A DNA stretch of 64,000 bases from contig NZ_JACHND010000001.1 in NCBI RefSeq assembly GCF_014205275.1, positions 3,782,001 to 3,846,000 on the forward strand, written 5' to 3'. Under the pieces are notes generated by a model. That model was not told the origin of the DNA. It was given only the letters and a program-made list of their open reading frames with translations, and searched no databases. Position numbers and translations under genes: made by a program. Position 1 is the first letter of the stretch, and every line of letters begins with the position of its first letter. This DNA is from Sphaerisporangium siamense (GTDB lineage: Bacteria; Actinomycetota; Actinomycetes; Streptosporangiales; Streptosporangiaceae). This document shows, piece after piece, positions 1-64,000 of the stretch.

Positions 1-1818
1 CTCGCATTGCAAATCATCGCCGCGCTTATGCGCGCAGAGCCGGATCGCCCTCTTGTGGAAATGGCGGCCGAACTTACCGATGCCCGCGATCGCCTCGCTG
101 TGCTAGATACCGGTGATGCTGATGAATGGGGACGCCCTGTTGCGGTTCGGGCCGCCTTCGACCTTTCCTACCACCATCTCCTTTCCCAGCGCCCGGAACA
201 AGCGCGGATCTTCCGACTCATGCCTCTAAATCCCGGGACTGACATCTCCACGGACGCTGCCGCTGCTCTCGCAGGTCAACCACAGGCTGCGGTGCGTCGT
301 CACCTTGCCGCCCTCGCGCGTGCTCACCTAATCACCCGTGGCAATGAAGGTCGCCGCTGGGGCATGCATGATTTGCTTCGTCTGTACGCCGACGAACATG
401 GCCGAGATAGTAGTGACGCCGACGATCGCGAACGTGCTCTTGATCGTCTCCTCGATCACTACCTTGTACTAGCCGACAAAGCTGACGACTGTTTGCTGGG
501 ACCGCTTGCTCCCGCGCCCCAGGGGACCTTTAGGAGCCGCGACAAGGCACTTGCATGGTTCGATGATGAGCGTCTAAGCCTCCTTGGTTCCGTATCTGTC
601 GCGTATGAGACTCGGCGGTTCAAGGTCGCCTTGGACCTTCCTGGCTGCCTTAACCGATATCTGCGATGGCGGGGCTACTATAGCGATCGCATTACAATCG
701 ATGTATTGGCTGTGGATGCGGCCCGGCAGCTCCCAGACGCATCCGGAGAGGGTATTGCACTGAATAACCTCGGCAATGCCTTGGGGCAAGTCCGAGATTT
801 CGATGAAGCTATCCATGCCTACCGAGGCGCCCTTGCTATCTATAGGCAGCTCGGGGACCAGTATCGCGCGGGTCTCACCTTAGGTAATCTTGCCACCGCC
901 CTGGCGGAGGTACGCCGGTTTGATGAAGCAGTTTCAGCATGCGAAGAAGCGCTGGTCATCTGCCGCCATACTGGTGATCAGCATGGCGAAGCTCAAGCTC
1001 TAAATAACCTTGGTATCGTGTTGCGTGAGGTTCGACGGTTCGAAGAGGCTATCGCTGCTCACAGGCAGGCTCTGGATTTATGGCGCCATCTCGGCGACTT
1101 ATTTCATCAAGGCATGGCATGGAATAATCTCGGCCTTGCTTTAAGTGATTCTCGTTCTTTTCAAGAGGCGGTCGAGGTGCAGCAGCAGGCCTTGGAGATC
1201 AGCCAAAAGATGCAAGACCGATATGGCGAACAATCGGCACTAAATAACCTGGGGTCGGCGTTATTGCGCGTGAGAAATTACGCCGAATCCATCGCTGCTC
1301 ACCAGAAGGCCTTGGAGATTAGCCGACAACTGGAAGATCAAGATGGTGAACGGTCGGCCTTGAATAATCTTGGTCTCGCGCTGGCCGCTGTGGGCGATTT
1401 CGATGAAGCCATATCTATTTACGAGCAAGCTCTGAACATCAGTCGCCAGCTTGGCAAGCAGGATGGTGAGGCTGAAGTGCTAAACAACCTCGGTCTCGCT
1501 TTGATCGAGGTTGCTCTCTATGATCAGGCTAAAGCGGCTTTTCGGGATGTAATCACCATCTGTCGCCATCTCGGTATGCAGCATCGTGAAGCTGCAGCGT
1601 TAAGTAGTCTCGGTCAGACCTTCACTAGGATGGGTCTGCTCGATGAGGCTATTGCCGCCCATCAAAAAGGTCTGGAAATTTGCCGCGACATCGGTGACAA
1701 AGAAGGTGAATTCGCTACACTGATACATCTCGGCGACGCTTTGCGTGCATTTGGCCGTTCTGTGGAAGCTGAAGCAATCTATCAGCAGGCTATCACTATC
1801 TCCGACACCCTAGAATGA
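1..1818 (+). CDS. STAND-type NB-ARC/TPR protein, 3' part only
   Basis: The reading frame is open through base 1, so the 5' end lies outside the window. The first residues (LALQIIAAL) match the end of an NB-ARC/STAND ATPase module as in AfsR-like proteins. A winged-helix-like stretch follows (residues about 45-130, with RAAFDLSYHHL and MHDLLRLYADEH). From about residue 245 there are nine tandem TPR units of 40 residues, most starting with a variant of LNNLG. The protein is probably a cytoplasmic sensor or signalling ATPase. The target cannot be read from the sequence. The base composition is clearly more AT-rich than the flanking chromosome, which suggests recent acquisition as cargo of the integrative element. 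STAND/TPR proteins act both as SARP-like regulators and in phage defence; the missing N-terminus would decide between these. Confidence 0.75.
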   Translation, partial: LALQIIAALMRAEPDRPLVEMAAELTDARDRLAVLDTGDADEWGRPVAVRAAFDLSYHHLLSQRPEQARIFRLMPLNPGTDISTDAAAALAGQPQAAVRRHLAALARAHLITRGNEGRRWGMHDLLRLYADEHGRDSSDADDRERALDRLLDHYLVLADKADDCLLGPLAPAPQGTFRSRDKALAWFDDERLSLLGSVSVAYETRRFKVALDLPGCLNRYLRWRGYYSDRITIDVLAVDAARQLPDASGEGIALNNLGNALGQVRDFDEAIHAYRGALAIYRQLGDQYRAGLTLGNLATALAEVRRFDEAVSACEEALVICRHTGDQHGEAQALNNLGIVLREVRRFEEAIAAHRQALDLWRHLGDLFHQGMAWNNLGLALSDSRSFQEAVEVQQQALEISQKMQDRYGEQSALNNLGSALLRVRNYAESIAAHQKALEISRQLEDQDGERSALNNLGLALAAVGDFDEAISIYEQALNISRQLGKQDGEAEVLNNLGLALIEVALYDQAKAAFRDVITICRHLGMQHREAAALSSLGQTFTRMGLLDEAIAAHQKGLEICRDIGDKEGEFATLIHLGDALRAFGRSVEAEAIYQQAITISDTLE

Positions 1819-1848
1819 TTGCATTGCTGCTAGTATAGCTGGATAACG

Positions 1849-2310
1849 GCGGGAGTAGACGTCCAGGACGACGCAGCAGTGGACCTTGCCCTGCGGGGTC
1901 GGGTGTTCGGTGATGTCGGTGAACCACGGCTGGTTGAGCCCGCTCCTGCTAATAGCCGGTCGACATGTCGGTCGCTGTTGGCACCTCCGAATCGAGTGCC
2001 GGCGGTGGTTGCCGGGTAGGCCCTTGATGCCAGCACGACTCGTCAACACGGCAACTGCGTCGTATCGCACCGCGATGCCGCGGCCGAGGGCGTGTTCGGC
2101 GTGCACTCGCCGGCCGCCGTAGACGCCTCGAGAGGCGGTGTGGACCTGGCGTATTATCTCGGTGAGCCAGGCACGGCGCAGCGCCCAGGCCGAGGGCGGG
2201 TGCGTCCGCCAAGCGTAGTAGCCCCACTCCGAGACGCCCAGCGCCCGATACCAGACCTGGACTGGGAAGCCTTCGCCGACCATCACCGCGATGGCTTCGA
2301 ATCGCCCATT
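1849..2310 (-). pseudogene. IS3-family transposase OrfB, truncated and frameshifted
   Basis: Family residues include MVGEGFPVQVWYRALGVSEW, SRGVYGGRRVHAEHALGRG and AGIKGLPGN. The rve core begins with WFTDITEH, whose Asp is the first DDE residue. Around base 1965 the conserved DRHVDRLLAG stretch lies in a different frame from WFTDITEH, which indicates an indel. The second Asp and the catalytic Glu are lost because homology ends at about base 1849. No functional transposase can be made. Confidence 0.8.
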
Positions 2311-2609
2311 GGGACACCACCTTTCCCAGCAGATCGACAGCTCGCCGGGTCACCGCCAAATACGTTTTCCAGCTCTGTGATGCGCCGCCGGGCGGCCGCC
2401 AGTTCCGTCTGAGCACAGGACCAAATGCTGGGCTCGAGCCAAGCATCGATGTGGTCTTGCTTACGCCAGTTGCAGATTGCCTGGTCGCTGATCTGCAGGT
2501 CCGCGGCCACCTGTGGCACCGTCCGTCCGGACTTCAGCAGATCCAGAACCTTACGACGGAACTCGGGGGGCTCCTGGGCATGGCGACCTATCCTGGGGGA
2601 TCGAGGCAT
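2283..2609 (-). pseudogene. IS3-family transposase OrfA, frameshifted
   Basis: The start is MPRSPRIGRHAQEPPEFRRK, then an HTH (TVPQVAADLQISDQAICNWRKQ, given here as family signature) and the leucine-zipper start ITELEN. The zipper should continue as ELAVTRRAVDLLGKVV. Those residues do exist, but in another frame, from about base 2365 downwards. The original frame runs into unrelated residues (VFGGDPASC). This is more than the usual programmed -1 shift of IS3 elements, so I treat the gene as broken. Confidence 0.75.
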
Positions 2610-2658
2610 ACCAGTCAGCTAAAGTGACTTCACGAAAGCCAGCGAGCATCAGCACCTG

Positions 2659-3864
2659 TTAGATCTGAGGGTCCGCGAAAACGCGCCGATGGTAGGCCAG
2701 GTGTTGGGGCGCCGGCGTGTGTCCCTCGGCGAGCCGGAGTTGGGTGATCGGCTTGCCGGTCGACACGTCGACGGCTACGAGGTCTTCGCTGATTGAGATT
2801 GTTCCACCGTCAAACAGGACGTGGTGGTTGGGGCACAGGCAGAGGAGGTTGCCCGGCTCGTCTGGGCCGTTGTGAGGCATGCCGAGCGGGCGGATGTGGG
2901 CGCCTTCGGCGTAGGGGCCTCGGCCGGTCATGAGACGGGTGCCGCAGATCTGGCACTGATAGTCGTGCAGGAGTTTGACCTGCTCCGCGAGCGCGGAGTC
3001 ACGGATGACGCGGCTGGTCGTGACGGTGCGGCGGGTTGGTGTTGGTGTCCCATCGCGGGGAGGCGTGACCTCGTCCAGGGCTGGCCTAATGGCGTTGGGT
3101 TCGGGGATAAGCAAGGTGGCTGCGAGTAACTTGTCGTGGTCGACGTCGTGGAAGTATCCATCAAGGAGTCGCAGGACGATCTGCGCACGTATGGCCGGTT
3201 GATCGGCCACGAGGTCGTGTACCCATGAGCGTAAACCGCTGAGCGGCTGGTTCTGCCGCATCCAGCTCTGCGCCGCGCTGCCACTGGCTGTTGGAACGTC
3301 GTTATGGCCAGGGAGGTCCCAGAGCCCGTGGTGATACAGACGGAGTACGGGAAACTCGGCATTCAGGCCGTCGCCGGGATGGCCGAACTCCCGCAGGAGC
3401 GACTCGAGTGCGGGAGAGGCATCTGGCCACGGCACCAGGCGATCGTCGCGTCGGGCCGCTCTGCCAAGGGCCCAGAGAAGGGCCAATGGCTGGTGCCGCT
3501 TCCGTGCGCCGGGCGAAACCGATGCGGCGGTTTTGAGTGTGAGGATCTTCTGGAGCAGGCTTCCCGGGGAGTGTCCGTCGATGACGTCGCTTGGCCGGGT
3601 GACCTCGAAGCCGAGGTCGCTCAGTGTGCGTGCGACGGTGGCGTCGCCGCCGGAGAAGTCGTCGGCTCGTAGCGGTCGGCCGTCTACGCCGCGATGTGCT
3701 ACGCCGGCGATGGCCTTGGAGTCGTACCGCTTCCCGTCGTATAGGAGGAAGTAGTCGCGTGCCGGGCCGTATCCGTAGGCCTTGAGAAAGGCACCCCTTC
3801 CCAGCTTGTCGTACTCCTCGATGGCGGACAGAACCATGTCACGACGGAGATCGGAAAGCGCCAT
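2659..3864 (-). CDS. HNH endonuclease, McrA/ScoMcrA-like
   Basis: The protein has 401 residues. The C-terminal HNH nuclease is clear: YQCQICGTRL (residues about 305-315), EGAHIRPLG, then GNLLCLCPNHHVLFDGG. It has the CxxC...CxxH zinc knuckle and the HNH catalytic histidine. The N-terminal 90 residues (YDGKRYDSKAIAGVAHR, ending ATVARTLSDLGFEV) resemble the head domain of ScoMcrA-type enzymes. The middle region (residues 100-250) would be the phosphorothioate-binding segment in such proteins. By family it is a modification-dependent (type IV) restriction nuclease that cleaves incoming modified DNA. It lies divergent from the XRE gene with 222 bp between. The start has no strong ribosome site. 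The specificity (5mC or phosphorothioate) is inferred, not seen. Confidence 0.75.
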   Translation of the reverse strand: MALSDLRRDMVLSAIEEYDKLGRGAFLKAYGYGPARDYFLLYDGKRYDSKAIAGVAHRGVDGRPLRADDFSGGDATVARTLSDLGFEVTRPSDVIDGHSPGSLLQKILTLKTAASVSPGARKRHQPLALLWALGRAARRDDRLVPWPDASPALESLLREFGHPGDGLNAEFPVLRLYHHGLWDLPGHNDVPTASGSAAQSWMRQNQPLSGLRSWVHDLVADQPAIRAQIVLRLLDGYFHDVDHDKLLAATLLIPEPNAIRPALDEVTPPRDGTPTPTRRTVTTSRVIRDSALAEQVKLLHDYQCQICGTRLMTGRGPYAEGAHIRPLGMPHNGPDEPGNLLCLCPNHHVLFDGGTISISEDLVAVDVSTGKPITQLRLAEGHTPAPQHLAYHRRVFADPQI

Positions 3865-4086
3865 AAGGGAATGATAGGAGCAGCTATTGGCCTAAATGCT
3901 GAACCTGATGGCCATAGTGCCCTGTTAGTGGGGAGTTGTCTGCAAATTGGTCCGATACGGCCTGGACTAGATCACAGCGGTCGCTGGCCACTTGTGCAGT
4001 TGGCACGCCGCATGCACACGTCCTGCAAGCCACATGCCGCGGGCGTCGCAGCGTTCTTGGCGAGGACCACTGACCGAGGATGTGAA

Positions 4087-4956
4087 GTGGCTCAGCGTGA
4101 TAGAACGCTCGGTGTGGAGGAGCGGCGGGATCGGTTGCGGGGGTTGGGGGAGCTGTTTCGGCGGCTTCGTCGGGAGGCTGGGCTGACGGGGAAGGAGTTG
4201 GCGCAGCGGGCGCAGGTGGGGCAGCCGACCATCTCGCGGATAGAGACGGGGCAGCTTCTTCCTACGCCCGAGACCGTTGAGCGGGTTGCGGCTGCTCTTG
4301 GGCTCGGTGAGAGGGACCGCGGCGAGCTTGATGCGCTGCTGGCGCGGCTGCGGGATGAGGTGTCGCGGCTGCGGGGTGGGTTGGCCGGCCGGGAGGCGGC
4401 GAATGCTGCCCGGGTTCGTTCGGCTCAGTGGATCGCGGTGTTCTCCTCGGCGATGATCCCGGCGCTGTTGCAGACGGCTGAGTATGCGCGATTGGCGTTG
4501 GCGGTCGGCCGGGATGTGGATGAAGAGGACGCGGCGAAGGCGGCGGCCGTGCGGGTTGAGGCGCAGGCGGTACTCTTTGAGGAGAGCCGGAAGTTCGCGT
4601 TCGTGCTGACGGAGGGGGCGGTGCGGACGTGGCCAGGGTCGCCGTCGTTGATGCTCGCCCAGCTTGATCGGTTGGTTCAGGTGTCGACGTTGCCGCATGT
4701 TCGGCTGGGTGTGGTGCCTTGGAGGACTGAAGCGCCGGCCTTTCCGTTGCATGGCTTCACGCTCGTTGATGGAGCCGTGAGCGTGGTGGAGAGCCTGACG
4801 GGTGATCTCACGTTGACCGAGCCGGGCGAGATTGCCATGCATGAGGATGCTTTCGAAGCATTCGCGGCTGCGGCGGTGTACGGGGATGCTCTGCGGGATT
4901 TACTGGGTGAAATCGGGGCGGACTTTCGGAAGTTGGCGGCCCAGCTAGAGAAGTGA
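4087..4956 (+). CDS. XRE-family HTH regulator with DUF5753 domain
   Basis: The protein has 289 residues from GTG 4087. I chose this start because GAGGA ends 6 nt upstream; the open frame extends to 3871 but has no homology there. Residues 20-75 form an XRE helix-turn-helix (LRREAGLTGKELAQRAQVGQ, then PTISRIETGQLLPTPETV). Residues 110-280 are a DUF5753 domain (FSSAMIPALLQTAEYARLAL, VRLGVVPW, FTLVDG). Such regulators in Streptomyces-like bacteria usually pair with a DUF397 protein and an RsbW-like ATPase. Here the ATPase follows 93 nt downstream but no DUF397 gene is present. It is a plausible DNA-binding partner for the element's control circuit. Confidence 0.9.
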   Translation: MAQRDRTLGVEERRDRLRGLGELFRRLRREAGLTGKELAQRAQVGQPTISRIETGQLLPTPETVERVAAALGLGERDRGELDALLARLRDEVSRLRGGLAGREAANAARVRSAQWIAVFSSAMIPALLQTAEYARLALAVGRDVDEEDAAKAAAVRVEAQAVLFEESRKFAFVLTEGAVRTWPGSPSLMLAQLDRLVQVSTLPHVRLGVVPWRTEAPAFPLHGFTLVDGAVSVVESLTGDLTLTEPGEIAMHEDAFEAFAAAAVYGDALRDLLGEIGADFRKLAAQLEK

Positions 4957-5019
4957 CGCATTTATGCGTCGAATTCCTTGATGATGACCAAGCGCAGGTC
5001 ATACGCTCGTGACGTGGGT

Positions 5020-5035
5020 GTATAGCCCTCTAGAC
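5020..5035. promoter_or_regulatory. 16-bp dyad box A upstream of the ATPase gene
   Basis: The sequence is GTATAGCCCTCTAGAC. Its reverse complement, GTCTAGAGGGCTATAC, fits the element-wide consensus GTCTAGRGGNNTNNAC. It ends 14 nt before ATG 5050, so a bound protein would sit over the transcription start or ribosome site. A weak TTGATG-N16-CATACG promoter can be read at 4978-5005. Operator function is inferred from recurrence at six sites. Confidence 0.6.
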
Positions 5036-5049
5036 GTTGGAGCGTATCC

Positions 5050-5490
5050 ATGAGCGCATGGCGCATGTCCCGGTCCTTCCTCGGCACTTCCCCCTCGGTC
5101 CGGGAAGCCCGCCGTTTCGTCACGACGTTCCTCGCGGGCTGGCCGATCGTGGAGTCGGCCGAACTCATCGTCAGCGAGCTGGCCGCCAACGCCGTCCGTC
5201 ACACCGCCAGCGGCACGTTCGGCGGGCAGTTCCAGGTGATGATCCACGCCCAGCACGACCGGGTGTGGCTGGGCGTCGTCGATGCCGGCGCCGCGTACGG
5301 TCCCAGCGTCTTCTCCCCGGAAGACGATGAGGAGGGCGGCCGGGGCTTGATGATCGTCGGCGCCCTGGCCGACACCTACGGCATCCGCGGCGACGAGCGA
5401 GGTCGCACGGTATGGGCGCTGTTGCTGGTCAATGCGGGCAAGAACGCCCCGGCCGCACCTCTGCCGGGCTCCGAGGCGTCACGTGCTTGA
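5050..5490 (+). CDS. RsbW-like ATP-binding (HATPase_c) regulatory protein
   Basis: The protein has 146 residues. It is a single GHKL/HATPase domain with the N box ELIVSELAANAVRHT (residues about 38-52) and the G2 box GRGLMIVGALADTYG. The family includes anti-sigma factor kinases such as RsbW/SpoIIAB, but actinobacteria carry many orphan copies of unproven target. ATG 5050 follows GGAG at 5039-5042. It is the second gene of the element's regulatory cassette and has dyad box A directly upstream. A PP2C-like phosphatase two genes downstream would be the natural counterpart in a partner-switch, an attractive but untested idea. Confidence 0.85.
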   Translation: MSAWRMSRSFLGTSPSVREARRFVTTFLAGWPIVESAELIVSELAANAVRHTASGTFGGQFQVMIHAQHDRVWLGVVDAGAAYGPSVFSPEDDEEGGRGLMIVGALADTYGIRGDERGRTVWALLLVNAGKNAPAAPLPGSEASRA

Positions 5491-5636
5491 TCGGCTGCCC
5501 TGCTGGTGTGAGCGTGGTCCTTATCGCGTGCGGCTCGCTGAGCGGGGTCTGCGGTGAGTCCGCGGGGCGTACCCCATCGCAGGTGGAACATAAAGGCGGT
5601 AAGCCTCCAAACCGGTGAACAGCTCAAACGTGCACT

Positions 5637-5676
5637 GTCTAGGGGAATAGACGACAAAGCGTCTAGGGGCCTAGAC
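5637..5676. promoter_or_regulatory. Two 16-bp dyad boxes B and C upstream of the HTH gene
   Basis: Box B (5637-5652) is GTCTAGGGGAATAGAC and box C (5661-5676) is GTCTAGGGGCCTAGAC. Both have perfect 5-bp arms GTCTA/TAGAC around a 6-bp GC-rich core. Their starts are 24 bp apart, slightly more than two helical turns. They lie 31 to 70 bp upstream of GTG 5707. This spacing suggests cooperative binding by a dimeric regulator, possibly the product of the downstream gene itself. Confidence 0.65.
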
Positions 5677-5706
5677 TCGGTGGAGCATCACCGAGAGGAA
5701 CCGGCC

Positions 5707-6549
5707 GTGCCATCCAGCGAGCTTGAGCGTATCGCCGCGATCGAGGACCCGTACGTCCTGCTGCGCGCGGCCACCGAGCGGCTGAATGCCGCCCAACAAG
5801 AGGTGACCGAGCTGGCTCGGCTGCGCCGCCGGGTGATCCAGGATCTGCACGCCCAAGGCATGTCCTACGCCCAGATCGCCGAGGCCGCCGGCCTCACCCG
5901 GGGCCGGATTCACCAGATCCGACACACCGGGCCGGCGCCGGAAGGGGCGTTCTTCGGCATGGGCGCAGTGACGGTAGTGACTCCGCTTCGGCTTGATCCC
6001 GCGACCGGGCGATCGGTGGTGGCGTTGGACGACATGCGGGCAGGGAGTCGGCTGGAGAATCTTGCGCGCGGCTACGGGCTTAGCGTGGGCTCCGACAACG
6101 TCTCGGTGGACGGTGACATCAACTTGAACCGTCCCGGGCTGCTGGTCATCTGCGGGCCGCGCATGTCCGCGGCGGTACGCGAGTGCTACGACAAGGACCC
6201 GGTGGTCCGGTGGGACCGCGATGACAAGGGATGGCTGCTGCGCGACACCCGTACCGGGACCGTCTACCGCTCTGGCACGCAGACCGACCCGCCTCGCCCG
6301 ACGGACTCGGCGTATCTGGGACGACTGCCTCGGCCGGACGGTAACGGCAGTCTTCTGATCATCGCGGGAATCCATCCCAACGGGTCGCTCGGGGTGATCC
6401 ACCTGCTAGCGAGCGAGACCGCGACGCTGTGGGGGCAGGTGGGGGACCAGCGGTTCTCCACGGTGGTGGGGGTGGAGTACGACCCCGACAGCGGGGAGCC
6501 CGTGAAGGCTGAGCTGATCAGTCCGCTGTACCGTCACGACGAGGACTAG
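5707..6549 (+). CDS. HTH protein with sensor-like C-terminal domain
   Basis: The protein has 280 residues from GTG 5707. The start is preceded by AGAGGA and matches the beginning of the coding-like sequence; an open frame further upstream covers the dyad boxes and is not credible. Residues 15-80 are an HTH of the sigma-region-4/resolvase type (VIQDLHAQGMSYAQIAEAAG, then LTRGRIHQIRHTG). The C-terminal 190 residues have motifs LLVICGPRMSAAV, WLLRDTRTGTVY, SAYLGRLPRPDG and SLLIIAGIHPNGSLGVIHLL. I recognise these as recurring in actinobacterial proteins of unknown function but cannot name the domain. It may sense a ligand and bind the dyad boxes directly upstream. The PP2C-like gene follows after 12 nt. 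Confidence 0.7.
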   Translation: MPSSELERIAAIEDPYVLLRAATERLNAAQQEVTELARLRRRVIQDLHAQGMSYAQIAEAAGLTRGRIHQIRHTGPAPEGAFFGMGAVTVVTPLRLDPATGRSVVALDDMRAGSRLENLARGYGLSVGSDNVSVDGDINLNRPGLLVICGPRMSAAVRECYDKDPVVRWDRDDKGWLLRDTRTGTVYRSGTQTDPPRPTDSAYLGRLPRPDGNGSLLIIAGIHPNGSLGVIHLLASETATLWGQVGDQRFSTVVGVEYDPDSGEPVKAELISPLYRHDED

Positions 6550-6561
6550 GGGCTACGCGAC

Positions 6562-7398
6562 GTGCGTCTGACCTTCGCCACCGAGCCCGCCTATCTCGGC
6601 CGCTTGAACGAGGACTTCATCGCTGCCACACAGGATGCGGTCGTGTTGTTGGATGGCGCTGGAACGCCGCCGGGTGTGGAGTGCGGCTGTCATCACGGCG
6701 TGGCCTGGTACTCCCACACGCTTGGCTCCACCCTCGTCACGTCGATGACCCAAAGCGCCGGCACACTGGGCGAAATCCTGGCCGATGGGATCAAGACCGT
6801 CGCCGGTCTGCACGCGTCCAGCTGCGATCTAACCCATGCCGGTTCGCCCTCGGCCACCGTGGTGATGCTTCGCCGGACCGGCGAGATGCTGGAGTGGCTG
6901 GTGCTGGCCGACTCGGTCCTCGTCTTGGACGTTGCCGGATCACCCGAGCCGGTGGTCATCTGCGACGATCGGGAAGCGCAGGTTGGTGCGCGTTATCGAA
7001 CCCTCATGGACTCACTGCCCGGCGGCAGCCCGGAACATCAGCGAGCGCATGCCCAGTACGTCGAGACGATGCGCCGGCACCGTAATCGCGAGGATGGTTT
7101 CTGGGTCGCCTCGGTGGACCCTTCGGCCGCAGATCAGGCACAGAGCGGTGCCATACCTGTTGGCGAGGTTCGCGCGGCTGCTGTGCTGAGCGATGGCGCT
7201 TCCCGGTTGGTCGATCGGTTCGAGTTGGCCACCTGGCGGCAGCTGCTGGATCTGCTCGACTCCTCCGGTCCTGGTGAGTTGATCGACCGGGTGCGGCAGG
7301 CCGAGCGTTCTGACCTGGAGGGACGTCGCTGGCCTCGCGGCAAGGCGTTTGATGACGCTACGGCCGCTTATGTCACAGCTCTCGGCGACGGTTGGTAA
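6562..7398 (+). CDS. PP2C-like phosphatase
   Basis: The protein has 278 residues, start GTG 6562. PP2C-type metal-site motifs are visible: NEDF and VLLDGAG near the N-terminus, AAVLSDGASRLVDRF (residues about 211-225) and FDDATAAYV near the C-terminus. Members of this divergent group often sit beside integrases in actinobacterial mobile elements. The likely reaction is Ser/Thr dephosphorylation of a regulatory protein in the cytoplasm. It is co-transcribed with the HTH protein 12 nt upstream. The second half of the canonical PP2C fold is diverged, so catalytic activity is likely but not certain. Confidence 0.75.
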   Translation: MRLTFATEPAYLGRLNEDFIAATQDAVVLLDGAGTPPGVECGCHHGVAWYSHTLGSTLVTSMTQSAGTLGEILADGIKTVAGLHASSCDLTHAGSPSATVVMLRRTGEMLEWLVLADSVLVLDVAGSPEPVVICDDREAQVGARYRTLMDSLPGGSPEHQRAHAQYVETMRRHRNREDGFWVASVDPSAADQAQSGAIPVGEVRAAAVLSDGASRLVDRFELATWRQLLDLLDSSGPGELIDRVRQAERSDLEGRRWPRGKAFDDATAAYVTALGDGW

Positions 7399-7417
7399 GC
7401 GACACGCCACTCTTTGC

Positions 7418-7523
7418 GTCCATCCCCCTAGACAACCGCGCTTCGCGCTGCCTATCTTCTTTTGTATAGCCCCCTAGACAGTTTGTCTCAGCGGTCTCGC
7501 TGTAGCTGTCTAGGGGGATCGAC
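7418..7523. promoter_or_regulatory. Three 16-bp dyad boxes D, E, F upstream of the transfer/replication operon
   Basis: Box D (7418-7433) is GTCCATCCCCCTAGAC, box E (7464-7479) is GTATAGCCCCCTAGAC and box F (7508-7523) is GTCTAGGGGGATCGAC. Oriented alike, D and E read GTCTAGGGGGATGGAC and GTCTAGGGGGCTATAC. Their starts are 46 and 44 bp apart. Box F ends 13 nt before ATG 7537, next to the ribosome site GGGAG. TATAGC inside box E may be part of a -10 element, which would make binding repressive. This is the densest cluster of the motif and controls the largest operon. Confidence 0.65.
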
Positions 7524-7536
7524 GGGAGATGAAGCG

Positions 7537-7974
7537 ATGGGTATCCGAGGCGCCATCCCGATCCGATTCGAGGATGTGTTCCCCAACGGCTGCTTCATGG
7601 TCGGTGAGGTCGACCAGGTCAAGGACTTCGAGGCCTCCACCGCCACCAAGCCGGTCTACGCCCGCGACAAGACCACGGGTGAGTTCGTCTGGCAGGTCAC
7701 CGTGATCGACTGCGACCCCGATGCTCGGGAGAAGACGGTCAAGGTCAAGATCACCTCGCCGGTTCAGCCGGTGCCCCCGGCTGCGATGCCGGGGTTGCCG
7801 TTCATTCCGGTGGAGTTCGGCCAGCTCGCCGTCACGCCGTACGTCAACGGCAACGGCCGGCTCACCTACTCGGTCAAGGCGCGCGAGATGCGCGCTCCAC
7901 GCAACGCCAACTCGACTCCCGCGGCTTCGGCTGCGGTCAAGCACACCAACGTCTCTGGAAAGGAAGCCGCCTGA
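7537..7974 (+). CDS. pra: Pra-like activator of replication, integration and excision
   Basis: The protein has 145 residues from ATG 7537, with GGGAG 8 nt upstream. The sequence pattern (MGIRGAIPIRFEDVFPNG, VGEVDQVKDFEASTATKPV, ITSPVQPVPPAAMPGLPFIP, VEFGQLAVTPYVN) is that of the small AICE protein usually annotated as plasmid replication, integration and excision activator, after Pra of pSAM2. No DNA-binding domain is visible. It is the first gene of the coupled operon and directly follows dyad boxes D-F. If the name is right it switches the element from the integrated to the replicating state. The name rests on memory of the family, and the biochemical function is not established from sequence. 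Confidence 0.65.
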   Translation: MGIRGAIPIRFEDVFPNGCFMVGEVDQVKDFEASTATKPVYARDKTTGEFVWQVTVIDCDPDAREKTVKVKITSPVQPVPPAAMPGLPFIPVEFGQLAVTPYVNGNGRLTYSVKAREMRAPRNANSTPAASAAVKHTNVSGKEAA

Positions 7975-8246
7975 TGGCTCGCCGCAGGACTGCCCGCATC
8001 AGCACCATCACCCTCAACACCGGCAGCGGAGCTCAAGCGATCAACCACCCGTACCCCGCCCGCACTCCGGTCCTGGCCCTGGACTTCGGCGCCCTGTCGG
8101 TCCTGGTCACCACTTCCACCGGCGACGAGGTGACCGCCTCCGACCTGGAGTTCGCCCGCCAGCTCGCCCACCAGGCCCACCAGTTCGCCACCTCGGTGGA
8201 GCGCTGTTACCACGGTCTGCCCAACGGACGCGGGGTGGCTGCGTGA
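7974..8246 (+). CDS. Small AICE protein, paralogous to the N-terminus of the next gene product
   Basis: The protein has 90 residues and is of unknown function. Its ATG overlaps the previous stop by 1 nt (TGATG). The C-terminal half (DLEFARQLAHQAHQFATSVE) is clearly related to residues near 75-100 of the following FtsK-like protein (DIALARELAHAAARYLSECE). The preceding segment, LALDFGALSVLV, parallels VSFYTPDLAVSV there. The protein contains no Walker or metal motif. Its place between pra and the translocase suggests a role in transfer or its control. Confidence 0.7.
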   Translation: MARRRTARISTITLNTGSGAQAINHPYPARTPVLALDFGALSVLVTTSTGDEVTASDLEFARQLAHQAHQFATSVERCYHGLPNGRGVAA

Positions 8247-10048
8247 GGGACAACCAGCACCAGCCCTACACCCACCTGCGGGCCGCGATCGACGACGGGA
8301 TCACCTGCCTGGACGTCTCCTTCTATACCCCCGACCTGGCCGTCTCGGTGTTCTGCATTGACCAGGAGCGGGCCTGCCTGGACATCTCCAGCGCCGATGG
8401 CCAGGTGAGCATCTCCAGCACCGGCGGCGGTCCTGTCACCCGGGCCGACATCGCTCTGGCCCGTGAGCTCGCGCACGCGGCGGCGCGTTACCTGTCGGAG
8501 TGCGAGCGCCTGTACGCCAAGCGCCACCTGCCCCCGGCCGCGTGGTGGGGCCGCTGGAACTGGTACTTCCGGCGGCCCCTGATCTCCCTGGACACAACAT
8601 CAAGAGAGGGCTCAAGCCTAATGTTCAAAAAGCTTCCTGGCGATGAGACGGCACGCCTGGTCTCCACCACGCCGGACACCGCCGTCGTCTTCCGCCCGGC
8701 CGTCGTTCAGACCCCGGCCATCCTGACCATCGCCATCGCCGTCTGGCGCATGCTCACCGGGGTGGTCGGCCTGGTCTGGCGTCACCCGATCGCGCTCGCC
8801 ATCACCGTCGGTCTCGGCGTCATCTGGACCCGATACGGCTACCTGCACGTCCTCGCGCTCGCGGGCCTGGCCGTAGCGGCCGGCGTCTCGTGGAGGCTGG
8901 TCGACCGGCCCTCGTTCCTTCGACTGGTCGGCTGGCCACTGCTGGGCTGGTGGCGGCTGGTCTCGGTTTACCGGCGTCACTGGCAGCCGGTGATGATCGT
9001 TTCCGGGCTCGGACGGTATCTGCGGGGGCGCGACTGCCTTCCCCGGCTGCTCGCCGTCACCTGCACGCCGTGGGCGGATCTGGTCACGGTGAAGATGCTG
9101 TCGGGGCAGGCCGTCACCGACTGGACCGACCGTACCGAGCATCTCGCCCACGGCTTTGGCGCCACCTCCTGCCGGATCAGCGTCCAGCGCTCCGGCCGGC
9201 TTCTGCTCACCTTCCCGCGGAGTGACCCGCTGGCCGTCCCGCTCTCGGCCGTCCCCGTGCCTGAGACTGCGGCGGCTGGGCCGGTACAGGTCGGCATGCA
9301 GGAGAATGGCCACCCGTGGCTGCTCAAGCTCCATGGCACCCACGTCCTGGTCGCCGGAGCCACCGGAGCAGGCAAGGGCTCGGTGATCTGGTCGGCCATC
9401 CGTGGCCTCCTGCCTGCCATGCGCGCCGGGCTGGTGCAGGTGTGGGCGCTGGACCCCAAGCTCATGGAGCTGTCTTACGGCCGGGCCATCTTCGGTGACC
9501 GCTACGCTGCCGACCCGGATGCGTGTGCCGATCTGCTGGACGCGGCGGTCAAGGTCATGCAGGAGAGGGCGGGCCGGTTCGCCGGCGTTCAGCGCAACCA
9601 CACGCCCACCTTCGAGGACCCGTTCGTCCTGGTGGTCGTCGACGAGGTCGCCTTTCTGACCGCCTACCAGCCGGACAAGCACCTTCGCCAACGCATCACC
9701 GCCGCTCTTGCCACCTTGACGACCCAAGGTCGCGCGGTGGGCGTCGGCGTGCTGGCCGCGCTCCAGGACCCGCGCAAAGAGGTCATGAACATCCGCAACC
9801 TCTTCCCCGACAAGATCGCACTCCGGCTGGACGAATCCGAACAGGTCGACATGGTCCTCGGCGACGGAGCACGCGACAGAGGAGCACTGGCCGACCTCAT
9901 CTCACCCCGCCCGGAAGCCGGGGCCGGTATCGGGTACGTGCGTTTGGAGACCAGCCCCGACCCGGTACGCGTCCGTGCTGCGTACGTCTCCGACGCCGAC
10001 ATCCGGGCCATGGCTGCCGAGTTCGCCCCGGTGGGTGAGGCTGTATGA
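8243..10048 (+). CDS. FtsK/TraB-like DNA translocase with extra N-terminal domain
   Basis: The protein has 601 residues from GTG 8243, overlapping the upstream stop by 4 nt. Residues 1-115 form the small domain shared with the preceding gene. Two or three membrane segments follow at about 157-218. The ATPase has Walker A GATGAGKGS (about 371-379) and Walker B FVLVVVDE (about 460-467), then TTQGRAVGVGVLAALQDPRK. In AICEs this protein pumps double-stranded plasmid DNA between hyphae. An internal ATG at 8621 (MFKKLPGDE) could start a classical translocase of 475 residues, but there is no stop codon between 8243 and 8621. Any ribosome starting at 8243 therefore makes the fusion. Confidence 0.85.
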   Translation: MRDNQHQPYTHLRAAIDDGITCLDVSFYTPDLAVSVFCIDQERACLDISSADGQVSISSTGGGPVTRADIALARELAHAAARYLSECERLYAKRHLPPAAWWGRWNWYFRRPLISLDTTSREGSSLMFKKLPGDETARLVSTTPDTAVVFRPAVVQTPAILTIAIAVWRMLTGVVGLVWRHPIALAITVGLGVIWTRYGYLHVLALAGLAVAAGVSWRLVDRPSFLRLVGWPLLGWWRLVSVYRRHWQPVMIVSGLGRYLRGRDCLPRLLAVTCTPWADLVTVKMLSGQAVTDWTDRTEHLAHGFGATSCRISVQRSGRLLLTFPRSDPLAVPLSAVPVPETAAAGPVQVGMQENGHPWLLKLHGTHVLVAGATGAGKGSVIWSAIRGLLPAMRAGLVQVWALDPKLMELSYGRAIFGDRYAADPDACADLLDAAVKVMQERAGRFAGVQRNHTPTFEDPFVLVVVDEVAFLTAYQPDKHLRQRITAALATLTTQGRAVGVGVLAALQDPRKEVMNIRNLFPDKIALRLDESEQVDMVLGDGARDRGALADLISPRPEAGAGIGYVRLETSPDPVRVRAAYVSDADIRAMAAEFAPVGEAV

Positions 10049-10200
10049 CGCTGACTCACTTCCTCGACGGTCTGCGTTGTGAGGTGTGCCGCTGTCTCAA
10101 CGTCCTGTGGCTGGACCCGGCATGCGGGCTGGTCGAGTGCCAGGAGTGCGGCCAGACCGCCGTGACGCTTCCGGCCGAGGACGGCGGTGATGACCAATGA
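10045..10200 (+). CDS. Small zinc-ribbon protein, 51 aa
   Basis: The ATG overlaps the translocase stop and the TGA overlaps the start of the Rep gene, 4 nt each. This double coupling strongly supports translation. The sequence has two knuckles, CEVCRC (residues 12-17) and CQECG (residues 32-36), plausibly one zinc site. The remainder is short, with an acidic tail ending EDGGDDQ. The function is unknown. Comparable tiny zinc proteins precede rep in other AICEs and may be accessory to replication. Confidence 0.7.
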   Translation: MTLTHFLDGLRCEVCRCLNVLWLDPACGLVECQECGQTAVTLPAEDGGDDQ

Positions 10201-11831
10201 CCAACGCCAATGACCGGTCGCTGCCTCGGGCGGTGCGGATGGCGATGCCGCTGGCCCGGGATGTCGTCGAGCAGATCGCCAAGCAGTACGGCGTGTGCAT
10301 CCGTCCCGTTGCGCTCCAACGGCTGGACATCGCGACCGGCAAGTCCGAGATCATCGATGTTCCCTGCGGGGCGACGTTGGAGTCGAAGTGCCCCTCCTGC
10401 GCGAAGCGCAACAGGCAGCTTCGGATGGCTCAGTGCCGGGAGGGCTGGCACCTGGAGGCCGAGCCGATCATCACCCCAGATGAGGCGGACGACTATCAAC
10501 GCTGCCTTGTTGAGGTACGGGCCGACGCCCAGGTGTGGCGAGATCAGGCCGAAGCCGCGGGGCGGTCCACCGACGAGTTGGATGCGGCGATCGCCGAGTT
10601 GGACGACGAGATCAACAACGCCGGGATGCGCGGCAACGTCCTCGGTCGGATGGTGGGCAAGCGGTGCCGGTCGACCAAGCGGCGCCAGGATGCCCCGGAC
10701 CTGCCTCGGCGCAAGATGAGCGCCTCGACCCTCGGCCGGGTGTTCCACGCGCCGGACGGCAAGATCTTCCGGCCATCGATGTTTCTGACCCTCACCCTGC
10801 CGTCGTACGGGCGGATCAAGGAAGGTGTCCCGGTTGACCCGAGCACCTATGACTACGTCCGAGCTGCTCGGGATGCGCTGCACTTCTCCAAGCTGGTGGA
10901 CCGGTTCGTGCAGAACCTTCGCCGGGTGGCTGGTTTCGATGTGCAGTACTTCGCCGCCGTCGAACCGCAGAAGCGGCTGGCCCCGCACCTACATATGGCC
11001 GTCCGCGGGACGCTGCCTCGGGCGGAGATCAAGCAGATCGCCGCGGCGACCTATCACCAGGTCTGGTGGCCGGCGATCGACGAGGTGAAGTACCAGGGCG
11101 ATCACCTGCCCGTCTGGTCCGATGGCGTCGGATACCTCGACCCGGCGACCGGTGAGCTCCTGCCGACCTGGGACGAAGCCCTTGACCGGCTTGACGCCGA
11201 TGAGGAGGCGGACCCGCTGCATGTGGTCCGCTTCGGCACCCAAGTTGACGTGCAAGGTGTGCTCGCCGGGACCAAGGACGCCGACCAGTGCATCCGCTAC
11301 CTGTCCAAGTACCTCACGAAGAGCATCGGCGACACTCTCGACTCGGAGAACCAGGCTCAGCGCCTCCACGCTGAACGGCTGGCGGACGCACTGCGGTTCG
11401 AGCCGTGCTCGCCGACGTGCCCGAACTGGCTGCGGTATGGGGTGCAGCCCAAGAGCGCGAAGGCAGGCATGGTCCCGGGCCGGTGCCGGGGGAAGGCCCA
11501 CAAGCCCGAGCATCTGGGCTACGCGGGCCGGCGGGTCCTGGTGTCGCGGAAGTGGTCCAACAAGACGCTGGCCGAACACAAGCAGGATCGGCGCACCTGG
11601 GTTTTGGAGGCCCTCGGCGTCGCGGATGAGCCGGTCGACCCGCACCGCTATGTCTGGCGTCCCGTCCCGCATGGCGATGCCAACGTGCCACCCCTGGCCC
11701 TACGGCTGCTGCGGTCGGTTCATGAGCGGCAGCGGTGGCGCAACCACATGAACCAGCTGCAGGCGCAAGGAGACGGACAGGATCTTTCGGCAACTGAAGG
11801 GAAAGCTGCATGGGCAAGCGTGACGAGCTGA
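10197..11831 (+). CDS. repSA: RepSA-like replication initiator
   Basis: The protein has 544 residues. It carries a rolling-circle HUH signature, HLHMAV (residues about 264-269), and a tyrosine motif, YLSKYLTKS (about 368-376). These would nick the origin and attach covalently to the 5' end. A Cys cluster, CPSCAKRNRQLRMAQC, lies near residue 65, and CSPTCPNW with CRGKAH near 405-440 may form a second metal site. Family members (RepSA of pSAM2) initiate replication of the excised circle. The double-strand origin is usually within or next to rep, but I could not identify it. The gene is coupled at both ends, overlapping xis by 22 nt. Confidence 0.85.
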   Translation: MTNANDRSLPRAVRMAMPLARDVVEQIAKQYGVCIRPVALQRLDIATGKSEIIDVPCGATLESKCPSCAKRNRQLRMAQCREGWHLEAEPIITPDEADDYQRCLVEVRADAQVWRDQAEAAGRSTDELDAAIAELDDEINNAGMRGNVLGRMVGKRCRSTKRRQDAPDLPRRKMSASTLGRVFHAPDGKIFRPSMFLTLTLPSYGRIKEGVPVDPSTYDYVRAARDALHFSKLVDRFVQNLRRVAGFDVQYFAAVEPQKRLAPHLHMAVRGTLPRAEIKQIAAATYHQVWWPAIDEVKYQGDHLPVWSDGVGYLDPATGELLPTWDEALDRLDADEEADPLHVVRFGTQVDVQGVLAGTKDADQCIRYLSKYLTKSIGDTLDSENQAQRLHAERLADALRFEPCSPTCPNWLRYGVQPKSAKAGMVPGRCRGKAHKPEHLGYAGRRVLVSRKWSNKTLAEHKQDRRTWVLEALGVADEPVDPHRYVWRPVPHGDANVPPLALRLLRSVHERQRWRNHMNQLQAQGDGQDLSATEGKAAWASVTS

Positions 11832-12001
11832 TGACCGTTCCCGACATCCTCACCGAGCTGGGTGGGGTCTTCGTCCGCACCTTCTACCGCTGGCGGGAGA
11901 TTGGAAAGGCACCCAAAGGCTTCAAGCTGCCCAACGGCGAGATCCGGGTCTACCGGAGCGACTTCGAGGCCTGGCTGGAGACGCTGCGGGAAGCCGCATG
12001 A
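11810..12001 (+). CDS. xis: Excisionase (MerR/AlpA-like HTH)
   Basis: The protein has 63 residues. It forms a winged helix with TVPDILTELGGVFVRTFYRW and the wing segment KLPNGEIRVYRSDFEAWL, typical of AICE recombination directionality factors. The start lies inside the Rep gene and the stop overlaps the integrase ATG by 4 nt. It would bend attachment-site DNA and direct the integrase to excise. The position directly before int is diagnostic. Confidence 0.85.
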   Translation: MGKRDELMTVPDILTELGGVFVRTFYRWREIGKAPKGFKLPNGEIRVYRSDFEAWLETLREAA

Positions 12002-13359
12002 CGACCAGCTATGACGTCAAGTTCTGGGACATCCGCCGGAACAAGTCGAGCAAGACGGCGTCGTACGAGGTGCGCTGGAAGGTCGGCGGCAGGGAGAAGT
12101 CCAAGACTCTTCGCACCAAGGCCCTGGCCGAGAACTTCCTGTCCGACCTGCGGCAGGCGGCTCGGCGGGGAGAGGCTTTCGACGTCGAGCGCGGGCTGCC
12201 CGAGTCGCTGGTCAAGGCCAAGACCGCGCGGACCTGGCTGGAGTTCGCCCAGGCGTATGTACTGGCCAAGTGGCCGCACTCTGCGGCCAAGTCACGCGAG
12301 GGCATCACCGACACGATGACCGGCGTCACGCTCGCCTTGCTGCGAGACCGGCCGGGTAAGCCCGAGCTTCGGGTCTTGCGGTCGGTACTGCGGGGGCATG
12401 TCTTCCTGCCCGATGGCCGGCGGGGGAGTCTCGACCCGGAGCACGCCGTAGCGCTGCGCTGGCTCACCAGTGCTTCGCTGCCCATGGTCGAGCTGAAAGA
12501 GGCCAAGACCGTGCGGGCCGTGCTAGAGGCCCTGTCGGTCACCCTCGACGGGACGCGGGCCGCTGACTCCACCTTCCGGCGTAAGCGGGCGGTGTTCCAT
12601 CATGCGTTGGAGTACGCCGTCGAACTCGGGGATCTTTCGGCAAATCCGCTGGACCGGGTGAACTGGAAGCCCGCCAAGGTCTCGGGAGAGGTGGACCGGC
12701 GGGTCGTGGTCAACCCGGCGCAGGCTCGGGAACTCCTCGTGGCCGTCACATATATCGGACGGTCGCGCGGGGCGATGCTCGCCGGGATGTTCGCCTGCAT
12801 GTACTTCGCCGGCCTTCGACCTGCGGAGGCGGCGGGGCTCCGGGAGAAGGACTGTCATCTTCCGGCAACTGGGTGGGGCCTACTGACCTTGGAGGAGACG
12901 CGGCCAGAGAGCGGGCGACGGTTCTCCGACTCGGGGAGCACCCATGATGTCCGCGGGCTCAAGCAGCGTCGGCGCAAGGCCATCCGGGATGTGCCGATCC
13001 CGCCGGAGCTGGTGCGCATTCTTCGCGAGCACGTTGAGCTGCACGGCACCGCGGCTGACGGCCGGCTCTTCCGGACCGCGACTGGCGGCGTCTTCTCCAC
13101 GACGGCGTACGCCAAGGTCTGGAAGGAGGCACGGACGTATGCGCTGATACCTGATCAGGTCGCGTCGCCCCTGGCCGGCAGGCCGTACGACCTGCGCCAT
13201 GCGGCCGTCTCGCTCTGGCTCAACGCCGGCGTCCCAGCACCGGACGTGGCCGAACGGGCCGGGCACAGCGTGGACGTGCTGCTCCGTGTCTACGCGAAGT
13301 GCGTCGACGGGCAGCGGGAGATCGCGAACCAGCGAATAGCCGAGGCGCTGTCGGCGTGA
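11998..13359 (+). CDS. int: Tyrosine recombinase (integrase)
   Basis: The protein has 453 residues. The N-terminal arm-binding part has KVGGREKSKTLRTKALAENF, the SAM-like core lies near residues 75-210, and the catalytic domain follows. Active-site residues are Arg in YFAGLRPAEAAGL (about 272), the DLRHAAVSLWLNAG box (about 398), His in RAGHSVDVLL and the tyrosine in RVYAKC (about 432). It integrates the element at the 3' end of a tRNA gene. Being last in a 5.8-kb coupled operon, its expression would rise together with Rep and Xis. An own promoter inside rep cannot be excluded. Confidence 0.92.
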   Translation: MTTSYDVKFWDIRRNKSSKTASYEVRWKVGGREKSKTLRTKALAENFLSDLRQAARRGEAFDVERGLPESLVKAKTARTWLEFAQAYVLAKWPHSAAKSREGITDTMTGVTLALLRDRPGKPELRVLRSVLRGHVFLPDGRRGSLDPEHAVALRWLTSASLPMVELKEAKTVRAVLEALSVTLDGTRAADSTFRRKRAVFHHALEYAVELGDLSANPLDRVNWKPAKVSGEVDRRVVVNPAQARELLVAVTYIGRSRGAMLAGMFACMYFAGLRPAEAAGLREKDCHLPATGWGLLTLEETRPESGRRFSDSGSTHDVRGLKQRRRKAIRDVPIPPELVRILREHVELHGTAADGRLFRTATGGVFSTTAYAKVWKEARTYALIPDQVASPLAGRPYDLRHAAVSLWLNAGVPAPDVAERAGHSVDVLLRVYAKCVDGQREIANQRIAEALSA

Positions 13360-13517
13360 GGACGATCTACCATCGGAGGGTTGCGGTCATCCCGTGGCCC
13401 TCTCTTTTTATGCCTCTGACCTGGGAAAACGTCGCTGCATCCATCCCGTGTATATCCCGTGAGGGGTGGCTGGGAGCTGCTTTGGGTGGCATCCGGCTGC
13501 GGGTGGCGTCATGGGCT

Positions 13518-13559
13518 GATCAAGAGAAAAGACCAGGTCAGCAGGGGTGCGACCTGGTC
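13518..13559 (-). terminator. Rho-independent terminator downstream of tRNA-Arg
   Basis: A perfect 9-bp stem GACCAGGTC / GACCTGGTC (13531-13539 and 13551-13559) has an 11-nt loop. Read on the minus strand, TTTTCTCTT follows the stem directly, as expected for intrinsic termination of the tRNA transcript. It lies on the element side of the attachment site. Confidence 0.8.
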
Positions 13560-13566
13560 CTGAGGG

Positions 13567-13612
13567 CGCGCCCTGCAGGATTCGAACCTGCGACCGTCGG
13601 ATTAGAAGTCCG
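13567..13612. other. Probable attachment site (attR) in the tRNA 3' half
   Basis: AICE integrases usually recombine within the anticodon-to-3'-end part of a tRNA gene. Here that part lies 207 bp from the int stop codon and is intact. The partner copy was not found in the window, so the exact core length cannot be given. Confidence 0.5.
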
Positions 13613-13640
13613 GTGCTCTGTCCAGCTGAGCTAAGGGCGC
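13567..13640 (-). tRNA. tRNA-Arg (anticodon TCT)
   Basis: This is a 74-nt cloverleaf without encoded CCA. The acceptor stem is GCGCCCT / AGGGCGC. The D-arm is TAGCTCAGCTGGACAGAGCA, and the anticodon loop CTTCTAA gives anticodon TCT. The T-arm is GCAGG-TTCGAAT-CCTGC. The 3' end faces the integrase gene, so the gene is probably the integration target, restored by the element's right end. Confidence 0.95.
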
Positions 13641-14260
13641 TCTCGGTTAATTGTGCATGATCCCAGGAGTGTCCGTGTACCTTGCGCAGGCGGGTGGCCT
13701 GGTCATGTCTTGCGGGAGTCTATGGCCTGGCAGGGCAGGGGGTAGGTGAGTGGCCGGGGGTTCTGAGGTCGGTGTTTTCGGTCGGTGGGTGTGATCTTCG
13801 GGCGGAGGTCTCTCTAGTGGTGATCTTCGGTCTTTCAGGGGCTGTCGCGCTGGCCGCACGCGATAAGCGGGATGTGGAGTCGGGCAGCCCGGCGTGTAGG
13901 GCACCGGGATTCACCGTCGCGCATCATGCTGTGGCGGCGCCGACAAGAGGACGTGCACCAAGACGATGAAGCACGCTACGCGACACAAACAGCGACTGGG
14001 TGGGTGAGAGCGCACGAGGTCAGACCGTCTACGTGGACGCAACCACGTGGGTGTGGGGTGGCTGTCGCTGATCGGTACGGCGCATGACGTGGGTTGGATC
14101 GCACCGGCAGACGGGACGGGTGTACTTCGTCGTCGGTACGGGTGGCGGGGAGTGCAGGTTGTCGAGAACTCGGGTGGGCGTATCGGGAGACAACCGGGTA
14201 AAGCGCGGGCGCTGCTGGTGAGGTGAAGCAGTAGTCGCTTCGCCTTTCAGGCGCGGACTC
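13641..14260. other. 620-bp region without a convincing gene
   Basis: Short open frames exist on both strands but none has a ribosome site with coding-like third-position bias or a recognisable protein. The segment should hold the tRNA-Arg promoter on the minus strand near 13650-13700 and the promoter of the ECF sigma gene near 14200-14260. I could not assign hexamers with confidence. Composition around 13970-14160 is slightly less GC-rich than in the neighbouring genes. Confidence 0.5.
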
Positions 14261-14836
14261 ATGAAGGGGTGGCCGTTGAGGGTTGATGCGGCCGAGATCG
14301 ATGATGCCGAGCTGATCAGGCGGTCTGGTGATGACCCTGAGCAGTTCGCGGTGTTGTTCGACCGGTATGGGCGGCAGATTCATCGGTATGTGGCGCGTCG
14401 GCTTGGTGCGCAGGTCGCCGATGACATCGTGGCCGAGACGTTTCTGGCCGCGTTCCGGCGGCGTGGAGCGTTCGACACGTCGTTTCCGCAGGCCAGGCCG
14501 TGGCTGTACGGGATCGCTACCACGCTGATCGCCCGGCATCGGCGGCAGGAGGAGCGGTTGCTGCGGGCGCTGCACCGGACGGGGGTCGATCCGTTGCCTG
14601 AGGCCATGGCGGACGTCGTGGAGCGGCGGGTGGCGGCGCAGGACAGGAAGCGTGAGCTGGCGGGGGCGTTGGCGTCGCTGTCGCGCGGCGATCGGGACGT
14701 GCTGTTGCTGGTCGCGTGGGAGGACATGTCGTACGAGGAGGTGGCGCGGGCGTTGGACATCCCCTTGGGAACCGTGCGGTCGCGGCTGCACCGGGCGAGG
14801 AAGAAGGCCAGGAGCGTGCTGGAAGAGGAGATCTGA
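14261..14836 (+). CDS. ECF-type RNA polymerase sigma factor
   Basis: The protein has 191 residues. Sigma region 2 is FAVLFDRYGRQIHRYVARRL, then DDIVAETFLAAFRRR with the typical PWLYGIATTLIARHRR. Region 4 is LSRGDRDVLLLVAWEDMSYE, then EVARALDIPLGTVRSRLHRA. It would direct polymerase to a small regulon. The partner gene starts in the overlapping TGATG and encodes a membrane-anchored CU044_5270 protein, a common arrangement in Streptosporangiales. The start could be a few codons downstream of ATG 14261, because DAAEIDDAEL is where similarity begins. Confidence 0.9.
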   Translation: MKGWPLRVDAAEIDDAELIRRSGDDPEQFAVLFDRYGRQIHRYVARRLGAQVADDIVAETFLAAFRRRGAFDTSFPQARPWLYGIATTLIARHRRQEERLLRALHRTGVDPLPEAMADVVERRVAAQDRKRELAGALASLSRGDRDVLLLVAWEDMSYEEVARALDIPLGTVRSRLHRARKKARSVLEEEI

Positions 14837-15897
14837 TGGGGGTCACTCTCAGGGAGTTTCGGCGAGGCGTGCCGGAGATGACGGTGGAGGCCGAGGGGGC
14901 GGCTCGGGCGCGGCTGGTGGCGGCCATGCGTGCTGAGCGCGAAGGTCGCGAAAGCGCGGAGCGGGGAGGCGTCGAAGGCCTGGAGCGGGACGGTCGTGGA
15001 GGCCGGGTGGGGCGGAAGGCTGGGCTTGGCCGGGGTGGTGGTTCTTCCGCGGTTCGGTGGTGGCCGCGGTTGGGGGTGCGGGTGGCGGTCGCTATGGGGG
15101 TGGCGGTGCTGGTCGGTGCCGGGATCGTTCTGGTGCGGGGCGAGCCTGCCATGGTGCCGGCGGCGAACGTGCGTGAGCTTGGGGAGCGGGCGGCCGAGGC
15201 GGCGAAGAGTACGCCCGCACCGGTGGCGGGCACCGGCAAATGGCTTTACATCAAGCAGCTTCAGGCGCCCGCGGCCGAGGGGAGCCACGGGTTCGGCAGG
15301 GACCTGCGTAAGCGCACCACGTGGGAGCAGTGGACCAGCTCGGACGGGAAGCAGGTCGCCTGGTATCAGCCGGACGGCAAGCTGCTCGTGCAGGGGACCT
15401 CTCCTGGCGTCAGCGCGGCGGAGCTGTCCGAGCAGCCGGTCACTCCAGAGGAGATGATCAAGCGCGTCGAAACCGCGTTGCGGGCGAGCCGCGCTGGCAC
15501 CATCGTCGAAGTCAATTACGGACCGCCCACGACGAAAGAGCAGGAGCTGTTTCAGGCGATCTCACAGCTGATGAGTGAGCAGTCACTCGGCCCCGAGGTC
15601 CGGGCCGCGCTTTTCCGGGCGCTGCCCACCATCCCGGGCGTCTCGATGACGCCGGACGTGGCCGACGCCGATGGCAGAAAGGGGGTGGCGTTCAGCTATT
15701 CGGGATCCTGGGCCAGGTCCGACCTCATCCTGGACGCCACGGACTACCGCTTCCTGGGCACCTACGGGGTCGCCGTCAAGGATCAGACCTTCGAGTACGC
15801 CGACATCGGCAAGGTCTTCGTCAAAGCAGGCACTCCGCTCGACTGGACGGCCCAACTTGAGACTCAGGTCGTGGATCGGGCCGGCCTGAAGCCCTGA
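14836..15897 (+). CDS. CU044_5270-family membrane-anchored protein
   Basis: The protein has 353 residues. A charged cytoplasmic N-terminus of about 75 residues (REFRRGVPEMTVEAEGAARA) is followed by one membrane segment at residues 80-100 (VRVAVAMGVAVLVGAGIVLV). The extracytoplasmic domain contains GTGKWLYIKQLQAP, TWEQWTSSDGKQVAWYQPDG and DATDYRFLGTYGVAV. The family is regularly encoded next to ECF sigma factors and may act as anti-sigma or signal sensor. No zinc-binding anti-sigma motif is present. The 1-nt overlap with the sigma gene makes coupled expression likely. Confidence 0.8.
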   Translation: MGVTLREFRRGVPEMTVEAEGAARARLVAAMRAEREGRESAERGGVEGLERDGRGGRVGRKAGLGRGGGSSAVRWWPRLGVRVAVAMGVAVLVGAGIVLVRGEPAMVPAANVRELGERAAEAAKSTPAPVAGTGKWLYIKQLQAPAAEGSHGFGRDLRKRTTWEQWTSSDGKQVAWYQPDGKLLVQGTSPGVSAAELSEQPVTPEEMIKRVETALRASRAGTIVEVNYGPPTTKEQELFQAISQLMSEQSLGPEVRAALFRALPTIPGVSMTPDVADADGRKGVAFSYSGSWARSDLILDATDYRFLGTYGVAVKDQTFEYADIGKVFVKAGTPLDWTAQLETQVVDRAGLKP

Positions 15898-15938
15898 CGG
15901 GACATGTACAGGGCGGGATAGAAGTCCATGCCGGGAAC

Positions 15939-16100
15939 GCGTGCGCGGAGTCCCACGCGCACGCTTTGCGCCTGGGACATGGCCTGGGGGCCTGTCCCAG
16001 GCACGTGTAGCCGGTTATGGCCTCAGCCTCAGCGCTGCGGCGGTGCCAGTGCGCCGCGTGGGTGGGACATGGCCATTGGGCCGTGTCCCACCCACGCGGC
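15939..16100. repeat. Cluster of three strong hairpins
   Basis: Hairpin 1 has 9-bp arms at 15939-15947 and 15956-15964 (GCGTGCGCG/CGCGCACGC). Hairpin 2 has 10-bp arms at 15970-15979 and 15993-16002 (GCCTGGGACA/TGTCCCAGGC). Hairpin 3 has perfect 17-bp arms at 16053-16069 and 16084-16100. Hairpins 2 and 3 share the inner design GGGACA-TGGCC-N4-GGCC-TGTCCC, so they are related copies. They lie just after the ECF/CU044 operon and could terminate it or be REP-like elements. Confidence 0.75.
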
Positions 16101-16161
16101 ACCCGCGCGTCCGAGTTTGCGGGTGCTCCCACGCCACGCCAAAGCGCCCCGGAAGGACGAG

Positions 16162-16542
16162 TCGACGTCAGGTGGCCCTGGAATTCACTGTGATTCTCTT
16201 GAGTTCCTGCCTCCGCCCCTGAGCGGCAGGTACGCGGATGCCTTGGACGGGTACAAGCCGGACGGCTTCCGGGTTCGCGGCAAGACGGTCGCGGACGTCC
16301 GCGCCGAGTTGGATCGGCGCGGGTTGAAGGCCGTCTACCAGCTCTGGTGGAGTTACGCCGACGGCGGCTTCTTCCCCGAGCCCGTTTCCGTGGACCGGAT
16401 AAAGGACGACTTGATCGTCGAGAGCTCCCGCGCGTACAGCTCCGACACGATCGAGCTCACCGTCGTTCCCGGTCCGGAGGCCGGCCCCGCGCCTACTCCC
16501 TCTCCCCGCCCCCAATGGTGGGACCTCCCGGAGGAAGGCTGA
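16162..16542 (+). pseudogene. Gene fragment, C-terminal domain of a secreted-type protein
   Basis: The frame has coding character from about 16200 on: YADALDGYKPDGFRVRGKTV, ADVRAELDRRGLKAVYQLWW, and a Pro-rich end PTPSPRPQWWDLPEEG. No ATG or GTG with a ribosome site lies at the start of the similar region. The frame can only be opened at 15928 by reading through the hairpin cluster, which is implausible. I read it as the 3' remnant of a longer gene whose 5' part was lost, possibly to the hairpin-containing insertion. A TTG start at 16240 cannot be excluded. Function unknown. Confidence 0.4.
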
Positions 16543-16550
16543 TCAACGGG

Positions 16551-17528
16551 TCAGAGTTCGCCGCGGAGCGGGAGGCCCGCTTTGCGGTAGATGGCGTCGA
16601 TGACGGTCATGTTGGCGAGGGCGTCTTCTGGTGGGGTCAGGGGTGGGGTGCCGTTGTGGATGGCGGTTCTGAAGGCGCGGAGTTGGTGCGTATAGGTGGG
16701 CTCGCCGGGGACGCGTTCGCGGCGGCGTTCGCCGTCCACGGTGATGGTGAGTCGGTGGAAGAGCTGTGGGGCGACGTAGTTGGTGACGCGCAGGGTGCCG
16801 TGCTCGCCCTCGACGCGGGCGGCGATCTTGAGGGGGTGGCCGCCCGACCACATGGAGGCGTGGACGCGGCCGGTGGCGCCCGTAGGGAAGCGCAGGTCGG
16901 CGGCCATGGCGCGGTCGACGCCCGGGGATCGCAGCAGGGCGGCGGCCGCGACCACGGACGGCTCGCCGGGGCCGAGCGTGCGCAGGCAGTGGACGGCGTA
17001 GCTGCCCGCGTCCATGAGCGCCCCGCCCGACAGTTGCAGTGAGTACCGGATGTCGGAGAAGCGGGGGAGCGGGAAGCACATCCAGGTCTCGACGTGCCGT
17101 ACCTCGCCGAGCTCGGTGTGGACGATCTCCAGCACGCGTTCCATCAGCGGGTGGTAGCGGTAGTGGAACGCCTCCATGACGACCAGGCCGGAGCGGCGCG
17201 CGGCCTCCGCGACGGACGTGGCCTCGGCGGCGTTCGAGGTGAAGGGCTTCTCGCAGAGGACGTGCTTGCCCGCCTCGATCGCGCGCAGTGTCCACTCGGC
17301 GTGCAGGGCGTTGGGCAGCGGGTTGTAGATGGCGTCGATGGACGGGTCTGAGATGAGCGCATCGTAGGACCGGTGGACCACGGGGATGCGGTGCTTCGTC
17401 GCGAAGCGCTCCGCCCGGGAGCGGTCGCGCGCGGCGACGGCCACGATGTCGACGCCGGGGATGGAGCGGGCGGGCCTGACAAGTGCCATGGGGGTGATCC
17501 GGGCCGCCCCGAGAGTCCCGATACGCAT
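16551..17528 (-). CDS. Gfo/Idh/MocA-family oxidoreductase
   Basis: The protein has 325 residues, start ATG 17528 (MRIGTLGAARITPMALVRPA). The Rossmann motif GTLGAARI is followed by DAIYNPLPNALHAEWTLRAI and the catalytic-loop signature HVLCEKPFTSNAAEA, where Lys of EKP is the conserved residue. The C-terminal domain (EAFHYRYHPLMERV, GGALMDAGSYAVHCLRTL) is of the dehydrogenase type that includes D-xylose 1-dehydrogenase and dihydrodiol dehydrogenase. It would use NAD(P) to oxidise or reduce a sugar-like substrate in the cytoplasm. The substrate is not predictable. No operon partner is adjacent; the 3' end converges with the gene fragment. Confidence 0.88.
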   Translation of the reverse strand: MRIGTLGAARITPMALVRPARSIPGVDIVAVAARDRSRAERFATKHRIPVVHRSYDALISDPSIDAIYNPLPNALHAEWTLRAIEAGKHVLCEKPFTSNAAEATSVAEAARRSGLVVMEAFHYRYHPLMERVLEIVHTELGEVRHVETWMCFPLPRFSDIRYSLQLSGGALMDAGSYAVHCLRTLGPGEPSVVAAAALLRSPGVDRAMAADLRFPTGATGRVHASMWSGGHPLKIAARVEGEHGTLRVTNYVAPQLFHRLTITVDGERRRERVPGEPTYTHQLRAFRTAIHNGTPPLTPPEDALANMTVIDAIYRKAGLPLRGEL

Positions 17529-18183
17529 GATCGAATCATGCCAGATCGACATGACACGGAGGCCGCGCCGGGAGTCGGGACCGAGGGTTAGGGGGAGGGG
17601 GTGGTTCCGGTGCTGGGGCCACAGTTCGGATCGGTGCCGGAACCACGTCGATCGGCGCGGGACCGGCGGTGCCGGAACCACGCCGGATCGGCGCGGGATC
17701 GGTGGGTGTAGCCCGAGCTTGCGCGAAGCGGGGGGCTTGGGCCTGGGCGAGAACACAGCCGGGGTTCGAGTCGGCGCCGGGGCGGGCGTCCGGGAGGGGG
17801 TGTAGCCGGGAGGCAAGAGCGACGACGGGACAGGGGCAAGGACGGACCTGGACGCGGGGAGCACGGGGAAGCAGACGGGACAACGGGGCACAGAGGGTGA
17901 GGGCAGAGCGGGGACGTGGGTGGCACGGGTGCGGACAAGACAGGTGGCGGGGACGGAACCGGATTCGGGGGCAGGGGGACCTGGGCGGGACCAGGGGCGG
18001 CAGAGAGGTCGGGGGAGGGTCGGCACGTGGGCGGCACGGGGGTGTGGACGAGACAGGAGGCGAGGGGCGACCAGGACTTCGACGGGACCGGGTGGGGGCA
18101 GGCGGAAGGCGGGGTGGCGCGGTGGAGTTTACGGGGAAGTGCTTGGTTTTTGGGAAAGGCTGCCGTTGGTGGGGTGGGCTGCC
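17529..18183. other. Non-coding G-rich region with degenerate repeats
   Basis: No convincing gene. Frames on both strands stay open only because of G-rich composition. A unit of about 36 bp, starting GTGCCGGAACCACG and containing ATCGGCGCGGGA, occurs twice in tandem at about 17633-17704. A second pair beginning GACGTGGGTGGCACGGG and GCACGTGGGCGGCACGGG recurs near 17911 and 18025. The region contains the promoters for the divergent genes at its ends. Confidence 0.55.
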
Positions 18184-18189
18184 TAAAAT
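18184..18189 (+). promoter_or_regulatory. -10 element of a probably leaderless transcript
   Basis: TAAAAT lies 8 nt before ATG 18198, so transcription would begin at or within 1-2 nt of the start codon. There is no ribosome site between them. No convincing -35 hexamer at 16-18 bp spacing was found. Confidence 0.5.
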
Positions 18190-18197
18190 TAGACGTC

Positions 18198-18998
18198 ATG
18201 TTCGTCCGTACGGCCCTTCCTGAGATATCGCTGACCGGTGGTGATGTGACGGAGGGGGTCGTGCGCGTAGGCGACACCGTGCGGCGGCCGATGGGGCCGT
18301 CCAGTCCCGCCGTTCACGCCCTGCTGCGACACCTGGAGTCCGTGCGGTTCGAGGGCGCGCCCCGGGTGCTCGGTATCGACGACCGGGGCAGGGAAGTCCT
18401 CTCGTACGTCCCCGGCCAGGTGGCCACGCGTCCGTTGGCGCCGTACGTGGTGACGGACGAGGTGTTGGTTCGGCTTGGGCGGCTGGTGCGTCGTTTTCAT
18501 GATGCGGTGTCCACGTTCGTGCCGCCTTCTGGCGCGGAATGGGTGGACGGGTCGGGGGACGACGCGGAACCCGAGTTGGTCGGCCACTGCGACATCACGC
18601 CGGAGAACGTCGTCTTCCGCGGCAGCACGCCGTGGGCGCTGATCGACTTCGACATGGCGCGGCCGACGACGCGCCTGTTCGACGTCGTCACCACCCTGCG
18701 GCACTGGGCCCCGATCGCCGACCCCATCGACCGCGATCCCGCGCAGCGCCTGCTGGACGTCGGCAGGCGCATCCGCGTCTTCTGCGACGCGTACGGGCTG
18801 GAGGGGCGCGACCGGCGCCGGCTCCTGGAGTTGAGCAGGCTCCGGTTCGGCCGCTCGTATGTCGCCATGCGCGCGCGGGCGATCGAGGACGGCGGGGGGT
18901 GGGCCCGGATGTGGGAGGGCGGCGCGGGGGAGCGCATCCGCAGGGCCGCCGACTGGCTGGATGACAACTGGGACGAGCTGGAGTTCCACCTCCATTAG
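18198..18998 (+). CDS. Aminoglycoside-phosphotransferase-family kinase
   Basis: The protein has 266 residues. The APH catalytic loop is LVGHCDITPENVVFRG (residues about 130-145; HxDxxxxN in the form HCDITPENV) and the metal-binding ALIDFDMA follows (about 150-157). The N-terminal lobe is short (GDTVRRPMGPSSPAVHALL), as in the subset of APH-like proteins of unknown substrate. It would transfer phosphate from ATP to a small hydroxyl compound. Resistance function should not be assumed. ATG 18198 has no ribosome site but sits 8 nt after a TAAAAT, which points to a leaderless mRNA. Confidence 0.8.
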   Translation: MFVRTALPEISLTGGDVTEGVVRVGDTVRRPMGPSSPAVHALLRHLESVRFEGAPRVLGIDDRGREVLSYVPGQVATRPLAPYVVTDEVLVRLGRLVRRFHDAVSTFVPPSGAEWVDGSGDDAEPELVGHCDITPENVVFRGSTPWALIDFDMARPTTRLFDVVTTLRHWAPIADPIDRDPAQRLLDVGRRIRVFCDAYGLEGRDRRRLLELSRLRFGRSYVAMRARAIEDGGGWARMWEGGAGERIRRAADWLDDNWDELEFHLH

Positions 18999-19181
18999 CC
19001 GATTCACCGGCGTTCCTGCACAATTCTGGACGGCGTAACGAGACGCGACGACGCGATGTCACGTGCCGTGCCACTGACTCATGGGCACCCCGAGTGCGGA
19101 GAGTTGAGCGGTGGGCGCGGATACCCGACGCCGTGGCACGAGGATCATGGACGTCGCGGAGGAACAGAGGGTGGGGTCGCG

Positions 19182-20201
19182 GTGAAGCGGGCGCGTACAG
19201 GACCGAGGCGGGTACGGCGGGCGGGGCTGCGGGAGCGGGCCCTTGGGCTGGCCGCGGGCATGGTCCTGGACACGATCTTCGCCGATCCCCGGAGCGTCGC
19301 GCATCCGGTGGCGGTGTTCGGACGGGCCGCGTCCCTGCTGGAGGGCCGCCTGTATGGACGGTCGCGGGCGCGGGGCGTGGCGTACGTCGTCATCTGTGCG
19401 GGGTCGGCGGCGGCCTTGGGCGTGGCGGCCGAGCGGCTGACCCGGCGCAGCCCGCTGGCGCGTACGGGTGTCACGGCCGTGGCGGCCTGGGCCGTGCTCG
19501 GGGGGACGAGTCTGGCCCGGGAGGGCGCGTTCATGGCCACGGCGCTGGAAAGAGGTGACCTGGAGGCCGCGCGCGGACGGCTGTCCCATCTGTGCGGTCG
19601 TGATCCGTCCCGGCTCTCGGAGGGGGAACTGGCGCGGGCGACCGTCGAGTCGATCGCGGAGAACACCTCCGACGCGGTGGTGGCGCCGCTGGTCTGGGGT
19701 GCGGTGGCCGGGGTGCCGGGGCTGCTGGCGTACCGGGCGGTCAACACGATGGACGCGATGGTCGGGCACCGCTCGGAGCGGTACGAGGTCTTCGGCTGGG
19801 CCGCCGCGCGGCTGGACGACGTGGCGAACTACCTGCCGGCGCGGCTCACCGGGGCTGTGGCGAGCGTGTTGGCCCCGCTGGCCGGAGGGTCGCCGCGGAC
19901 GGCGGCGGCCATGCTGTTCAGGGACGGTCACCGGCATCCGTCCCCGAATTCCGGCCGGTGCGAGGCGGCCTTCGCCGGGGCGCTGGGCGTACGGCTCGGG
20001 GGTCGTAACGACTATGGCGGACGGATCGAACACCGGCCGCACCTGGGGGATGGTCCCCCGCCTTCCGTTCCCGACATTTCACGATCCGTACGCTTGGCGC
20101 GCGCCGTGAACCTGACCTCCGCCGCCCTCGCCGCGACCGCGGTACTGGCCATCCACCGGTACCTGGGGAAACGGAGAGGCACGAGCGCGTCCGCCGACTG
20201 A
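19182..20201 (+). CDS. cobD: Adenosylcobinamide-phosphate synthase (CobD/CbiB)
   Basis: The protein has 339 residues from GTG 19182. It attaches aminopropanol (phosphate) to adenosylcobyric acid in late cobalamin synthesis and is a membrane enzyme. Family signatures are LDTIFADPRSVAHPV (family consensus D-x-x-x-GDP-x-x-x-HPV), ATVESIAENTSDAVVAPLVW, YRAVNTMDAMVGHRSERYEV and WAAARLDDVANYLPARLT. Four or five hydrophobic segments are visible. The ribosome site is weak, and the open frame upstream lacks similarity. It precedes cobQ by 252 bp in the same direction. An intact cobalamin riboswitch was not found upstream. Confidence 0.9.
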   Translation: MKRARTGPRRVRRAGLRERALGLAAGMVLDTIFADPRSVAHPVAVFGRAASLLEGRLYGRSRARGVAYVVICAGSAAALGVAAERLTRRSPLARTGVTAVAAWAVLGGTSLAREGAFMATALERGDLEAARGRLSHLCGRDPSRLSEGELARATVESIAENTSDAVVAPLVWGAVAGVPGLLAYRAVNTMDAMVGHRSERYEVFGWAAARLDDVANYLPARLTGAVASVLAPLAGGSPRTAAAMLFRDGHRHPSPNSGRCEAAFAGALGVRLGGRNDYGGRIEHRPHLGDGPPPSVPDISRSVRLARAVNLTSAALAATAVLAIHRYLGKRRGTSASAD

Positions 20202-20453
20202 GATTCTCGGGACCGTGCGTCCGTTCGGGGGGAGAGAGACGCGTGGAGGTCGGCCGGGTGCCGTGCCAGGGGTGGCGCGTGTGCGCGGGGTGCAGTACGT
20301 GTACCAGGGCGGGGTCGTCCGGGTGAGGAGGGAAGGCGCGGGATGAGGTTTCCGGGGACCGCGTCCGTGTGGGGAGGCGGGCGCGGGGCGGCCGCTGGGT
20401 GAGTGTTTTGTGCCGGGAGTCTCGTCCGGGCGGGGGTCTGGCATGGTTGGGCT

Positions 20454-21941
20454 GTGCGGACCGGGATGCTGCTTGTGGCGGGGACTACGTCGGATGCGGG
20501 GAAGAGTGTGGTCACGGCTGGTATCTGCCGGTGGCTTGCTCGCCGTGGGGTGCGCGTGGCGCCGTTCAAGGCGCAGAATATGTCGCTTAATTCGTATGTG
20601 ACGGCTGATGGTGCTGAGATCGGGCGGGCGCAGGCGGCGCAGGCGCGGGCGGCAGGGGTGGAGCCTGTCGCCGATATGAATCCGGTTCTGCTGAAGCCGG
20701 GCAGCGACCGGCGCAGCCAGGTCGTCGTGCTGGGCAAGCCCGTCGCCGAGGTGGACGCGATGGAGTACGGCGCGCACAAGGACCGCCTCAGGGCCGTCGC
20801 GCTGGAGTCGCTGGAGCGGCTGCGGGCGTCCTATGACGTGGTGGTGTGCGAGGGCGCGGGCAGCCCTGCCGAGATCAACCTGCGCCGGGGGGACATCGCG
20901 AACATGGGCCTGGCGCGGGCGGCGGGGATGCCGGTGGTCGTGGTCGGGGACATCGATCGCGGCGGCGTCTTCGCGGCCCTGTACGGCACGCTGGCGCTGA
21001 TGGACGCCGGGGACCAGGCGCTGGTCAGCGGGTTTCTGATCAACAAGTTCCGTGGGGCGCGCGAGCTGCTCGATCCGGGGCTGGACATGCTCACCGAGCT
21101 GACCGGACGGCCGGTGTACGGCGTGCTGCCGTGGCTGGACGGGATGTGGATGGACCTGGAGGACTCACTCGCCCTCGACGCCCGTCGCGGGGCGGTTCCG
21201 GCGAGCGCGGGTGCCCGGGAGAGCCTGCGGGTCGCGGTGGTGCGCTACCCGAGGATCAGCAACTTCACCGACGTGGACGCCCTCGCCGCCGAGCCGGGGG
21301 TGGTGGTCCGCTTCGCCGGGTCGCCCGCCGAGATCCTGGACGCCGACCTGGTCGTCCTGCCGGGATCGCGAGCCACCGTGTCAGACCTGGCGTGGCTGCG
21401 CAGCACGGGCCTGGCGGGCGCGCTGCTGGACAGGAAAGGCCCGATTCTTGGTATCTGCGGCGGCTATCAGATGCTCGCCCGCACGATCCGCGACGACGTC
21501 GAGTCCGGGGCGGGGCTGGTGGACGGGCTCGGTCTGCTGCCGGCGGACGTCGAGTTCGCCCGCGAGAAGACGCTCGCACGGCCGTCCGGGACGGCGTACG
21601 GCCAGCGCGTGGCGGCGTACGAGATCCACCACGGCATCGTGACGGTCGACGCCGGGGCCGAGCCGTTCCTGGACGGCTGCCGCGCGGGCGCCGTCTGGGG
21701 GACCACCTGGCACGGCGCCCTGGAGAACGACGGCTTCCGCCGCGCCTTCCTGGCCGACGTGGCGGCGGTCGCCGGCCGCGACTTCGTCCCCGCGCCCGGC
21801 GTCTCCTTCGCGGCCCTGCGTGAGCGGCACCTCGACGCCCTCGGCGACATGATCGAGCAGCACGTCGACACCGAGGCGCTGCTGTCCCTGATCCACGACG
21901 GCGCGCCCAAGGGTCTTCCCGTCCTGCCACCCGGCGCCTGA
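20454..21941 (+). CDS. cobQ: Cobyric acid synthase (CobQ)
   Basis: The protein has 495 residues from GTG 20454; ATG 20466 is an alternative start 4 codons later. The amidoligase domain has [19 protein letters not shown] and the CobQ stretch [20 protein letters not shown]. The class I glutamine amidotransferase domain has the nucleophile elbow [10 protein letters not shown] (Cys about 337) and the IHHG histidine near 393. It amidates four carboxyl groups (b, d, e, g) of adenosylcobyrinate diamide using glutamine and ATP. With cobD it forms the late-pathway pair; the rest of the cob genes must lie elsewhere. Confidence 0.95.
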
Positions 21942-22013
21942 CAGCCGTCCCCGTGGGGGTACGCGGGCCGGTGCCCGCCGGTCGGCTCAGCCGGGCGTGC
22001 GTAGAATCGGGGC

Positions 22014-22373
22014 GTGCTCGTCTACGACGGAGACTGCGGGTTCTGCCAGCGATGCGTGGACTTCGGCCACGCCCACCTCCGGATGCCGCAGGTGCGGCGC
22101 TTTCAGGAGCTGGATCTCGCCGAGCACGGTCTCACGCTTCAGCAGGTCACCGATTCGGTGCAGCTTCTCGGGCCGGACGGCATGCGGGCGTCTGGAGCGC
22201 GTGCGGTGGCCGTGCTGCTGGCCGTGCAGCCGGGTCTTGGCTGGCGGCTGCTCGGACGGCTGATGCTGGTGCCCCCGGTGAGCTGGGCCGCCGAGGCGGT
22301 CTATCGGATGATCGCCCGCAACCGCCACCGTCTGCCCGGCAGTACGGGCGCCTGCGCGATGCCCCAGCGCTGA
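22014..22373 (+). CDS. DCC-family thiol-disulfide oxidoreductase-like protein (DUF393)
   Basis: The protein has 119 residues from GTG 22014. The signature is YDGDCGFCQRC at the N-terminus; the DxxCxxC site resembles thioredoxin-like active sites. RFQELDLAEHGLT and AVAVLLAVQPGLGWRL follow the usual family pattern. The redox partner and substrate are unknown. The gene stands alone between cobQ and the ABC exporter. The presumed leader is short and no ribosome site is obvious. Confidence 0.85.
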   Translation: MLVYDGDCGFCQRCVDFGHAHLRMPQVRRFQELDLAEHGLTLQQVTDSVQLLGPDGMRASGARAVAVLLAVQPGLGWRLLGRLMLVPPVSWAAEAVYRMIARNRHRLPGSTGACAMPQR

Positions 22374-22510
22374 GGAACCCCCTCCCGCGCCACCCCATCC
22401 GGTGCCTTCGCCACGACAGCGGGCCTTGCCGGATTCGGGAAAGGAAGGGGGGGTCAACTGTCCGGGAATGCTGCTATCGCGTCTCTCGGGTGCGCGGCAC
22501 GATGCCTTGC

Positions 22511-23416
22511 ATGACAGCAGTGGTGGAGACCGAAGGGCTGACGAAGTTCTACGGGAAACGCCGGGGGCTTGAGGATCTGAGCTTCGAGATTCGGCGTGGT
22601 GAGGTGTTCGGGTATCTCGGGCCGAACGGGGCGGGGAAGACGACCACGATCAGGTTGCTTCTGGACGTGATCCGGCCGACCCGGGGTAGCCTGCGCGTGC
22701 TCGGTGCCGATCCGCGTGACCCGGCGGTCCGGGGCAGGATCGGGTATCTTCCCGGCGAGTTGGCGCTGGAAGGTCGTGAGAAGGCGCGCGAGTATCTGCG
22801 GTTCCTGGCGGACGTCCGGGGCGGGGTGGCGGCGGGGCGGATCGAGGGGCTCGCGGAGCGGCTGGAAGCCGATCTGTCGGTGCCGATGGGGAAGCTCTCC
22901 AAGGGCAACAAGCAGAAGGTCGGGCTCATCCAGGCGTTCATGCACGACCCGGAGTTCCTGATCCTGGACGAGCCCACCAGCGGCCTGGACCCGCTGGTCC
23001 AGCAGGAGTTCCTGGCCATGGTCCGCGAGGTCCGCGCGGACGGCAGGACGGTGCTGATGTCGTCGCACGTGCTGGCGGAGGTGGAGCACGTCTCCGACCG
23101 GGTCGGCATCGTCAGGGGCGGCCGGCTGGTGGCCGTGGAGGACGTCGGCGCGCTGCGGGAGAAGGCGGTGCGCCGGGTGGAGTTCCATTTCGACGCGCCC
23201 GTCCCGGAGGAGGCGTTCCGCGACCTGCCGGGGGTGCGCGACCTGAAGGTGGAGGGCGCGAACGTGGTGTGCACGATCGACGGCCGTCCCGACGCGCTCG
23301 TCAAGGCGGCGGCGAGGTTCACCGTCGTCCACATGGTCTCGGCCGAGCCGGACCTGGAAGAGATCTTTCTCACCTACTACAGCGAGGACGTGCACCGTGC
23401 CCACGTTGGCGCTTAA
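22511..23416 (+). CDS. ABC transporter ATP-binding protein (exporter type)
   Basis: The protein has 301 residues. Walker A is GPNGAGKTTT (residues about 38-47), the signature is LSKGNKQKVGL, Walker B is FLILDEPTSGLDP, and the switch histidine lies in SSHVLAEVEH. It belongs to the DrrA/CcmA-like group that drives ABC-2 exporters. The C-terminal extension of 75 residues (VRRVEFHFDAPVPEEAFRDL) is typical of it. I chose ATG 22511 over ATG 22502; neither has a good ribosome site. The permease gene overlaps by 20 nt. Confidence 0.92.
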   Translation: MTAVVETEGLTKFYGKRRGLEDLSFEIRRGEVFGYLGPNGAGKTTTIRLLLDVIRPTRGSLRVLGADPRDPAVRGRIGYLPGELALEGREKAREYLRFLADVRGGVAAGRIEGLAERLEADLSVPMGKLSKGNKQKVGLIQAFMHDPEFLILDEPTSGLDPLVQQEFLAMVREVRADGRTVLMSSHVLAEVEHVSDRVGIVRGGRLVAVEDVGALREKAVRRVEFHFDAPVPEEAFRDLPGVRDLKVEGANVVCTIDGRPDALVKAAARFTVVHMVSAEPDLEEIFLTYYSEDVHRAHVGA

Positions 23417-24197
23417 GACGCTGCGCGAGTCGCGGCGTGCGATCATCGGCTGGACGATCGGCATCTGCGCGTTCACCGGGATGTACACCTCGTTCTATCC
23501 GCAGATGGCGGCGAACCCGGATCTCTACAGCGAGATCGCGATGGCGAAATATCCGGACAGTGTGCGCAAGCTGCTGGGCGGCCTGGAGAACATCTCCACC
23601 GGCGTCGGTTTCCTCCAGGCGGTCATCTACCAGCTCTTCGTCCCGCTGCTCTTCGTCATGTGCGCGGTGGTCCTCGGCAACAAGGCGATCGCCGCGCCGG
23701 AGGAGTCCAAGACGCTGGAGCTGACCCTCACCCTCCCGATCGACCGCAAGCGGCTGGTGCTGGAGCGGTTCGCCGGCCTGGCCACCGCCTTGCTGACCAT
23801 CGCGGTCGCCTCGCTCCTCGTGATCGCCGTGCTCGGCGTCGCCGTGGACCTCGACGTTCCCTTCGGAAGTCTCCTCGCCGCGCACACCGGCCTTTTTCTG
23901 CTGGTTCTCTTCTTCGGTACACTCGCGCTGACCGTCGGGGCGGCCACCGGGCGCAAGGCCCTGGCGATGGCGGTCGCGGGGGTGTACGCGGTCGGGGGGT
24001 ACCTGGCGCAGACGCTCGCGGCGGACGTCGAGGTGATGAAGTGGCTCAGCCACCTGTCGCCGTTCCACTACTACAGCCAGGGAAATCCGCTGGTCAACGG
24101 CCTTCCGGTGGGCGACTACCTCATCCTGCTCGCGGCGACCGCCGTGCTGCTCCTGACCGCCGTCCTCGCGTTCGACCGGCGTGACGTAGGGGTGTGA
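23397..24197 (+). CDS. ABC-2 type permease
   Basis: The protein has 266 residues with six predicted membrane segments, starting with AIIGWTIGICAFTGMYTSF and ending with YLILLAATAVLLLTAVLAF. A large loop holds the first periplasmic stretch (YSEIAMAKYPDSVRKLLGGL). It pairs with the preceding ATPase, overlapped by 20 nt, to form a two-gene exporter. The sequence resembles permeases annotated for antibiotics or polyketides, but the substrate cannot be inferred. The following regulator overlaps it by 1 nt, so the three genes form an operon. Confidence 0.88.
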   Translation: MPTLALKTLRESRRAIIGWTIGICAFTGMYTSFYPQMAANPDLYSEIAMAKYPDSVRKLLGGLENISTGVGFLQAVIYQLFVPLLFVMCAVVLGNKAIAAPEESKTLELTLTLPIDRKRLVLERFAGLATALLTIAVASLLVIAVLGVAVDLDVPFGSLLAAHTGLFLLVLFFGTLALTVGAATGRKALAMAVAGVYAVGGYLAQTLAADVEVMKWLSHLSPFHYYSQGNPLVNGLPVGDYLILLAATAVLLLTAVLAFDRRDVGV

Positions 24198-25279
24198 TGG
24201 ACGTTCTCGCTCACGTGAGCGAGGCCACGGGGGTGCCTGCCGACCTGCTCGGCGGGTACCTGCCGGTCCTCTCCGCCGCCGCGGCGACCGGGCGCCTGCC
24301 CGGCCGGGACGCCGTGGACGCGCTGCGCGCCCTCGGGGCCGAGGCCGCCGAGCGGGGCGTCCCCATGCGCGCGCTGGCCGAGGCGTGCCTGCTGGCCGCC
24401 GAGCTGGACGCGGGCCCCGCGGGGGCGCCGGTGCTGGCCGCGGCGCGCCGCGCGCTCGGGGCCTACTTCGACGGGTACGAGGAGGCGCAGCTCAGGGCCA
24501 TCCGCAGCGAGGACGAGGCCCGGCGCGCCTTCATCGACGACCTGCTGCAGGGACGGGCGGACCGGCTGGCCGAGCGTGCCGAGCACTTCGGCCTGCGGCT
24601 GGCCGAGGGGTACGTCGTCGCCGCCGCCAAGGACGCCGAGCCCATCGACGCCGACCACCCTCTGGTCCGGCGGATCGAGGAGGCGCTCATCGCCCGGTTC
24701 GGCTCGCACAACATCCTGATCGCCGCCCGCGACGGCCTGCTCGTGTGCGTGGCCCCGGCCACGCTCACCGCCGCGACCGGCGAGTTCACCCACCACGTGC
24801 GGGGCGGTCTCGGGCCGGGCTGGCGGGTGGGCGTCGGGCGCCCGCACCGCGGCCCCGGCGGTGTGGTGACCTCCTTCCGTGAGGCGAGCGACGCGATCGC
24901 GCTGGGGGAGCGGCTCAAGCTGCGCCCGCAGGTGCTGAAGGCCGCCGACCTGCTCGTCTTCCCGGTCCTGTTACGCGACAGGGCCGCGATGGACGACCTC
25001 GTGGCCACGGTGCTCGGTCCGCTGCTGGCGGCGCGCGGCGGTCCCGAGCCGCTGCTGGAGACCTTGGAGGCGGTGTTCGGCGCGCAGGGCAACCAGACCG
25101 CCGCCGCCCGCAGGCTCGGCATCAGCACGCGGGCGGTCACCTACCGCCTGGAACGCGTCCGCCGTCTCACCGGTTTCTCTCCCGACGATCCGACGCAGCG
25201 CTTCACCCTGGAGACCGCCGTCCTCGGCGCCCGTCTGATCGGCTGGCCCCCGCCGGCGCGGCCCGGCGGCGAGCCGTGA
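24197..25279 (+). CDS. PucR/CdaR-type transcriptional regulator
   Basis: The protein has 360 residues. The C-terminal HTH_30 domain is AVFGAQGNQTAAARRLGIST, then RAVTYRLERVRRLTGFSPDD (residues about 292-332). The central part (residues 100-240) is the degenerate GGDEF-like region of this family. The N-terminal 90 residues are Ala-rich and helical. It starts within the stop codon of the permease gene and is therefore co-expressed with the exporter, which it probably controls. The ligand is unknown. Confidence 0.85.
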   Translation: MDVLAHVSEATGVPADLLGGYLPVLSAAAATGRLPGRDAVDALRALGAEAAERGVPMRALAEACLLAAELDAGPAGAPVLAAARRALGAYFDGYEEAQLRAIRSEDEARRAFIDDLLQGRADRLAERAEHFGLRLAEGYVVAAAKDAEPIDADHPLVRRIEEALIARFGSHNILIAARDGLLVCVAPATLTAATGEFTHHVRGGLGPGWRVGVGRPHRGPGGVVTSFREASDAIALGERLKLRPQVLKAADLLVFPVLLRDRAAMDDLVATVLGPLLAARGGPEPLLETLEAVFGAQGNQTAAARRLGISTRAVTYRLERVRRLTGFSPDDPTQRFTLETAVLGARLIGWPPPARPGGEP

Positions 25280-25336
25280 TTGATCGGTATTGTCCGGTCC
25301 TGTCCGGGGAGGGGGGTGTGCCTTACCATACGGAGC

Positions 25337-26080
25337 GTGATCACGACCCGTGGGCTGGTTCTCCGGTCGATCGGCACGCTCGTCGGACTCGGCGGGCTGG
25401 CCTGCTGCCTGACGATGCTCTACCTCGGCGCTCGCGCCGTCATGTCCGTCGGCGGCTCCTGCGGCTCCGGCGGGCGGTACGCGACGGCGGTGCCCTGCCC
25501 GGACGGGGTGGCGTGGCTGATACCGGTGTCCACCATGGGCGGCATCCTGGCCCTCGGGGTGTACCTCGGCCTCCGGCTGCCCGTCGGGCCGAGGCTGGCC
25601 GTGCTGGCCTGGCCTGCCCTGTTCCTCAGCCTCGGCTGGGCGTTCCTGGACAGCGCCATGGCCGACCCCGCCCTCGGCCTGGGCATCATGATCCCCGGAG
25701 TGGTCTTCCTGATCATGGGAGGGGCGCCGCTCGCCCTGCTCCTCCACCGCAGGGCCGCACGCGCGGTCTTCGTGGGCCCCGCACCCTCCCGCCCACCCTT
25801 GACGACCCGGGTCGCGGGCCGGAGCGGGGGGCCGAGCGGGGGGACCGTGCGCTGGACCACGTCCGTGGTGCTGCCCGGCCAGGACGACCTGCCCCGCGAC
25901 GCCGTGGACCTGGACGACCCTCCCCAGGACCGTCCCACCTACCCGCCGCCCCGCACCGCACCCGCCCCACGTCCGCGCTCCCCACAGTTCGCCTACCTGG
26001 ACGGCCCCCGCGACGCCCCTGAGGATGCACCCCGCGACGCCCCTTGGGACGCACCCCGGGACGCCCCTTGGGACGCCTGA
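25337..26080 (+). CDS. Membrane protein with Pro/Asp-rich tail, unknown function
   Basis: The protein has 247 residues from GTG 25337. Four membrane segments lie in residues 8-140 (IGTLVGLGGLACCLTMLYLG, VGPRLAVLAWPALFLSLGWA). A cytoplasmic Pro/Arg/Asp-rich tail of about 100 residues follows and ends in two copies of APRDAPWD. TACCAT 8 nt before the GTG and no ribosome site suggest a leaderless mRNA, with CTGTCC 18 bp upstream as a weak -35. The family is not recognised. Confidence 0.65.
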   Translation: MITTRGLVLRSIGTLVGLGGLACCLTMLYLGARAVMSVGGSCGSGGRYATAVPCPDGVAWLIPVSTMGGILALGVYLGLRLPVGPRLAVLAWPALFLSLGWAFLDSAMADPALGLGIMIPGVVFLIMGGAPLALLLHRRAARAVFVGPAPSRPPLTTRVAGRSGGPSGGTVRWTTSVVLPGQDDLPRDAVDLDDPPQDRPTYPPPRTAPAPRPRSPQFAYLDGPRDAPEDAPRDAPWDAPRDAPWDA

Positions 26081-26108
26081 GCCCGATGAGATCGCGAACG
26101 GAGTCCCC

Positions 26109-26222
26109 ATGAGCAACGGGAAGGCGCTGCGCGCCTGGGCGATCGCGCTGCACGTGATCGCGATCGCCGGAGGCGTCTACCTGGGCGTCCTGTTCTTCGG
26201 CCTGGCGACGGGGACGGGCTGA
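26109..26222 (+). CDS. Small membrane protein, 37 aa
   Basis: ATG 26109 follows GGAG with 6-nt spacing. The product has a basic N-terminus (MSNGKALRAWAIALHV) and one membrane helix (IAIAGGVYLGVLFFGLATG). It lies 28 nt after the previous gene and probably belongs to the same transcript. The open frame extends further upstream, but there it overlaps the repeat tail of the previous gene. Function unknown. Confidence 0.6.
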   Translation: MSNGKALRAWAIALHVIAIAGGVYLGVLFFGLATGTG

Positions 26223-26224
26223 GG

Positions 26225-27187
26225 TCAGGGGATCAGCAGCAGCTTGCCGGTGGTACGGCGGCCTTCCAGGTCCTCGTGGGCCTGACGCACCCGCGCGAGC
26301 GGGTACCGGTGCGAGATGTGCACGTGAAGCCGGCCGGACTCCACCCAGCCGAGGACGTCCGCGGCCCGGCCGAGCAGTTCCTCGCGGGTGACGGTGTAGT
26401 GCGCCAGCGTGGGCCTGGTCAGGAACAGCGACCCGGCCGCGTTGAGCCGCTGCGGGTCGAACGGCGGCACCGGGCCGCTCGCCGCGCCGTACAGCGCCAT
26501 CATGCCGCGCACGCCGAGCGAGGCCAGGCTCCCGTCGAAGGTGGCCGCCCCGACGCCGTCGTACACGACCCGCACGCCGCGGCCTCCGGTGAGCCCGCGC
26601 ACCTTCTTGTCGAAGTTCTCGTAGCGGATCACGTCGTCGGCCCCGGCCTCGCGGGCCAGCTTCTGCTTCTCGTCGGTGGAGACGGTGCCGATGACCCGGC
26701 CGCCGCGCAGCTTCGCCATCTGGGTGAGCAGCAGGCCCATGCCGCCCGCGGCGGCGTGGACGAGCACGTCGTCGCCGGGGCTCACGGCGTGCACCGAGTG
26801 CGTGAGGTAGTGGGCGGTGAGCCCTTGCAGCAGGACGGCGGCGGCCCGCTCGAAGTCCACGCCGTCGGGCAGCGGAATCGTCCGCTCCGCCGGCACCACC
26901 ACCTTCTCCGCGTACCCCCCGAGACCGTCGCACCAGCCCACCCGGTCGCCGATCGCGACGCCGCGCACGTCCGGCCCCACGGCGGTGACCGTGCCCGCCC
27001 CCTCGGAGCCGAGGACGAACGGCGTCTTGATCGGGTAGCGCCCCTCGCGACGGTAGACGTCGATGAAGTTCACCCCGGCCGCGGCCACGTCCACGAGCAC
27101 CTCACCCGCCCCCGGCACCGGATCGGGCACCTCGGCGTAGTCAAGGGCGTCGGATCCACCGGGAGTCGTGACGACTATGGCATGCAT
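26225..27187 (-). CDS. NADPH:quinone oxidoreductase (zeta-crystallin-like)
   Basis: The protein has 320 residues, and its start follows AAGGAG. It is a medium-chain dehydrogenase without the structural zinc loop. The N-terminal GroES-like domain has GVNFIDVYRREGRYP and FVLGSEGAGTVTAVGPDVRG. The nucleotide-binding segment is VLVHAAAGGMGLLLTQMAKL (residues about 145-165), followed by GTVSTDEKQKLAREAGADDV. It would reduce quinones with NADPH by one electron, in the cytoplasm. It converges with the small membrane protein gene, with 2 nt between the stops. No partner gene is evident. Confidence 0.92.
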   Translation of the reverse strand: MHAIVVTTPGGSDALDYAEVPDPVPGAGEVLVDVAAAGVNFIDVYRREGRYPIKTPFVLGSEGAGTVTAVGPDVRGVAIGDRVGWCDGLGGYAEKVVVPAERTIPLPDGVDFERAAAVLLQGLTAHYLTHSVHAVSPGDDVLVHAAAGGMGLLLTQMAKLRGGRVIGTVSTDEKQKLAREAGADDVIRYENFDKKVRGLTGGRGVRVVYDGVGAATFDGSLASLGVRGMMALYGAASGPVPPFDPQRLNAAGSLFLTRPTLAHYTVTREELLGRAADVLGWVESGRLHVHISHRYPLARVRQAHEDLEGRRTTGKLLLIP

Positions 27188-27398
27188 GGCGTAAGGCTCC
27201 TTCTCCACGAGTTCTCCACGAGTTTCCTGGCGACGCCGGGAAGGGTCTGACGTGCGCCGTCGCGGACTGTCGATCGTCCCCAACCCCGCGTCACCCGCCC
27301 ATTGTTCCCCGATGTTCCCGCGGACGCGGCGGGAACCTCCGACGTCCTCGCGTGAGCGCCCGCGGACGGCACGGCGCACGGCTGGCATACTGGGGATC

Positions 27399-28130
27399 AT
27401 GGAAGGACCCGGGCTGCGCGTGCGGTTCGACGAGGATCTCCGGCTGTTCCTGCCCCCTCGGCACCGGCGCGAGGAGGAGGTGCTCCTGCCCTACGACGGC
27501 GTGTCCTCGCTCGGCCACGTCGTCGAGACCGCGGGGGTGCCGCTGCCCGAGGTCGGCGCCCTGGTCGCCGGTGAGCGCGCGGTGACGCCCGCCTACCGTC
27601 CCGAGCCGGGTGAGGTCGTCGGCGTCGCCGCGGTGTCCCGCCCGCAGCCGATCCCGGCGCCGCGCTTCCTGCTGGACGTCCACTTCGGCACGCTCGCGCG
27701 GCGGTTGCGGCTGGTCGGCGTGGACACCGCCTACGAGAACGACCTCGACGACGACACGCTGATCGTCCGCGCCAACGCCGAGCGCCGCGTGCTGCTCACC
27801 CAGGACCGGGGCCTCCTGCGGCGCAGAAGCCTCTGGCTCGGCGCGCACGTGCGGGGTTCGCGGCCGGCGGACCAGTTCCGCGACGTGCTCACCCGCTTCG
27901 CGCCCCCGCTGGCGCCCTGGACCCGCTGCACGGCCTGCAACGGCCCCTTGGCCCCCGCGGGCAAGGACGACGTCGCCCCCGAGCTGCTCCCGGGCACCCG
28001 CCGCGCCTACGACACCTTCGCGCGCTGCCGCGACTGCGGCCAGGTGTACTGGCAGGGCGCGCACGGTTCCCACCTGCACGACATCGTCGCGCAGGCCGAG
28101 CGGGTGCTGGCCGCCCAGAAGGCCGGCTGA
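27399..28130 (+). CDS. Mut7-C RNase-domain protein
   Basis: The protein has 243 residues. Residues 1-85 are the ubiquitin-like Mut7-C associated domain (LLPYDGVSSLGHVVETAGVP). Residues 88-240 are the PIN-type Mut7-C nuclease with FLLDVHFGTLARRLRLVGVD, RVLLTQDRGLLRR and a zinc ribbon, CTACNGPL and CRDCGQVYW. It may be an RNase or toxin-like nuclease, but the role in bacteria is unproven. CATACT ends 7 nt before ATG 27399, which suggests a leaderless transcript. It converges on the kinase gene, with 9 nt between stops. Confidence 0.85.
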   Translation: MEGPGLRVRFDEDLRLFLPPRHRREEEVLLPYDGVSSLGHVVETAGVPLPEVGALVAGERAVTPAYRPEPGEVVGVAAVSRPQPIPAPRFLLDVHFGTLARRLRLVGVDTAYENDLDDDTLIVRANAERRVLLTQDRGLLRRRSLWLGAHVRGSRPADQFRDVLTRFAPPLAPWTRCTACNGPLAPAGKDDVAPELLPGTRRAYDTFARCRDCGQVYWQGAHGSHLHDIVAQAERVLAAQKAG

Positions 28131-28143
28131 GGCGGCGCCTCAG
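28127..28143. terminator. Short hairpin across two convergent stop codons
   Basis: CTGAGGC-GGC-GCCTCAG forms a 7-bp stem with a 3-nt loop. It contains both stop codons (TGA of the Mut7-C gene on plus, TGA of the kinase gene on minus). No T-tract follows on either strand. It could act as a bidirectional I-shaped terminator. Confidence 0.4.
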
Positions 28144-29924
28144 CGCGTCGTGGCCGCCCCGGCCGCCGGGCCCTGCACGCCGAAGTCGTCGAAGGACGCC
28201 TTCAGGGTGCTCTCGGTCTTGTCCGGGACGCGGGCGAGCAGGCCGACGTCCCCGTTCGGCAGGCTGGACGGCGTGCCGGAGGAGTCCAGGAACGTGGCCA
28301 CCCGGTCGCCGTCCACCCACATGGAGAGCCGGACGCCGTCGGAGGTCTTGGCGCACTCGGCCTGCAGCTTCACCGGGACGTTCTTCTTCAGGCCGCCCAC
28401 CGACGCGGGCTGGGTGAGGTTGCCGCCCGCGCCCTTGGTCACGCGGCGGATCCGCGCCTCGCCCGTGGCGGTGATCAGGAACTCGTACCGGCTGGGGTAG
28501 CTCTCCTCGTCGGCGCGGCAGAACAGGCCGTACTCGCCGGCGCCGGACGTCTCGCGCACGGTCGCGGTCACGGTGAGCAGCAGCAGCTCGGGCGTGGTGG
28601 GGGTCGGCGAGGCGGACGGGTCGGGCGTGGCCGGCTGCCGGGGGACGAAGGGGATGGGCGCCTTGACGATGCGCTCGGCGTGGTCGTCGGCGACGTCGAT
28701 CGCGTAGAAGCCGTTGGGCGCGTACCCGTAGGTGCTGGAGGAGTCGCCGCTGTAGTCCCCGCCGTCCCAGCCGGTGCCGCTCTGGGCGAAGTCGTCCTGG
28801 AACAGGGTGTTCAGGTTGGTGGGCGGCGCGGAGTCGCCGAGCAGCGTGCGGGCGCCGAGGGCCCCGGCGACCACGACGGCGGCGACGCCGACCCCGATGA
28901 GGCCCTTGCGCCAGGCCGCCGTGCCGGGCGGGCCGGCGGGGCCGTGACCGCCCGCGAACCGGGTGGCCGTCCCTGGGGGGTGCGCGCCGGGGGAGATCCG
29001 CGTGTCCGGGGCGGTGTGACCGGGCGGGACGGGGCCGCCGTATCCGGGGGCGGCGCCGTGCCAGGTCGCGGGGCCTTCCTGCCAGGCGCGGAACACCGAG
29101 TGCTCGGCGTGCTCGGGCGTGGTGCGGCCGACCATCTGGTCGAGGATCTGCTGGGCCGTGGGCCGGCGCGCCGGGTCCTTGACCAGGGTGGCGGTCACCA
29201 GCGCGCGCAGCGAGGGCTCCATGCCGTCCAGGGCGGGCTCGGTGTTGAGCACCTGGTAGACGATGGACGGCAGCGACTCGCCGCCGAACGGCGCCCTGCC
29301 GCTGGCCGCGTACGCGACCAGGCATCCCCAGGAGAACACGTCGCAGGCGGGCGAGGCCGGCTCGCCGCGCAGGACCTCCGGCGCCATGTACCGCGGCGTG
29401 CCCATCAGCTCGCCGGTGCCGGTGACGCCGCCGAGCGTGTCCAGGGCCCGCGCGATGCCGAAGTCGATCACGCGCGGCCCGACCGGCGAGAGCAGGACGT
29501 TGGACGGCTTGAGGTCGCGGTGCACGATGCCGGCGCTGTGGATGGCGGTCAGCGCGGTGGCCACGCCGACGGCCAGCGCGTCGAGGCTGGACCCGCGCAT
29601 CGGCCCGGACGCCTGGACGGCGCTGTGCAGGTCGGGCCCGTCGACGAACTCGGTGACCACGTAGAGCTGGTCGCCGTCGAGGTCGGCGTCCAGGACGGCC
29701 GCGGTGCAGAACCGCCGCACCCGCCGCGCCGACTCGGCCTCCCGCCGGAACCGCACCCGGAACTGCTCGTGCTGGCTGTACTCGGGGTTGATCACCTTGA
29801 CGGCGACCCGCTGTCCGGACTCGTCCTCGCCCAGGAACACCGTGCCCATGCCGCCGCGACCGAGCCGCCCGATCAACCGGTAGCGACCTAGCTGGGAGGG
29901 TTCACCCGGACTTAGGTTGTTCAC
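28140..29924 (-). CDS. Membrane Ser/Thr protein kinase (PknB-type)
   Basis: The protein has 594 residues from GTG 29924. The kinase domain (residues 13-270) has the glycine loop IGRLGRGGMGTVFLGE, Lys in VAVKVINPEY, catalytic HRDLKPSNVLL, VIDFGIA and GTPRYMAPEVLRG. A Pro/Gly linker precedes one membrane segment (LIGVGVAAVVVAGALGARTL, about 338-358). The extracellular domain of about 230 residues (FQDDFAQSGTGWDGGDYSGD, YEFLITATGEARIRR) resembles a lectin-like or LamG-like sensor module, not PASTA repeats. It probably senses a carbohydrate or wall component and phosphorylates cytoplasmic targets. No phosphatase gene is adjacent. Confidence 0.93.
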   Translation of the reverse strand: MNNLSPGEPSQLGRYRLIGRLGRGGMGTVFLGEDESGQRVAVKVINPEYSQHEQFRVRFRREAESARRVRRFCTAAVLDADLDGDQLYVVTEFVDGPDLHSAVQASGPMRGSSLDALAVGVATALTAIHSAGIVHRDLKPSNVLLSPVGPRVIDFGIARALDTLGGVTGTGELMGTPRYMAPEVLRGEPASPACDVFSWGCLVAYAASGRAPFGGESLPSIVYQVLNTEPALDGMEPSLRALVTATLVKDPARRPTAQQILDQMVGRTTPEHAEHSVFRAWQEGPATWHGAAPGYGGPVPPGHTAPDTRISPGAHPPGTATRFAGGHGPAGPPGTAAWRKGLIGVGVAAVVVAGALGARTLLGDSAPPTNLNTLFQDDFAQSGTGWDGGDYSGDSSSTYGYAPNGFYAIDVADDHAERIVKAPIPFVPRQPATPDPSASPTPTTPELLLLTVTATVRETSGAGEYGLFCRADEESYPSRYEFLITATGEARIRRVTKGAGGNLTQPASVGGLKKNVPVKLQAECAKTSDGVRLSMWVDGDRVATFLDSSGTPSSLPNGDVGLLARVPDKTESTLKASFDDFGVQGPAAGAATTR

Positions 29925-30017
29925 GCCGTTGCCTTACCGCTATGCACCTGTTCGCGGGGGCCAGCCTACCGAGATCGGCGCCAGGCGACCGGTCAACGCC
30001 GCACGGCGACGTGAAGA

Positions 30018-30479
30018 TCACCTGTCGCCTGATGCCTGTGGTCTGCGGGAATCGAGATCGCGTTCGAACCACACGATCTTGCCTTCGGGGCATGACCTGA
30101 CTCCCCAGCGGCTGCTGAGCGCGTCGATGAGGAACAGGCCGCGCCCGTGTTCTTCGAGTAACCGCCCGGGAATGCGGGCGCCGGTAAGGATCAACTCTGG
30201 CGGGACCGTCAAGATGGGCGGCCTGCGGTCATTGTCCGTCACCTCGATACGTATGCGCGTCTCGTTCCGGGTCACGTTCACGGGCAGCTTCGCGTCATGG
30301 TGCGCGTGAGTGATCGCGTTGGTCACGGCTTCGCTCGCGCAGACGATCAGGTCATCGATCACGTGTCCAGGAGCCCAGGTATGGATCATCTCCCGCAGGG
30401 GGGCGCGTGTGCGGCTCACGGCTTTCGGCTGAGCGGGCATGTCGAGACGGAAACTTCGAATCTCAACGTTGATCACCAT
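30018..30479 (-). CDS. RsbW-like ATP-binding regulatory protein
   Basis: The protein has 153 residues. The HATPase_c domain has the N box LIVCASEAVTNAITHAHH, then VTDNDRRPP and the G box GRGLFLIDALSSRWG. It is an anti-sigma-kinase-like protein. It is divergent from the XRE/DUF5753 gene with 209 bp between. Together with DUF397 this gives the full three-part set seen widely in Streptomyces-like bacteria, in contrast to the element copy at 4087-5490. Confidence 0.88.
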   Translation of the reverse strand: MVINVEIRSFRLDMPAQPKAVSRTRAPLREMIHTWAPGHVIDDLIVCASEAVTNAITHAHHDAKLPVNVTRNETRIRIEVTDNDRRPPILTVPPELILTGARIPGRLLEEHGRGLFLIDALSSRWGVRSCPEGKIVWFERDLDSRRPQASGDR

Positions 30480-30688
30480 GTCGCGTACCCCTCCTGAACA
30501 GCACGATCGGCGGACGCGGGGAACGCTGACGTTCGGTCACCGTGGCCTCGCCGTCCGTAGTGGTTTCTCATCTTGCAATCCCAAAACGGGATGGCGCGGC
30601 ACAACGCTTGGCTGGAACTCCAGCCCTCTCATGCGCATGTGGGGCGAGCGGCTTGCCAGGAAGATGTTCCAAGCCGAGAGGAGGCGCG

Positions 30689-31573
30689 ATGCGGGAAAAT
30701 TCCACTATTTTGCGAATAAGGCTAGGGGCCGAGTTGCGGGAGTTGCGTGACCGCCTGGGGCTGAGCCTGGACGCGGCCTGCAAGGCTCTCGCGGAGAGCG
30801 ATCAAGACATCTCGGTCTCGAAGCTGAGCAGGCTGGAGAACGGAAAGGGCGCCATCCGGCTTCAGGATATTCGTGCGCTCCTCGATTTGTACGAGGTGGC
30901 GGGCGGTGCCCAGCGTGACGCGCTTCTGCGGATGGCGCGCGAGGCCAAGGCGGTCGCTCCGGCGGCATGGTGGACGGATTATGAGTCCATTCTTCCGTCC
31001 GGTCTTTCGACCTATGTCGGGATGGAGGCCGGAGCCGGACGCCTGCTCACGTTCACATTGACGCTCATCGACGGTTTGCTGCAGACGGAGGCGTACGCGC
31101 ATGCGCTGATCCGGGCATGGGCGCCAGCCGATCCGCCGGAGACGATCGAGCGGCTGGTCGAGCTACGCGTGCAGCGACAGAAGCTGCTGGTCGCGGAGCC
31201 CGGGCTTGAGCTCGTCACGATCATGGATGAGGCGGCTTTACGGCGTCCGATAGGCGGAGCGGCGACGATGCGCGCACAACTGAGGCATGTGGCCGATGTC
31301 TGTGAGCGGCTGGCCAACGTGACCGTCCACGTCGTTCCGCTCTGTGCGGGGGCCTACGGTCCCCAGCACGGGATGTTCACGCTGATCGAGCCTCGGAACC
31401 CCGCGGACAAGCCAGTGGCATATGTGGACTCTTTAGGCGGAAACTTGTACATGCAGCGGCCGGATCAAATATCCCGATTCAGGGTGATGTTCGATCGTCT
31501 GCGTGCCATAGCCCTCGATCCCGAGGACTCTCTGCGGGTCATCCGGGCCGTCGCCGAGGAGATGTCATCATGA
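30689..31573 (+). CDS. XRE-family HTH regulator with DUF5753 domain
   Basis: The protein has 294 residues from ATG 30689, preceded by the strong ribosome site GAGAGGAGG. This position also excludes the longer open frame. The HTH (residues 14-70) reads ELRELRDRLGLSLDAACKAL, then ISVSKLSRLENGKGAI. DUF5753 runs from about 95 to 285 (LIDGLLQTEAYAHALIRAWA, VHVVPLCAGAYGPQHGMFTL). It probably regulates its own operon or development-linked genes together with the DUF397 protein, whose gene overlaps by 4 nt. Confidence 0.92.
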   Translation: MRENSTILRIRLGAELRELRDRLGLSLDAACKALAESDQDISVSKLSRLENGKGAIRLQDIRALLDLYEVAGGAQRDALLRMAREAKAVAPAAWWTDYESILPSGLSTYVGMEAGAGRLLTFTLTLIDGLLQTEAYAHALIRAWAPADPPETIERLVELRVQRQKLLVAEPGLELVTIMDEAALRRPIGGAATMRAQLRHVADVCERLANVTVHVVPLCAGAYGPQHGMFTLIEPRNPADKPVAYVDSLGGNLYMQRPDQISRFRVMFDRLRAIALDPEDSLRVIRAVAEEMSS

Positions 31574-31785
31574 GTGCCGCGCAATCACGTGATCTTCAAT
31601 GGTTCAAGGCCAAGGCGAGCACGTCGGGCAATGGTTGTGTCGAGGTCGCACACCTGCCTGACGGAGGCGTCGCCGTGCGGAACAGCCGAACGCCGGATGA
31701 GCCGGTGATCCGTTTCACCGCCTTCGAGTGGGACTGCTTCCTCGATGGGGCCAGGAAAGGCGAGTTCGACCTTCCTACCGTGTGA
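31570..31785 (+). CDS. DUF397 protein
   Basis: The protein has 71 residues. It has the family pattern LQWFKAKASTSGNGCVEVAH, VAVRNSRTPDEPVIRFTAFE and WDCFLDGARKGEFD. Its ATGA overlap with the XRE gene is the standard arrangement. DUF397 proteins act with the XRE/DUF5753 partner, possibly as an antagonist or co-regulator. Confidence 0.92.
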   Translation: MSAAQSRDLQWFKAKASTSGNGCVEVAHLPDGGVAVRNSRTPDEPVIRFTAFEWDCFLDGARKGEFDLPTV

Positions 31786-31904
31786 TCCGCTCCTGTGGGC
31801 CTCGCCGTCCTTTCGTGTGCCGAGGCGTTCAAGAACAATCGTCGAAACCGGGCGGCCGATGATCGCCGCCCGGTTCCCGCGATTCTTCCAGTTCGCGGCT
31901 GATC

Positions 31905-32963
31905 TCAGGCTGCCGCGGTCGCCGTCCGGGACGACACCAGGACCGGGCGGTCGACGAGGCGTACCGCTGCGCGCCCGCCGGGGGTGAAGTGGGTGGCGTT
32001 GTGGCCGGGGAGGTCGGCGGTGAGTTCGGTGCCGTCGGGGAGGCGGAGGAGGAGGCGGACCGAGGCGCCGCGGAAGGAGGAGGTGACGATCAGGGCGTCG
32101 GTCTCGCCGCCGGGGGTGACGAGGACGGCCTCGGGGCGGACGAGGACGTCCACCTCTGGTGTGCCGGGTATGTCGCCGTGGACGGGGAGGCGTTGGCCGG
32201 CCACCTCGACCAGGCCGTCGCCGTCGAGGCGGCCCGGCAGGTGGTTCATGGTGCCGACGAACCCGGCCACGAACGGTGTCGCGGGGCGGTCGTAGATCTC
32301 CGCGGGCGGGCCGGACTGCTCCAGGCGGCCCGCCCTGAGCACCGCGACGTGGTCGGCGACCGAGAGGGCCTCCTCCTGGTCGTGGGTGACGAAGATCGTC
32401 GTGATGCCGAGGGAGAGCTGCAGCCGCCGGATCTCCTCGCGCAGCGCGACGCGTACCTTGGCGTCCAGCGCGGACAGCGGCTCGTCCAGCAGCAGCACGC
32501 GCGGCTCCAGCGCCAGCGCCCTGGCCAGCGCCACGCGCTGCTGCTGGCCGCCGGAGAGCTGGTGGGGGTACCGGCCGCCGTGCGCGGGCAGGCCCACCAG
32601 GTCGAGCAGCTCGGCCGCGCGGGCGTGCCGCCCGGCCGCGGCCACCCCGCGCACCCGCATCCCGAACGCCACGTTGTCGCGGGCGTTCATGTTGGGGAAG
32701 AGGCTGTAGGACTGGAAGACCATCCCGGCGTCGCGGCGGTTGGCCGGCACCCGCGTGACGTCCTCGCCGTCCACGAGCACGGCGCCCTCGTCGGGGGTCT
32801 CGAAGCCGGCCACGCAGCGCAGCGCGGTCGTCTTGCCGCATCCGGACGGGCCGAGCAGGGCGATCAGCTCGCCCGGCGCCACCGTGAGGTCGAGACCGTC
32901 GAGGGCGACGGTGTCGCCGAACGTCCGGCGCAGCCCACGGAACTCCACGCGCGCCCCGTTCAC
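31905..32963 (-). CDS. ABC importer ATP-binding protein (PotA/FbpC-like)
   Basis: The protein has 352 residues from GTG 32963. Walker A is GPSGCGKTTALRC, the signature is LSGGQQQRVALARALA, Walker B is VLLLDEPLSALDA, and the H-loop is FVTHDQEEAL. The C-terminal TOBE domain (LPVHGDIPGTPEVDVLVRPE) is typical of iron, polyamine, thiamine and aminoethylphosphonate importers. The start overlaps the stop of the upstream permease gene by 4 nt. It is the last gene of the operon SBP - permease - permease - ATPase, read on the minus strand. Confidence 0.93.
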   Translation of the reverse strand: MNGARVEFRGLRRTFGDTVALDGLDLTVAPGELIALLGPSGCGKTTALRCVAGFETPDEGAVLVDGEDVTRVPANRRDAGMVFQSYSLFPNMNARDNVAFGMRVRGVAAAGRHARAAELLDLVGLPAHGGRYPHQLSGGQQQRVALARALALEPRVLLLDEPLSALDAKVRVALREEIRRLQLSLGITTIFVTHDQEEALSVADHVAVLRAGRLEQSGPPAEIYDRPATPFVAGFVGTMNHLPGRLDGDGLVEVAGQRLPVHGDIPGTPEVDVLVRPEAVLVTPGGETDALIVTSSFRGASVRLLLRLPDGTELTADLPGHNATHFTPGGRAAVRLVDRPVLVSSRTATAAA

Positions 32964-33829
32964 GAACGACTCCTTCTGGTTCCGGCGGTCGACAGGATGA
33001 GCAGCAGCGCCCAGGTGAGCAGCAGGCTGAAGATGGACACCGCGACCGACAGCGGGGCGTTCGCGCCGGAGATCGTGACGATCCACACCGAGAACGGCTC
33101 GAAGCCGAGCAGCCGCGCGACCGTGTACTCGCCGAGCACGAGCGCCAGGGTGAGGAAGGACGCGCCGGCCAGGCCCGTCTTCAGGTTGGGGACGATCACC
33201 CGCAGCAGCACCACGGGCCAGGACGCGCCGCAGTTGCGCGCGGCCTCCACCAGCGTGCGGACGTCCATCGCGCCGAGCCCGGCGTCCAGCGCCCGGTAGA
33301 CGAACGGCAGCGCCAGCACCGCGTAGGCGACGACCAGAACGACGGGGAACGACGGGTTCTGGACGGCGATGATCGTCTGGTAGAACGGCGTGGCCGCCAG
33401 GTAGTCGGGGCCCCAGCGCAGCACCGTGCTGATCCCGGCCACGAACGTGATCGGCGGCACGACCAGCGGCAGCGTGCACAGCACTTCGAGCACCGGCCGC
33501 AGCCGCGGCGCGCCGAGCCGCACGGCCAGCATGGCGGGCAGCGTGAGCAGCAGCACGACCGTGATCGTCGCCGCGGCCAGCCCGAGCGACAGCAGCAGGC
33601 TCCGCGCGAAGCCCTCGGCGGTGAAGATCTCCCCGTACGCCTCCAGGGTGAACCCCTTCGCGGGGTCGTTCACCGTGAACACGAACGAGGCGGCGAGCGG
33701 CGTCACGAAGTACAGCGCGGCCACGGTCAGCACCACCGCCCGCCAGGCCCCCGCCGCGCGCCGCGAGCGCCCGGCCCGGGGCGCGGGCACGCCGGCCTCG
33801 GGCAGGACGGCCGGGGTCAGCGCAGCCAT
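32960..33829 (-). CDS. ABC importer permease
   Basis: The protein has 289 residues. Six membrane segments are visible, with the EAA loop (LVEAARNCGASWPVVLLRVI, then VPNLKTGLAGASF) near residue 200. It resembles PotC/ThiP-half-like permeases. ATG 33829 lies inside the preceding permease gene, a 13-nt overlap. The Ala/Arg-rich N-terminus (ALTPAVLPEAGVPAPRAGRS) is cytoplasmic. It forms a heterodimer with the 298-residue permease. Confidence 0.9.
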   Translation of the reverse strand: MAALTPAVLPEAGVPAPRAGRSRRAAGAWRAVVLTVAALYFVTPLAASFVFTVNDPAKGFTLEAYGEIFTAEGFARSLLLSLGLAAATITVVLLLTLPAMLAVRLGAPRLRPVLEVLCTLPLVVPPITFVAGISTVLRWGPDYLAATPFYQTIIAVQNPSFPVVLVVAYAVLALPFVYRALDAGLGAMDVRTLVEAARNCGASWPVVLLRVIVPNLKTGLAGASFLTLALVLGEYTVARLLGFEPFSVWIVTISGANAPLSVAVSIFSLLLTWALLLILSTAGTRRSRS

Positions 33830-34713
33830 CGGGCGCTCCTGCGCTGGAGGGGCAGGTAGACGGCCATGACCAGGCCGGCGACCACGATCATGTCGAGGCT
33901 GAGGGCCAGGGCCACGTTCTCGTGGCCGATCAGGACGTTGCCGGCCAGCGCGTCGGCGATCTGCAGCGTGACCAGCGGGACGACGGTGCCGACCATGGCG
34001 GCGGCGGTCGCGTAGGCGGCGAAGGCGCCGCCGAACAGCAGGACCACGCCGCCGAGCAGGCTCGGGGTGAGCACGGGGATCCCGACGTGCCGCCAGAACT
34101 GCCAGGTGGTGGCGCCGTTGTTCTGCGCCGCCTCCCGCCACTGGGGCCGCAGCCCGTCCAGCGCGGGCACGATGACCAGCACCATCAGCGGGACGGAGAA
34201 GTACAGGTACACCAGCACCAGGCCCCAGAAGCTGTAGAGGTTCCAGCCGAGGTCGCCGAGGCCGAGGCGCGTGGTGAGCACGCCGGAGTTGCCGAGCGTG
34301 GCGATCCAGGCGAAGGCGAGCGGGACGCCGCCGAAGTTGGCGAGCACGCCCGAGGCGGTGAGCACCGCCTCGCGCAGGGCCCGCAGGCGCGAGGTGACCA
34401 CGGCCTGGGCGAGGAAGGTGCCGAGCACGGCGCCGGCGACCGCGACGACGGCCGACAGCTTCACGCTGCTGAGCATCGCGGTGAGGTAGGCGCCTCGCAG
34501 GGACTCGGCCAGGTTGGCCGTGCTGGGGGCGCCGCCCGCGGTGAACGCGCCGCCGAGCAGCGCGGCGGCGGGGACGCCGAAGGCCAGGCCGGCGAAGACC
34601 AGCAGGGGCAGTGCCCCGGTCCAGCCGGCGGAGCGGGTGCGGGCCCTGCCGCCGCCCTCGCCCCTGCTCTTCAGGGGGAGGGCGGCGGGGGCCGCAGAGG
34701 TGGTCTCGATCAT
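33817..34713 (-). CDS. ABC importer permease
   Basis: The protein has 298 residues with six membrane segments. The EAA loop is REAAQNNGATTWQFWRHVGI, then PVLTPSLLGG. It resembles PotB-like permeases. It lies 7 nt downstream of the substrate-binding protein gene and overlaps the next permease gene by 13 nt. Confidence 0.9.
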   Translation of the reverse strand: MIETTSAAPAALPLKSRGEGGGRARTRSAGWTGALPLLVFAGLAFGVPAAALLGGAFTAGGAPSTANLAESLRGAYLTAMLSSVKLSAVVAVAGAVLGTFLAQAVVTSRLRALREAVLTASGVLANFGGVPLAFAWIATLGNSGVLTTRLGLGDLGWNLYSFWGLVLVYLYFSVPLMVLVIVPALDGLRPQWREAAQNNGATTWQFWRHVGIPVLTPSLLGGVVLLFGGAFAAYATAAAMVGTVVPLVTLQIADALAGNVLIGHENVALALSLDMIVVAGLVMAVYLPLQRRSARWLR

Positions 34714-34720
34714 CGGCGGG

Positions 34721-35887
34721 TCAGCCGGAGACCGCCGCGCCCCAGCCCGCGGCGAGGACTTCCTTGGCCTTGGTGACCTGCGCGTCGGTCGGGAACTCGG
34801 GGGTGCCCTCGACCTTCGGCAGCTTGGCGACCAGCGCGGCGTCGGCGCTGCCGTCGGACTGCATGGACGGCAGGAGCACGGGGCGGGCGTACCCCTTCAG
34901 CCAGAGGTTCTGGCCTTCGGTGCTGTAGAGGAACTCCTCCCACAGGCGGGCGGCGGCCGGGTGGGGGGCCCACTTGTTGATCGCCTGCGCGTAGAAGTTG
35001 GCGTACTTGCCGTCGGCCGGGACGGTGACCTTCCAGTCCACGCCCTTGGCGGCGAACTGGTCGGTGTAGCCGGAGTTGAGGTAGTCCCAGTCGATGCTGA
35101 TCGGCGTCTCGCCGTTCTGCACGGTCGCGGGGGTCGACTCGACGGGGTTGTAGTTGCCCGCCGCCTTGAGCTTCTTGAAGAAGTCGAGGCCAGGCTGGAT
35201 GTCGTCGAAGGAGCCGCCGTCGGCCAGCGCGGCGGCGAACACGCCGGCGAACGCGGAGCCGGACTTGGTCGGGTTGCCGTTCATCGCGACCTTGCCCTTG
35301 TACTCGGGCTTGAGCAGGTCGGCGAAGGTCTGCGGGCAGGCCGGGATGCGCTTGGCGTCGCAGCCGATGGAGACGTAGCCGCCGTAGTCGTTGTACCAGT
35401 TGCCCTGGGCGTCCTTCTGCCCCTCGGGGATCTTGTCGAAGGACCGCACCTTGTACGGCGCGAACAGGCCCTCTCTGGCGCCGCTGAGGGCGAACGCCGT
35501 GCCGAGGTCGAGCACGTCGGGAGCGCGGTCCTGGCCCTTGCGGGTCTTGACGGCGTTGATCTCGTCCGCGCTGGAGCCGTCGGGGTTCTCGCTGTTGACC
35601 TTGATGCCGTACTTCTCGCCGAACGTCTTGATGATCTCCCCGTAGTTCGCCCAGTCCGGGGGCAGGGTGATGACGTTGAGCTGCCCCTCCTTCTTCGCCG
35701 CCTCGACGAGCTTGTCGAGGCCGCCGAGGTCGGCCGCGGAGGTCGCGGTCGCGGCGGAGTTCGCGGTGGAGGAGGAGGCACCGGTCTGCGCGCCGGTGGC
35801 CGGGGCGGACCCGCAGGCCGCGCCGAGAGAAGTCGCGACGGTAAGGACGGCGGCCAGGCCGACGATACGCGTTCGTGATGATTGCAC
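34721..35887 (-). CDS. ABC importer substrate-binding lipoprotein
   Basis: The protein has 388 residues from GTG 35887 with GGGAG 6 nt upstream. The signal peptide TRIVGLAAVLTVATSLGAAC ends in a lipobox-like Cys at about residue 26. The mature part (GLDKLVEAAKKEGQLNVITL, VSIGCDAKRIPACPQTFADL, INKWAPHPAAARLWEEFLYS) is the extracellular solute-binding family 1/8 fold of PotD, FbpA and PhnS. The substrate may be a polyamine, Fe3+ or a phosphonate; sequence alone does not decide. It is first gene of the operon. The long Ser/Thr/Ala linker after the Cys is usual for actinobacterial lipoproteins. Confidence 0.9.
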   Translation of the reverse strand: MQSSRTRIVGLAAVLTVATSLGAACGSAPATGAQTGASSSTANSAATATSAADLGGLDKLVEAAKKEGQLNVITLPPDWANYGEIIKTFGEKYGIKVNSENPDGSSADEINAVKTRKGQDRAPDVLDLGTAFALSGAREGLFAPYKVRSFDKIPEGQKDAQGNWYNDYGGYVSIGCDAKRIPACPQTFADLLKPEYKGKVAMNGNPTKSGSAFAGVFAAALADGGSFDDIQPGLDFFKKLKAAGNYNPVESTPATVQNGETPISIDWDYLNSGYTDQFAAKGVDWKVTVPADGKYANFYAQAINKWAPHPAAARLWEEFLYSTEGQNLWLKGYARPVLLPSMQSDGSADAALVAKLPKVEGTPEFPTDAQVTKAKEVLAAGWGAAVSG

Positions 35888-36072
35888 GCTTGCTCCCACT
35901 TTCGGAGGTTGTGGGATGAACGTAGAAGAGCAGGGACAACGGCTCGCGACTACTTCCCGGCGCGCGGGTTTCTTCGTGTGAACAGCTGGTGACATGGTTC
36001 CGGCCCGCCGGGGCGATCGTGACCGGACGATGACGTGCCCGCGGCCTGTGGTGATTTGCCCTCCGGGGCTCT

Positions 36073-36088
36073 GGGAACGTATGTTCGA
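36073..36088. promoter_or_regulatory. LexA (SOS) box upstream of DUF6504-dnaE2
   Basis: GGGAAC-GTAT-GTTCGA compares with the actinobacterial SOS consensus TCGAAC-N4-GTTCGA: one perfect half-site and four of six in the other. It lies 65 bp upstream of TTG 36153 and ahead of dnaE2, a known SOS gene in mycobacteria and Streptomyces. This gene context raises confidence well above that of the motif alone. Confidence 0.75.
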
Positions 36089-36152
36089 AGTAGCACCACC
36101 CGCCTTCCCCCGGGTGCTCCAAGTTCCAGAGGCCCAGGGAGAAGAAGCGCCA

Positions 36153-36419
36153 TTGAGCAGAATCTACGGCGATCCCATCGAGGTGTGGACGCGCGACGGC
36201 GAGCCCGCCCGCTTCGTGTGGCGCGACCGGCTCTACGTCGTCCGCCGCGCCCTCGACCACTGGGTGACCTCCCGCGAGTGGTGGAAGATCTCCGAGACCG
36301 ACCCGGGTGAGCGCCGCTTCTGGCGGGTGGAGGCCAGCCCCGGCGGAGACACCGGCACCTACGAGCTGCGCTTCGACACCGCGAGCGGCGGCTGGCTGCT
36401 GCTGAGGGCGTGGGACTGA
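36153..36419 (+). CDS. DUF6504 family protein
   Basis: The protein has 88 residues from TTG 36153, with GGGAGAAG ending 8 nt upstream. Longer starts would lie within or before the SOS box. The sequence (LSRIYGDPIEVWTRDGEPAR, HWVTSREWWK, GTYELRFDTASGGWLLLRAW) is that of the small protein commonly found in imuB-dnaE2 operons. It is probably an accessory of the mutagenic polymerase, but the role is unproven. The stop overlaps the dnaE2 ATG by 1 nt. Confidence 0.8.
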   Translation: MSRIYGDPIEVWTRDGEPARFVWRDRLYVVRRALDHWVTSREWWKISETDPGERRFWRVEASPGGDTGTYELRFDTASGGWLLLRAWD

Positions 36420-39400
36420 TGTTCGCCCACCTCCACGTCGCCTCCGCCTACTCCCTGCGGTACGGCTCCGCCTTCCCCAAGGACCTGGTCGCCCGCGCGG
36501 CCGGGCACGGCATGGACATCCTCGCGCTGACCGACCGCGACGGCCTGTACGGCGCGGTCAAGCACGTCCAGGCGTGCTTCGAGGCCGGCCTGCGGCCCGT
36601 CGTCGGCGTCGACCTGCTCCTGGACGGTTCCCCGGGCGACGACGGCGACGGCGACAGAGTCACCGTGCTGGCCAGGGCGGACGGCTGGGCGCACCTGTGC
36701 CGTCTCACCACCGCCGCCCACCACGCGGGGGAGCGCGGCGAGCCCCGCCTCACCCGCGAGCTGGCCGGCCGCCACGCCGACGGGCTGCTGGTCATGCTCG
36801 GCCCCCGCTCCGACGTGGGCCGCGCCGTGGCCGGGCGCCGCGACGGCCGGGCGCGCGAGCTGCTCGCCGCCTGGCGGGCCGCCGTCCCCGACGTGGTGGT
36901 CGAGGTCGTCGACCAGTTCGGGCACCGGGAGGCGAGCACCGCCGCGCGCATGATCGCCCTGGCCGAGTCGGCGGGCGTGCCCGCCGTGCTGACCAACGCC
37001 GTGCGCCACCTGGACCCGGGGGACTACCGCGTCGGCGACGTGCTGGACGCCGCGCGCAAGCTCGTCCCCCTGCACACGCGCCACCTGGAGCACTCCGCCT
37101 CCCACGCCTATCTCAAGAGCGGCGAGGAGATGGGGCGTGTGGCCCTGCGGATCTGCGGCGGCGACCAGGCCCGCGCGTCCCGGCTGCTCGCCCGCACGCG
37201 GGAGACCGCCGAGCGGTGCGCGCTGGACCCCTTGGAGGTCCTGGCGCTGCGCGGCGGGCGGGAGCGGCTCCACCTGCCCGAGGTCGACGGCGACGCCGTC
37301 CCCCTGCTGCGCGGCCGGTGCGAGGAGGGCCTGGTGGCCCGGGGGATGGAACGGTCCAGCGAGGCGCGCGAGCGGCTGGAAGACGAGCTGCGCGTGATCG
37401 AGGCGAAGCAGCTGTCCGGCTATTTCACGGTCGTCTCCGACATCACCGACATGATCCGCCGAATGGGCGTGCGCTGCGCGATCCGCGGCTCGGGCGCCGG
37501 CAGCCTGGTCAACTACCTCATCCGCATCGGCGAGGTGAACCCCCTCGAACACGGCCTCCTCATGGAGCGCTTCCTGTCCGAAGGCCGCAAAGGGCTGCCC
37601 GACATCGACGTGGACGTGGAGTCCGCGCGCCGCCTGGACTGCTACCGCGCCATCCTGGACCGCTACGGCGAGGACCGTGTCGCCTGCGTCTCCATGATGG
37701 AGACCTACCGCGCCCGCAGCGCCATCCGCGACGTCGGCGCCGCCATGGGCCTGCCCCCGCACGAGATCGACGTCATCGCCAAGGCGTTCCCGCACATCAG
37801 GGCCAGGCAGATCCGCGCCGCCCTGTCCGACCTTCCCGAACTGCGCGACAGCGGCCTCGGCGACCGCGCCCTGGCCACGATGTTCGAGCTCGCCGAAAAG
37901 CTGGACGGCCTGCCCCGGCACATCGCCCTGCACCCCTGCGGCGTGCTCGTCGGCAACTCCGGCCTGCGCGACCGCACCCCGGTCGAACGCAGCCTGCTGG
38001 AGTTCCCGATGAGCCAGTTCGACAAGGAGGACGTCGAGGAGGCCGGGCTGCTGAAGCTCGACGTGCTCGGCGTGCGCATGCAGTCGGCGATGGCGTACGC
38101 TCTCGGCGAGATCAGGCGGGTGGACGGCGAGGACGTCGACCTGGACCGGGGCGTCCCCCGGGACGACCGGGCGACCTACGACATGATCCGCACCGGGCAC
38201 ACGCTCGGCTGCTTCCAGATCGAGTCCCCCGGCCAGCGGGAACTGGTGTCCAAGCTGGAGCCCCGTACCATGCACGACCTGATCGTCGACATCTCGCTGT
38301 TCCGGCCGGGCCCGGTCAACTCCGACATGGTCACCCCTTACCTGGAGGCCAGGCACGGCTGGCGCGAGCCGTCCTACCCGCACCCGAGGCTCAGGCCCGC
38401 GCTGCGCGAGACCCACGGCGTCGTCATCTTCCACGAGCAGGTCCTGCGGGTCGTCGACGCCATGACCGGCTGCGGGCTGTCGGAGGCCGAGAGCGTCCGC
38501 CGCGCGCTGTCCTCGCCCGAAGGGCGCGAGGCGGTCCGCGCGTGGTGGGAGGGCGCGGTGCTCCCCGAGTTCGACCGCGAGACCACCGACCGCGCCTGGA
38601 AGGTGCTCGACGCGTTCGGCTCGTTCGGGTTCTGCAAGGCGCACGCCGCCGCGTTCGCGCTCCCCACCTACCAGTCGGCCTGGCTGAAACGCCACCACGC
38701 CGCCGCGTTCTTCGCCGGGGTGCTCACCCACGAACCGGGCATGTACCCCAACCGGGTCATCCTCGACGAGGCCCGCCAGTGCGGGGTGGCCGTCCTGCCC
38801 CTGGACGTCAACCGCTCGGGACGGCAGTGGCTCGTCGAGCGGTGCCCCGCCCCGCCCTCCGACGCCCCGCCCGAAGACCCTCCCCGCCGCGTCGGCGAGG
38901 GGTACGGCCTGCGGGTGCCGTTCTCGTCGGTCAAGGGCGTCAGCGAGGCCGAGGTCGAGCGCATGGTCGCCGGGCGGCCGTACACCTCGCTCGCCGACTT
39001 CTGGGAGCGCGCCCGGCCGTCACGGCCGGTCGCCGAGCGCATCGTGCAGGTCGGCGGCCTCGACGCGCTGTACGGGCTGCACCCCGGAGGGCCGCGCTGG
39101 CGGCCGGGCGAGCTGACGCGGCGCGACCTGCTCGCCCAGGTCGGCACCCTGGAGCGCGCCTCGGCGACGGGCGTGCGCGCCGCGCGGCGCGCCGGGACCG
39201 GACGCGCCAGGGCCCAGCCTCCCCCCGAGGCCGGAACGGACGCCGTGCAGATCCCGATGGGCTTCACCGAGCACGTCCGGCCGGGCGAGCTGCCCGAGAT
39301 GACCGAGGCGGAGGCCGTGCAGGCCGAGCTGGAGATCCTCGGCATGGACGTCAGCCACCACATCATCGCCTTCCACGAGGACCTGCTCGCCGCGATCGGC

Positions 39401-40027
39401 GTCGTCAGGGCCTCGGAGCTGCTCACGATGCGCAACGGCGCCGAGATCCTCGTCGCCGGGGTGAAGGTCGCCACCCAGACCCCGGCCGTGCGCTCGGGGC
39501 AGCGCGTCGTCTTCACCACCCTGGACGACGCCACCGGGCCGATCGACCTGACCTTCTTCGAGTCCGTGCAGGGCCACTGCGCCGCCACGCTGTTCGGGTC
39601 GTGGCTGCTGGTCGCCAAGGGCGCCGTGCGGCGGGTCGGGGCCCGCGCCGTCTCGCTGCGCGCCCTGGACTGCTGGAACCTCGTCGAGCTCGACGAGATC
39701 TGGCGCACCGAGGGAATCGACGCGGTGCGCGCGGTGCTGGGCGCCGCCCCCGCGAACCGGGGCGGGGTCGGCGGGCGGCCCCTGGACTACGGCAACGGCT
39801 ACCGGCTCTCACCGTACGCCGACATCGGCCCGGCCTCGGGCGTGCGGACCGCGCCGCGCAAGCTGTGGCACGCCAGCCCCGGCAGCTCGGGGCCGCCGCC
39901 CGCGCCGCAGCGCCTGGACCTCAATCCCGGGCCGGGTACGTGTGCCGGGGGAGCGAGCGCAGGGCGGGCAGCAGCTTCAGGCGGGGCGCGATCCCCGAAG
40001 GACGCGCGCTCATCCGCGCCTCGGTGA
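36419..40027 (+). CDS. dnaE2: Error-prone DNA polymerase III alpha subunit DnaE2
   Basis: The protein has 1202 residues, slightly longer than the usual 1050-1100. The PHP domain begins at FAHLHVASAYSLRYGSAFPK. The palm has GLPDIDVDVES with two catalytic Asp (about 395-397) and the third in LLKLDVLGVRM (about 547). FGSFGFCKAHAAAFALPTYQ and the HhH/OB region (AEILVAGVKVATQTPAVRSG) follow. The C-terminal 45 residues after LWHASPGSSG are Pro/Ala/Gly-rich and lack family similarity. DnaE2 performs translesion synthesis during SOS, with ImuA' and ImuB. Neither of these genes is in the window. The 3' end overlaps the convergent DUF4328 gene by 107 nt. Confidence 0.95.
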   Translation: MFAHLHVASAYSLRYGSAFPKDLVARAAGHGMDILALTDRDGLYGAVKHVQACFEAGLRPVVGVDLLLDGSPGDDGDGDRVTVLARADGWAHLCRLTTAAHHAGERGEPRLTRELAGRHADGLLVMLGPRSDVGRAVAGRRDGRARELLAAWRAAVPDVVVEVVDQFGHREASTAARMIALAESAGVPAVLTNAVRHLDPGDYRVGDVLDAARKLVPLHTRHLEHSASHAYLKSGEEMGRVALRICGGDQARASRLLARTRETAERCALDPLEVLALRGGRERLHLPEVDGDAVPLLRGRCEEGLVARGMERSSEARERLEDELRVIEAKQLSGYFTVVSDITDMIRRMGVRCAIRGSGAGSLVNYLIRIGEVNPLEHGLLMERFLSEGRKGLPDIDVDVESARRLDCYRAILDRYGEDRVACVSMMETYRARSAIRDVGAAMGLPPHEIDVIAKAFPHIRARQIRAALSDLPELRDSGLGDRALATMFELAEKLDGLPRHIALHPCGVLVGNSGLRDRTPVERSLLEFPMSQFDKEDVEEAGLLKLDVLGVRMQSAMAYALGEIRRVDGEDVDLDRGVPRDDRATYDMIRTGHTLGCFQIESPGQRELVSKLEPRTMHDLIVDISLFRPGPVNSDMVTPYLEARHGWREPSYPHPRLRPALRETHGVVIFHEQVLRVVDAMTGCGLSEAESVRRALSSPEGREAVRAWWEGAVLPEFDRETTDRAWKVLDAFGSFGFCKAHAAAFALPTYQSAWLKRHHAAAFFAGVLTHEPGMYPNRVILDEARQCGVAVLPLDVNRSGRQWLVERCPAPPSDAPPEDPPRRVGEGYGLRVPFSSVKGVSEAEVERMVAGRPYTSLADFWERARPSRPVAERIVQVGGLDALYGLHPGGPRWRPGELTRRDLLAQVGTLERASATGVRAARRAGTGRARAQPPPEAGTDAVQIPMGFTEHVRPGELPEMTEAEAVQAELEILGMDVSHHIIAFHEDLLAAIGVVRASELLTMRNGAEILVAGVKVATQTPAVRSGQRVVFTTLDDATGPIDLTFFESVQGHCAATLFGSWLLVAKGAVRRVGARAVSLRALDCWNLVELDEIWRTEGIDAVRAVLGAAPANRGGVGGRPLDYGNGYRLSPYADIGPASGVRTAPRKLWHASPGSSGPPPAPQRLDLNPGPGTCAGGASAGRAAASGGARSPKDARSSAPR

Positions 40028-40598
40028 CCTCGTGGACCGTCACCGCACACAGCAGCGCGGCCAGCACCGCCACCGCGAGCTCGGGCACGCCGAGCCCGGT
40101 GAGGTCCTTGCCCTGCGGGGCGCCCGTCACGGGCAGCCGCGACCCGATGAGGAACAGGATGCCGAGCCAGCTCGCCCACCAGGCGGCGAGCATCGCGATC
40201 CACACCTTGCGGCGGCCCTCGCGCAGCCCCGCGTCCTCGCGCAGGGCGTGCAGCAGCAGCGCCGGCGCCGCCAGGTTCAGCACGGGGACGAACCAGGCGA
40301 TGGCGATCATGCCCGGTGTCGCGCCGGCCTGCCGCAGCCACGCGAAGTACGAGAACCCGGCCGCGACCGTGGCCGCCGCCACCAGAAGGATCAGCACCGC
40401 GAACCAGGTCATCGCGCCCGTGACGGCCGCCGCGCCCGGCGCGGCGGGGTCGGCGCCGAGCCGCGCGACGTGCCGGGCCAGCGCCTCGCCCCGGGCCCGC
40501 TCGAAGACGACCAGGCAGGCGAACGTGGCGATCTGGGCCGCGAGCGCCAGGTAGACGCCGACCGCCGACCTGCGCACTGAGGATCGGGCATAGCGCAT
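39921..40598 (-). CDS. DUF4328 membrane protein
   Basis: The protein has 225 residues with about five membrane segments. The family motif is present: MIAIAWFVPVLNLAAPALLL. Other landmarks are FSYFAWLRQAGATPG and VWIAMLAAWWASWLGILFLI. Function unknown. The C-terminal 35 residues are encoded opposite the last codons of dnaE2. Confidence 0.82.
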   Translation of the reverse strand: MRYARSSVRRSAVGVYLALAAQIATFACLVVFERARGEALARHVARLGADPAAPGAAAVTGAMTWFAVLILLVAAATVAAGFSYFAWLRQAGATPGMIAIAWFVPVLNLAAPALLLHALREDAGLREGRRKVWIAMLAAWWASWLGILFLIGSRLPVTGAPQGKDLTGLGVPELAVAVLAALLCAVTVHEVTEARMSARPSGIAPRLKLLPALRSLPRHTYPARD

Positions 40599-40752
40599 GT
40601 CTCTCTCCCCCCGGCATGCGCCTCGGTCGTGTTCGCTCTGCGACGTAGCGCGACGCCTGACTCACTCCTATCCAGGAGATCGCCGCGCTAATCGGCGAGC
40701 CGGGGGAGAGATCCCGGACCCTCCGCGAGATGATCTGAGGTTCGTCCGGCGG

Positions 40753-41397
40753 TCAGCGCACGACGCCGGACTCCCACGCCCACGCGGCGGTCTCGACGCG
40801 GTTACGGACGCCCAGTTTCGCCTGGATGCTGCTGAGATGCGTCTTCACCGTGGACAGGGAGACGAACAGCTCGGCCGCGACCTCCTGGTTGGTCCGGCCC
40901 CGCGCGACCAGCCGCACGACGTCGTACTCCCGCTCGGTCAGCGGCTCGCGCGGCGGCCTTCCCTGGCGGGCCGCGGGCCGGGCCAGGTGTTGCAGCAGGC
41001 GCACCGTCACCGACGGCGAGACCAGGGCGTCGCCGTTGGCGGCGGCGCGGACCGCCTCGATCAGCAGGGTGGGCCCGCTGTCCTTCAGCAGGAACCCGCA
41101 CGCGCCCGCCCGCAGCGCGCCGTACACGTACTCGTCCAGGTCGAAGGTGGTGACGATCACCACGCGCATGGGGTCGGGGACGCCGGGACCCGCGAGGATC
41201 TTGGTGACCTCCAGGCCGTCGAGCCGGGGCATCCGGATGTCCAGCAGGCACACGTCGGGGCGCAGCCTGCGGGCCTGCTCCACCGCCGCCGCGCCGTCGG
41301 CGACCGCCGCGACGACCTCGATGTCCGGCTGGGCGTCGAGGATCATCTGGAATCCGGTTCGCACAAGCTCCTGGTCATCCGCGACGAGTACCCTCAC
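40753..41397 (-). CDS. NarL/LuxR-type response regulator
   Basis: The protein has 214 residues from GTG 41397. The receiver domain has the acidic pair in VLVADDQELVRTGFQMIL, the phosphoacceptor Asp in VCLLDIRMPRLDGLEV (about 53), Thr in VIVTTFDLDEYVYGAL and Lys in GFLLKDS. The LuxR HTH is LTEREYDVVRLVARGRTNQE, then VSLSTVKTHLSSIQAKLGV. No histidine kinase gene is adjacent on either side, which is unusual for this class. It is divergent from an ABC exporter that it may control. Confidence 0.93.
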   Translation of the reverse strand: MRVLVADDQELVRTGFQMILDAQPDIEVVAAVADGAAAVEQARRLRPDVCLLDIRMPRLDGLEVTKILAGPGVPDPMRVVIVTTFDLDEYVYGALRAGACGFLLKDSGPTLLIEAVRAAANGDALVSPSVTVRLLQHLARPAARQGRPPREPLTEREYDVVRLVARGRTNQEVAAELFVSLSTVKTHLSSIQAKLGVRNRVETAAWAWESGVVR

Positions 41398-41575
41398 CCG
41401 CCCGATTCTGCCAGCCCCCGGGCACGGCCGCCGCCGCACGGGCGAGCGGCGGCGGGCGGATCGACCGGCGCGGGCGGGTGCGGCGTGCGGGTCGGTCATT
41501 CGGCCGACCGCCGGGCCGCCGGATCCGACGGGCGGCCGATCCGCGGGGCGGCACCGCCCGGCCATGCTCGGGGAC

Positions 41576-42283
41576 ATGTCCGCGCACATCGTTCTGGAAG
41601 GCCGTGGCCTCAGGAAGAGCTTCGGTACCGCCACCGCCCTCGCCGGCGTCGATCTCGCGATCGGCCGCGGCGAGGCCGTCGCCGTCATGGGTCCCAGCGG
41701 CTCGGGGAAATCGACCCTGCTCCATTGCCTCGCCGGGATCATGAAGCCGGACTCCGGCGAGGTCCACCTGCTCGGCGAGCGGATCGACGCGCTCGGCGAG
41801 CGCCGCCGCAGCGCGCTGCGCCGCACCCGTTTCGGCTTCGTCTTCCAGTTCGGCCAGCTCCTGCCCGAGCTGCCCGCGGACGAGAACGTCGCGCTGCCCC
41901 TCATGCTCGGCGGCACGTCGCGGGCCCAGGCCGTGCGGCAGGCCCGGTCGTGGTTCGGCCCGCTCGGGCTGGCCGGGCTGGAGGGACGCCGCCCGGGCGA
42001 GCTGTCCGGCGGGCAGGCCCAGCGCGTGGCAATCGCCCGGGCGCTCGTCACCCGGCCCGCCGTCGTCTTCGCCGACGAGCCCACCGGCGCGCTCGACCAG
42101 GCCACCGGCCAGGACACCATGCGCCTGCTCGTCGAGGCCGCCAAGCACAACGACGCCTGCCTGGTCGTCGTCACCCACGACCCCGCCGTCGCCGCCTGGT
42201 GCGACCGCGTGGCCGAGGTGCGCGACGGCCTCATCGTCCCCCCGCACGCGGCGCGCGCCGCGGGCCAGGGGAGGACGGCGTGA
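41576..42283 (+). CDS. ABC transporter ATP-binding protein (MacB/LolD type)
   Basis: The protein has 235 residues. Walker A is GPSGSGKSTLLHCLAG, the Q-loop is FGFVFQFGQLLPEL, the signature is LSGGQAQRVAIARALV, and Walker B is VVFADEPTGALDQ. It belongs to the group energising FtsX-like permeases. The next gene overlaps by 4 nt (GTGA). Export of lipids, peptides or antibiotics is usual. The adjacent orphan response regulator suggests stress-induced expression. Confidence 0.93.
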   Translation: MSAHIVLEGRGLRKSFGTATALAGVDLAIGRGEAVAVMGPSGSGKSTLLHCLAGIMKPDSGEVHLLGERIDALGERRRSALRRTRFGFVFQFGQLLPELPADENVALPLMLGGTSRAQAVRQARSWFGPLGLAGLEGRRPGELSGGQAQRVAIARALVTRPAVVFADEPTGALDQATGQDTMRLLVEAAKHNDACLVVVTHDPAVAAWCDRVAEVRDGLIVPPHAARAAGQGRTA

Positions 42284-43974
42284 GCGGCCTCCTGGACCTC
42301 ACCTGGCGCCTGATCAAGGGCGGCGGGCGGCGAGGGACGCTGGGGTCGGCCCTCACCGTGGCGGCGGTCGCCGTCTCGACCGGCCTGCTGCTGTTCGCCG
42401 TGGCCGTCAACGTCGCCTTCGACGGGCGCGCCCAGCGCGCCGCCTGGCGCGAGCCCGTCGCCGCCACGGGCGCCCCGCGCGCGATCGAGGCGGTCCGCAC
42501 CCACTTCACCGGCGACCTGCCGGTCACCGTCGTCCATGTGGCGGTGCTCGACCCCGGCGTGCGCCCGCCCGCAGGGGTGTCCCGCCTGCCGGGGCCGGGC
42601 GAGACGCTGCTGTCGCCCGCGCTCGCCCGCGACCCCGCCGCGGCGCGCGGCGTCCCGGGGAAGGCCGTGGGGACGATCGGGGACGAGGCCCTGGCCCACC
42701 CCGACGAGCTGGTCGCGCTGGCCGGGCACGCGCCCGGCGACCCGGTGATGAAGGAGCGCTGGACCGGTGACTACCGGTTCGGAACGTCCGCCGTGAAGGT
42801 CTCCGGCTTCGCCGGAACGCAGAGCAACACCGCCGTCGGGTACCGGGTGCTCGCCGCGCTCGCCGGCGTGCTCATGATCGTGCCGCTGCTCGTGTTCGGG
42901 GGCGCGGCGGCACGGCTCACCGTCGCACGCCGCGACCAGCGGCTCGCCGCCCTGCGCCTGATCGGCGCGACGCCCGGCCAGGTGGTGGCGATGACCGTCG
43001 CCGAGGCCGTGATCACCGCCTTCGCCGGCGCGGTGCTGGGGCTGGTCCTCTACGCCGCCGCGGCTCCGTCCCTGCGGCGGATCGAGATCACCGGCGGCAC
43101 GTGGTTCGCCTCCGACATCTGGCCGGGCGTGCTGCCCGTGGCCGCCGTGCTGGTGGCGGTGCCGCTGCTGGTCGGCCTGTCGGCGGTCGCCGGCCTGCGC
43201 AGGGTCGTCGTCAGCCCGCTCGGCGTGGCCCGGCGCCAGACGCCGCCCGCGCTGCGGTTCGTGCGGGTCGTCGCGCTGGTGGCCGTCCTCGCCGCGGTGC
43301 CCGTCACGGGCATGGGCGCGCGGCTCGGCGTGATCCTCGCCGTGCTCGCGCTCGCGTTCCTCGCCCTCAACGCGGCCGGCGCGTGGGTGGTCGGCATGAT
43401 CGGCCGAATCGTGGCGGCGACCGCGCGCGGCCCGGCGCGCCTGCTGGCCGGGCGGCGGCTCACCGACGACCCCAAATCGGCCTGGCGCACGGTGAGCGGG
43501 GTGGCGATGACGGGCTTCGTCGCCGGGTTCGTCGGCCTGCTCACCCCGCCCGGGGACCTGGCCACCGACAAGATGACCGCCCTGCTGCTGCGGGACGTGC
43601 GCACCGGCACGCTGGTCGTCCTCGCCGTGTCGTTCCTGATCGCGATCGTCAGCGCGGGCGTCACGGCGGCGTCCTCGATCCTCGACCGCCGCCAGGCGTA
43701 CGCGCTGCTGCGCCTGGCGGGCACGCCGCTGGAGGTGCTCGACCGCGCCCGGCGCGTCGAGACGCTCCTGCCGCTCACCGTCATGGGAGGCGGCTCGATC
43801 GCCACCGGCCTGCTGTGCGCGACGCCCTTCGCCATCGGGGCCATGAGCGCGGCGGGGGCGGTCACGCTGCTGTGCTGCGTGGCCCTCGGCTTCGGCGGGG
43901 TCGTCGCGGCGGGCGCGCTGACCCGTCCCCTGCTCCGCTCGGTGGCCACCGACCCGGCGCCCCGCCCCGACTAG
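42280..43974 (+). CDS. FtsX-like ABC permease
   Basis: The protein has 564 residues from GTG 42280. An N-terminal membrane helix (LGSALTVAAVAVSTGLLLFA) is followed by an extracytoplasmic domain (residues 45-180) and two FtsX-type core bundles. The first begins at VLAALAGVLMIVPLLVFGGA with ARRDQRLAALRLIGATPGQV. The second bundle has DRRQAYALLRLAGTPLEVLD. The duplicated core is common in actinobacterial exporters of this type. Substrate unknown. Confidence 0.9.
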   Translation: MSGLLDLTWRLIKGGGRRGTLGSALTVAAVAVSTGLLLFAVAVNVAFDGRAQRAAWREPVAATGAPRAIEAVRTHFTGDLPVTVVHVAVLDPGVRPPAGVSRLPGPGETLLSPALARDPAAARGVPGKAVGTIGDEALAHPDELVALAGHAPGDPVMKERWTGDYRFGTSAVKVSGFAGTQSNTAVGYRVLAALAGVLMIVPLLVFGGAAARLTVARRDQRLAALRLIGATPGQVVAMTVAEAVITAFAGAVLGLVLYAAAAPSLRRIEITGGTWFASDIWPGVLPVAAVLVAVPLLVGLSAVAGLRRVVVSPLGVARRQTPPALRFVRVVALVAVLAAVPVTGMGARLGVILAVLALAFLALNAAGAWVVGMIGRIVAATARGPARLLAGRRLTDDPKSAWRTVSGVAMTGFVAGFVGLLTPPGDLATDKMTALLLRDVRTGTLVVLAVSFLIAIVSAGVTAASSILDRRQAYALLRLAGTPLEVLDRARRVETLLPLTVMGGGSIATGLLCATPFAIGAMSAAGAVTLLCCVALGFGGVVAAGALTRPLLRSVATDPAPRPD

Positions 43975-43986
43975 CCCGGCCCCGGG

Positions 43987-44886
43987 TCAGGCGCCGGGCG
44001 TGCCGTCCAGCAGCACGTCGCACAGGGCGTCGGTGATGGGCATCCCGGTGACCTCCTCGATCAGCAGGAAGCCGCCCTCGGGGTTGACCTCCAGGAACAC
44101 GTAGTGGTCCTCGGGCGTCAGCGTCAGGTCGATCGTCCCGAAGGACAGGCCGAGGTGCGCCATGACGCCGAGGCAGCGCGCCCGCACCTCCTCGGGGAGG
44201 TCGTGGGCGCGCAGCCGTCGTACGCTCCGCGGCGAGTGGATCTCGGTGGCGAACACGCGGGAGCCGGTGACGATCACCCGCAGCGCCAGCCTGCGCAGCA
44301 CCCGCGCCTGCGCGACCAAGGGGAAGGGGCCCGTGCCCGCGGGGTCGGTGAGCACGGGCGCCTCCTCCTCCGGCACGGGCGGCGGCTCGCTCACGTCCCA
44401 CGGGCGGTCGAGCACCCGGGCCACGATCTGCCCGTGATGGGCCAGGTAGAAGTCCAGCAGCTCCTCGTGGTCGGTGCTGATCAGCGTGGACGGCAGCTCG
44501 AAGCCCGCGCGGCCCGCCACCGAGAGCTGGTACAGCTTGCGCTGGGCCCTGCGGATCGCCGCGCGCGTGGCCGGCACGGCCAGGCAGTCCAGGGTGTCCC
44601 ACACGTCGGAGGCGAACCCGTCCTGCTGGGTGCTGCCCTCGACGGGCGGCCCGGGACGCCGGAACCACACCGAGGTGAGCCGGTCGAGGTCCACGCGCCG
44701 TCCGGCGGCGAGGAGCACGCGCCGCGCCGTGCCGGAATGGTCCAGCGTGACGGACAGGCGCGCGGCGCCGGGGAACCATCCCGGCTCTAAGACGAGCGCG
44801 TCGGCCCCCCGCCCGACGAGGGCGCGCGCCACGTGCCGCGCCTGGGTGTCGCCATCCTCGGTGAGGATGAGCACCGTACTACTCAT
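43987..44886 (-). CDS. ATP-grasp ligase, MvdD/RimK-like
   Basis: The protein has 299 residues from ATG 44886. The N-terminal pre-ATP-grasp part (VLILTEDGDTQARHVARALV, LTSVWFRRPGPP) has the SVWxRRP landmark of graspetide (microviridin-type) maturases and their relatives. The ATP-grasp core has LSFGTIDLTLTPEDHYVFLE and VNPEGGFLLIEEVTGMPITD, with the Mg-binding Asp, Glu and Asn in D..E.N arrangement. It would form amide or ester bonds between carboxylates and amino or hydroxyl groups. No precursor peptide gene or transporter specific to it was found next to it, so RiPP maturation is only a possibility. Confidence 0.75.
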   Translation of the reverse strand: MSSTVLILTEDGDTQARHVARALVGRGADALVLEPGWFPGAARLSVTLDHSGTARRVLLAAGRRVDLDRLTSVWFRRPGPPVEGSTQQDGFASDVWDTLDCLAVPATRAAIRRAQRKLYQLSVAGRAGFELPSTLISTDHEELLDFYLAHHGQIVARVLDRPWDVSEPPPVPEEEAPVLTDPAGTGPFPLVAQARVLRRLALRVIVTGSRVFATEIHSPRSVRRLRAHDLPEEVRARCLGVMAHLGLSFGTIDLTLTPEDHYVFLEVNPEGGFLLIEEVTGMPITDALCDVLLDGTPGA

Positions 44887-45105
44887 GTCCCGATCTCCAC
44901 TCGTGCCCGAGGATCGGGGGCGGCCCGCCTCGGCGTTCCATGGACGGTTCACGATGACGCGCGGCACTTGATCACGGCTTGTCGGCGCGGCGGGGCGACT
45001 TGCGGATGGCTTGGAGCACTACGCGACCGGTGCGCGCCGATCTATTCCAGATAAAACCTGTAGGGATAGTTGTAAAGTTCGGCCCACGGGATTACCGTGG
45101 GGAAC

Positions 45106-45252
45106 GTGAACCGCGCCGCCTACCTGACCACTCGCCGGCACGTCGATCTCTGCAGGGTCACCGGTTCTCTCTGTCACGCCGAGACGCCCACCGGCCGATC
45201 GACGACGACAGGAGAAGACCATGCAGGAGTTGTGGTACACCCGAGCCCCTGA
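45106..45252 (+). CDS. Cysteine-containing leader peptide (sulfur-regulation type)
   Basis: GTG 45106 is preceded by GGGGAAC. The 48-residue frame contains LTTRRHVDLCRVTGSLCH, matching the actinobacterial leader-peptide pattern RRHVDLxRVxSxLC found ahead of cysteine and sulfonate genes. Cys codons are at positions 16 and 23. In this leader family slow translation of Cys codons is thought to control the downstream gene. Here the frame does not stop after the Cys motif but runs through the ribosome site and 32 nt into the next gene, ending at 45252. The true initiation codon could be another GTG-like codon close by. Confidence 0.7.
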   Translation: MNRAAYLTTRRHVDLCRVTGSLCHAETPTGRSTTTGEDHAGVVVHPSP

Positions 45253-46228
45253 GCCCACCGCGACCGGCATCGCCGCCGATCTCGGCTGGCTCGACGACGA
45301 GTTCGCCCCCGAGGGCATCGCCGTGCGCCCCTTCAGAGAGACCACCGGTCTCGACGGGCACGCGGGCGGCCCGCTGCGGACGCTGCTCCACGAGAGCGGC
45401 AACGTCCCCGCCCTGTGGGCCCGCTCGCGCGGCGCCTCGTCCCGGCTCGTCGCCCTGGCCTGGGCCGAGACGCCGCAGGTGATACTCACCCGTGCCCACG
45501 TCACCATCCGCGAGCCCGAGGATCTGCGCGGGCGCCGCCTCGGCCTGCCCCTGCGTCCGGACGTCCCGGTGGACGTCGAACGCGCCACGGCCCTGCGCGG
45601 CCTGCGCAACGCCCTCTGGGCCGGCGGCCTCACGCTCAACGACGTCCACCTGATCGACGTCCCCGTCACGCCCGGCGCGGCGGCCCCCGAGCTCGACGCG
45701 CTGGCCCGTGGCGAGGTGGACGCGGTCTACGTCGGGAACGCGGCCGTCCTGCACGCCGCCGAGACCCGCGGCCTGCCGGTCGCGATCGACCTCGGCGTCC
45801 ATCCCGACAAGCGTGTCAGGGTCAACGACGCCACGCTCAGGCTCATCACCGTCGACCAACTGCTGCTGGACATCCGGCCCGACGTCGTCGCCCGCTTCCT
45901 GCGGGTGCTCCTCGACGCCGCCGACTGGGCCGCCGCCTACCCGCGGCAGGCCGTCCTGCTGGCCGGCGAGAACGACGACGGCGCGCCCGGCCGGCGCACG
46001 CCGCCGCAGCGCACGCCCGGCTCCGGCTGGGACGCGCCGCCGCCCGGCCTGGCCGACCTGCGGGTCGACCTGTCGGCCGAGCGTCTCGGCCTGCTCGCCG
46101 AGCAGGAGCGCTTCCTGCGGTCGCACGGCTTCCTGGAGTCCGCCGTGGACGTCCACGGCTGGGCCGACGACACGGCGCTCGCCGCCGCCCATGCGGGCCG
46201 CCGCTCCTACCAGGAGCAGACCGTGTGA
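45221..46228 (+). CDS. Substrate-binding-like / DszB-like protein without Cys or internal Met
   Basis: The protein has 335 residues from ATG 45221, with AGGAGAAG upstream. The fold is of the SsuA/TauA/NrtA type (TRAHVTIREPEDLRGRRLGL, LARGEVDAVYVGNAAVLHAA, RLITVDQLLLDIRPDVVARF). There is no signal peptide or lipobox, so it stays in the cytoplasm, as does the sulfinate desulfinase DszB of the same fold. The protein contains no cysteine, and only the initiator methionine. The catalytic Cys of DszB is therefore absent, and desulfinase activity by that mechanism is unlikely. No permease or ATPase gene is adjacent. Control by the preceding cysteine leader implies expression under sulfur limitation. 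Confidence 0.75.
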   Translation: MQELWYTRAPEPTATGIAADLGWLDDEFAPEGIAVRPFRETTGLDGHAGGPLRTLLHESGNVPALWARSRGASSRLVALAWAETPQVILTRAHVTIREPEDLRGRRLGLPLRPDVPVDVERATALRGLRNALWAGGLTLNDVHLIDVPVTPGAAAPELDALARGEVDAVYVGNAAVLHAAETRGLPVAIDLGVHPDKRVRVNDATLRLITVDQLLLDIRPDVVARFLRVLLDAADWAAAYPRQAVLLAGENDDGAPGRRTPPQRTPGSGWDAPPPGLADLRVDLSAERLGLLAEQERFLRSHGFLESAVDVHGWADDTALAAAHAGRRSYQEQTV

Positions 46229-46235
46229 CGCGCAC

Positions 46236-46257
46236 GCGCGGGCCCGCGGGCCCGCGC
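46236..46257. terminator. Perfect GC palindrome after the substrate-binding-like gene
   Basis: This is a 22-bp perfect palindrome made only of G and C. It begins GCGCGGGCCCG and lies 8 nt after the stop at 46228. It has no T-tract. It is probably an I-shaped terminator. Confidence 0.5.
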
Positions 46258-46316
46258 CCACGAGCCGGTACGGCGAAGAGCGGGGCGCGCTCAGAGGATG
46301 GCTCGCCGTACCATCC

Positions 46317-46372
46317 GGGGCACCGGTGGGGGAGGACGTTTCGGGGTTGGCCGCCCTCCCTCCCGGTGCCCC
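46317..46372 (-). terminator. Hairpin downstream of the ArsR-SRPBCC gene
   Basis: GGGGCACCGG at 46317-46326 pairs perfectly with CCGGTGCCCC at 46363-46372. Partly pairing purine and pyrimidine stretches lie inside. It begins 6 nt beyond the stop codon of the minus-strand gene. Confidence 0.5.
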
Positions 46373-46378
46373 ACCACG

Positions 46379-47194
46379 TCATCCGCCCTGAGACGCCGCC
46401 TCCTTCTCCGGGGCCGGCGGCGTCCGTTCGGTCTCCAGCAGGGTCTTGAGGTCGGCGAGGATGCGCGGCCAGCCCTGCGACACCCCTTCGAGCACCTTGC
46501 TCCCGGGGTCGAACCCGTCGTGGACGACGGTCAGCTTGACCATCCCGTCGACCGGCTCGATGTCGAACGTGACCTTGGAGCGCCGCTCGGACGCCCACGT
46601 GCCGAACATCTCCTCCGCCACGTCGTGCGCCTTGGCGAACTCCGGCGTGAAGGTGTGCCAGGTGTAGGACAGGCGCCGGTAGGGGTCCGACTCCAGGACG
46701 ACTTGTTCGGGATCGGCCATCGTGACGCCGGACTCCCGCCAGACCACCGCGGATCCGGTCTTCCATTCGGACTCGAAGGTCACCCCCCAGTACCGCCGGG
46801 TGAAGGCGGGCTCGGTCAGCGCCTGCCAGAGGCGCTCGGGCGTGGTGTTGATGTAGGTCGTGTAGACGAACTCGGGCTTGCTCATCGGCTCCTGCTCCAA
46901 TGCCTTCTTCAGGTCGGCGAGCGCGTGCACGCGGTGGCGGTCGTACCGGTCGATCCAGCGCTCGGCCACGGCGTTGATGGGCGCCGCGTTGAGGTAGTGC
47001 AGCTTCTCCCGCCCCCGCCACACCGTGGTCACGAGGTTCGCCTCCTGCAGCACGGCCAGATGCTTGCTGACGGCCTGCCGGGTCATGTCCAGGCCCGCGC
47101 AGAGCTCCCGCAGCGTCTGGCCGTTGCGCGCGTTCAGGCCGTCCAGCAACCGCCGCCGGCTGGGGTCGGCCAGCGCCTTGAACACCTCGTCCAT
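46379..47194 (-). CDS. ArsR-type repressor fused to SRPBCC (AHSA1-like) domain
   Basis: The protein has 271 residues from ATG 47194; GAGGTGG is close upstream, and ATG 47215 is an alternative start. Residues 1-90 are an ArsR winged helix (VFKALADPSRRRLLDGLNAR, GLDMTRQAVSKHLAVLQEAN). It lacks the Cys metal-sensing pair of ArsR/SmtB. Residues 105-255 are an SRPBCC/AHSA1 domain (FVYTTYINTTPERLWQALTE, RRYWGVTFESEWKTGS). The two are usually neighbouring genes, and here they are one frame. An internal ATG (MSKPEF) marks the joint. It probably represses its own gene through the two operators upstream and may bind a hydrophobic ligand in the SRPBCC pocket. Confidence 0.88.
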   Translation of the reverse strand: MDEVFKALADPSRRRLLDGLNARNGQTLRELCAGLDMTRQAVSKHLAVLQEANLVTTVWRGREKLHYLNAAPINAVAERWIDRYDRHRVHALADLKKALEQEPMSKPEFVYTTYINTTPERLWQALTEPAFTRRYWGVTFESEWKTGSAVVWRESGVTMADPEQVVLESDPYRRLSYTWHTFTPEFAKAHDVAEEMFGTWASERRSKVTFDIEPVDGMVKLTVVHDGFDPGSKVLEGVSQGWPRILADLKTLLETERTPPAPEKEAASQGG

Positions 47195-47211
47195 CTCGCC
47201 ACCTCTGATAT

Positions 47212-47256
47212 GCAACCATCAGGCTGCATGTTCACCATAGGCAGCCATACGGTTGC
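47212..47256. promoter_or_regulatory. Twin 16-bp operators of the ArsR-SRPBCC gene
   Basis: Two imperfect palindromes are present: GCAACC-ATCA-GGCTGC (47212-47227) and GCAGCC-ATAC-GGTTGC (47241-47256). The second is the reverse complement of the first except for the central four bases. The centres are 29 bp apart, close to three helical turns. They lie 18-62 bp upstream of ATG 47194 and 111-155 bp before lutA. The consensus GCARCC-N4-GGYTGC fits an ArsR-family dimer site. Confidence 0.65.
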
Positions 47257-47366
47257 ATGTCAACGCGCCGCCCCGGCGGGGAAGTGTCCTGACAAGGGGT
47301 CGCGTGCGGGGAACAGTAGGGTCGGACCGTGATCGACCGGAGGCGGTCCGCGGGAAGGAGGCGGCG

Positions 47367-48143
47367 GTGCGGGTCGGGTTGTTCGTGACCTGTGTGAACG
47401 ACACCTTGTTCCCCGAGACGGGGAAGGCGGTCGTGACGCTTCTGCGGCGGCTCGGGTGCGCGGTGGAGTTCCCCGAGGGGCAGACGTGCTGCGGGCAGAT
47501 GCACGTGAACACCGGGTACCGCGACGAGGGCCTGCGGCTGGCGCGCCGCTTCCTGGAGGTCTTCGCGGGGTACGACGCCGTGGTGGTCCCGTCCGGGTCG
47601 TGCGCGGCCATGGTGCGCGAGCAGTACCCGAAGCTCGCGGCGGGCATGGGCGCGGCGCGGCCGGGCGCCTTCGCGGGCGCGCACCGCGGACGCACGCGGT
47701 TCGCCGAGGCGGTGGCCGCGGTGACGCCCCGGGTGTACGACCTCTCGGAGTTCCTCGTGGACGTCCTCGGCCGCACCGACGTAGGCGCATATTTCCCGCA
47801 CCGGGTGACATATCACCCGACGTGCCACTCGCTGCGCGGCCTGCGCGTCGGCGACCGCCCCACCCGGCTCCTGCGGGCCGTGCGCGGCCTCGAACTCGTC
47901 CCCCTCCCCGCCGCCGACGAGTGCTGCGGCTTCGGCGGCACGTTCGCCGTCAAGAACGCGGCCGTCTCCGCGGCGATGTGCGCGGACAAGGTCGCCGGCG
48001 TCGAGGCCACGGGCGCGGAGGTCCTGTGCGCGGCCGACAACTCCTGCCTCATGCACATCGGCGGCACGCTGAGCCGGCTGCGCACCGGCGTGCGGGTGAT
48101 GCACCTGGCCGAGATCCTCGCCGCGACGGAGGAGGACCGGTGA
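47367..48143 (+). CDS. lutA: L-lactate utilisation protein LutA
   Basis: The protein has 258 residues from GTG 47367 with AAGGAG 6 nt upstream. Two CCG (cysteine-rich) domains carry the Fe-S ligands EGQTCCGQM (about 40) and DECCGFGGTF (about 195), as in the glycolate oxidase GlcF family. It is part of the LutABC complex that oxidises L-lactate to pyruvate without LldD. The stop overlaps lutB by 4 nt. No LutR-type GntR regulator is next to it. Confidence 0.93.
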   Translation: MRVGLFVTCVNDTLFPETGKAVVTLLRRLGCAVEFPEGQTCCGQMHVNTGYRDEGLRLARRFLEVFAGYDAVVVPSGSCAAMVREQYPKLAAGMGAARPGAFAGAHRGRTRFAEAVAAVTPRVYDLSEFLVDVLGRTDVGAYFPHRVTYHPTCHSLRGLRVGDRPTRLLRAVRGLELVPLPAADECCGFGGTFAVKNAAVSAAMCADKVAGVEATGAEVLCAADNSCLMHIGGTLSRLRTGVRVMHLAEILAATEEDR

Positions 48144-49558
48144 GCGGCACGTTCCTCGGGATGCCCGCGTTCCCGCGCAACGCCGAGAAGGCCCTGCTGA
48201 ACTCGCAACTGCGGTTCAACCTCCGCAACGCCACCCACACCATCCGGGCCCGCCGGGCCGCCGTCGTCGACGAGCTCCCCGACTGGGAGCGGCTCCGCGC
48301 GGCCGGCAAGGCGATCAAGGACGACGCGCTGCGCAACCTCGACCGCTACCTGGTGCAGGCGGAGGAGGCCGTGACCAGGGCGGGCGGCCACGTCCACTGG
48401 GCCGCCGACGCCGCCGAGGCGGGCCGGCTCGTCGCCGACCTGGTCAGGGCGACCGGCGAGACCGAGGTGGTGAAGGTCAAGTCGATGGCCACCCAGGAGA
48501 TCGGCCTCAACGAGATCCTGAGGGACGCGGGCATCGTCGCCGCCGAGACCGACCTCGCCGAACTGATCGTGCAGCTCGGCGACGACCTGCCTTCGCACAT
48601 CCTCGTGCCCGCGATCCACAGGAACCGCGCGGAGATCCGCGAGATCTTCCGGGAGCGCATGGCCGACTGGGGCCGGCCCGCGCCGCCGGACCTGACCGAC
48701 GATCCCGCCGCGCTGGCCGAGGCCGCCCGCCGCCACCTGCGCGAGCGGTTCCTGACGGCCGAGGTCGGCATCTCGGGGGCGAACTTCCTGATCGCCGAGA
48801 CCGGCACGCTGGTGGTGCTGGAGTCGGAGGGCAACGGCCGCATGTGCCTGACGCTGCCCCGCACGCTGATCAGCGTGGTCGGCATCGAGAAGGTGCTGCC
48901 CACCTGGCGCGACCTGGAGGTGTTCCTCCAGCTCCTGCCGAGGAGCTCCACGGGGGAGCGGATGAACCCCTACACCTCCACCTGGACGGGCGCGGCCGAG
49001 GGCCAGGAGTTCCACCTGATCCTGCTGGACAACGGCCGGACGAACGCGCTGGCCGACGAGATCGGGCGCCAGGCCCTGCGCTGCATCCGCTGCTCGGCGT
49101 GCCTCAACGTCTGCCCGGTGTACGAGCGGGTCGGCGGGCACGCGTACGGCTCGGTCTATCCGGGGCCGATCGGGGCGATCCTCACCCCGCTGCTGCGCGG
49201 CACGGCGACCGACCTCGACGCCTCCCTGCCGTACGCCTCCAGCCTGTGCGGCGCCTGCTACGACGTGTGCCCGGTCGCCATCGACATCCCCGAGGTGCTC
49301 GTCCACCTGCGCGCCAAGGGGCCGCATCCCCCGGCGGAGCGGCTCGGCATGAAGGCCGTGGGCTGGACGCTGAACCGCCCGGCCCGGCTGCGGCTGGCCC
49401 AGCGCGCCGCCTCGCGCCTGCGCCGGCTCGTACCCAGGCGGCGCCTGCCCGGCCCCGGCGCGGCCTGGACGGACACCCGGGACGTCCCGGCCGTCCCCGA
49501 GGAGTCGTTCCGCGCGTGGTGGCGGCGGACCGAGGGACGCGAAGGAGGGGCCCGGTGA
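48140..49558 (+). CDS. lutB: L-lactate utilisation protein LutB
   Basis: The protein has 472 residues from GTG 48140. An N-terminal LUD domain (VKVKSMATQEIGLNEILRDA, GISGANFLIAETGTLVVLES) is followed by two 4Fe-4S motifs, CIRCSACLNVCPVY (about 315) and CGACYDVCPVAI (about 372). The basic C-terminal tail (RLRRLVPRRRLPGPG) is common in actinobacterial LutB. It carries electrons from lactate together with LutA and LutC. Overlaps of 4 nt at both ends show tight coupling. Confidence 0.94.
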   Translation: MSGTFLGMPAFPRNAEKALLNSQLRFNLRNATHTIRARRAAVVDELPDWERLRAAGKAIKDDALRNLDRYLVQAEEAVTRAGGHVHWAADAAEAGRLVADLVRATGETEVVKVKSMATQEIGLNEILRDAGIVAAETDLAELIVQLGDDLPSHILVPAIHRNRAEIREIFRERMADWGRPAPPDLTDDPAALAEAARRHLRERFLTAEVGISGANFLIAETGTLVVLESEGNGRMCLTLPRTLISVVGIEKVLPTWRDLEVFLQLLPRSSTGERMNPYTSTWTGAAEGQEFHLILLDNGRTNALADEIGRQALRCIRCSACLNVCPVYERVGGHAYGSVYPGPIGAILTPLLRGTATDLDASLPYASSLCGACYDVCPVAIDIPEVLVHLRAKGPHPPAERLGMKAVGWTLNRPARLRLAQRAASRLRRLVPRRRLPGPGAAWTDTRDVPAVPEESFRAWWRRTEGREGGAR

Positions 49559-50166
49559 GTTCGCGGGAGCGGATCCTGGCGCGCGTCCGCGCGGCCGTGG
49601 CGGGCGCGCCGCCCGTGCGGGTCGAGCGCGACCACCGCACGGCCGGTCACGGGCCCGGGGACGCCGGGCTGTTCGCCGAGCGGGTCCGCGACTACCGGGC
49701 CGCGGTCCACGTCGTCCCCGCCGATCAGGTGGCGGACGCGGTCGCCCGCGCGCTGGCGGAGCGCGGGGCGCGGCGGGTGGTCGTCCCCGACGGTCTTCCC
49801 GAGGAGTGGCTGCCCGCGGGACTGGAGCGGCTGCGGGACGACCCGCCGCTCGGCGCGGCGGCGCTGGACGCGGCGGACGGGGTGATCACCGGCTGCGCGG
49901 TCGCCATCGCGGAGACGGGCACGATCGTCCTGGACACCGGCCCGGGCCAGGGCCGCAGGGCGCTCACCCTGGTTCCGGACTACCACCTGTGCGTGGTCCC
50001 GGCCGCGCGGATCGTCCCCGCCGTCCCCGACGCGGTGGCCCGCCTCGACCCGTCCCGTCCCCTGACGTGGATCAGCGGTCCGTCCGCGACCAGCGACATC
50101 GAGTTGAACCGGGTCGAGGGGGTTCACGGCCCGCGCACGCTCGACGTCGTGGTCGCCGCCGGCTGA
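49555..50166 (+). CDS. lutC: L-lactate utilisation protein LutC
   Basis: The protein has 203 residues from GTG 49555. It is a LUD domain with GVITGCAVAIAETGTIVLDT, GRRALTLVPDYHLCVVPAAR and the final SGPSATSDIELNRVEGVHGP, the YkgG/LutC signature. It completes the lutABC operon. Confidence 0.94.
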   Translation: MSSRERILARVRAAVAGAPPVRVERDHRTAGHGPGDAGLFAERVRDYRAAVHVVPADQVADAVARALAERGARRVVVPDGLPEEWLPAGLERLRDDPPLGAAALDAADGVITGCAVAIAETGTIVLDTGPGQGRRALTLVPDYHLCVVPAARIVPAVPDAVARLDPSRPLTWISGPSATSDIELNRVEGVHGPRTLDVVVAAG

Positions 50167-50281
50167 TCGCACCCCGCCGCACCGGCGCTCCGTCGCGGCC
50201 CCGTAAAGAATGACATTCCACCACTTGAACCGGAGTTGAGTACTTGATACGTTTTTGAACACCTGAAGAGGGGGCGAGCGG

Positions 50282-50725
50282 ATGGACGCTGACGGGGACC
50301 TCAGTGCGCGGGAGGCGTTCGAGGCCATCGGCCAGGTGCGCCGCAAGGTCGGCCGCTCGGCGGCCTGGCTGGGCTGGCTGCTCATCTTCTGGGGGGTCGC
50401 GGCGTTCGTCTTCTGGAACGCGATGTACTTCGGCCCGGAGCTCCTCCGGGAGATCGTCGGCGTCGGCTGGATGGTGATGACCGTCGTCTCGGTCGTCTAC
50501 GTGTACATGCGCGGCGTCTACGGCAAGGGTTCCTCCTGCCGCGAGCAGTTCGCGGTGACCTTCTCCTGGCTCGCCGCGATGTTCGCCGCCGGCGTCTACG
50601 CCGACGTCATGCCCGAGGGTCCCACCGGCTGGTGGATCCCGGGAGGGGTCGCGGCCGCGCTCGTGGCGGCGGCGCCCGTCTGCTACGTCGGCTGGCGGTT
50701 ACGCCCCTGGGAGGGCGAACGGTGA
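50282..50725 (+). CDS. Small membrane protein of the ABC exporter operon
   Basis: The protein has 147 residues, with GAGGGGG upstream of ATG 50282. A charged N-terminus (LSAREAFEAIGQVRRKVGRS) is followed by four membrane segments (LGWLLIFWGVAAFVFWNAMY to ALVAAAPVCYVGWRL). Similar proteins precede winged-helix regulators of ABC-2 exporter operons. The following regulator gene overlaps by 4 nt. Possibly a membrane sensor or accessory; function unknown. Confidence 0.75.
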   Translation: MDADGDLSAREAFEAIGQVRRKVGRSAAWLGWLLIFWGVAAFVFWNAMYFGPELLREIVGVGWMVMTVVSVVYVYMRGVYGKGSSCREQFAVTFSWLAAMFAAGVYADVMPEGPTGWWIPGGVAAALVAAAPVCYVGWRLRPWEGER

Positions 50726-51042
50726 CGACGGGAGGCGGAGCGCACCCTCGGCACGACCTCGACCAGCTCATCCACACCCCGGTACGCCTGTCGGTCATGG
50801 CGGCGCTGGCCACCGCCGAGAAGGTCGAGTTCCGCTTCCTGCGCGACACCATCGAGGTCAGCGACTCCCTGCTGTCCAAGCACATGCTGGTCCTCGAAGA
50901 GGCGGGCTACGTCAAGGTCGAGAAGGCCTTCATCAGCAAGAAGCCCGGCACCTGGCTCTCGCTCACCCCGGCGGGACGCGCCGCGTTCCAGGAGTACGTC
51001 ACGGTGCTGGAAAGGATCATGAAGGGATCCCCTCATGCTTGA
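50722..51042 (+). CDS. Winged-helix transcriptional regulator
   Basis: The protein has 106 residues from GTG 50722. It is of the MarR/ArsR-like type with LIHTPVRLSVMAALATAEKV, EVSDSLLSKHMLVLEEAGYV and SLTPAGRAAFQEYVTVLERI, which is the HTH_34 family layout. It probably represses the exporter genes whose first codons overlap its end by 8 nt. Confidence 0.88.
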   Translation: MTTGGGAHPRHDLDQLIHTPVRLSVMAALATAEKVEFRFLRDTIEVSDSLLSKHMLVLEEAGYVKVEKAFISKKPGTWLSLTPAGRAAFQEYVTVLERIMKGSPHA

Positions 51043-51955
51043 GATCGACGGGTTGAGAAAACGGTACGGCGACGTCGTCGCGCTCGACGGCGTCAGCCTG
51101 ACCGTCACCCCCGGCCAGATGTTCGGCTTCGTCGGCGCCAACGGCGCGGGCAAGACCACCACGATGCGCATCGTGATGGGCGTGCTGAGCAGCGACGGCG
51201 GCGAGGTCCGGTGGAAGGGGGCCAAGGTCGGCCACGACACCCGCCGCCGGTTCGGCTACATGCCGGAGGAGCGCGGGCTGTACGCCAAGATGCGGGTCGC
51301 CGAGCAGATCGAGTACTTCGGCAAGCTCGGCGGCATGAGCCCCGAGGCCGCCAGGCGGTCGGCGGGCGACCTCATCGAGCGGCTGAACCTGACCGAGCGG
51401 CGCGGCGACGACGTCGACAGCCTGTCCCTGGGCAACCAGCAGCGCGTCCAGCTCGCCGTGGCGCTCATCCACGACCCCGAGCTGCTCGTCCTCGACGAGC
51501 CGTTCTCCGGCCTCGACCCGATCGCCGTCGACGCGCTGGCGGGCGTCCTCGCCGAGCGCAAGGCGGCCGGCGTGCCGGTCGTGTTCTCCAGCCACCAGCT
51601 CGACCTGGTCGAGCGCCTGTGCGACTCGGTCGGCATCATCAAGGCCGGCCGCCTGATCGCCGGAGGGACGGTCGCGGAACTGCGGGCACGGGAGTCCCGC
51701 AAGCTCCTGCGCGTCGTCGTCACCGGCGCCGCCCCCGGCTGGACCGACCGGCTGCCCGGCGAGATCGTCAGCAAGACCGACCGCCCGCGGCACGGCGCGC
51801 CGGACGCGTACGGGGACGACCGCTACGACGAGGTGGTCCTCATGCCCACCGACGACCAGGAGGCCCTGCGCGTCGCCGTCCAGGCCGGCCGTGTCCAGCA
51901 CTTCGCCTGGCAGCAGCCCTCGCTGGCCGAGATCTTCCGTGAGGTGGTCGCGTGA
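51035..51955 (+). CDS. ABC transporter ATP-binding protein (NatA-like)
   Basis: The protein has 306 residues. Walker A is GANGAGKTTTMRIVMG, the signature is LSLGNQQRVQLAVALI, Walker B is LLVLDEPFSGLDP, and the H-loop is VVFSSHQLDLVERL. The C-terminal 85 residues are variable. It drives the following permease, whose GTG overlaps its stop by 4 nt. LSLGNQ in place of LSGGQ is common in NatA-type ATPases. Confidence 0.93.
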   Translation: MLEIDGLRKRYGDVVALDGVSLTVTPGQMFGFVGANGAGKTTTMRIVMGVLSSDGGEVRWKGAKVGHDTRRRFGYMPEERGLYAKMRVAEQIEYFGKLGGMSPEAARRSAGDLIERLNLTERRGDDVDSLSLGNQQRVQLAVALIHDPELLVLDEPFSGLDPIAVDALAGVLAERKAAGVPVVFSSHQLDLVERLCDSVGIIKAGRLIAGGTVAELRARESRKLLRVVVTGAAPGWTDRLPGEIVSKTDRPRHGAPDAYGDDRYDEVVLMPTDDQEALRVAVQAGRVQHFAWQQPSLAEIFREVVA

Positions 51956-53124
51956 ACCCCGTGCTGCTGGTCGCCCGGCGCGAGATCGACGTGCGGGGGC
52001 GCACGCGAGGATACCGCTGGGGCCTGCTCGTCACCGCCGTCCTGGTGGCCGTGCTCGCCGCGCTGCCGAAGCTCATCGGCGGCGGCTCCGACTACGCCGT
52101 GGGCCTGGCGGGCGCGCAGGCCGACCGCCTGCAGGCCACGCTGAGCGCCCAGGCGGCGCAGGCGAGCGACACCACCCTCAAGGTGGTCCGGTACGCCGAC
52201 GAGGCCGCGGCGCGCAAGGCCGTCGCCGCCGGGGATGTCGAGGCCGCGATCGTGGACAACGCCACCGTCATCGCCAAGTCCGTCGTGGGCGACGACCTGT
52301 CGGTCCTGCTGGACACCGCGCACCGCGTCGCCGCCACCGAGCGGAACCTGACGGCGGCGGGCATCGACCCGGCCAAGGTCGGCCAGGCCCAGCAGGTCGC
52401 CCCGCTGAAGGCGGTGTCGCTCGACGGCACCGGCGAGGACGCCACGGTCCGGCGCGTCATCGCCAGCGTCATCGTCGTGCTGCTGTTCATGCTGCTGATC
52501 CAGGTCTGCACCTGGGTCGCCATGGGCGTGGTCGAGGAGAAGGGGAGCAGGATCATCGAGATCCTCCTCACCGCCGTGCGCCCGTGGCAGCTCCTGGCCG
52601 GCAAGGTCATCGGCCTCGGCGTGCTCGGGCTCGCGCAGATCATCGTCATCGCCGTGGTCGGGCTCACCGCGACGCGGATCACCGGCTCGGTACCCGACCT
52701 GCCGGACGGCACCTACGGCGTCGTGGCGAGCGCCATCGGCTGGTTCCTGCTCGGCTACCTCTTCTACGCGGCGGTGTTCTCGGCCATCGCCTCGCTGGTG
52801 TCCCGGCAGGAGGAGCTCAGCGGCGTGCTGACCCCGGCGACGATGCTGCTGATGGCGAGCTACCTGATCAGCTTCCTCTCCGTGACGAGCCCGGACAGCA
52901 CGCTGACGCGCGTGCTGTCGATCGTCCCGCCCTTCTCCGCCATGGTCATGCCGGTGCGGTCCGCGGTCGTCCCCGTGCCCCTCTGGGAGCTGGCGCTGGC
53001 GGCCGTGCTCATGGTCGTCGCGGCGGTCATCGTGCTGCGGATCGGCGGGCTCGTCTACCAGCGGGCCGTCCTGCGCACGGGCGCCCGGGTGAAGTGGCGG
53101 GAGGCGCTGGCCCGCGCGTCCTGA
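51952..53124 (+). CDS. ABC-2 permease (NatB-like)
   Basis: The protein has 390 residues from GTG 51952. A first membrane helix (WGLLVTAVLVAVLAALPKLI) is followed by a 150-residue extracytoplasmic domain and five further helices. VVEEKGSRIIEILLTAVRPW, then QLLAGKVIGLGVLG is the NatB/YhaP signature. By family it may export Na+, drugs or peptides. It ends the operon started at 50282; a strong hairpin follows. Confidence 0.9.
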   Translation: MNPVLLVARREIDVRGRTRGYRWGLLVTAVLVAVLAALPKLIGGGSDYAVGLAGAQADRLQATLSAQAAQASDTTLKVVRYADEAAARKAVAAGDVEAAIVDNATVIAKSVVGDDLSVLLDTAHRVAATERNLTAAGIDPAKVGQAQQVAPLKAVSLDGTGEDATVRRVIASVIVVLLFMLLIQVCTWVAMGVVEEKGSRIIEILLTAVRPWQLLAGKVIGLGVLGLAQIIVIAVVGLTATRITGSVPDLPDGTYGVVASAIGWFLLGYLFYAAVFSAIASLVSRQEELSGVLTPATMLLMASYLISFLSVTSPDSTLTRVLSIVPPFSAMVMPVRSAVVPVPLWELALAAVLMVVAAVIVLRIGGLVYQRAVLRTGARVKWREALARAS

Positions 53125-53133
53125 GTTGCGCAC

Positions 53134-53177
53134 ATCCCCCCTTGTGCGGTGAGCTGATATGTCCGCACAAGGGGGAT
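53134..53177. promoter_or_regulatory. Hairpin covering the ribosome site of the GNAT gene
   Basis: The left arm (53134-53149, ATCCCCCCTTGTGCGG) pairs with the right arm (53163-53177, CCGCACAAGGGGGAT). There are 15 bp with one extra C and a 13-nt loop. The right arm contains AAGGGGG, the ribosome site for TTG 53182. The hairpin may also terminate the exporter operon, but no T-tract follows. Confidence 0.6.
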
Positions 53178-53181
53178 CACA

Positions 53182-54291
53182 TTGACCGGCTTCGACCAGC
53201 ACTTGACGATCGTCACCAAGCGGCTCGTGCTACGCCCGTTCGGCCCGCACGACGCCGACCGGGTGCGGGGGATCATCGAGTCCGGCGCGCGGTTCCTCCC
53301 ACCCGGCGCCCCCGGTCACGTCGCGGGCGTCGCGCAGTGGCTGTCGTACGGCGTCCACGACCTGTGGCGGTCCGGCCAGGGCATCCACCTCGCCATGGTC
53401 AGCGAAGGCGTGATCGTCGGCGCCATCAGCCTCTTCAAGACCATGTGGAACGCCGGGACCGCCGAGGTCGGCTACGGCGTCCACCCCGCCCACCGCGGGC
53501 GCGGCCACGCCACCGAGGCCCTCATGGGCCTCACCGAGTGGATGCTCACCAAGGGCGGCCTGCGGCGCGTCGAACTACGCGCCAACCTCGACAACGCCTC
53601 CTCGCTGCGCGTCGCGGAGAAGGCCGGGTACACCCGCGAGGGCCTGCTGCGCGGCGGCGGGTTCGAGGACGACGGCCCGCACGACCTGGTCGTGTTCGGC
53701 ATGCTGGCCCGCGACCTCGCCATCGGCCCTCCCACGATCAGCGGGCGCGGCTTCGGCACCGGGGTGCGCCTGGAGAGCGAACGGCTGATCCTGCGCCCGT
53801 TCACCGGCTCCGACGCCCGGGACGTCTTCGCCGCCGTCGACGGCGACCCGGAGATCAACCACTGGATGCCCTGGGCCGAAGGCTACGACCTGCAGCGCGC
53901 CTACGACTGGTGCACCAGGTACGCCCACGCCGACTCGGTGAGCGGTGTCCACTTCGCCATCGAGCCCAAGGACGGGGGCAGGTTCGCCGGGTCCGCGGGG
54001 GTGCAGCGGGCGGACTGGGAGCGCGGCGACGTGGAGATCGGCTACTGGATCTCGCCATGGGCCCGCCGCCAGGGCGTGGCGCTGGAGGCCACCCGCGCGG
54101 TCGCCACCTTCCTGATGATGCGCGGCTTCCATCGGGTGACCCTGCTCATCGCGGTCGGCAACCACGCCAGCCAGGCGGTGGCGAGGAAGGCCGGCTTCAT
54201 CCAGGAGGGCGTGCTGCGCCGGGCGCTGCACGTGTCCGGCGGCCTCTCCGACGCCCTCCTGTTCAGCTTGCTCAAAGGCGAGACCGCCTGA
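53182..54291 (+). CDS. Double GNAT acetyltransferase (RimJ/RimL-like)
   Basis: The protein has 369 residues from TTG 53182; the ribosome site is GGGGG about 7 nt upstream. Two GNAT domains lie in tandem. Domain 1 (residues 10-175) has RLVLRPFGPHDADRVRGIIE, VGYGVHPAHRGRGHATEAL and NASSLRVAEKAGYTREGLLR. Domain 2 (190-365) has RLILRPFTGSDARDVFAAVD, IGYWISPWARRQGVALEAT and NHASQAVARKAGFIQEGVLR. Both keep an acetyl-CoA loop (RGRGHATEA and RRQGVALEA), so both may be active. RimJ/RimL-type enzymes acetylate N-termini of ribosomal proteins or small amines; the substrate is unknown. Confidence 0.88.
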   Translation: MTGFDQHLTIVTKRLVLRPFGPHDADRVRGIIESGARFLPPGAPGHVAGVAQWLSYGVHDLWRSGQGIHLAMVSEGVIVGAISLFKTMWNAGTAEVGYGVHPAHRGRGHATEALMGLTEWMLTKGGLRRVELRANLDNASSLRVAEKAGYTREGLLRGGGFEDDGPHDLVVFGMLARDLAIGPPTISGRGFGTGVRLESERLILRPFTGSDARDVFAAVDGDPEINHWMPWAEGYDLQRAYDWCTRYAHADSVSGVHFAIEPKDGGRFAGSAGVQRADWERGDVEIGYWISPWARRQGVALEATRAVATFLMMRGFHRVTLLIAVGNHASQAVARKAGFIQEGVLRRALHVSGGLSDALLFSLLKGETA

Positions 54292-54463
54292 GGTGACACC
54301 GGGGGGCGCGTGGCCGTGTCCGCGCCGCCTTCCGCAAGATCGCGATGAACCCTCGGTCTTGACTTGGCCAAATACGGCGCAAAGTCATGTCCATAGATTG
54401 GCAGATTCGGATATTCTCGCGACCCGGCCATCATAACCGCAGGTCAACGTATCGGAGATCCAC

Positions 54464-55558
54464 ATGAAGCCGTCGCTCTTGCTGATCGGGCACGGCGCCC
54501 ACGACGACACGGGCGCGGCAGAGTTCGGCCGTTTCGTCCACCGCCTGCGGTGCCGGCTCGACGGGGTCGCCGCCGAGGTGTCCGGCGGGTTCGCCGCGCG
54601 GGGACGCCCCGCGCTCGGCGACTCGATCGCCTCGCTCGTCGCCCGCGGCCACCACCGCATGGTGGCCATCCCCCTCACCCTCGGCCACAGCGACGACATC
54701 CCCGCCGCCCTCGCCCGGGCCCGGGTCGCCCACCCCACCCTCACCTACGACTACGGCCGCTCGCTCGCCGCGTCCCCCCGGGTGCTGGCGCTGATGGCCG
54801 AGCGGCTCGCCGACGCGCTCGCCGAGATGCCGCGCCTGGCCGCCGTGCCCGCCGGGTGCTCCGACGACCACGACGCGGTCCGCGAGCCGGTGTCCCCGGC
54901 CGAGACCGCCGTGGTGCTGGTCGGGCACGGCTCCCACGACACCGCCGCCAACGCCGAGGTCCACCGGGTGTCGCGGCTGTTCTGGGAGACCCACGCGCCC
55001 GGCCTGCTCACCGTCGAGACCGCGTACGTCTCCGACGCCCCGCCCAGCGTCGCCCAGGGCATCGAGCGCTGCCGCCGCCTCGGCGCCAAGCGCGTCGTCG
55101 TGCTGCCGTACCTGCTGTTCGCCGGGGCCGTGCTCGAACGCATCTGGGCCGAGGCGCTGGCGTACGCCGCCGGGCACGTCGACCTGGACGTGCGCTGCGC
55201 CGAGGTGATCGGCGACTGCGAGGGGCTCGCCGACCTGATCATCGAGAGGTACGAGTCCGCGCTGAGCGCCGTCGAGCCCGTCCACGTCCTGACCGACGAG
55301 GCGCTGGAGGTCTCGCTGCAGGAGGTCGAGCCCCTCATGGAGGCCCTGACCGAGGTCGAGTCCGCCGAGCCCGCCGTCGAGCCGGTTGCCGAACCCGCCA
55401 TCGAGTCCATCACCGGGTTCGTCGCCGACCCCGTCATCGAGCCCGTCGCCGAGCCTGTGGTCGAGCCCGTAGGTGGGGCCGCCGCCGGGCCGGAGGCGCC
55501 CCGGCCGCGGCGGCTGACGCCCCGGGGGACGGCGGCACTGGCGGACGGGCGCGTCTGA
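54464..55558 (+). CDS. Sirohydrochlorin chelatase-like protein (CbiX/SirB) with acidic tail
   Basis: The protein has 364 residues. Two CbiX halves are fused: the first starts LLIGHGAHDDTGAAEFGRFV, the second VVLVGHGSHDTAANAEVHRV, each with the His used for metal insertion. They end near residue 262. A tail of about 100 residues is rich in Glu, Pro and Val, with repeated EPVAEP and IEPVAEPVVEPV units. It inserts Fe2+ (siroheme) or Co2+ (cobalamin) into sirohydrochlorin. Siroheme is favoured here because cysG follows after 234 nt. The tail is unusual for the family. Confidence 0.88.
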   Translation: MKPSLLLIGHGAHDDTGAAEFGRFVHRLRCRLDGVAAEVSGGFAARGRPALGDSIASLVARGHHRMVAIPLTLGHSDDIPAALARARVAHPTLTYDYGRSLAASPRVLALMAERLADALAEMPRLAAVPAGCSDDHDAVREPVSPAETAVVLVGHGSHDTAANAEVHRVSRLFWETHAPGLLTVETAYVSDAPPSVAQGIERCRRLGAKRVVVLPYLLFAGAVLERIWAEALAYAAGHVDLDVRCAEVIGDCEGLADLIIERYESALSAVEPVHVLTDEALEVSLQEVEPLMEALTEVESAEPAVEPVAEPAIESITGFVADPVIEPVAEPVVEPVGGAAAGPEAPRPRRLTPRGTAALADGRV

Positions 55559-55792
55559 CCCCGATCGGGGCCTTCGCCACCTTTCAGTGGCTTCGTACCG
55601 GTAATGGGGTTAAATGGTGACATTCTGTTGAAGAGCGTGATTGGACCTTGATGCCCTGCACCGGCACCCCCGAGCCCGCCGGGGACGGAGACCGCCCCCC
55701 GGGGCGAGCCGTGTCCCCGGCCGCGCCGGGCCTGTAGGTTTACTCCACGCACAACGGTTCCGCCACGTCCCGGGAAAGGGAACACCGTCCCC

Positions 55793-57028
55793 ATGTCGTC
55801 GCCCTACCTGCTCGGTCTCCGTCTCGACGGCAGGCGCGTGCTCGTCGTCGGCGGCGGGCGCGTGGCCCAGCGCAGGGTTCCCACCCTCCTGGACGCGGGC
55901 GCGTCGGTCGTCCTGGTCTCCCCGAGCGTGACCCCCGCCCTCGACGACCTCATCGCCGACGGCGCCATCACTTGGGAGCGCCGGGCCTACCAGGTCGGCG
56001 ACTGTGACGGCGCCTGGCTCGTCCATGCCTGCACCTCCGACCGGGCCGCGAACGCCGCCATCGCCGCCGAGGCCGAGGCCAAGCGCATCTGGTGCGTGCG
56101 CGCCGACGACCGCGACGCCTCCGCCGCCTGGACTCCCGCGAGCGGCAGGGTCGACGAGATCAGCGTCGCCGTCACGGCCGGAGGCGACCCCCGCCGCGCG
56201 GCCGGCATCCGGGACGCCGTGGTCGGAGCGCTGCGCGACGGCACCGTCGACGCCCGGCGCAACCGCACCAAGCCCGTCGGAGTCGCGCTGGTGGGCGGCG
56301 GCCCCGGCGACCCCGGCCTGATCACCGTGCGCGGGCGACAGCTTCTCGCGCAGGCCGACGTCGTCGTCGCCGACCGGCTGGCGCCCCGGGCCCTGCTGGA
56401 CGAGCTGGCCCCCGACGTCGAGCTCATCGACGCCGCCAAGATCCCGTACGGCCGCTACCTCGCCCAGGAGAAGATCAACGAGCTGCTGGTCGAGCACGCG
56501 CGGCGCGGCAGGTTCGTCGTCCGGCTCAAGGGCGGCGACCCGTTCGTGTTCGGCCGCGGCGGCGAAGAGATGCTGGCCTGCGCGCGGGCCGGGATCCCCG
56601 TCCTGGTGGTCCCCGGCGTGACGAGCGCGGTCGCGGTGCCCGCCGCCGAGGGCGTGCCCGTCACCCACCGCGGCGTGAGCCAGGAGTTCCACGTGATCTC
56701 GGTTCACGTGGCGCCCGAGGATCCGAGATCAACTGTTGACTGGCCAGGACTGGCGAGATCACCAGGAACCCTGGTACTCCTGATGGCTGTCGAGCGAATC
56801 GCCGCGATCGCTCACACACTCATACGAGAAGGACGTTCGCCGGAAACACCCGTGATGGTGGTACAGGACGGTACTCTTCCGACCCAGCGAGCTCTTTATG
56901 CCGATCTTTCCACGGTGGCGGAGCGCGTGATCGCCGCTGGGACGCGGCCTCCGGCGATCGTGGTCGTCGGTGACGTCGTCAGGGTCGGCCAGGAGATCAA
57001 GATGGTGCGAGCGGAGCGGGTTCCGTGA
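55793..57028 (+). CDS. cysG: Siroheme synthase CysG (dehydrogenase + uroporphyrinogen-III methylase)
   Basis: The protein has 411 residues. The N-terminal NAD-dependent precorrin-2 dehydrogenase has [20 protein letters not shown] (residues 16-35). The C-terminal SUMT domain begins at [20 protein letters not shown] (about 163) with [36 protein letters not shown] and [20 protein letters not shown]. It makes sirohydrochlorin from uroporphyrinogen III; the chelatase gene upstream would supply the iron. It is shorter than E. coli CysG because of a reduced middle domain, so ferrochelatase activity may rest with the CbiX protein. The next gene overlaps by 4 nt. Confidence 0.92.
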
Positions 57029-59436
57029 AATCGGCTGCGAGGAAGACGGAGTGCGCCGATGAGCACACCGAGCGGTCGGGGGACATGGTGACCGGGGGGA
57101 AGGACGCCCCCGAGGTCCCGGAGGAACAGACCATTACCTTCCAGGCCATCAGGGTCGAGGAAGATCGAGAGGACGCCCGCGAAGCGGCCGGGCCCGTGGA
57201 CGCCGAGAAGGCCGAAGACGCCGAGGACACCGCGGACCCCCGGAGCCCTGAGGACGCCGACCGTCCCGAGGACGAAGAGGGACCTCAAGACGCCGAGACG
57301 GCCGACGCCGCAGACGCGGTGGATCCGGCCCACCAGGCGGACGCGGCCGACCCGGACGAGCTCGCGGACGACGAGCCGACGGATGCGGCCGACCCCGCCG
57401 ATCACCCGGACGCGGCGGATCCCGGCGACCGTACGGACGAGTCCGACGCGGCCGAGCGTGCCGACGCGGACGCGCCCGACACGGTGCCGGCCGACACGGA
57501 CGCGAAGGACCTGGACGCGCCCGACGTGGACGTGGACGGGGTGGAAGCGTCGGATGTGGAAGCGTCGGGCGGAGATGCGCCGGACGTGGACGCGGTGGAC
57601 GTGGACGCGGTGGATGCGGACACGGATGCGGCGGACGCCGATGTGGTGGACGCGGACGCGCCGGGCTCGGACGAGAACGGACCTCACGCGCCGGAGGAGA
57701 GCGAGACCGCGGGGGAGTCGCCCGAGACGGCCGGGCACGTGCGTGAGGTGCCGCTGCCCAAGCCCGTCTCGCGTGCCCTCACCGTCGCGCTGTCCACCCT
57801 GCGCGACAGCGTCACCGGCCTGCGCCTCGGCCTGGACGTCCCCGGGGTCGAGGAGGCGCGCAAGGCCCAGGGCGAGCTGCTCGCCCAGCTCGGCAACTAC
57901 GTGATCCCGCGCGTGCACATGAGCACCGCGCCCGCCCTGATCGTCGTCGTGGGCTCGACGGGCGCGGGCAAGTCCACGCTGGTCAACACCCTCGCCGCCG
58001 CCAAGGTGAGCGCCACGGGCGTGCGCCGTCCCACCACCGGAACGCCCGTGCTGGCCTGCCACCCCGACGACCGCGACTGGTTCGCCAAGGGCGACGTCCT
58101 CGGCGGCATGATCCGCGTGGACCGGCCCGGCACGGACAGCTCCCTCGACACCCTGGTCCTCGCCACCACCGAGAGGCTGCCCCAGGGGGTGGCGCTGCTG
58201 GACACGCCCGACATCGACTCGGTGGTCGAGACGCACCACGACATCGCCCACCGCATGCTCGACGCGGCAGACCTGTGGGTCTTCGTCACGACCGCCGCCC
58301 GCTACGCCGACGCCCCCTCGTGGAACGTGCTGCGCCGCGCCAAGGAACGGGGCGCGCGCCTCGCCATCGTGCTGTCCCGCGTGCCGCCGAAGTCCCGCGA
58401 GGTGATCGACAAGCACTTCGCCCGCATGCTGCACGAGTACGGCCTCGGCGACGTCGAGCGGTTCGTGGTCAACGAGTCCGCGGTGACCGGCGGCCGCCTG
58501 CCGGAGGACGACGTGGCCGAGCTGCGCATGTGGCTCACCGAGCTGTCGGTGGACGAGCAGCGGCGCGAGCAGGCCGTCCAGGCCACCCTCGACGGCGTGA
58601 TGAACAGCTTCCGCGCGCGGGTCCCCGCCCTGGCCCGCCACCTGGAGGCCCAGGTCGCGTTCCGCTCCGAGCTGCGCACCGACGTTGACGCCGCCTACAT
58701 GGCCGCGCTCGCCGAGATCGACGAGGCCACGACCAACGGGTCGCTGATGCGCGGCGAGGTGCTCGCCCGCTGGCAGGACTTCGCGGGCTCCGGCGACCTG
58801 ATGCGCACGCTGCACCTTCGCCGTCCCGGACGCCTGGCGTCCAAGACGTCCCAGCAGGGCCCGGCGCGCTCGCGCGCCTTCAAGACGGCCCTGCGCGCGG
58901 CGCTCGAATCCGTCATCGTCTCGGCGGGCCAGCGCGCGGCCGAGGAGGTCGTCTCCCGCTGGCGGCGGCACGACGGGGTCGGCGACCGTCTGGCCGACAC
59001 GCCCGGGCTCGACGGCCCGTCCGAGGAGTTCGTCCGCCGGGTCGGCCGCATGGTCGGCGCCTGGCAGGAGCACGTGGTGGGCCTGGTCCGCTCGGTCGGC
59101 GTGGCCAAGCGCTCGGTCGCCAAGCTGGTCGCCTTCGACGAGGAGTCGCTGGCGCTGGTGTTCATGATCGGGCTGCTGGGCTACGGCGGCTCGGAGGTCG
59201 CGGCGGCCTCGGGCACCGGCACCCTCCCCGAGCGGCTGCTGCGCGGCGTGCTCGGCGCCGAGACGCTGCGCACCGTCGGGACCAAGGCGCGCAGCGATCT
59301 TCGCGCCCGTGTCAGCGTGCTCTTCGACGAGGAGACATTGCGATACGTGCAGGTTCTCGACGAGGCGGGAATCCCCGACGAGGCCGCGGCCAAGCGGCTC
59401 TACCAGGCAACGTACAACCTCGAGGTCGCCCGATGA
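57025..59436 (+). CDS. Large GTPase with Asp/Ala-rich N-terminal repeat region
   Basis: The protein has 803 residues from GTG 57025. Residues about 50-235 are low-complexity and very acidic (EDAEDTADPRSPEDADRPED, DAVDVDAVDADTDAADADVV). The GTPase domain starts with the P-loop VVVGSTGAGKSTLVNTLAA (about 308-326), the switch LLDTPDIDSVVETHHD, and a KSREVIDKHFARMLHEYGLG helix region. The NKxD motif is not canonical. The C-terminal 400 residues are helical, without clear membrane segments. The paired gene downstream overlaps by 4 nt. A dynamin-like or membrane-remodelling role is possible. The pair is conserved in actinobacteria next to other genes, so the siroheme link may be coincidental. Confidence 0.8.
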   Translation: MKSAARKTECADEHTERSGDMVTGGKDAPEVPEEQTITFQAIRVEEDREDAREAAGPVDAEKAEDAEDTADPRSPEDADRPEDEEGPQDAETADAADAVDPAHQADAADPDELADDEPTDAADPADHPDAADPGDRTDESDAAERADADAPDTVPADTDAKDLDAPDVDVDGVEASDVEASGGDAPDVDAVDVDAVDADTDAADADVVDADAPGSDENGPHAPEESETAGESPETAGHVREVPLPKPVSRALTVALSTLRDSVTGLRLGLDVPGVEEARKAQGELLAQLGNYVIPRVHMSTAPALIVVVGSTGAGKSTLVNTLAAAKVSATGVRRPTTGTPVLACHPDDRDWFAKGDVLGGMIRVDRPGTDSSLDTLVLATTERLPQGVALLDTPDIDSVVETHHDIAHRMLDAADLWVFVTTAARYADAPSWNVLRRAKERGARLAIVLSRVPPKSREVIDKHFARMLHEYGLGDVERFVVNESAVTGGRLPEDDVAELRMWLTELSVDEQRREQAVQATLDGVMNSFRARVPALARHLEAQVAFRSELRTDVDAAYMAALAEIDEATTNGSLMRGEVLARWQDFAGSGDLMRTLHLRRPGRLASKTSQQGPARSRAFKTALRAALESVIVSAGQRAAEEVVSRWRRHDGVGDRLADTPGLDGPSEEFVRRVGRMVGAWQEHVVGLVRSVGVAKRSVAKLVAFDEESLALVFMIGLLGYGGSEVAAASGTGTLPERLLRGVLGAETLRTVGTKARSDLRARVSVLFDEETLRYVQVLDEAGIPDEAAAKRLYQATYNLEVAR

Positions 59437-61079
59437 GTGTCACCGCCGGACGTGCCGGGACGATGGAGCGGAGCGACCTGGGCCATCGGCTGGCGGCCCT
59501 GGCGAAGGTCGTCGAGCTCGGCCCCGGCCGGATCGACCCCGAGCTGCTCGCCGAGAGCGGCCGGCTGCTGCTGCGCGCCGGCGACCGTCTCAAGCTGTCC
59601 GGCGAGCACACGGTGGTGGCGCTCGCGGGCGGCACGGGCAGCGGCAAGTCCTCGCTGTTCAACCGCGTCTCCGGGCTGGAGCTCTCCCCGACGGGCGTCC
59701 GCCGTCCCACCACCGCGCGGCCGCACGCCTGCGTCTGGGGCATCGACGGCGCCGGGCCGCTGCTGGACTGGCTGCAGATCCAGTGGCGGCACCGCTTCGC
59801 CCGCGCCAGCGCCCTGGACAAGGGGGAGAGCCAGCTCCACGGGCTGATCCTGCTCGACCTGCCCGACCACGACTCGATCCGCGCCATCACCGATCACGAG
59901 GCCGACCGGCTGATCCAGGTCGCGGACGTCATCGTCTGGGTGCTCGACCCGCAGAAGTACGCCGACGCCGCCACGCACGGCAAGTACGTCGCCGAGCTGG
60001 CCGGGCACGAGGCGGTGACCGTGTTCGCGCTCAACCAGGCCGACCGTCTGGCGCCCGAGGAACTGGCCGAGTGCGTCGTCGACCTGTCCGACCTGCTCAA
60101 GCGCGAGGGGGTGCAGCACCCGCGCATCGTCCCCACCTCGGCGGTCACCGGCAGGGGAGTGAACAGCCTCAAGAGCGTGCTCGCCGAGTCCGTCGCCGGG
60201 CGCCGGGCCGCCGTCCAGCGTCTGGAGGCCGACCTCGACCGCGTCATGGCCCGGCTGGGCAAGGTGATGCCGGGGCCGGAGGCCATGGCCGTGCAGCCCA
60301 CCGTGGACCTGGCCAGGCAGGAAGGGCTGACCGACGCGCTCAGCGACGCGGTCGGCGTCCCCGCCGTCGGAGAGGCCATGGAGAACGTCTACGGCGTGCG
60401 CTCCCTGGACTGGATCGGCTGGCCCTTCGCCCGCTGGGCGGCGCGGCTCCGCCCCGACCCGCTCAACAGCCTGCGCCTCGGCAACCTCAAGGACGAGATC
60501 AAGGCCGTGACCGCGGCCTCGGTGAGCGCCCAGCCGGCCGAGGTCGAGAATGCCGTGCAGGCGCTCGCCGACGGTCTCACCTCGGGCATGCCGGAGGCGT
60601 GGCGCAACGGGGTGCGCGACGCCGCGCGGTCCCAGCTCGGCAGGCTGCCGAAGGTCCTCTCCGAGGAACTGGCGGAGGCCGCGCCGCGTCTCGACCGCGT
60701 GCCGGGGTGGTGGCGGCTGATGAGGGTCTGGCAGTACCTGCTGGTGGCGCTGTTCGCGGCCGGGCTGGCGTGGGCCGCGGCGATCCTGATCTACGGCGTG
60801 TTCAAGCTGGGGCGGGCGCCGTCGGAGACGCTCGGGGACGTCGCGCTGCTGCCGTGGATCGGCGTGATGCTGGTCAGCGTGCTCGGGCTCGGCCTGCTCT
60901 CGGCCATCGCCGGGCGGAACTTCGTGGTGCTGGGCGCGGCCAACGAGCGCGAGCGGCTCGAACGCGAGATGCGCCGGCGCATCTCGGTCGTCGCCAAGGA
61001 GATGGTGGTCAAGCCGGTGGAGCAGGAGCTCGCGCGGTACAACGAGTTCTTCGCCGCGCTCTTCTCCGTCCGCCGCTGA
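59433..61079 (+). CDS. Membrane-associated GTPase (YfjP/EngB-like)
   Basis: The protein has 548 residues. P-loop ALAGGTGSGKSSLFNRVSG (about 63-81), GVRRPTTARPHACVWG, G3 LLDLPDHDSIRAI and the G4-like FALNQADRL (NQAD instead of NKxD) are visible. Two membrane helices lie at about 430-490 (LLVALFAAGLAWAAAILIYG, LLPWIGVMLVSVLGLGLL). Its partner is the large acidic GTPase upstream, overlapping by 4 nt. Heterodimers of such GTPases may act at the membrane. Function unproven. Confidence 0.85.
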   Translation: MSVTAGRAGTMERSDLGHRLAALAKVVELGPGRIDPELLAESGRLLLRAGDRLKLSGEHTVVALAGGTGSGKSSLFNRVSGLELSPTGVRRPTTARPHACVWGIDGAGPLLDWLQIQWRHRFARASALDKGESQLHGLILLDLPDHDSIRAITDHEADRLIQVADVIVWVLDPQKYADAATHGKYVAELAGHEAVTVFALNQADRLAPEELAECVVDLSDLLKREGVQHPRIVPTSAVTGRGVNSLKSVLAESVAGRRAAVQRLEADLDRVMARLGKVMPGPEAMAVQPTVDLARQEGLTDALSDAVGVPAVGEAMENVYGVRSLDWIGWPFARWAARLRPDPLNSLRLGNLKDEIKAVTAASVSAQPAEVENAVQALADGLTSGMPEAWRNGVRDAARSQLGRLPKVLSEELAEAAPRLDRVPGWWRLMRVWQYLLVALFAAGLAWAAAILIYGVFKLGRAPSETLGDVALLPWIGVMLVSVLGLGLLSAIAGRNFVVLGAANERERLEREMRRRISVVAKEMVVKPVEQELARYNEFFAALFSVRR

Positions 61080-61236
61080 CCCTCCCGTCCTCCGCGGGTT
61101 TTCCACAGGAGACGGCGGGGCGTGGCGAGCCGTCCACAGAACCTGGTTCGGCGACCGTGGAGGGTGACGGGTCCGGGCAGGCTGGCCTCCATGCCGGTGG
61201 CACAGCGCGCGCCGGCCCACCACGGGAGGCACCACG

Positions 61237-61926
61237 ATGAACGACATCTACATCACGCTGAGCGGCAACGTCATCGCCGAGCCCCGGCAGTTCGCCGCCG
61301 AGGCCGGCCCCCGCGTCACGTCCCTGCGCGTCGCCTCGACGCCACGCCTCTACGACAAGCCCACCCAGTCCTGGTACGACGGTGAGACCAGCTACTACGT
61401 CGTCCGCTGCTACCGGGTCCTCGCCGAGAACGTCGCCAGGTCCGTCAAGGCGGGCCAGCCGGTCGTGGTCCACGGCAAGCTGCGCATCCGCTCCCTGGAT
61501 CGCGACGGCCAGAGACGCTCGGTCGCCGAGGTCGAGGCCGTCTCCGTCGGCCACGACCTGCGACGCGGCGTCAGCGTCTTCGACAGACCCCAGCGAACTT
61601 CCCTCACCCCGGCACCCGCCCTCAGCAGTGGCGGCAAGGGCACGGGCGAACACCCCGGCCAGGCGAGCTCTCGCCCGTTGTCCATCGAACTACCGTTTGC
61701 CGAATCCATCGACGGCGCATCCGGCGATATCGGATCCAGTGGTGTCGGATCCAGTGGTGTCGGTCCGGGCACTGGGGCCGCCGAGGCCGTCGGGCCGCTC
61801 GCACCGGCCCGATCGGAGCCGCTGCCCGCCTGGCCCGAGCCGCTCCCCGCGCCGGAGCCCGTCGCTCTCACGCGCCCGGCGGAACCGGAGACGTCCGCTG
61901 AGCCGGCCGGAATCCTGGCCGCCTGA
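61237..61926 (+). CDS. Single-stranded DNA-binding protein paralogue
   Basis: The protein has 229 residues. The OB fold is in residues 1-115 (YITLSGNVIAEPRQFAAEAG, YYVVRCYRVLAENVARSVKA, GQPVVVHGKLRIRSLDRDGQ). The remaining 115 residues are Pro/Ala/Gly/Ser-rich and end in PAGILAA. The acidic C-terminal tip of canonical SSB (DDDIPF-like), which recruits repair proteins, is missing. It is therefore a specialised paralogue (as SsbB in Streptomyces), not the main replication SSB. Confidence 0.85.
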   Translation: MNDIYITLSGNVIAEPRQFAAEAGPRVTSLRVASTPRLYDKPTQSWYDGETSYYVVRCYRVLAENVARSVKAGQPVVVHGKLRIRSLDRDGQRRSVAEVEAVSVGHDLRRGVSVFDRPQRTSLTPAPALSSGGKGTGEHPGQASSRPLSIELPFAESIDGASGDIGSSGVGSSGVGPGTGAAEAVGPLAPARSEPLPAWPEPLPAPEPVALTRPAEPETSAEPAGILAA

Positions 61927-62294
61927 CCTGCGGAGACAGGGGCTTGGTGGGGATGCGGTGCGTGGTTGTCGTGATGCGGGTGTCGTTGGTAGGGGGCCGG
62001 CGGCGCGGCCGATGTCGGTGGAGGTCGGCTCGCGCGCCGGTCGAGGGGCCGCCGTGGGTGATGTGTGGGTGCATCTGATCAGGTCCAGATGATGCCTCGC
62101 ACCATGGCTGCTCCTTTCCCGCAGGGGAGCCGCTCGTCGTGGAGCGGTCGGATCGAGGCCGGCGCCTCTGAACCCCCGAGGCGTGGCCGCAGTGCTCCAA
62201 CGTAGCGGTTCTCTTCGCGGCCCGCACACTCTGCGACTATTGTGTTACACATCGTGAGACGTACAGTCGAGACATCCACCCGGTCCTGGCCGAT
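61927..62294. other. Intergenic region with a mini-ORF on the minus strand
   Basis: No full gene was recognised. On the minus strand, a strong ribosome site (GGAAAGGAG, 62110-62118 complement) precedes an 8-codon frame, MVRGIIWT, at 62105-62079. Nothing coding follows before the end of ssb at 61926. Promoter-like AT-rich sequence lies at 62230-62260 (CTATTGTGTTACACATC). Confidence 0.45.
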
Positions 62295-62312
62295 GTGAGC
62301 GTGGGGGAAGTG

Positions 62313-63617
62313 ATGACGGCGCCCGGTCATTCCTCGGTCGAGCCACGCGGCGGCGTGCTATCGCTAGCCGACCGCTGGCCGCTGCTGGCTCAGCCCACCA
62401 TGCTGGTCCTCTATCTTTGCGCCACCGTGGGCCTCGCCGCGGGCGCCGCGGGCTATCTTGCCACGGCCACCCCGTTCCGCTGGGCCGAGTTCCTGACCTT
62501 CCTGGCCCTGGTGGCGTGCGGCGCCGTCTGCATCGAGGCCACCCGCAGGCTCGGCATGCCGGCCGGCGTCTCGCGTGACCTGTTGTCGGCGTGGTGGCTG
62601 CCGGTGGCCCTGCTGCTGCCTCCGGTGTACGCCCTGCTGGCCCCGCTGCCGCTGCAGTTCCTGCTGCAGATCCGCGTGCGGGCCACGGTCCTGTACCGCC
62701 GCGTGTTCAGCGCCGCCGCCATCGGCCTCGCCGCGGGCGTCGCGTCGATGGTCTTCCACGCCTTCGTGCGCGATCCCGCCGGGCCCGCGCTGCGCTCGGG
62801 CGGCCCGATCGTGCTGGCCGTGGCCTGCGCCGTGATCTTCACGGTGCTCAACACGGCCTTGATCGCCGCCGCGCTGCACATCTCCGACCGCGACATCCGC
62901 TGGCGCGACGTCCTGTGGGACCGTGAGCGCGTCCTGCTCGACGTCGTCGAGCTCTGCCTCGGCGTCCTGGTCGCCATCGCCTGCGGGGTCAGCCCCCTGC
63001 TCCTGCTGCTGACGCTCCCGCCGGTCGTGCTCCTGCAACGCAGCCTGCTGCACGCCCAGCTCAAGGCCGCCGCCCGCACCGACGCCAAGACCGGCCTGCT
63101 CAACGCCACGGCCTGGCAGCGCGAGGCCGACACCGAGATCGTCCGCGCCCGCCGCACCGGCGAGACGCTGGCCCTGCTCATCGTCGACATCGACCATTTC
63201 AAGCGGGTGAACGACACCTTCGGCCACCTGGTCGGCGACCAGGTGCTCGCCGGCGTGGCCACGGCCCTGCGCAGCCAGCTGCGCGACTACGACGTCGTGG
63301 GCAGGTTCGGCGGCGAAGAGTTCGTGATCCTTCTTCCCCGGGCGGACATCGGCGAGGCCCGCCGGGTGGCCGAGCGCCTGCGCTCCCGCGTCGGCAGAAT
63401 GGCCATCCCCGTCGATGACGCGATGATCACGGTCACGGTGTCCGCCGGGGTGGCCATCATGAGCGTCCATGGCGACGATCTGATCGAGCTTCTCGCCGCC
63501 GCCGATCTCGCCCTCTACCGGGCCAAAGAGCTGGGCCGCGATCGCATCTGCCTGCCGGTCGCGCCCGTCCCTCCGCCCCGTGCGCGGGCGGACAACTCCG
63601 ATGGCGGAATCCCCTAG
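62313..63617 (+). CDS. Membrane diguanylate cyclase (GGDEF)
   Basis: The protein has 434 residues from ATG 62313; GGGGGAA lies upstream, and GTG 62295 is an alternative start. Seven or eight hydrophobic segments (residues 20-240, e.g. PTMLVLYLCATVGLAAGAAG) form the sensor part. The GGDEF domain begins at ARTDAKTGLLNATAWQREAD, with VDIDHFKRVNDTFGHLVGDQ and the active-site GRFGGEEFVILLPRAD. RxxD is not seen before GGEEF, so product inhibition by c-di-GMP may be absent. It makes c-di-GMP from two GTP. No EAL domain is attached. In actinomycetes c-di-GMP controls development through BldD. Confidence 0.9.
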   Translation: MTAPGHSSVEPRGGVLSLADRWPLLAQPTMLVLYLCATVGLAAGAAGYLATATPFRWAEFLTFLALVACGAVCIEATRRLGMPAGVSRDLLSAWWLPVALLLPPVYALLAPLPLQFLLQIRVRATVLYRRVFSAAAIGLAAGVASMVFHAFVRDPAGPALRSGGPIVLAVACAVIFTVLNTALIAAALHISDRDIRWRDVLWDRERVLLDVVELCLGVLVAIACGVSPLLLLLTLPPVVLLQRSLLHAQLKAAARTDAKTGLLNATAWQREADTEIVRARRTGETLALLIVDIDHFKRVNDTFGHLVGDQVLAGVATALRSQLRDYDVVGRFGGEEFVILLPRADIGEARRVAERLRSRVGRMAIPVDDAMITVTVSAGVAIMSVHGDDLIELLAAADLALYRAKELGRDRICLPVAPVPPPRARADNSDGGIP

Positions 63618-63627
63618 TCTTAGGAGC

Positions 63628-64000
63628 ATGCCCGAGTACATCTACACGATGCAGCGCGTGCGCAAGGCGCACGGCGACAAGGTTGTCCTTGACGACGTCA
63701 CGCTGCATTTCCTGCCCGGAGCCAAGATTGGTGTACTGGGCCCCAACGGTACTGGTAAGTCCACGCTTCTGAAGATGATGGCCGGTCTGGAGCAGCCGTC
63801 CAACGGCGACGCCCGGCTGATGCCCGGCTTCACGGTTGGCCTGCTTCAGCAGGAGCCCCCGCTCAACGAGTCCAAGGACGTCCTCGGCAACGTCCAGGAA
63901 GGTCTCGCCGACGTGCTCGCCATGCGGGCGCGCTTCGAAGAGATCGCCGAGCTCATGGCGACCGACTACAGCGACGAGCTCCTCGACGAGATGGGCAGGC
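63628..64000 (+). CDS. ettA: Energy-dependent translational throttle protein EttA, 5' part
   Basis: It starts at ATG 63628 with TAGGAG 1-6 nt upstream and runs past the window end. It is an ABC-F protein with the beginning EYIYTMQRVRKAHGDKVVLD and Walker A GVLGPNGTGKSTLLKMMAGL, typical of EttA. It binds the ribosomal E site and links translation to ATP level. Only the first 124 residues are visible, so the second ATPase domain and the arm motif could not be checked. Confidence 0.9.
   Translation, partial: MPEYIYTMQRVRKAHGDKVVLDDVTLHFLPGAKIGVLGPNGTGKSTLLKMMAGLEQPSNGDARLMPGFTVGLLQQEPPLNESKDVLGNVQEGLADVLAMRARFEEIAELMATDYSDELLDEMGR

Follow-up and report, generated by a model that had tools for sequence, protein, structure and literature searches.

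Six 16-bp boxes in an integrative element of Sphaerisporangium siamense and their probable reader, a KorA-like HTH protein

Six copies of one 16-bp dyad lie before three sets of genes in an integrative element of Sphaerisporangium siamense, which raises the question of which protein reads them and to what effect. The window, meaning the whole stretch of 64,000 nucleotides analysed here, holds matches to RepSA, FtsK_SpoIIIE and Phage_integrase (a tyrosine integrase) together with a tRNA-Arg at 13565-13640 adjoining the integrase gene, the features by which an AICE is recognised. In a search for the left end and its flanking direct repeat, the tRNA stretch recurred exactly in the rest of the window over 12 bases at most; the left end was not found there and may lie outside the window. 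The six boxes are very probably the operators of an HTH repressor encoded by the element itself, the product of the gene at 5707 (P0001), which would control three promoters. This reading is built on sequence, namely on the boxes, their placement, conservation and exclusivity, their co-occurrence with the gene and the different dyads found beside its distant homologs. The features concerned are the following.

4081-4956, plus strand: XRE/DUF5753 regulator (Pfam HTH_31 and DUF5753; start codon provisional)
4955-4970, no strand: dyad GACGCATTTATGCGTC at the XRE stop codon, a probable operator of the XRE protein (from a dyad scan; other dyads near the same place in other lineages)
4978-5007, plus strand: putative promoter of the ATPase gene, TTGATG - 18 bp - TACGCT (from reading the sequence)
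5020-5035, minus strand: box 1, directly 3' of the inferred start site of the ATPase gene
5050-5490, plus strand: HATPase_c_2 protein, RsbW/SpoIIAB-like (Pfam PF13581)
5637-5652, plus strand: box 2, overlapping TAGACG (5648-5653), a possible -35 of the 5707 gene
5661-5676, plus strand: box 3, overlapping TAGACT (5672-5677), the inferred -10 of the 5707 gene
5707-6549, plus strand: the 5707 gene, encoding the putative box-binding repressor P0001 (280 aa; HTH at about 27-80, C-terminal alpha/beta domain at about 85-280)
6562-7398, plus strand: PP2C-type phosphatase (Pfam PF13672), starting 12 bp past the stop codon of the 5707 gene
7418-7433, minus strand: box 4 (T1), overlapping TAGACA (7429-7434), the inferred -35 of the transfer operon
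7453-7458, plus strand: inferred -10 of the transfer operon (TATCTT), 18 bp past TAGACA
7464-7479, minus strand: box 5 (T2), at the inferred start site of the transfer operon
7508-7523, plus strand: box 6 (T3), between the inferred start site and the ribosome-binding site
7537-13359, plus strand: presumed operon downstream of the three boxes (two small proteins, FtsK/TraB-type, RepSA-type, integrase, small ORFs)

Re-reading the window returned all six boxes with the coordinates and sequences of the original prediction. The degenerate pattern GTCTAGNGGNNTNNAC, with one mismatch tolerated, recovers the same six and no further match in the window, in line with the claim that it contains no other copies; shuffled windows gave a mean of 0.54 matches and at most 3, and none of 100 reached six. 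Across the 8,512,634 bases of the genome (2 contigs) the exact pattern matches at the six boxes and nowhere else, and the reversed pattern used as a control matches twice. No box therefore lies outside the element, and scattered copies at unrelated chromosomal places are absent.

One-genome-per-species contigs were scanned with an alignment of the 5707 family, by which 138 relatives were confirmed, and the best 80 of the 138 loci were kept. Exact boxes are present in 77 of these 80, close relatives included, amounting to 224 and lying mostly at the same three promoters. With copies kept at these promoters in relatives and none on the chromosome, the proposal of a dedicated operator for the ATPase gene, the HTH/PP2C pair and the transfer operon is supported. 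The three loci without an exact box are L020 and L040, which have variant boxes, and L053, where the 5' end of the 5707 homolog is altered and no box precedes the gene. A weight matrix found 392 sites scoring at least 12 in the 80 loci. Such sites precede the ATPase gene in 74 loci (the counterparts of box 1) and the 5707 homolog in 75, lie downstream in 68, and in three instances are upstream of the XRE gene; these counts are partly circular because the matrix was built from the exact sites of the same loci. The downstream triplet occurs in 61 loci, always oriented minus, minus, plus, with spacings of 42-46 and 41-49 bp. The GG at positions 8-9, described as invariant, is so among the boxes of the window, but this does not extend to the family, since the perfect palindrome GTCTAGGGCCCTAGAC precedes the 5707 homolog in 26 of the 80 loci (24 Streptomyces or nearly so, and two Microbispora). 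Another 16 boxes, one in each of 16 loci that are all titled Streptomyces, lie more than 300 bp past the first of the downstream boxes; counted from the start of the 5707 homolog, the distance is mostly about 5 kb.

The cassette genes are matched in most of the 80 loci (by tblastn, XRE in 76; ATPase in 76; PP2C in 78), and the transfer, replication and integrase genes of this element in 52, 32 and 34: a regulatory cassette is superimposed on differing transfer modules. Genes for XRE/DUF5753 regulators and RsbW-like ATPases occur as pairs in actinobacteria, and the first two genes of the cassette form such a pair; the difference is that here it is joined to the 5707/PP2C pair and that the ATPase gene carries a 5707-type box.

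The geometry of the boxes at the predicted promoters fits repression. In 61 of 67 loci a TANNNT stands 17 or 18 bp past the TAGACA of the first downstream box (mean 1.4 and maximum 5 with shuffled tails), and in the window T2 sits at the start site implied by this spacing. At the 5707 promoter, the box overlaps TAGACT, the inferred -10, a hexamer kept in 71 of 72 counterparts, and the second box, if present, lies 24 bp upstream at about the expected -35 position; at the ATPase promoter the box directly follows the expected start site. With boxes lying over inferred -35, -10 and start sites, we infer repression. The 5707 product might instead be an activator resembling sigma region 4, which would position RNA polymerase at these promoters, as its public names place it in the sigma-70 family and its best Pfam match is Sigma70_r4 (E 1.3e-5). 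This is unlikely, for besides the overlaps just described, the Pfam matches consist of region 4 models and the end of the sigma70-ECF model, with no sigma region 2 among them, and TAGACA-17/18-TANNNT is the spacing of ordinary promoters, as far as these inferred promoters go.

As to the reader of the boxes, the original prediction left the choice between the 4087 and 5707 products, and the evidence favours the latter: the box binder is likely the 5707 product and not the XRE protein. An XRE/DUF5753 protein (4081-4956) as binder has in its favour that its gene adjoins the first box and is retained in nearly all related loci, but this reading is improbable on several grounds. In the 47 loci whose XRE protein is less than 60% identical to that of the window, the 5707 HTH averages 91% identity and the 5707 C-terminal domain 64%, against 50% for the XRE HTH (44 measurable); in the other 29 loci the values are 92%, 65% and 78% (26 measurable). 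The box is unchanged where the XRE HTH drops to 50%. The XRE recognition helix itself is fairly conserved (QPT[IV]S in most loci), so that this comparison of HTH identities disfavours the XRE protein without excluding it. Moreover, close to the stop codon of the XRE gene there is a separate dyad, which in most cases precedes the ATPase box by 36-50 bp. It depends on the lineage, reading GACGCATTTATGCGTC in 11 of 63 loci, with a GGAATAATTCC core in 26 and as CTATTCACTGA(A/G)CGTATTGAATAG in 9, whereas the 16-bp box is constant; since it varies by lineage as the XRE protein does, it behaves as expected of an XRE operator. In some others of the 63 loci the dyad picked by the scan resembles chance. 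Finally, locus L020 has no XRE match and yet retains its variant box before the 5707 homolog.

Boxes and 5707 homologs also occur together across the order. When 200 of its genomes were classed by two or more boxes and by a close 5707 homolog, 63 had both, 133 neither (among them 7 whose sole homolog is a distant one and 2 that carry a fragment), 2 the homolog only and 2 boxes only. The homolog-only genomes have variant boxes (G108) or one box (G159). As for the boxes-only genomes, the hits in G087 are five identical copies of one scattered repeated sequence, not the box, and in G152 the homolog was found merely as two 65-residue stretches.

Distant homologs, 33-45% identical, were gathered from 25 loci (eight from the order, six from a search of the phylum and 11 of 24 plasmid records). 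Within the retrieved stretches, PP2C is matched in 18 of them, the ATPase in 1 and the XRE protein in none; L102-L107 cover about 1.5 kb upstream, so an XRE gene farther away would be missed there. Several of the upstream regions contain dyads of the same build with different letters. The general form of the 16-bp box, GYNWA-N6-TWNRC, which was composed after some of these regions had been viewed and has no match in 14 of the 25 loci, occurs 12 times in the upstream regions (250 bp each) of the other 11. Shuffles gave a mean of 0.61 and a maximum of 4, with none of 200 reaching the observed count, and outside these regions the form occurs 2 times in 102,940 bases of the same loci, an upstream excess of about 100-fold. 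The presence of this dyad at loci where the XRE protein has no match also argues against the latter. With an unbiased dyad scorer, the real sequence outscored every one of 30 shuffles in 6 of the 25 loci (L088, L089, L092, L114, L116 and L117), and the dyads of the remaining loci were chosen partly by eye. Locus-specific patterns, derived from the very upstream regions in which they were then counted, were tried for 19 loci; they occur before the 5707 homolog mostly two or three times, once in L107 and never in L112, and in 13 of the 19 they are confined to this part of the stretch. They are found elsewhere too in L090 and L092, at about shuffle level, and once each in L108 and L115, while L111 has two exact copies 3.8 kb downstream, in the manner of a regulon. 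The length and centre of the dyads differ among distant homologs.

DasR is a GntR/HutC protein whose site also contains GTCTAGAC. That a host regulator of this kind binds the boxes is very improbable, for although the half-site resembles the DasR site and 49 GntR matches are listed for the host genome, the chromosome has no other box copy, the boxes track the element-encoded 5707 gene across genera and the dyads change beside its distant homologs. None of the 49 listed GntR matches falls in the window, consistent with the remark that no GntR/KorSA-type repressor is visible there. KorSA and SCO3932, of the GntR/HutC family, resemble the 5707 product in being element-encoded, in binding their own promoter and in being thought to control an AICE (PMC8584621 and PMC3218068). 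They differ in belonging to another protein family, as no GntR domain (PF00392) lies in the window among the matches listed. KorSA of pSAM2 acts through pra, and no site was found before traSA (PMC8584621), whereas the boxes here lie directly before the transfer operon.

The 5707 product, presumably as a dimer, would bind the boxes and repress its own promoter through those over the -35 and -10, an autoregulation, and the ATPase-gene promoter through the box directly past the start site. The transfer and replication operon would be repressed through the boxes over the -35, at the start site and before the ribosome-binding site. The element would then stay silent until the repressor is released, possibly by way of its C-terminal alpha/beta domain and the neighbouring PP2C phosphatase; any release signal, and what the PP2C and ATPase proteins would do in this scheme, are conjecture. 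By the conservation described above, a 5707-type repressor appears to keep transfer genes off in many related elements.

The proposed mode of action recalls a plasmid repressor. KorA (TrfB) of the IncP plasmids RP4 and R751, like its relative ArdK, is a plasmid repressor whose target promoters contain an inverted-repeat operator (PMC9723621). In KorA, R48, G49 and Q53 contact bases, with R48 at the first G, G49 packed on the third base and Q53 reading the centre (PMC4889941). T64, R65, G66 and Q70 of P0001 align with T47, R48, G49 and Q53 of KorA, in a profile comparison that is weak (probability 16 and 25%), and the base-contacting R/K48, G49 and Q53 thus have counterparts in R65, G66 and Q70. 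These three are invariant in 30 aligned sequences of the 5707 family, and position 64 is S in many homologs. Helix strings covering KorA positions 47-53 were set beside the half-sites as follows, the half-sites being assigned partly by eye and the pairing carrying no statistic.

TRGRIHQ or SRGRIHQ: half-site GTCTAG
SRARIHQ: half-site GTCAA/CTAGAC
SKGRISQ, SKGRVSQ or SAGRVSQ: half-site GTTTAG-like
SRARIGQ, TRARVGQ or SRQMVGK (GQ/GK-type): half-site GCAAG or GCAAC
SRARLSQ: half-site GTAAG
TRSRLNK: half-site GTTAAC

KorA-like helices are thus paired with KorA-like GTTTAG half-sites (partly by eye). The helix of R751 KorA is TKGAVSQ, and 50 kb of the R751 plasmid contain GTTTAGCTAAAC twice and three one-mismatch copies (0.02 in shuffles). 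The KorA half-site GTTTAG, approached in several distant homologs, compares with GTCTAG here, and the KorA inverted repeat lies at the -10 region as box 3 lies over the inferred TAGACT. There are also differences. GTCTAG has a cytosine at the third base, which in KorA would clash (PMC4889941). The half-sites of RP4 KorA abut (PMC9723621), whereas 4 bp separate them here. R751 KorA has 100 residues against 280 with an alpha/beta domain, and here a PP2C gene follows. The Pfam KORA model (PF16509) gives 17.6 bits for P0001, 17.2 for P0129 and 16.4 for P0127, with a cut-off of 26.7, and 118.4 for R751 KorA. By its predicted contacts and operator, the 5707 product would be KorA-like in action, though it falls below the Pfam KorA cut-off. 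In place of a small C-terminal dimerisation domain of the KorA type, the predicted model has an alpha/beta domain of about 190 residues. The suggestion that the binding protein may be new therefore stands in part: literature searches found no paper on a 5707-type protein, but its recognition helix and half-site resemble those of KorA. What is new is the C-terminal domain and the PP2C partner.

One profile search returned at least 1,104 protein clusters of the 5707 family at E 1e-3 or better. We tentatively raise the possibility that these proteins make up a so far undescribed superfamily of master repressors of mobile elements, reading 16-bp palindromes in a KorA-like way, with a diversified and readable helix-to-half-site code and a flavodoxin-like sensor domain whose alleles are exchanged together with the partner PP2C. 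If so, the C-terminal domain and PP2C would form a switch, and perhaps an immunity type, that distinguishes resident from incoming elements. In the literature found, the described repressor of actinobacterial integrative elements is the GntR-type KorSA, and the 5707 product is a different candidate. A candidate repressor, operator and regulon are thereby supplied for many elements and plasmids, and the widespread 'sigma factor' label is put in question. The helix-operator pairs offer a natural series for testing the evolution of the HTH code, and element release becomes a testable question via the C-terminal domain and PP2C.

The PP2C motif residues D31, G32, D211, G212, D264 and D265 show conservation of 95% or more across 74 loci. 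Between the window and locus L028, the 5707 C-terminal domains are 60% alike and the PP2C proteins 72-74%, while XRE, ATPase and 5707 HTH are 92-95% alike. In 721 pairs of loci with XRE identity above 65%, distances of the 5707 C-terminal domain track those of PP2C far more closely (rho 0.74) than they track the ATPase (0.17) or the XRE protein (0.28), an advantage that vanishes over all pairs of loci (0.48, 0.47 and 0.46). Adjacent genes can be exchanged together without protein contact, and this covariation therefore hints at a coupling of the C-terminal domain with PP2C without proving it. The predicted model of the 5707 product has a mean pLDDT of 94.6 and an alpha/beta C-terminal domain, whose nearest solved structures are in glucuronidases and BcsB, a similarity that carries no functional implication.

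Among the related loci carrying a homolog of the 5707 product (the best 80 of 138 relatives), some harbor extra copies of the box, the 16-bp dyad regarded as its candidate operator. An additional box is present in 16 Streptomyces loci (L042, L050, L059, L063, L064, L066, L068, L073, L074, L075, L077, L079, L081, L082, L083 and L085), mostly around 5 kb downstream, counted from where the 5707 homolog starts, and represents a possible fourth target. Moreover, three loci have one more box that lies upstream of XRE in the opposite orientation and suggests a target gene transcribed divergently. Its positions relative to the 5707 homolog are:

L027, -1566
L029, -1599
L032, -1697

Other features of the window are:

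4955-4970, second dyad, distinct from the box, at the XRE stop codon
13565-13640, minus strand, tRNA-Arg adjoining the integrase gene
2659-3864, minus strand, HNH protein that matches the model of phosphorothioated-DNA restriction endonucleases, NF045808, below its cut-off
1810-2609, minus strand, pair of overlapping frames with hits to transposase-type HTH domains, along with a short piece of rve scoring below the cut-off

The second dyad lies at about the same position of the XRE gene in L014, L028, L037, L045 and other loci, is lineage-specific across the window and the related loci compared, and probably serves the DUF5753/XRE protein itself as operator. As the tRNA-Arg stretch has no copy longer than 12 bases elsewhere within the 64-kb window, the left end of the integrative element could not be located there.

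Between the window (5707-7398) and L028, the C-terminal domain of the 5707 product is 60% alike and the PP2C gene 72-74%; their neighbors are 92-95% alike. Domain and PP2C gene differ together, as one block, as if by allele exchange. Finally, the HNH protein, which scores 101 bits against a cut-off of 180, also has a match alongside L028, and the frames at 1810-2609 resemble an IS3-type remnant.
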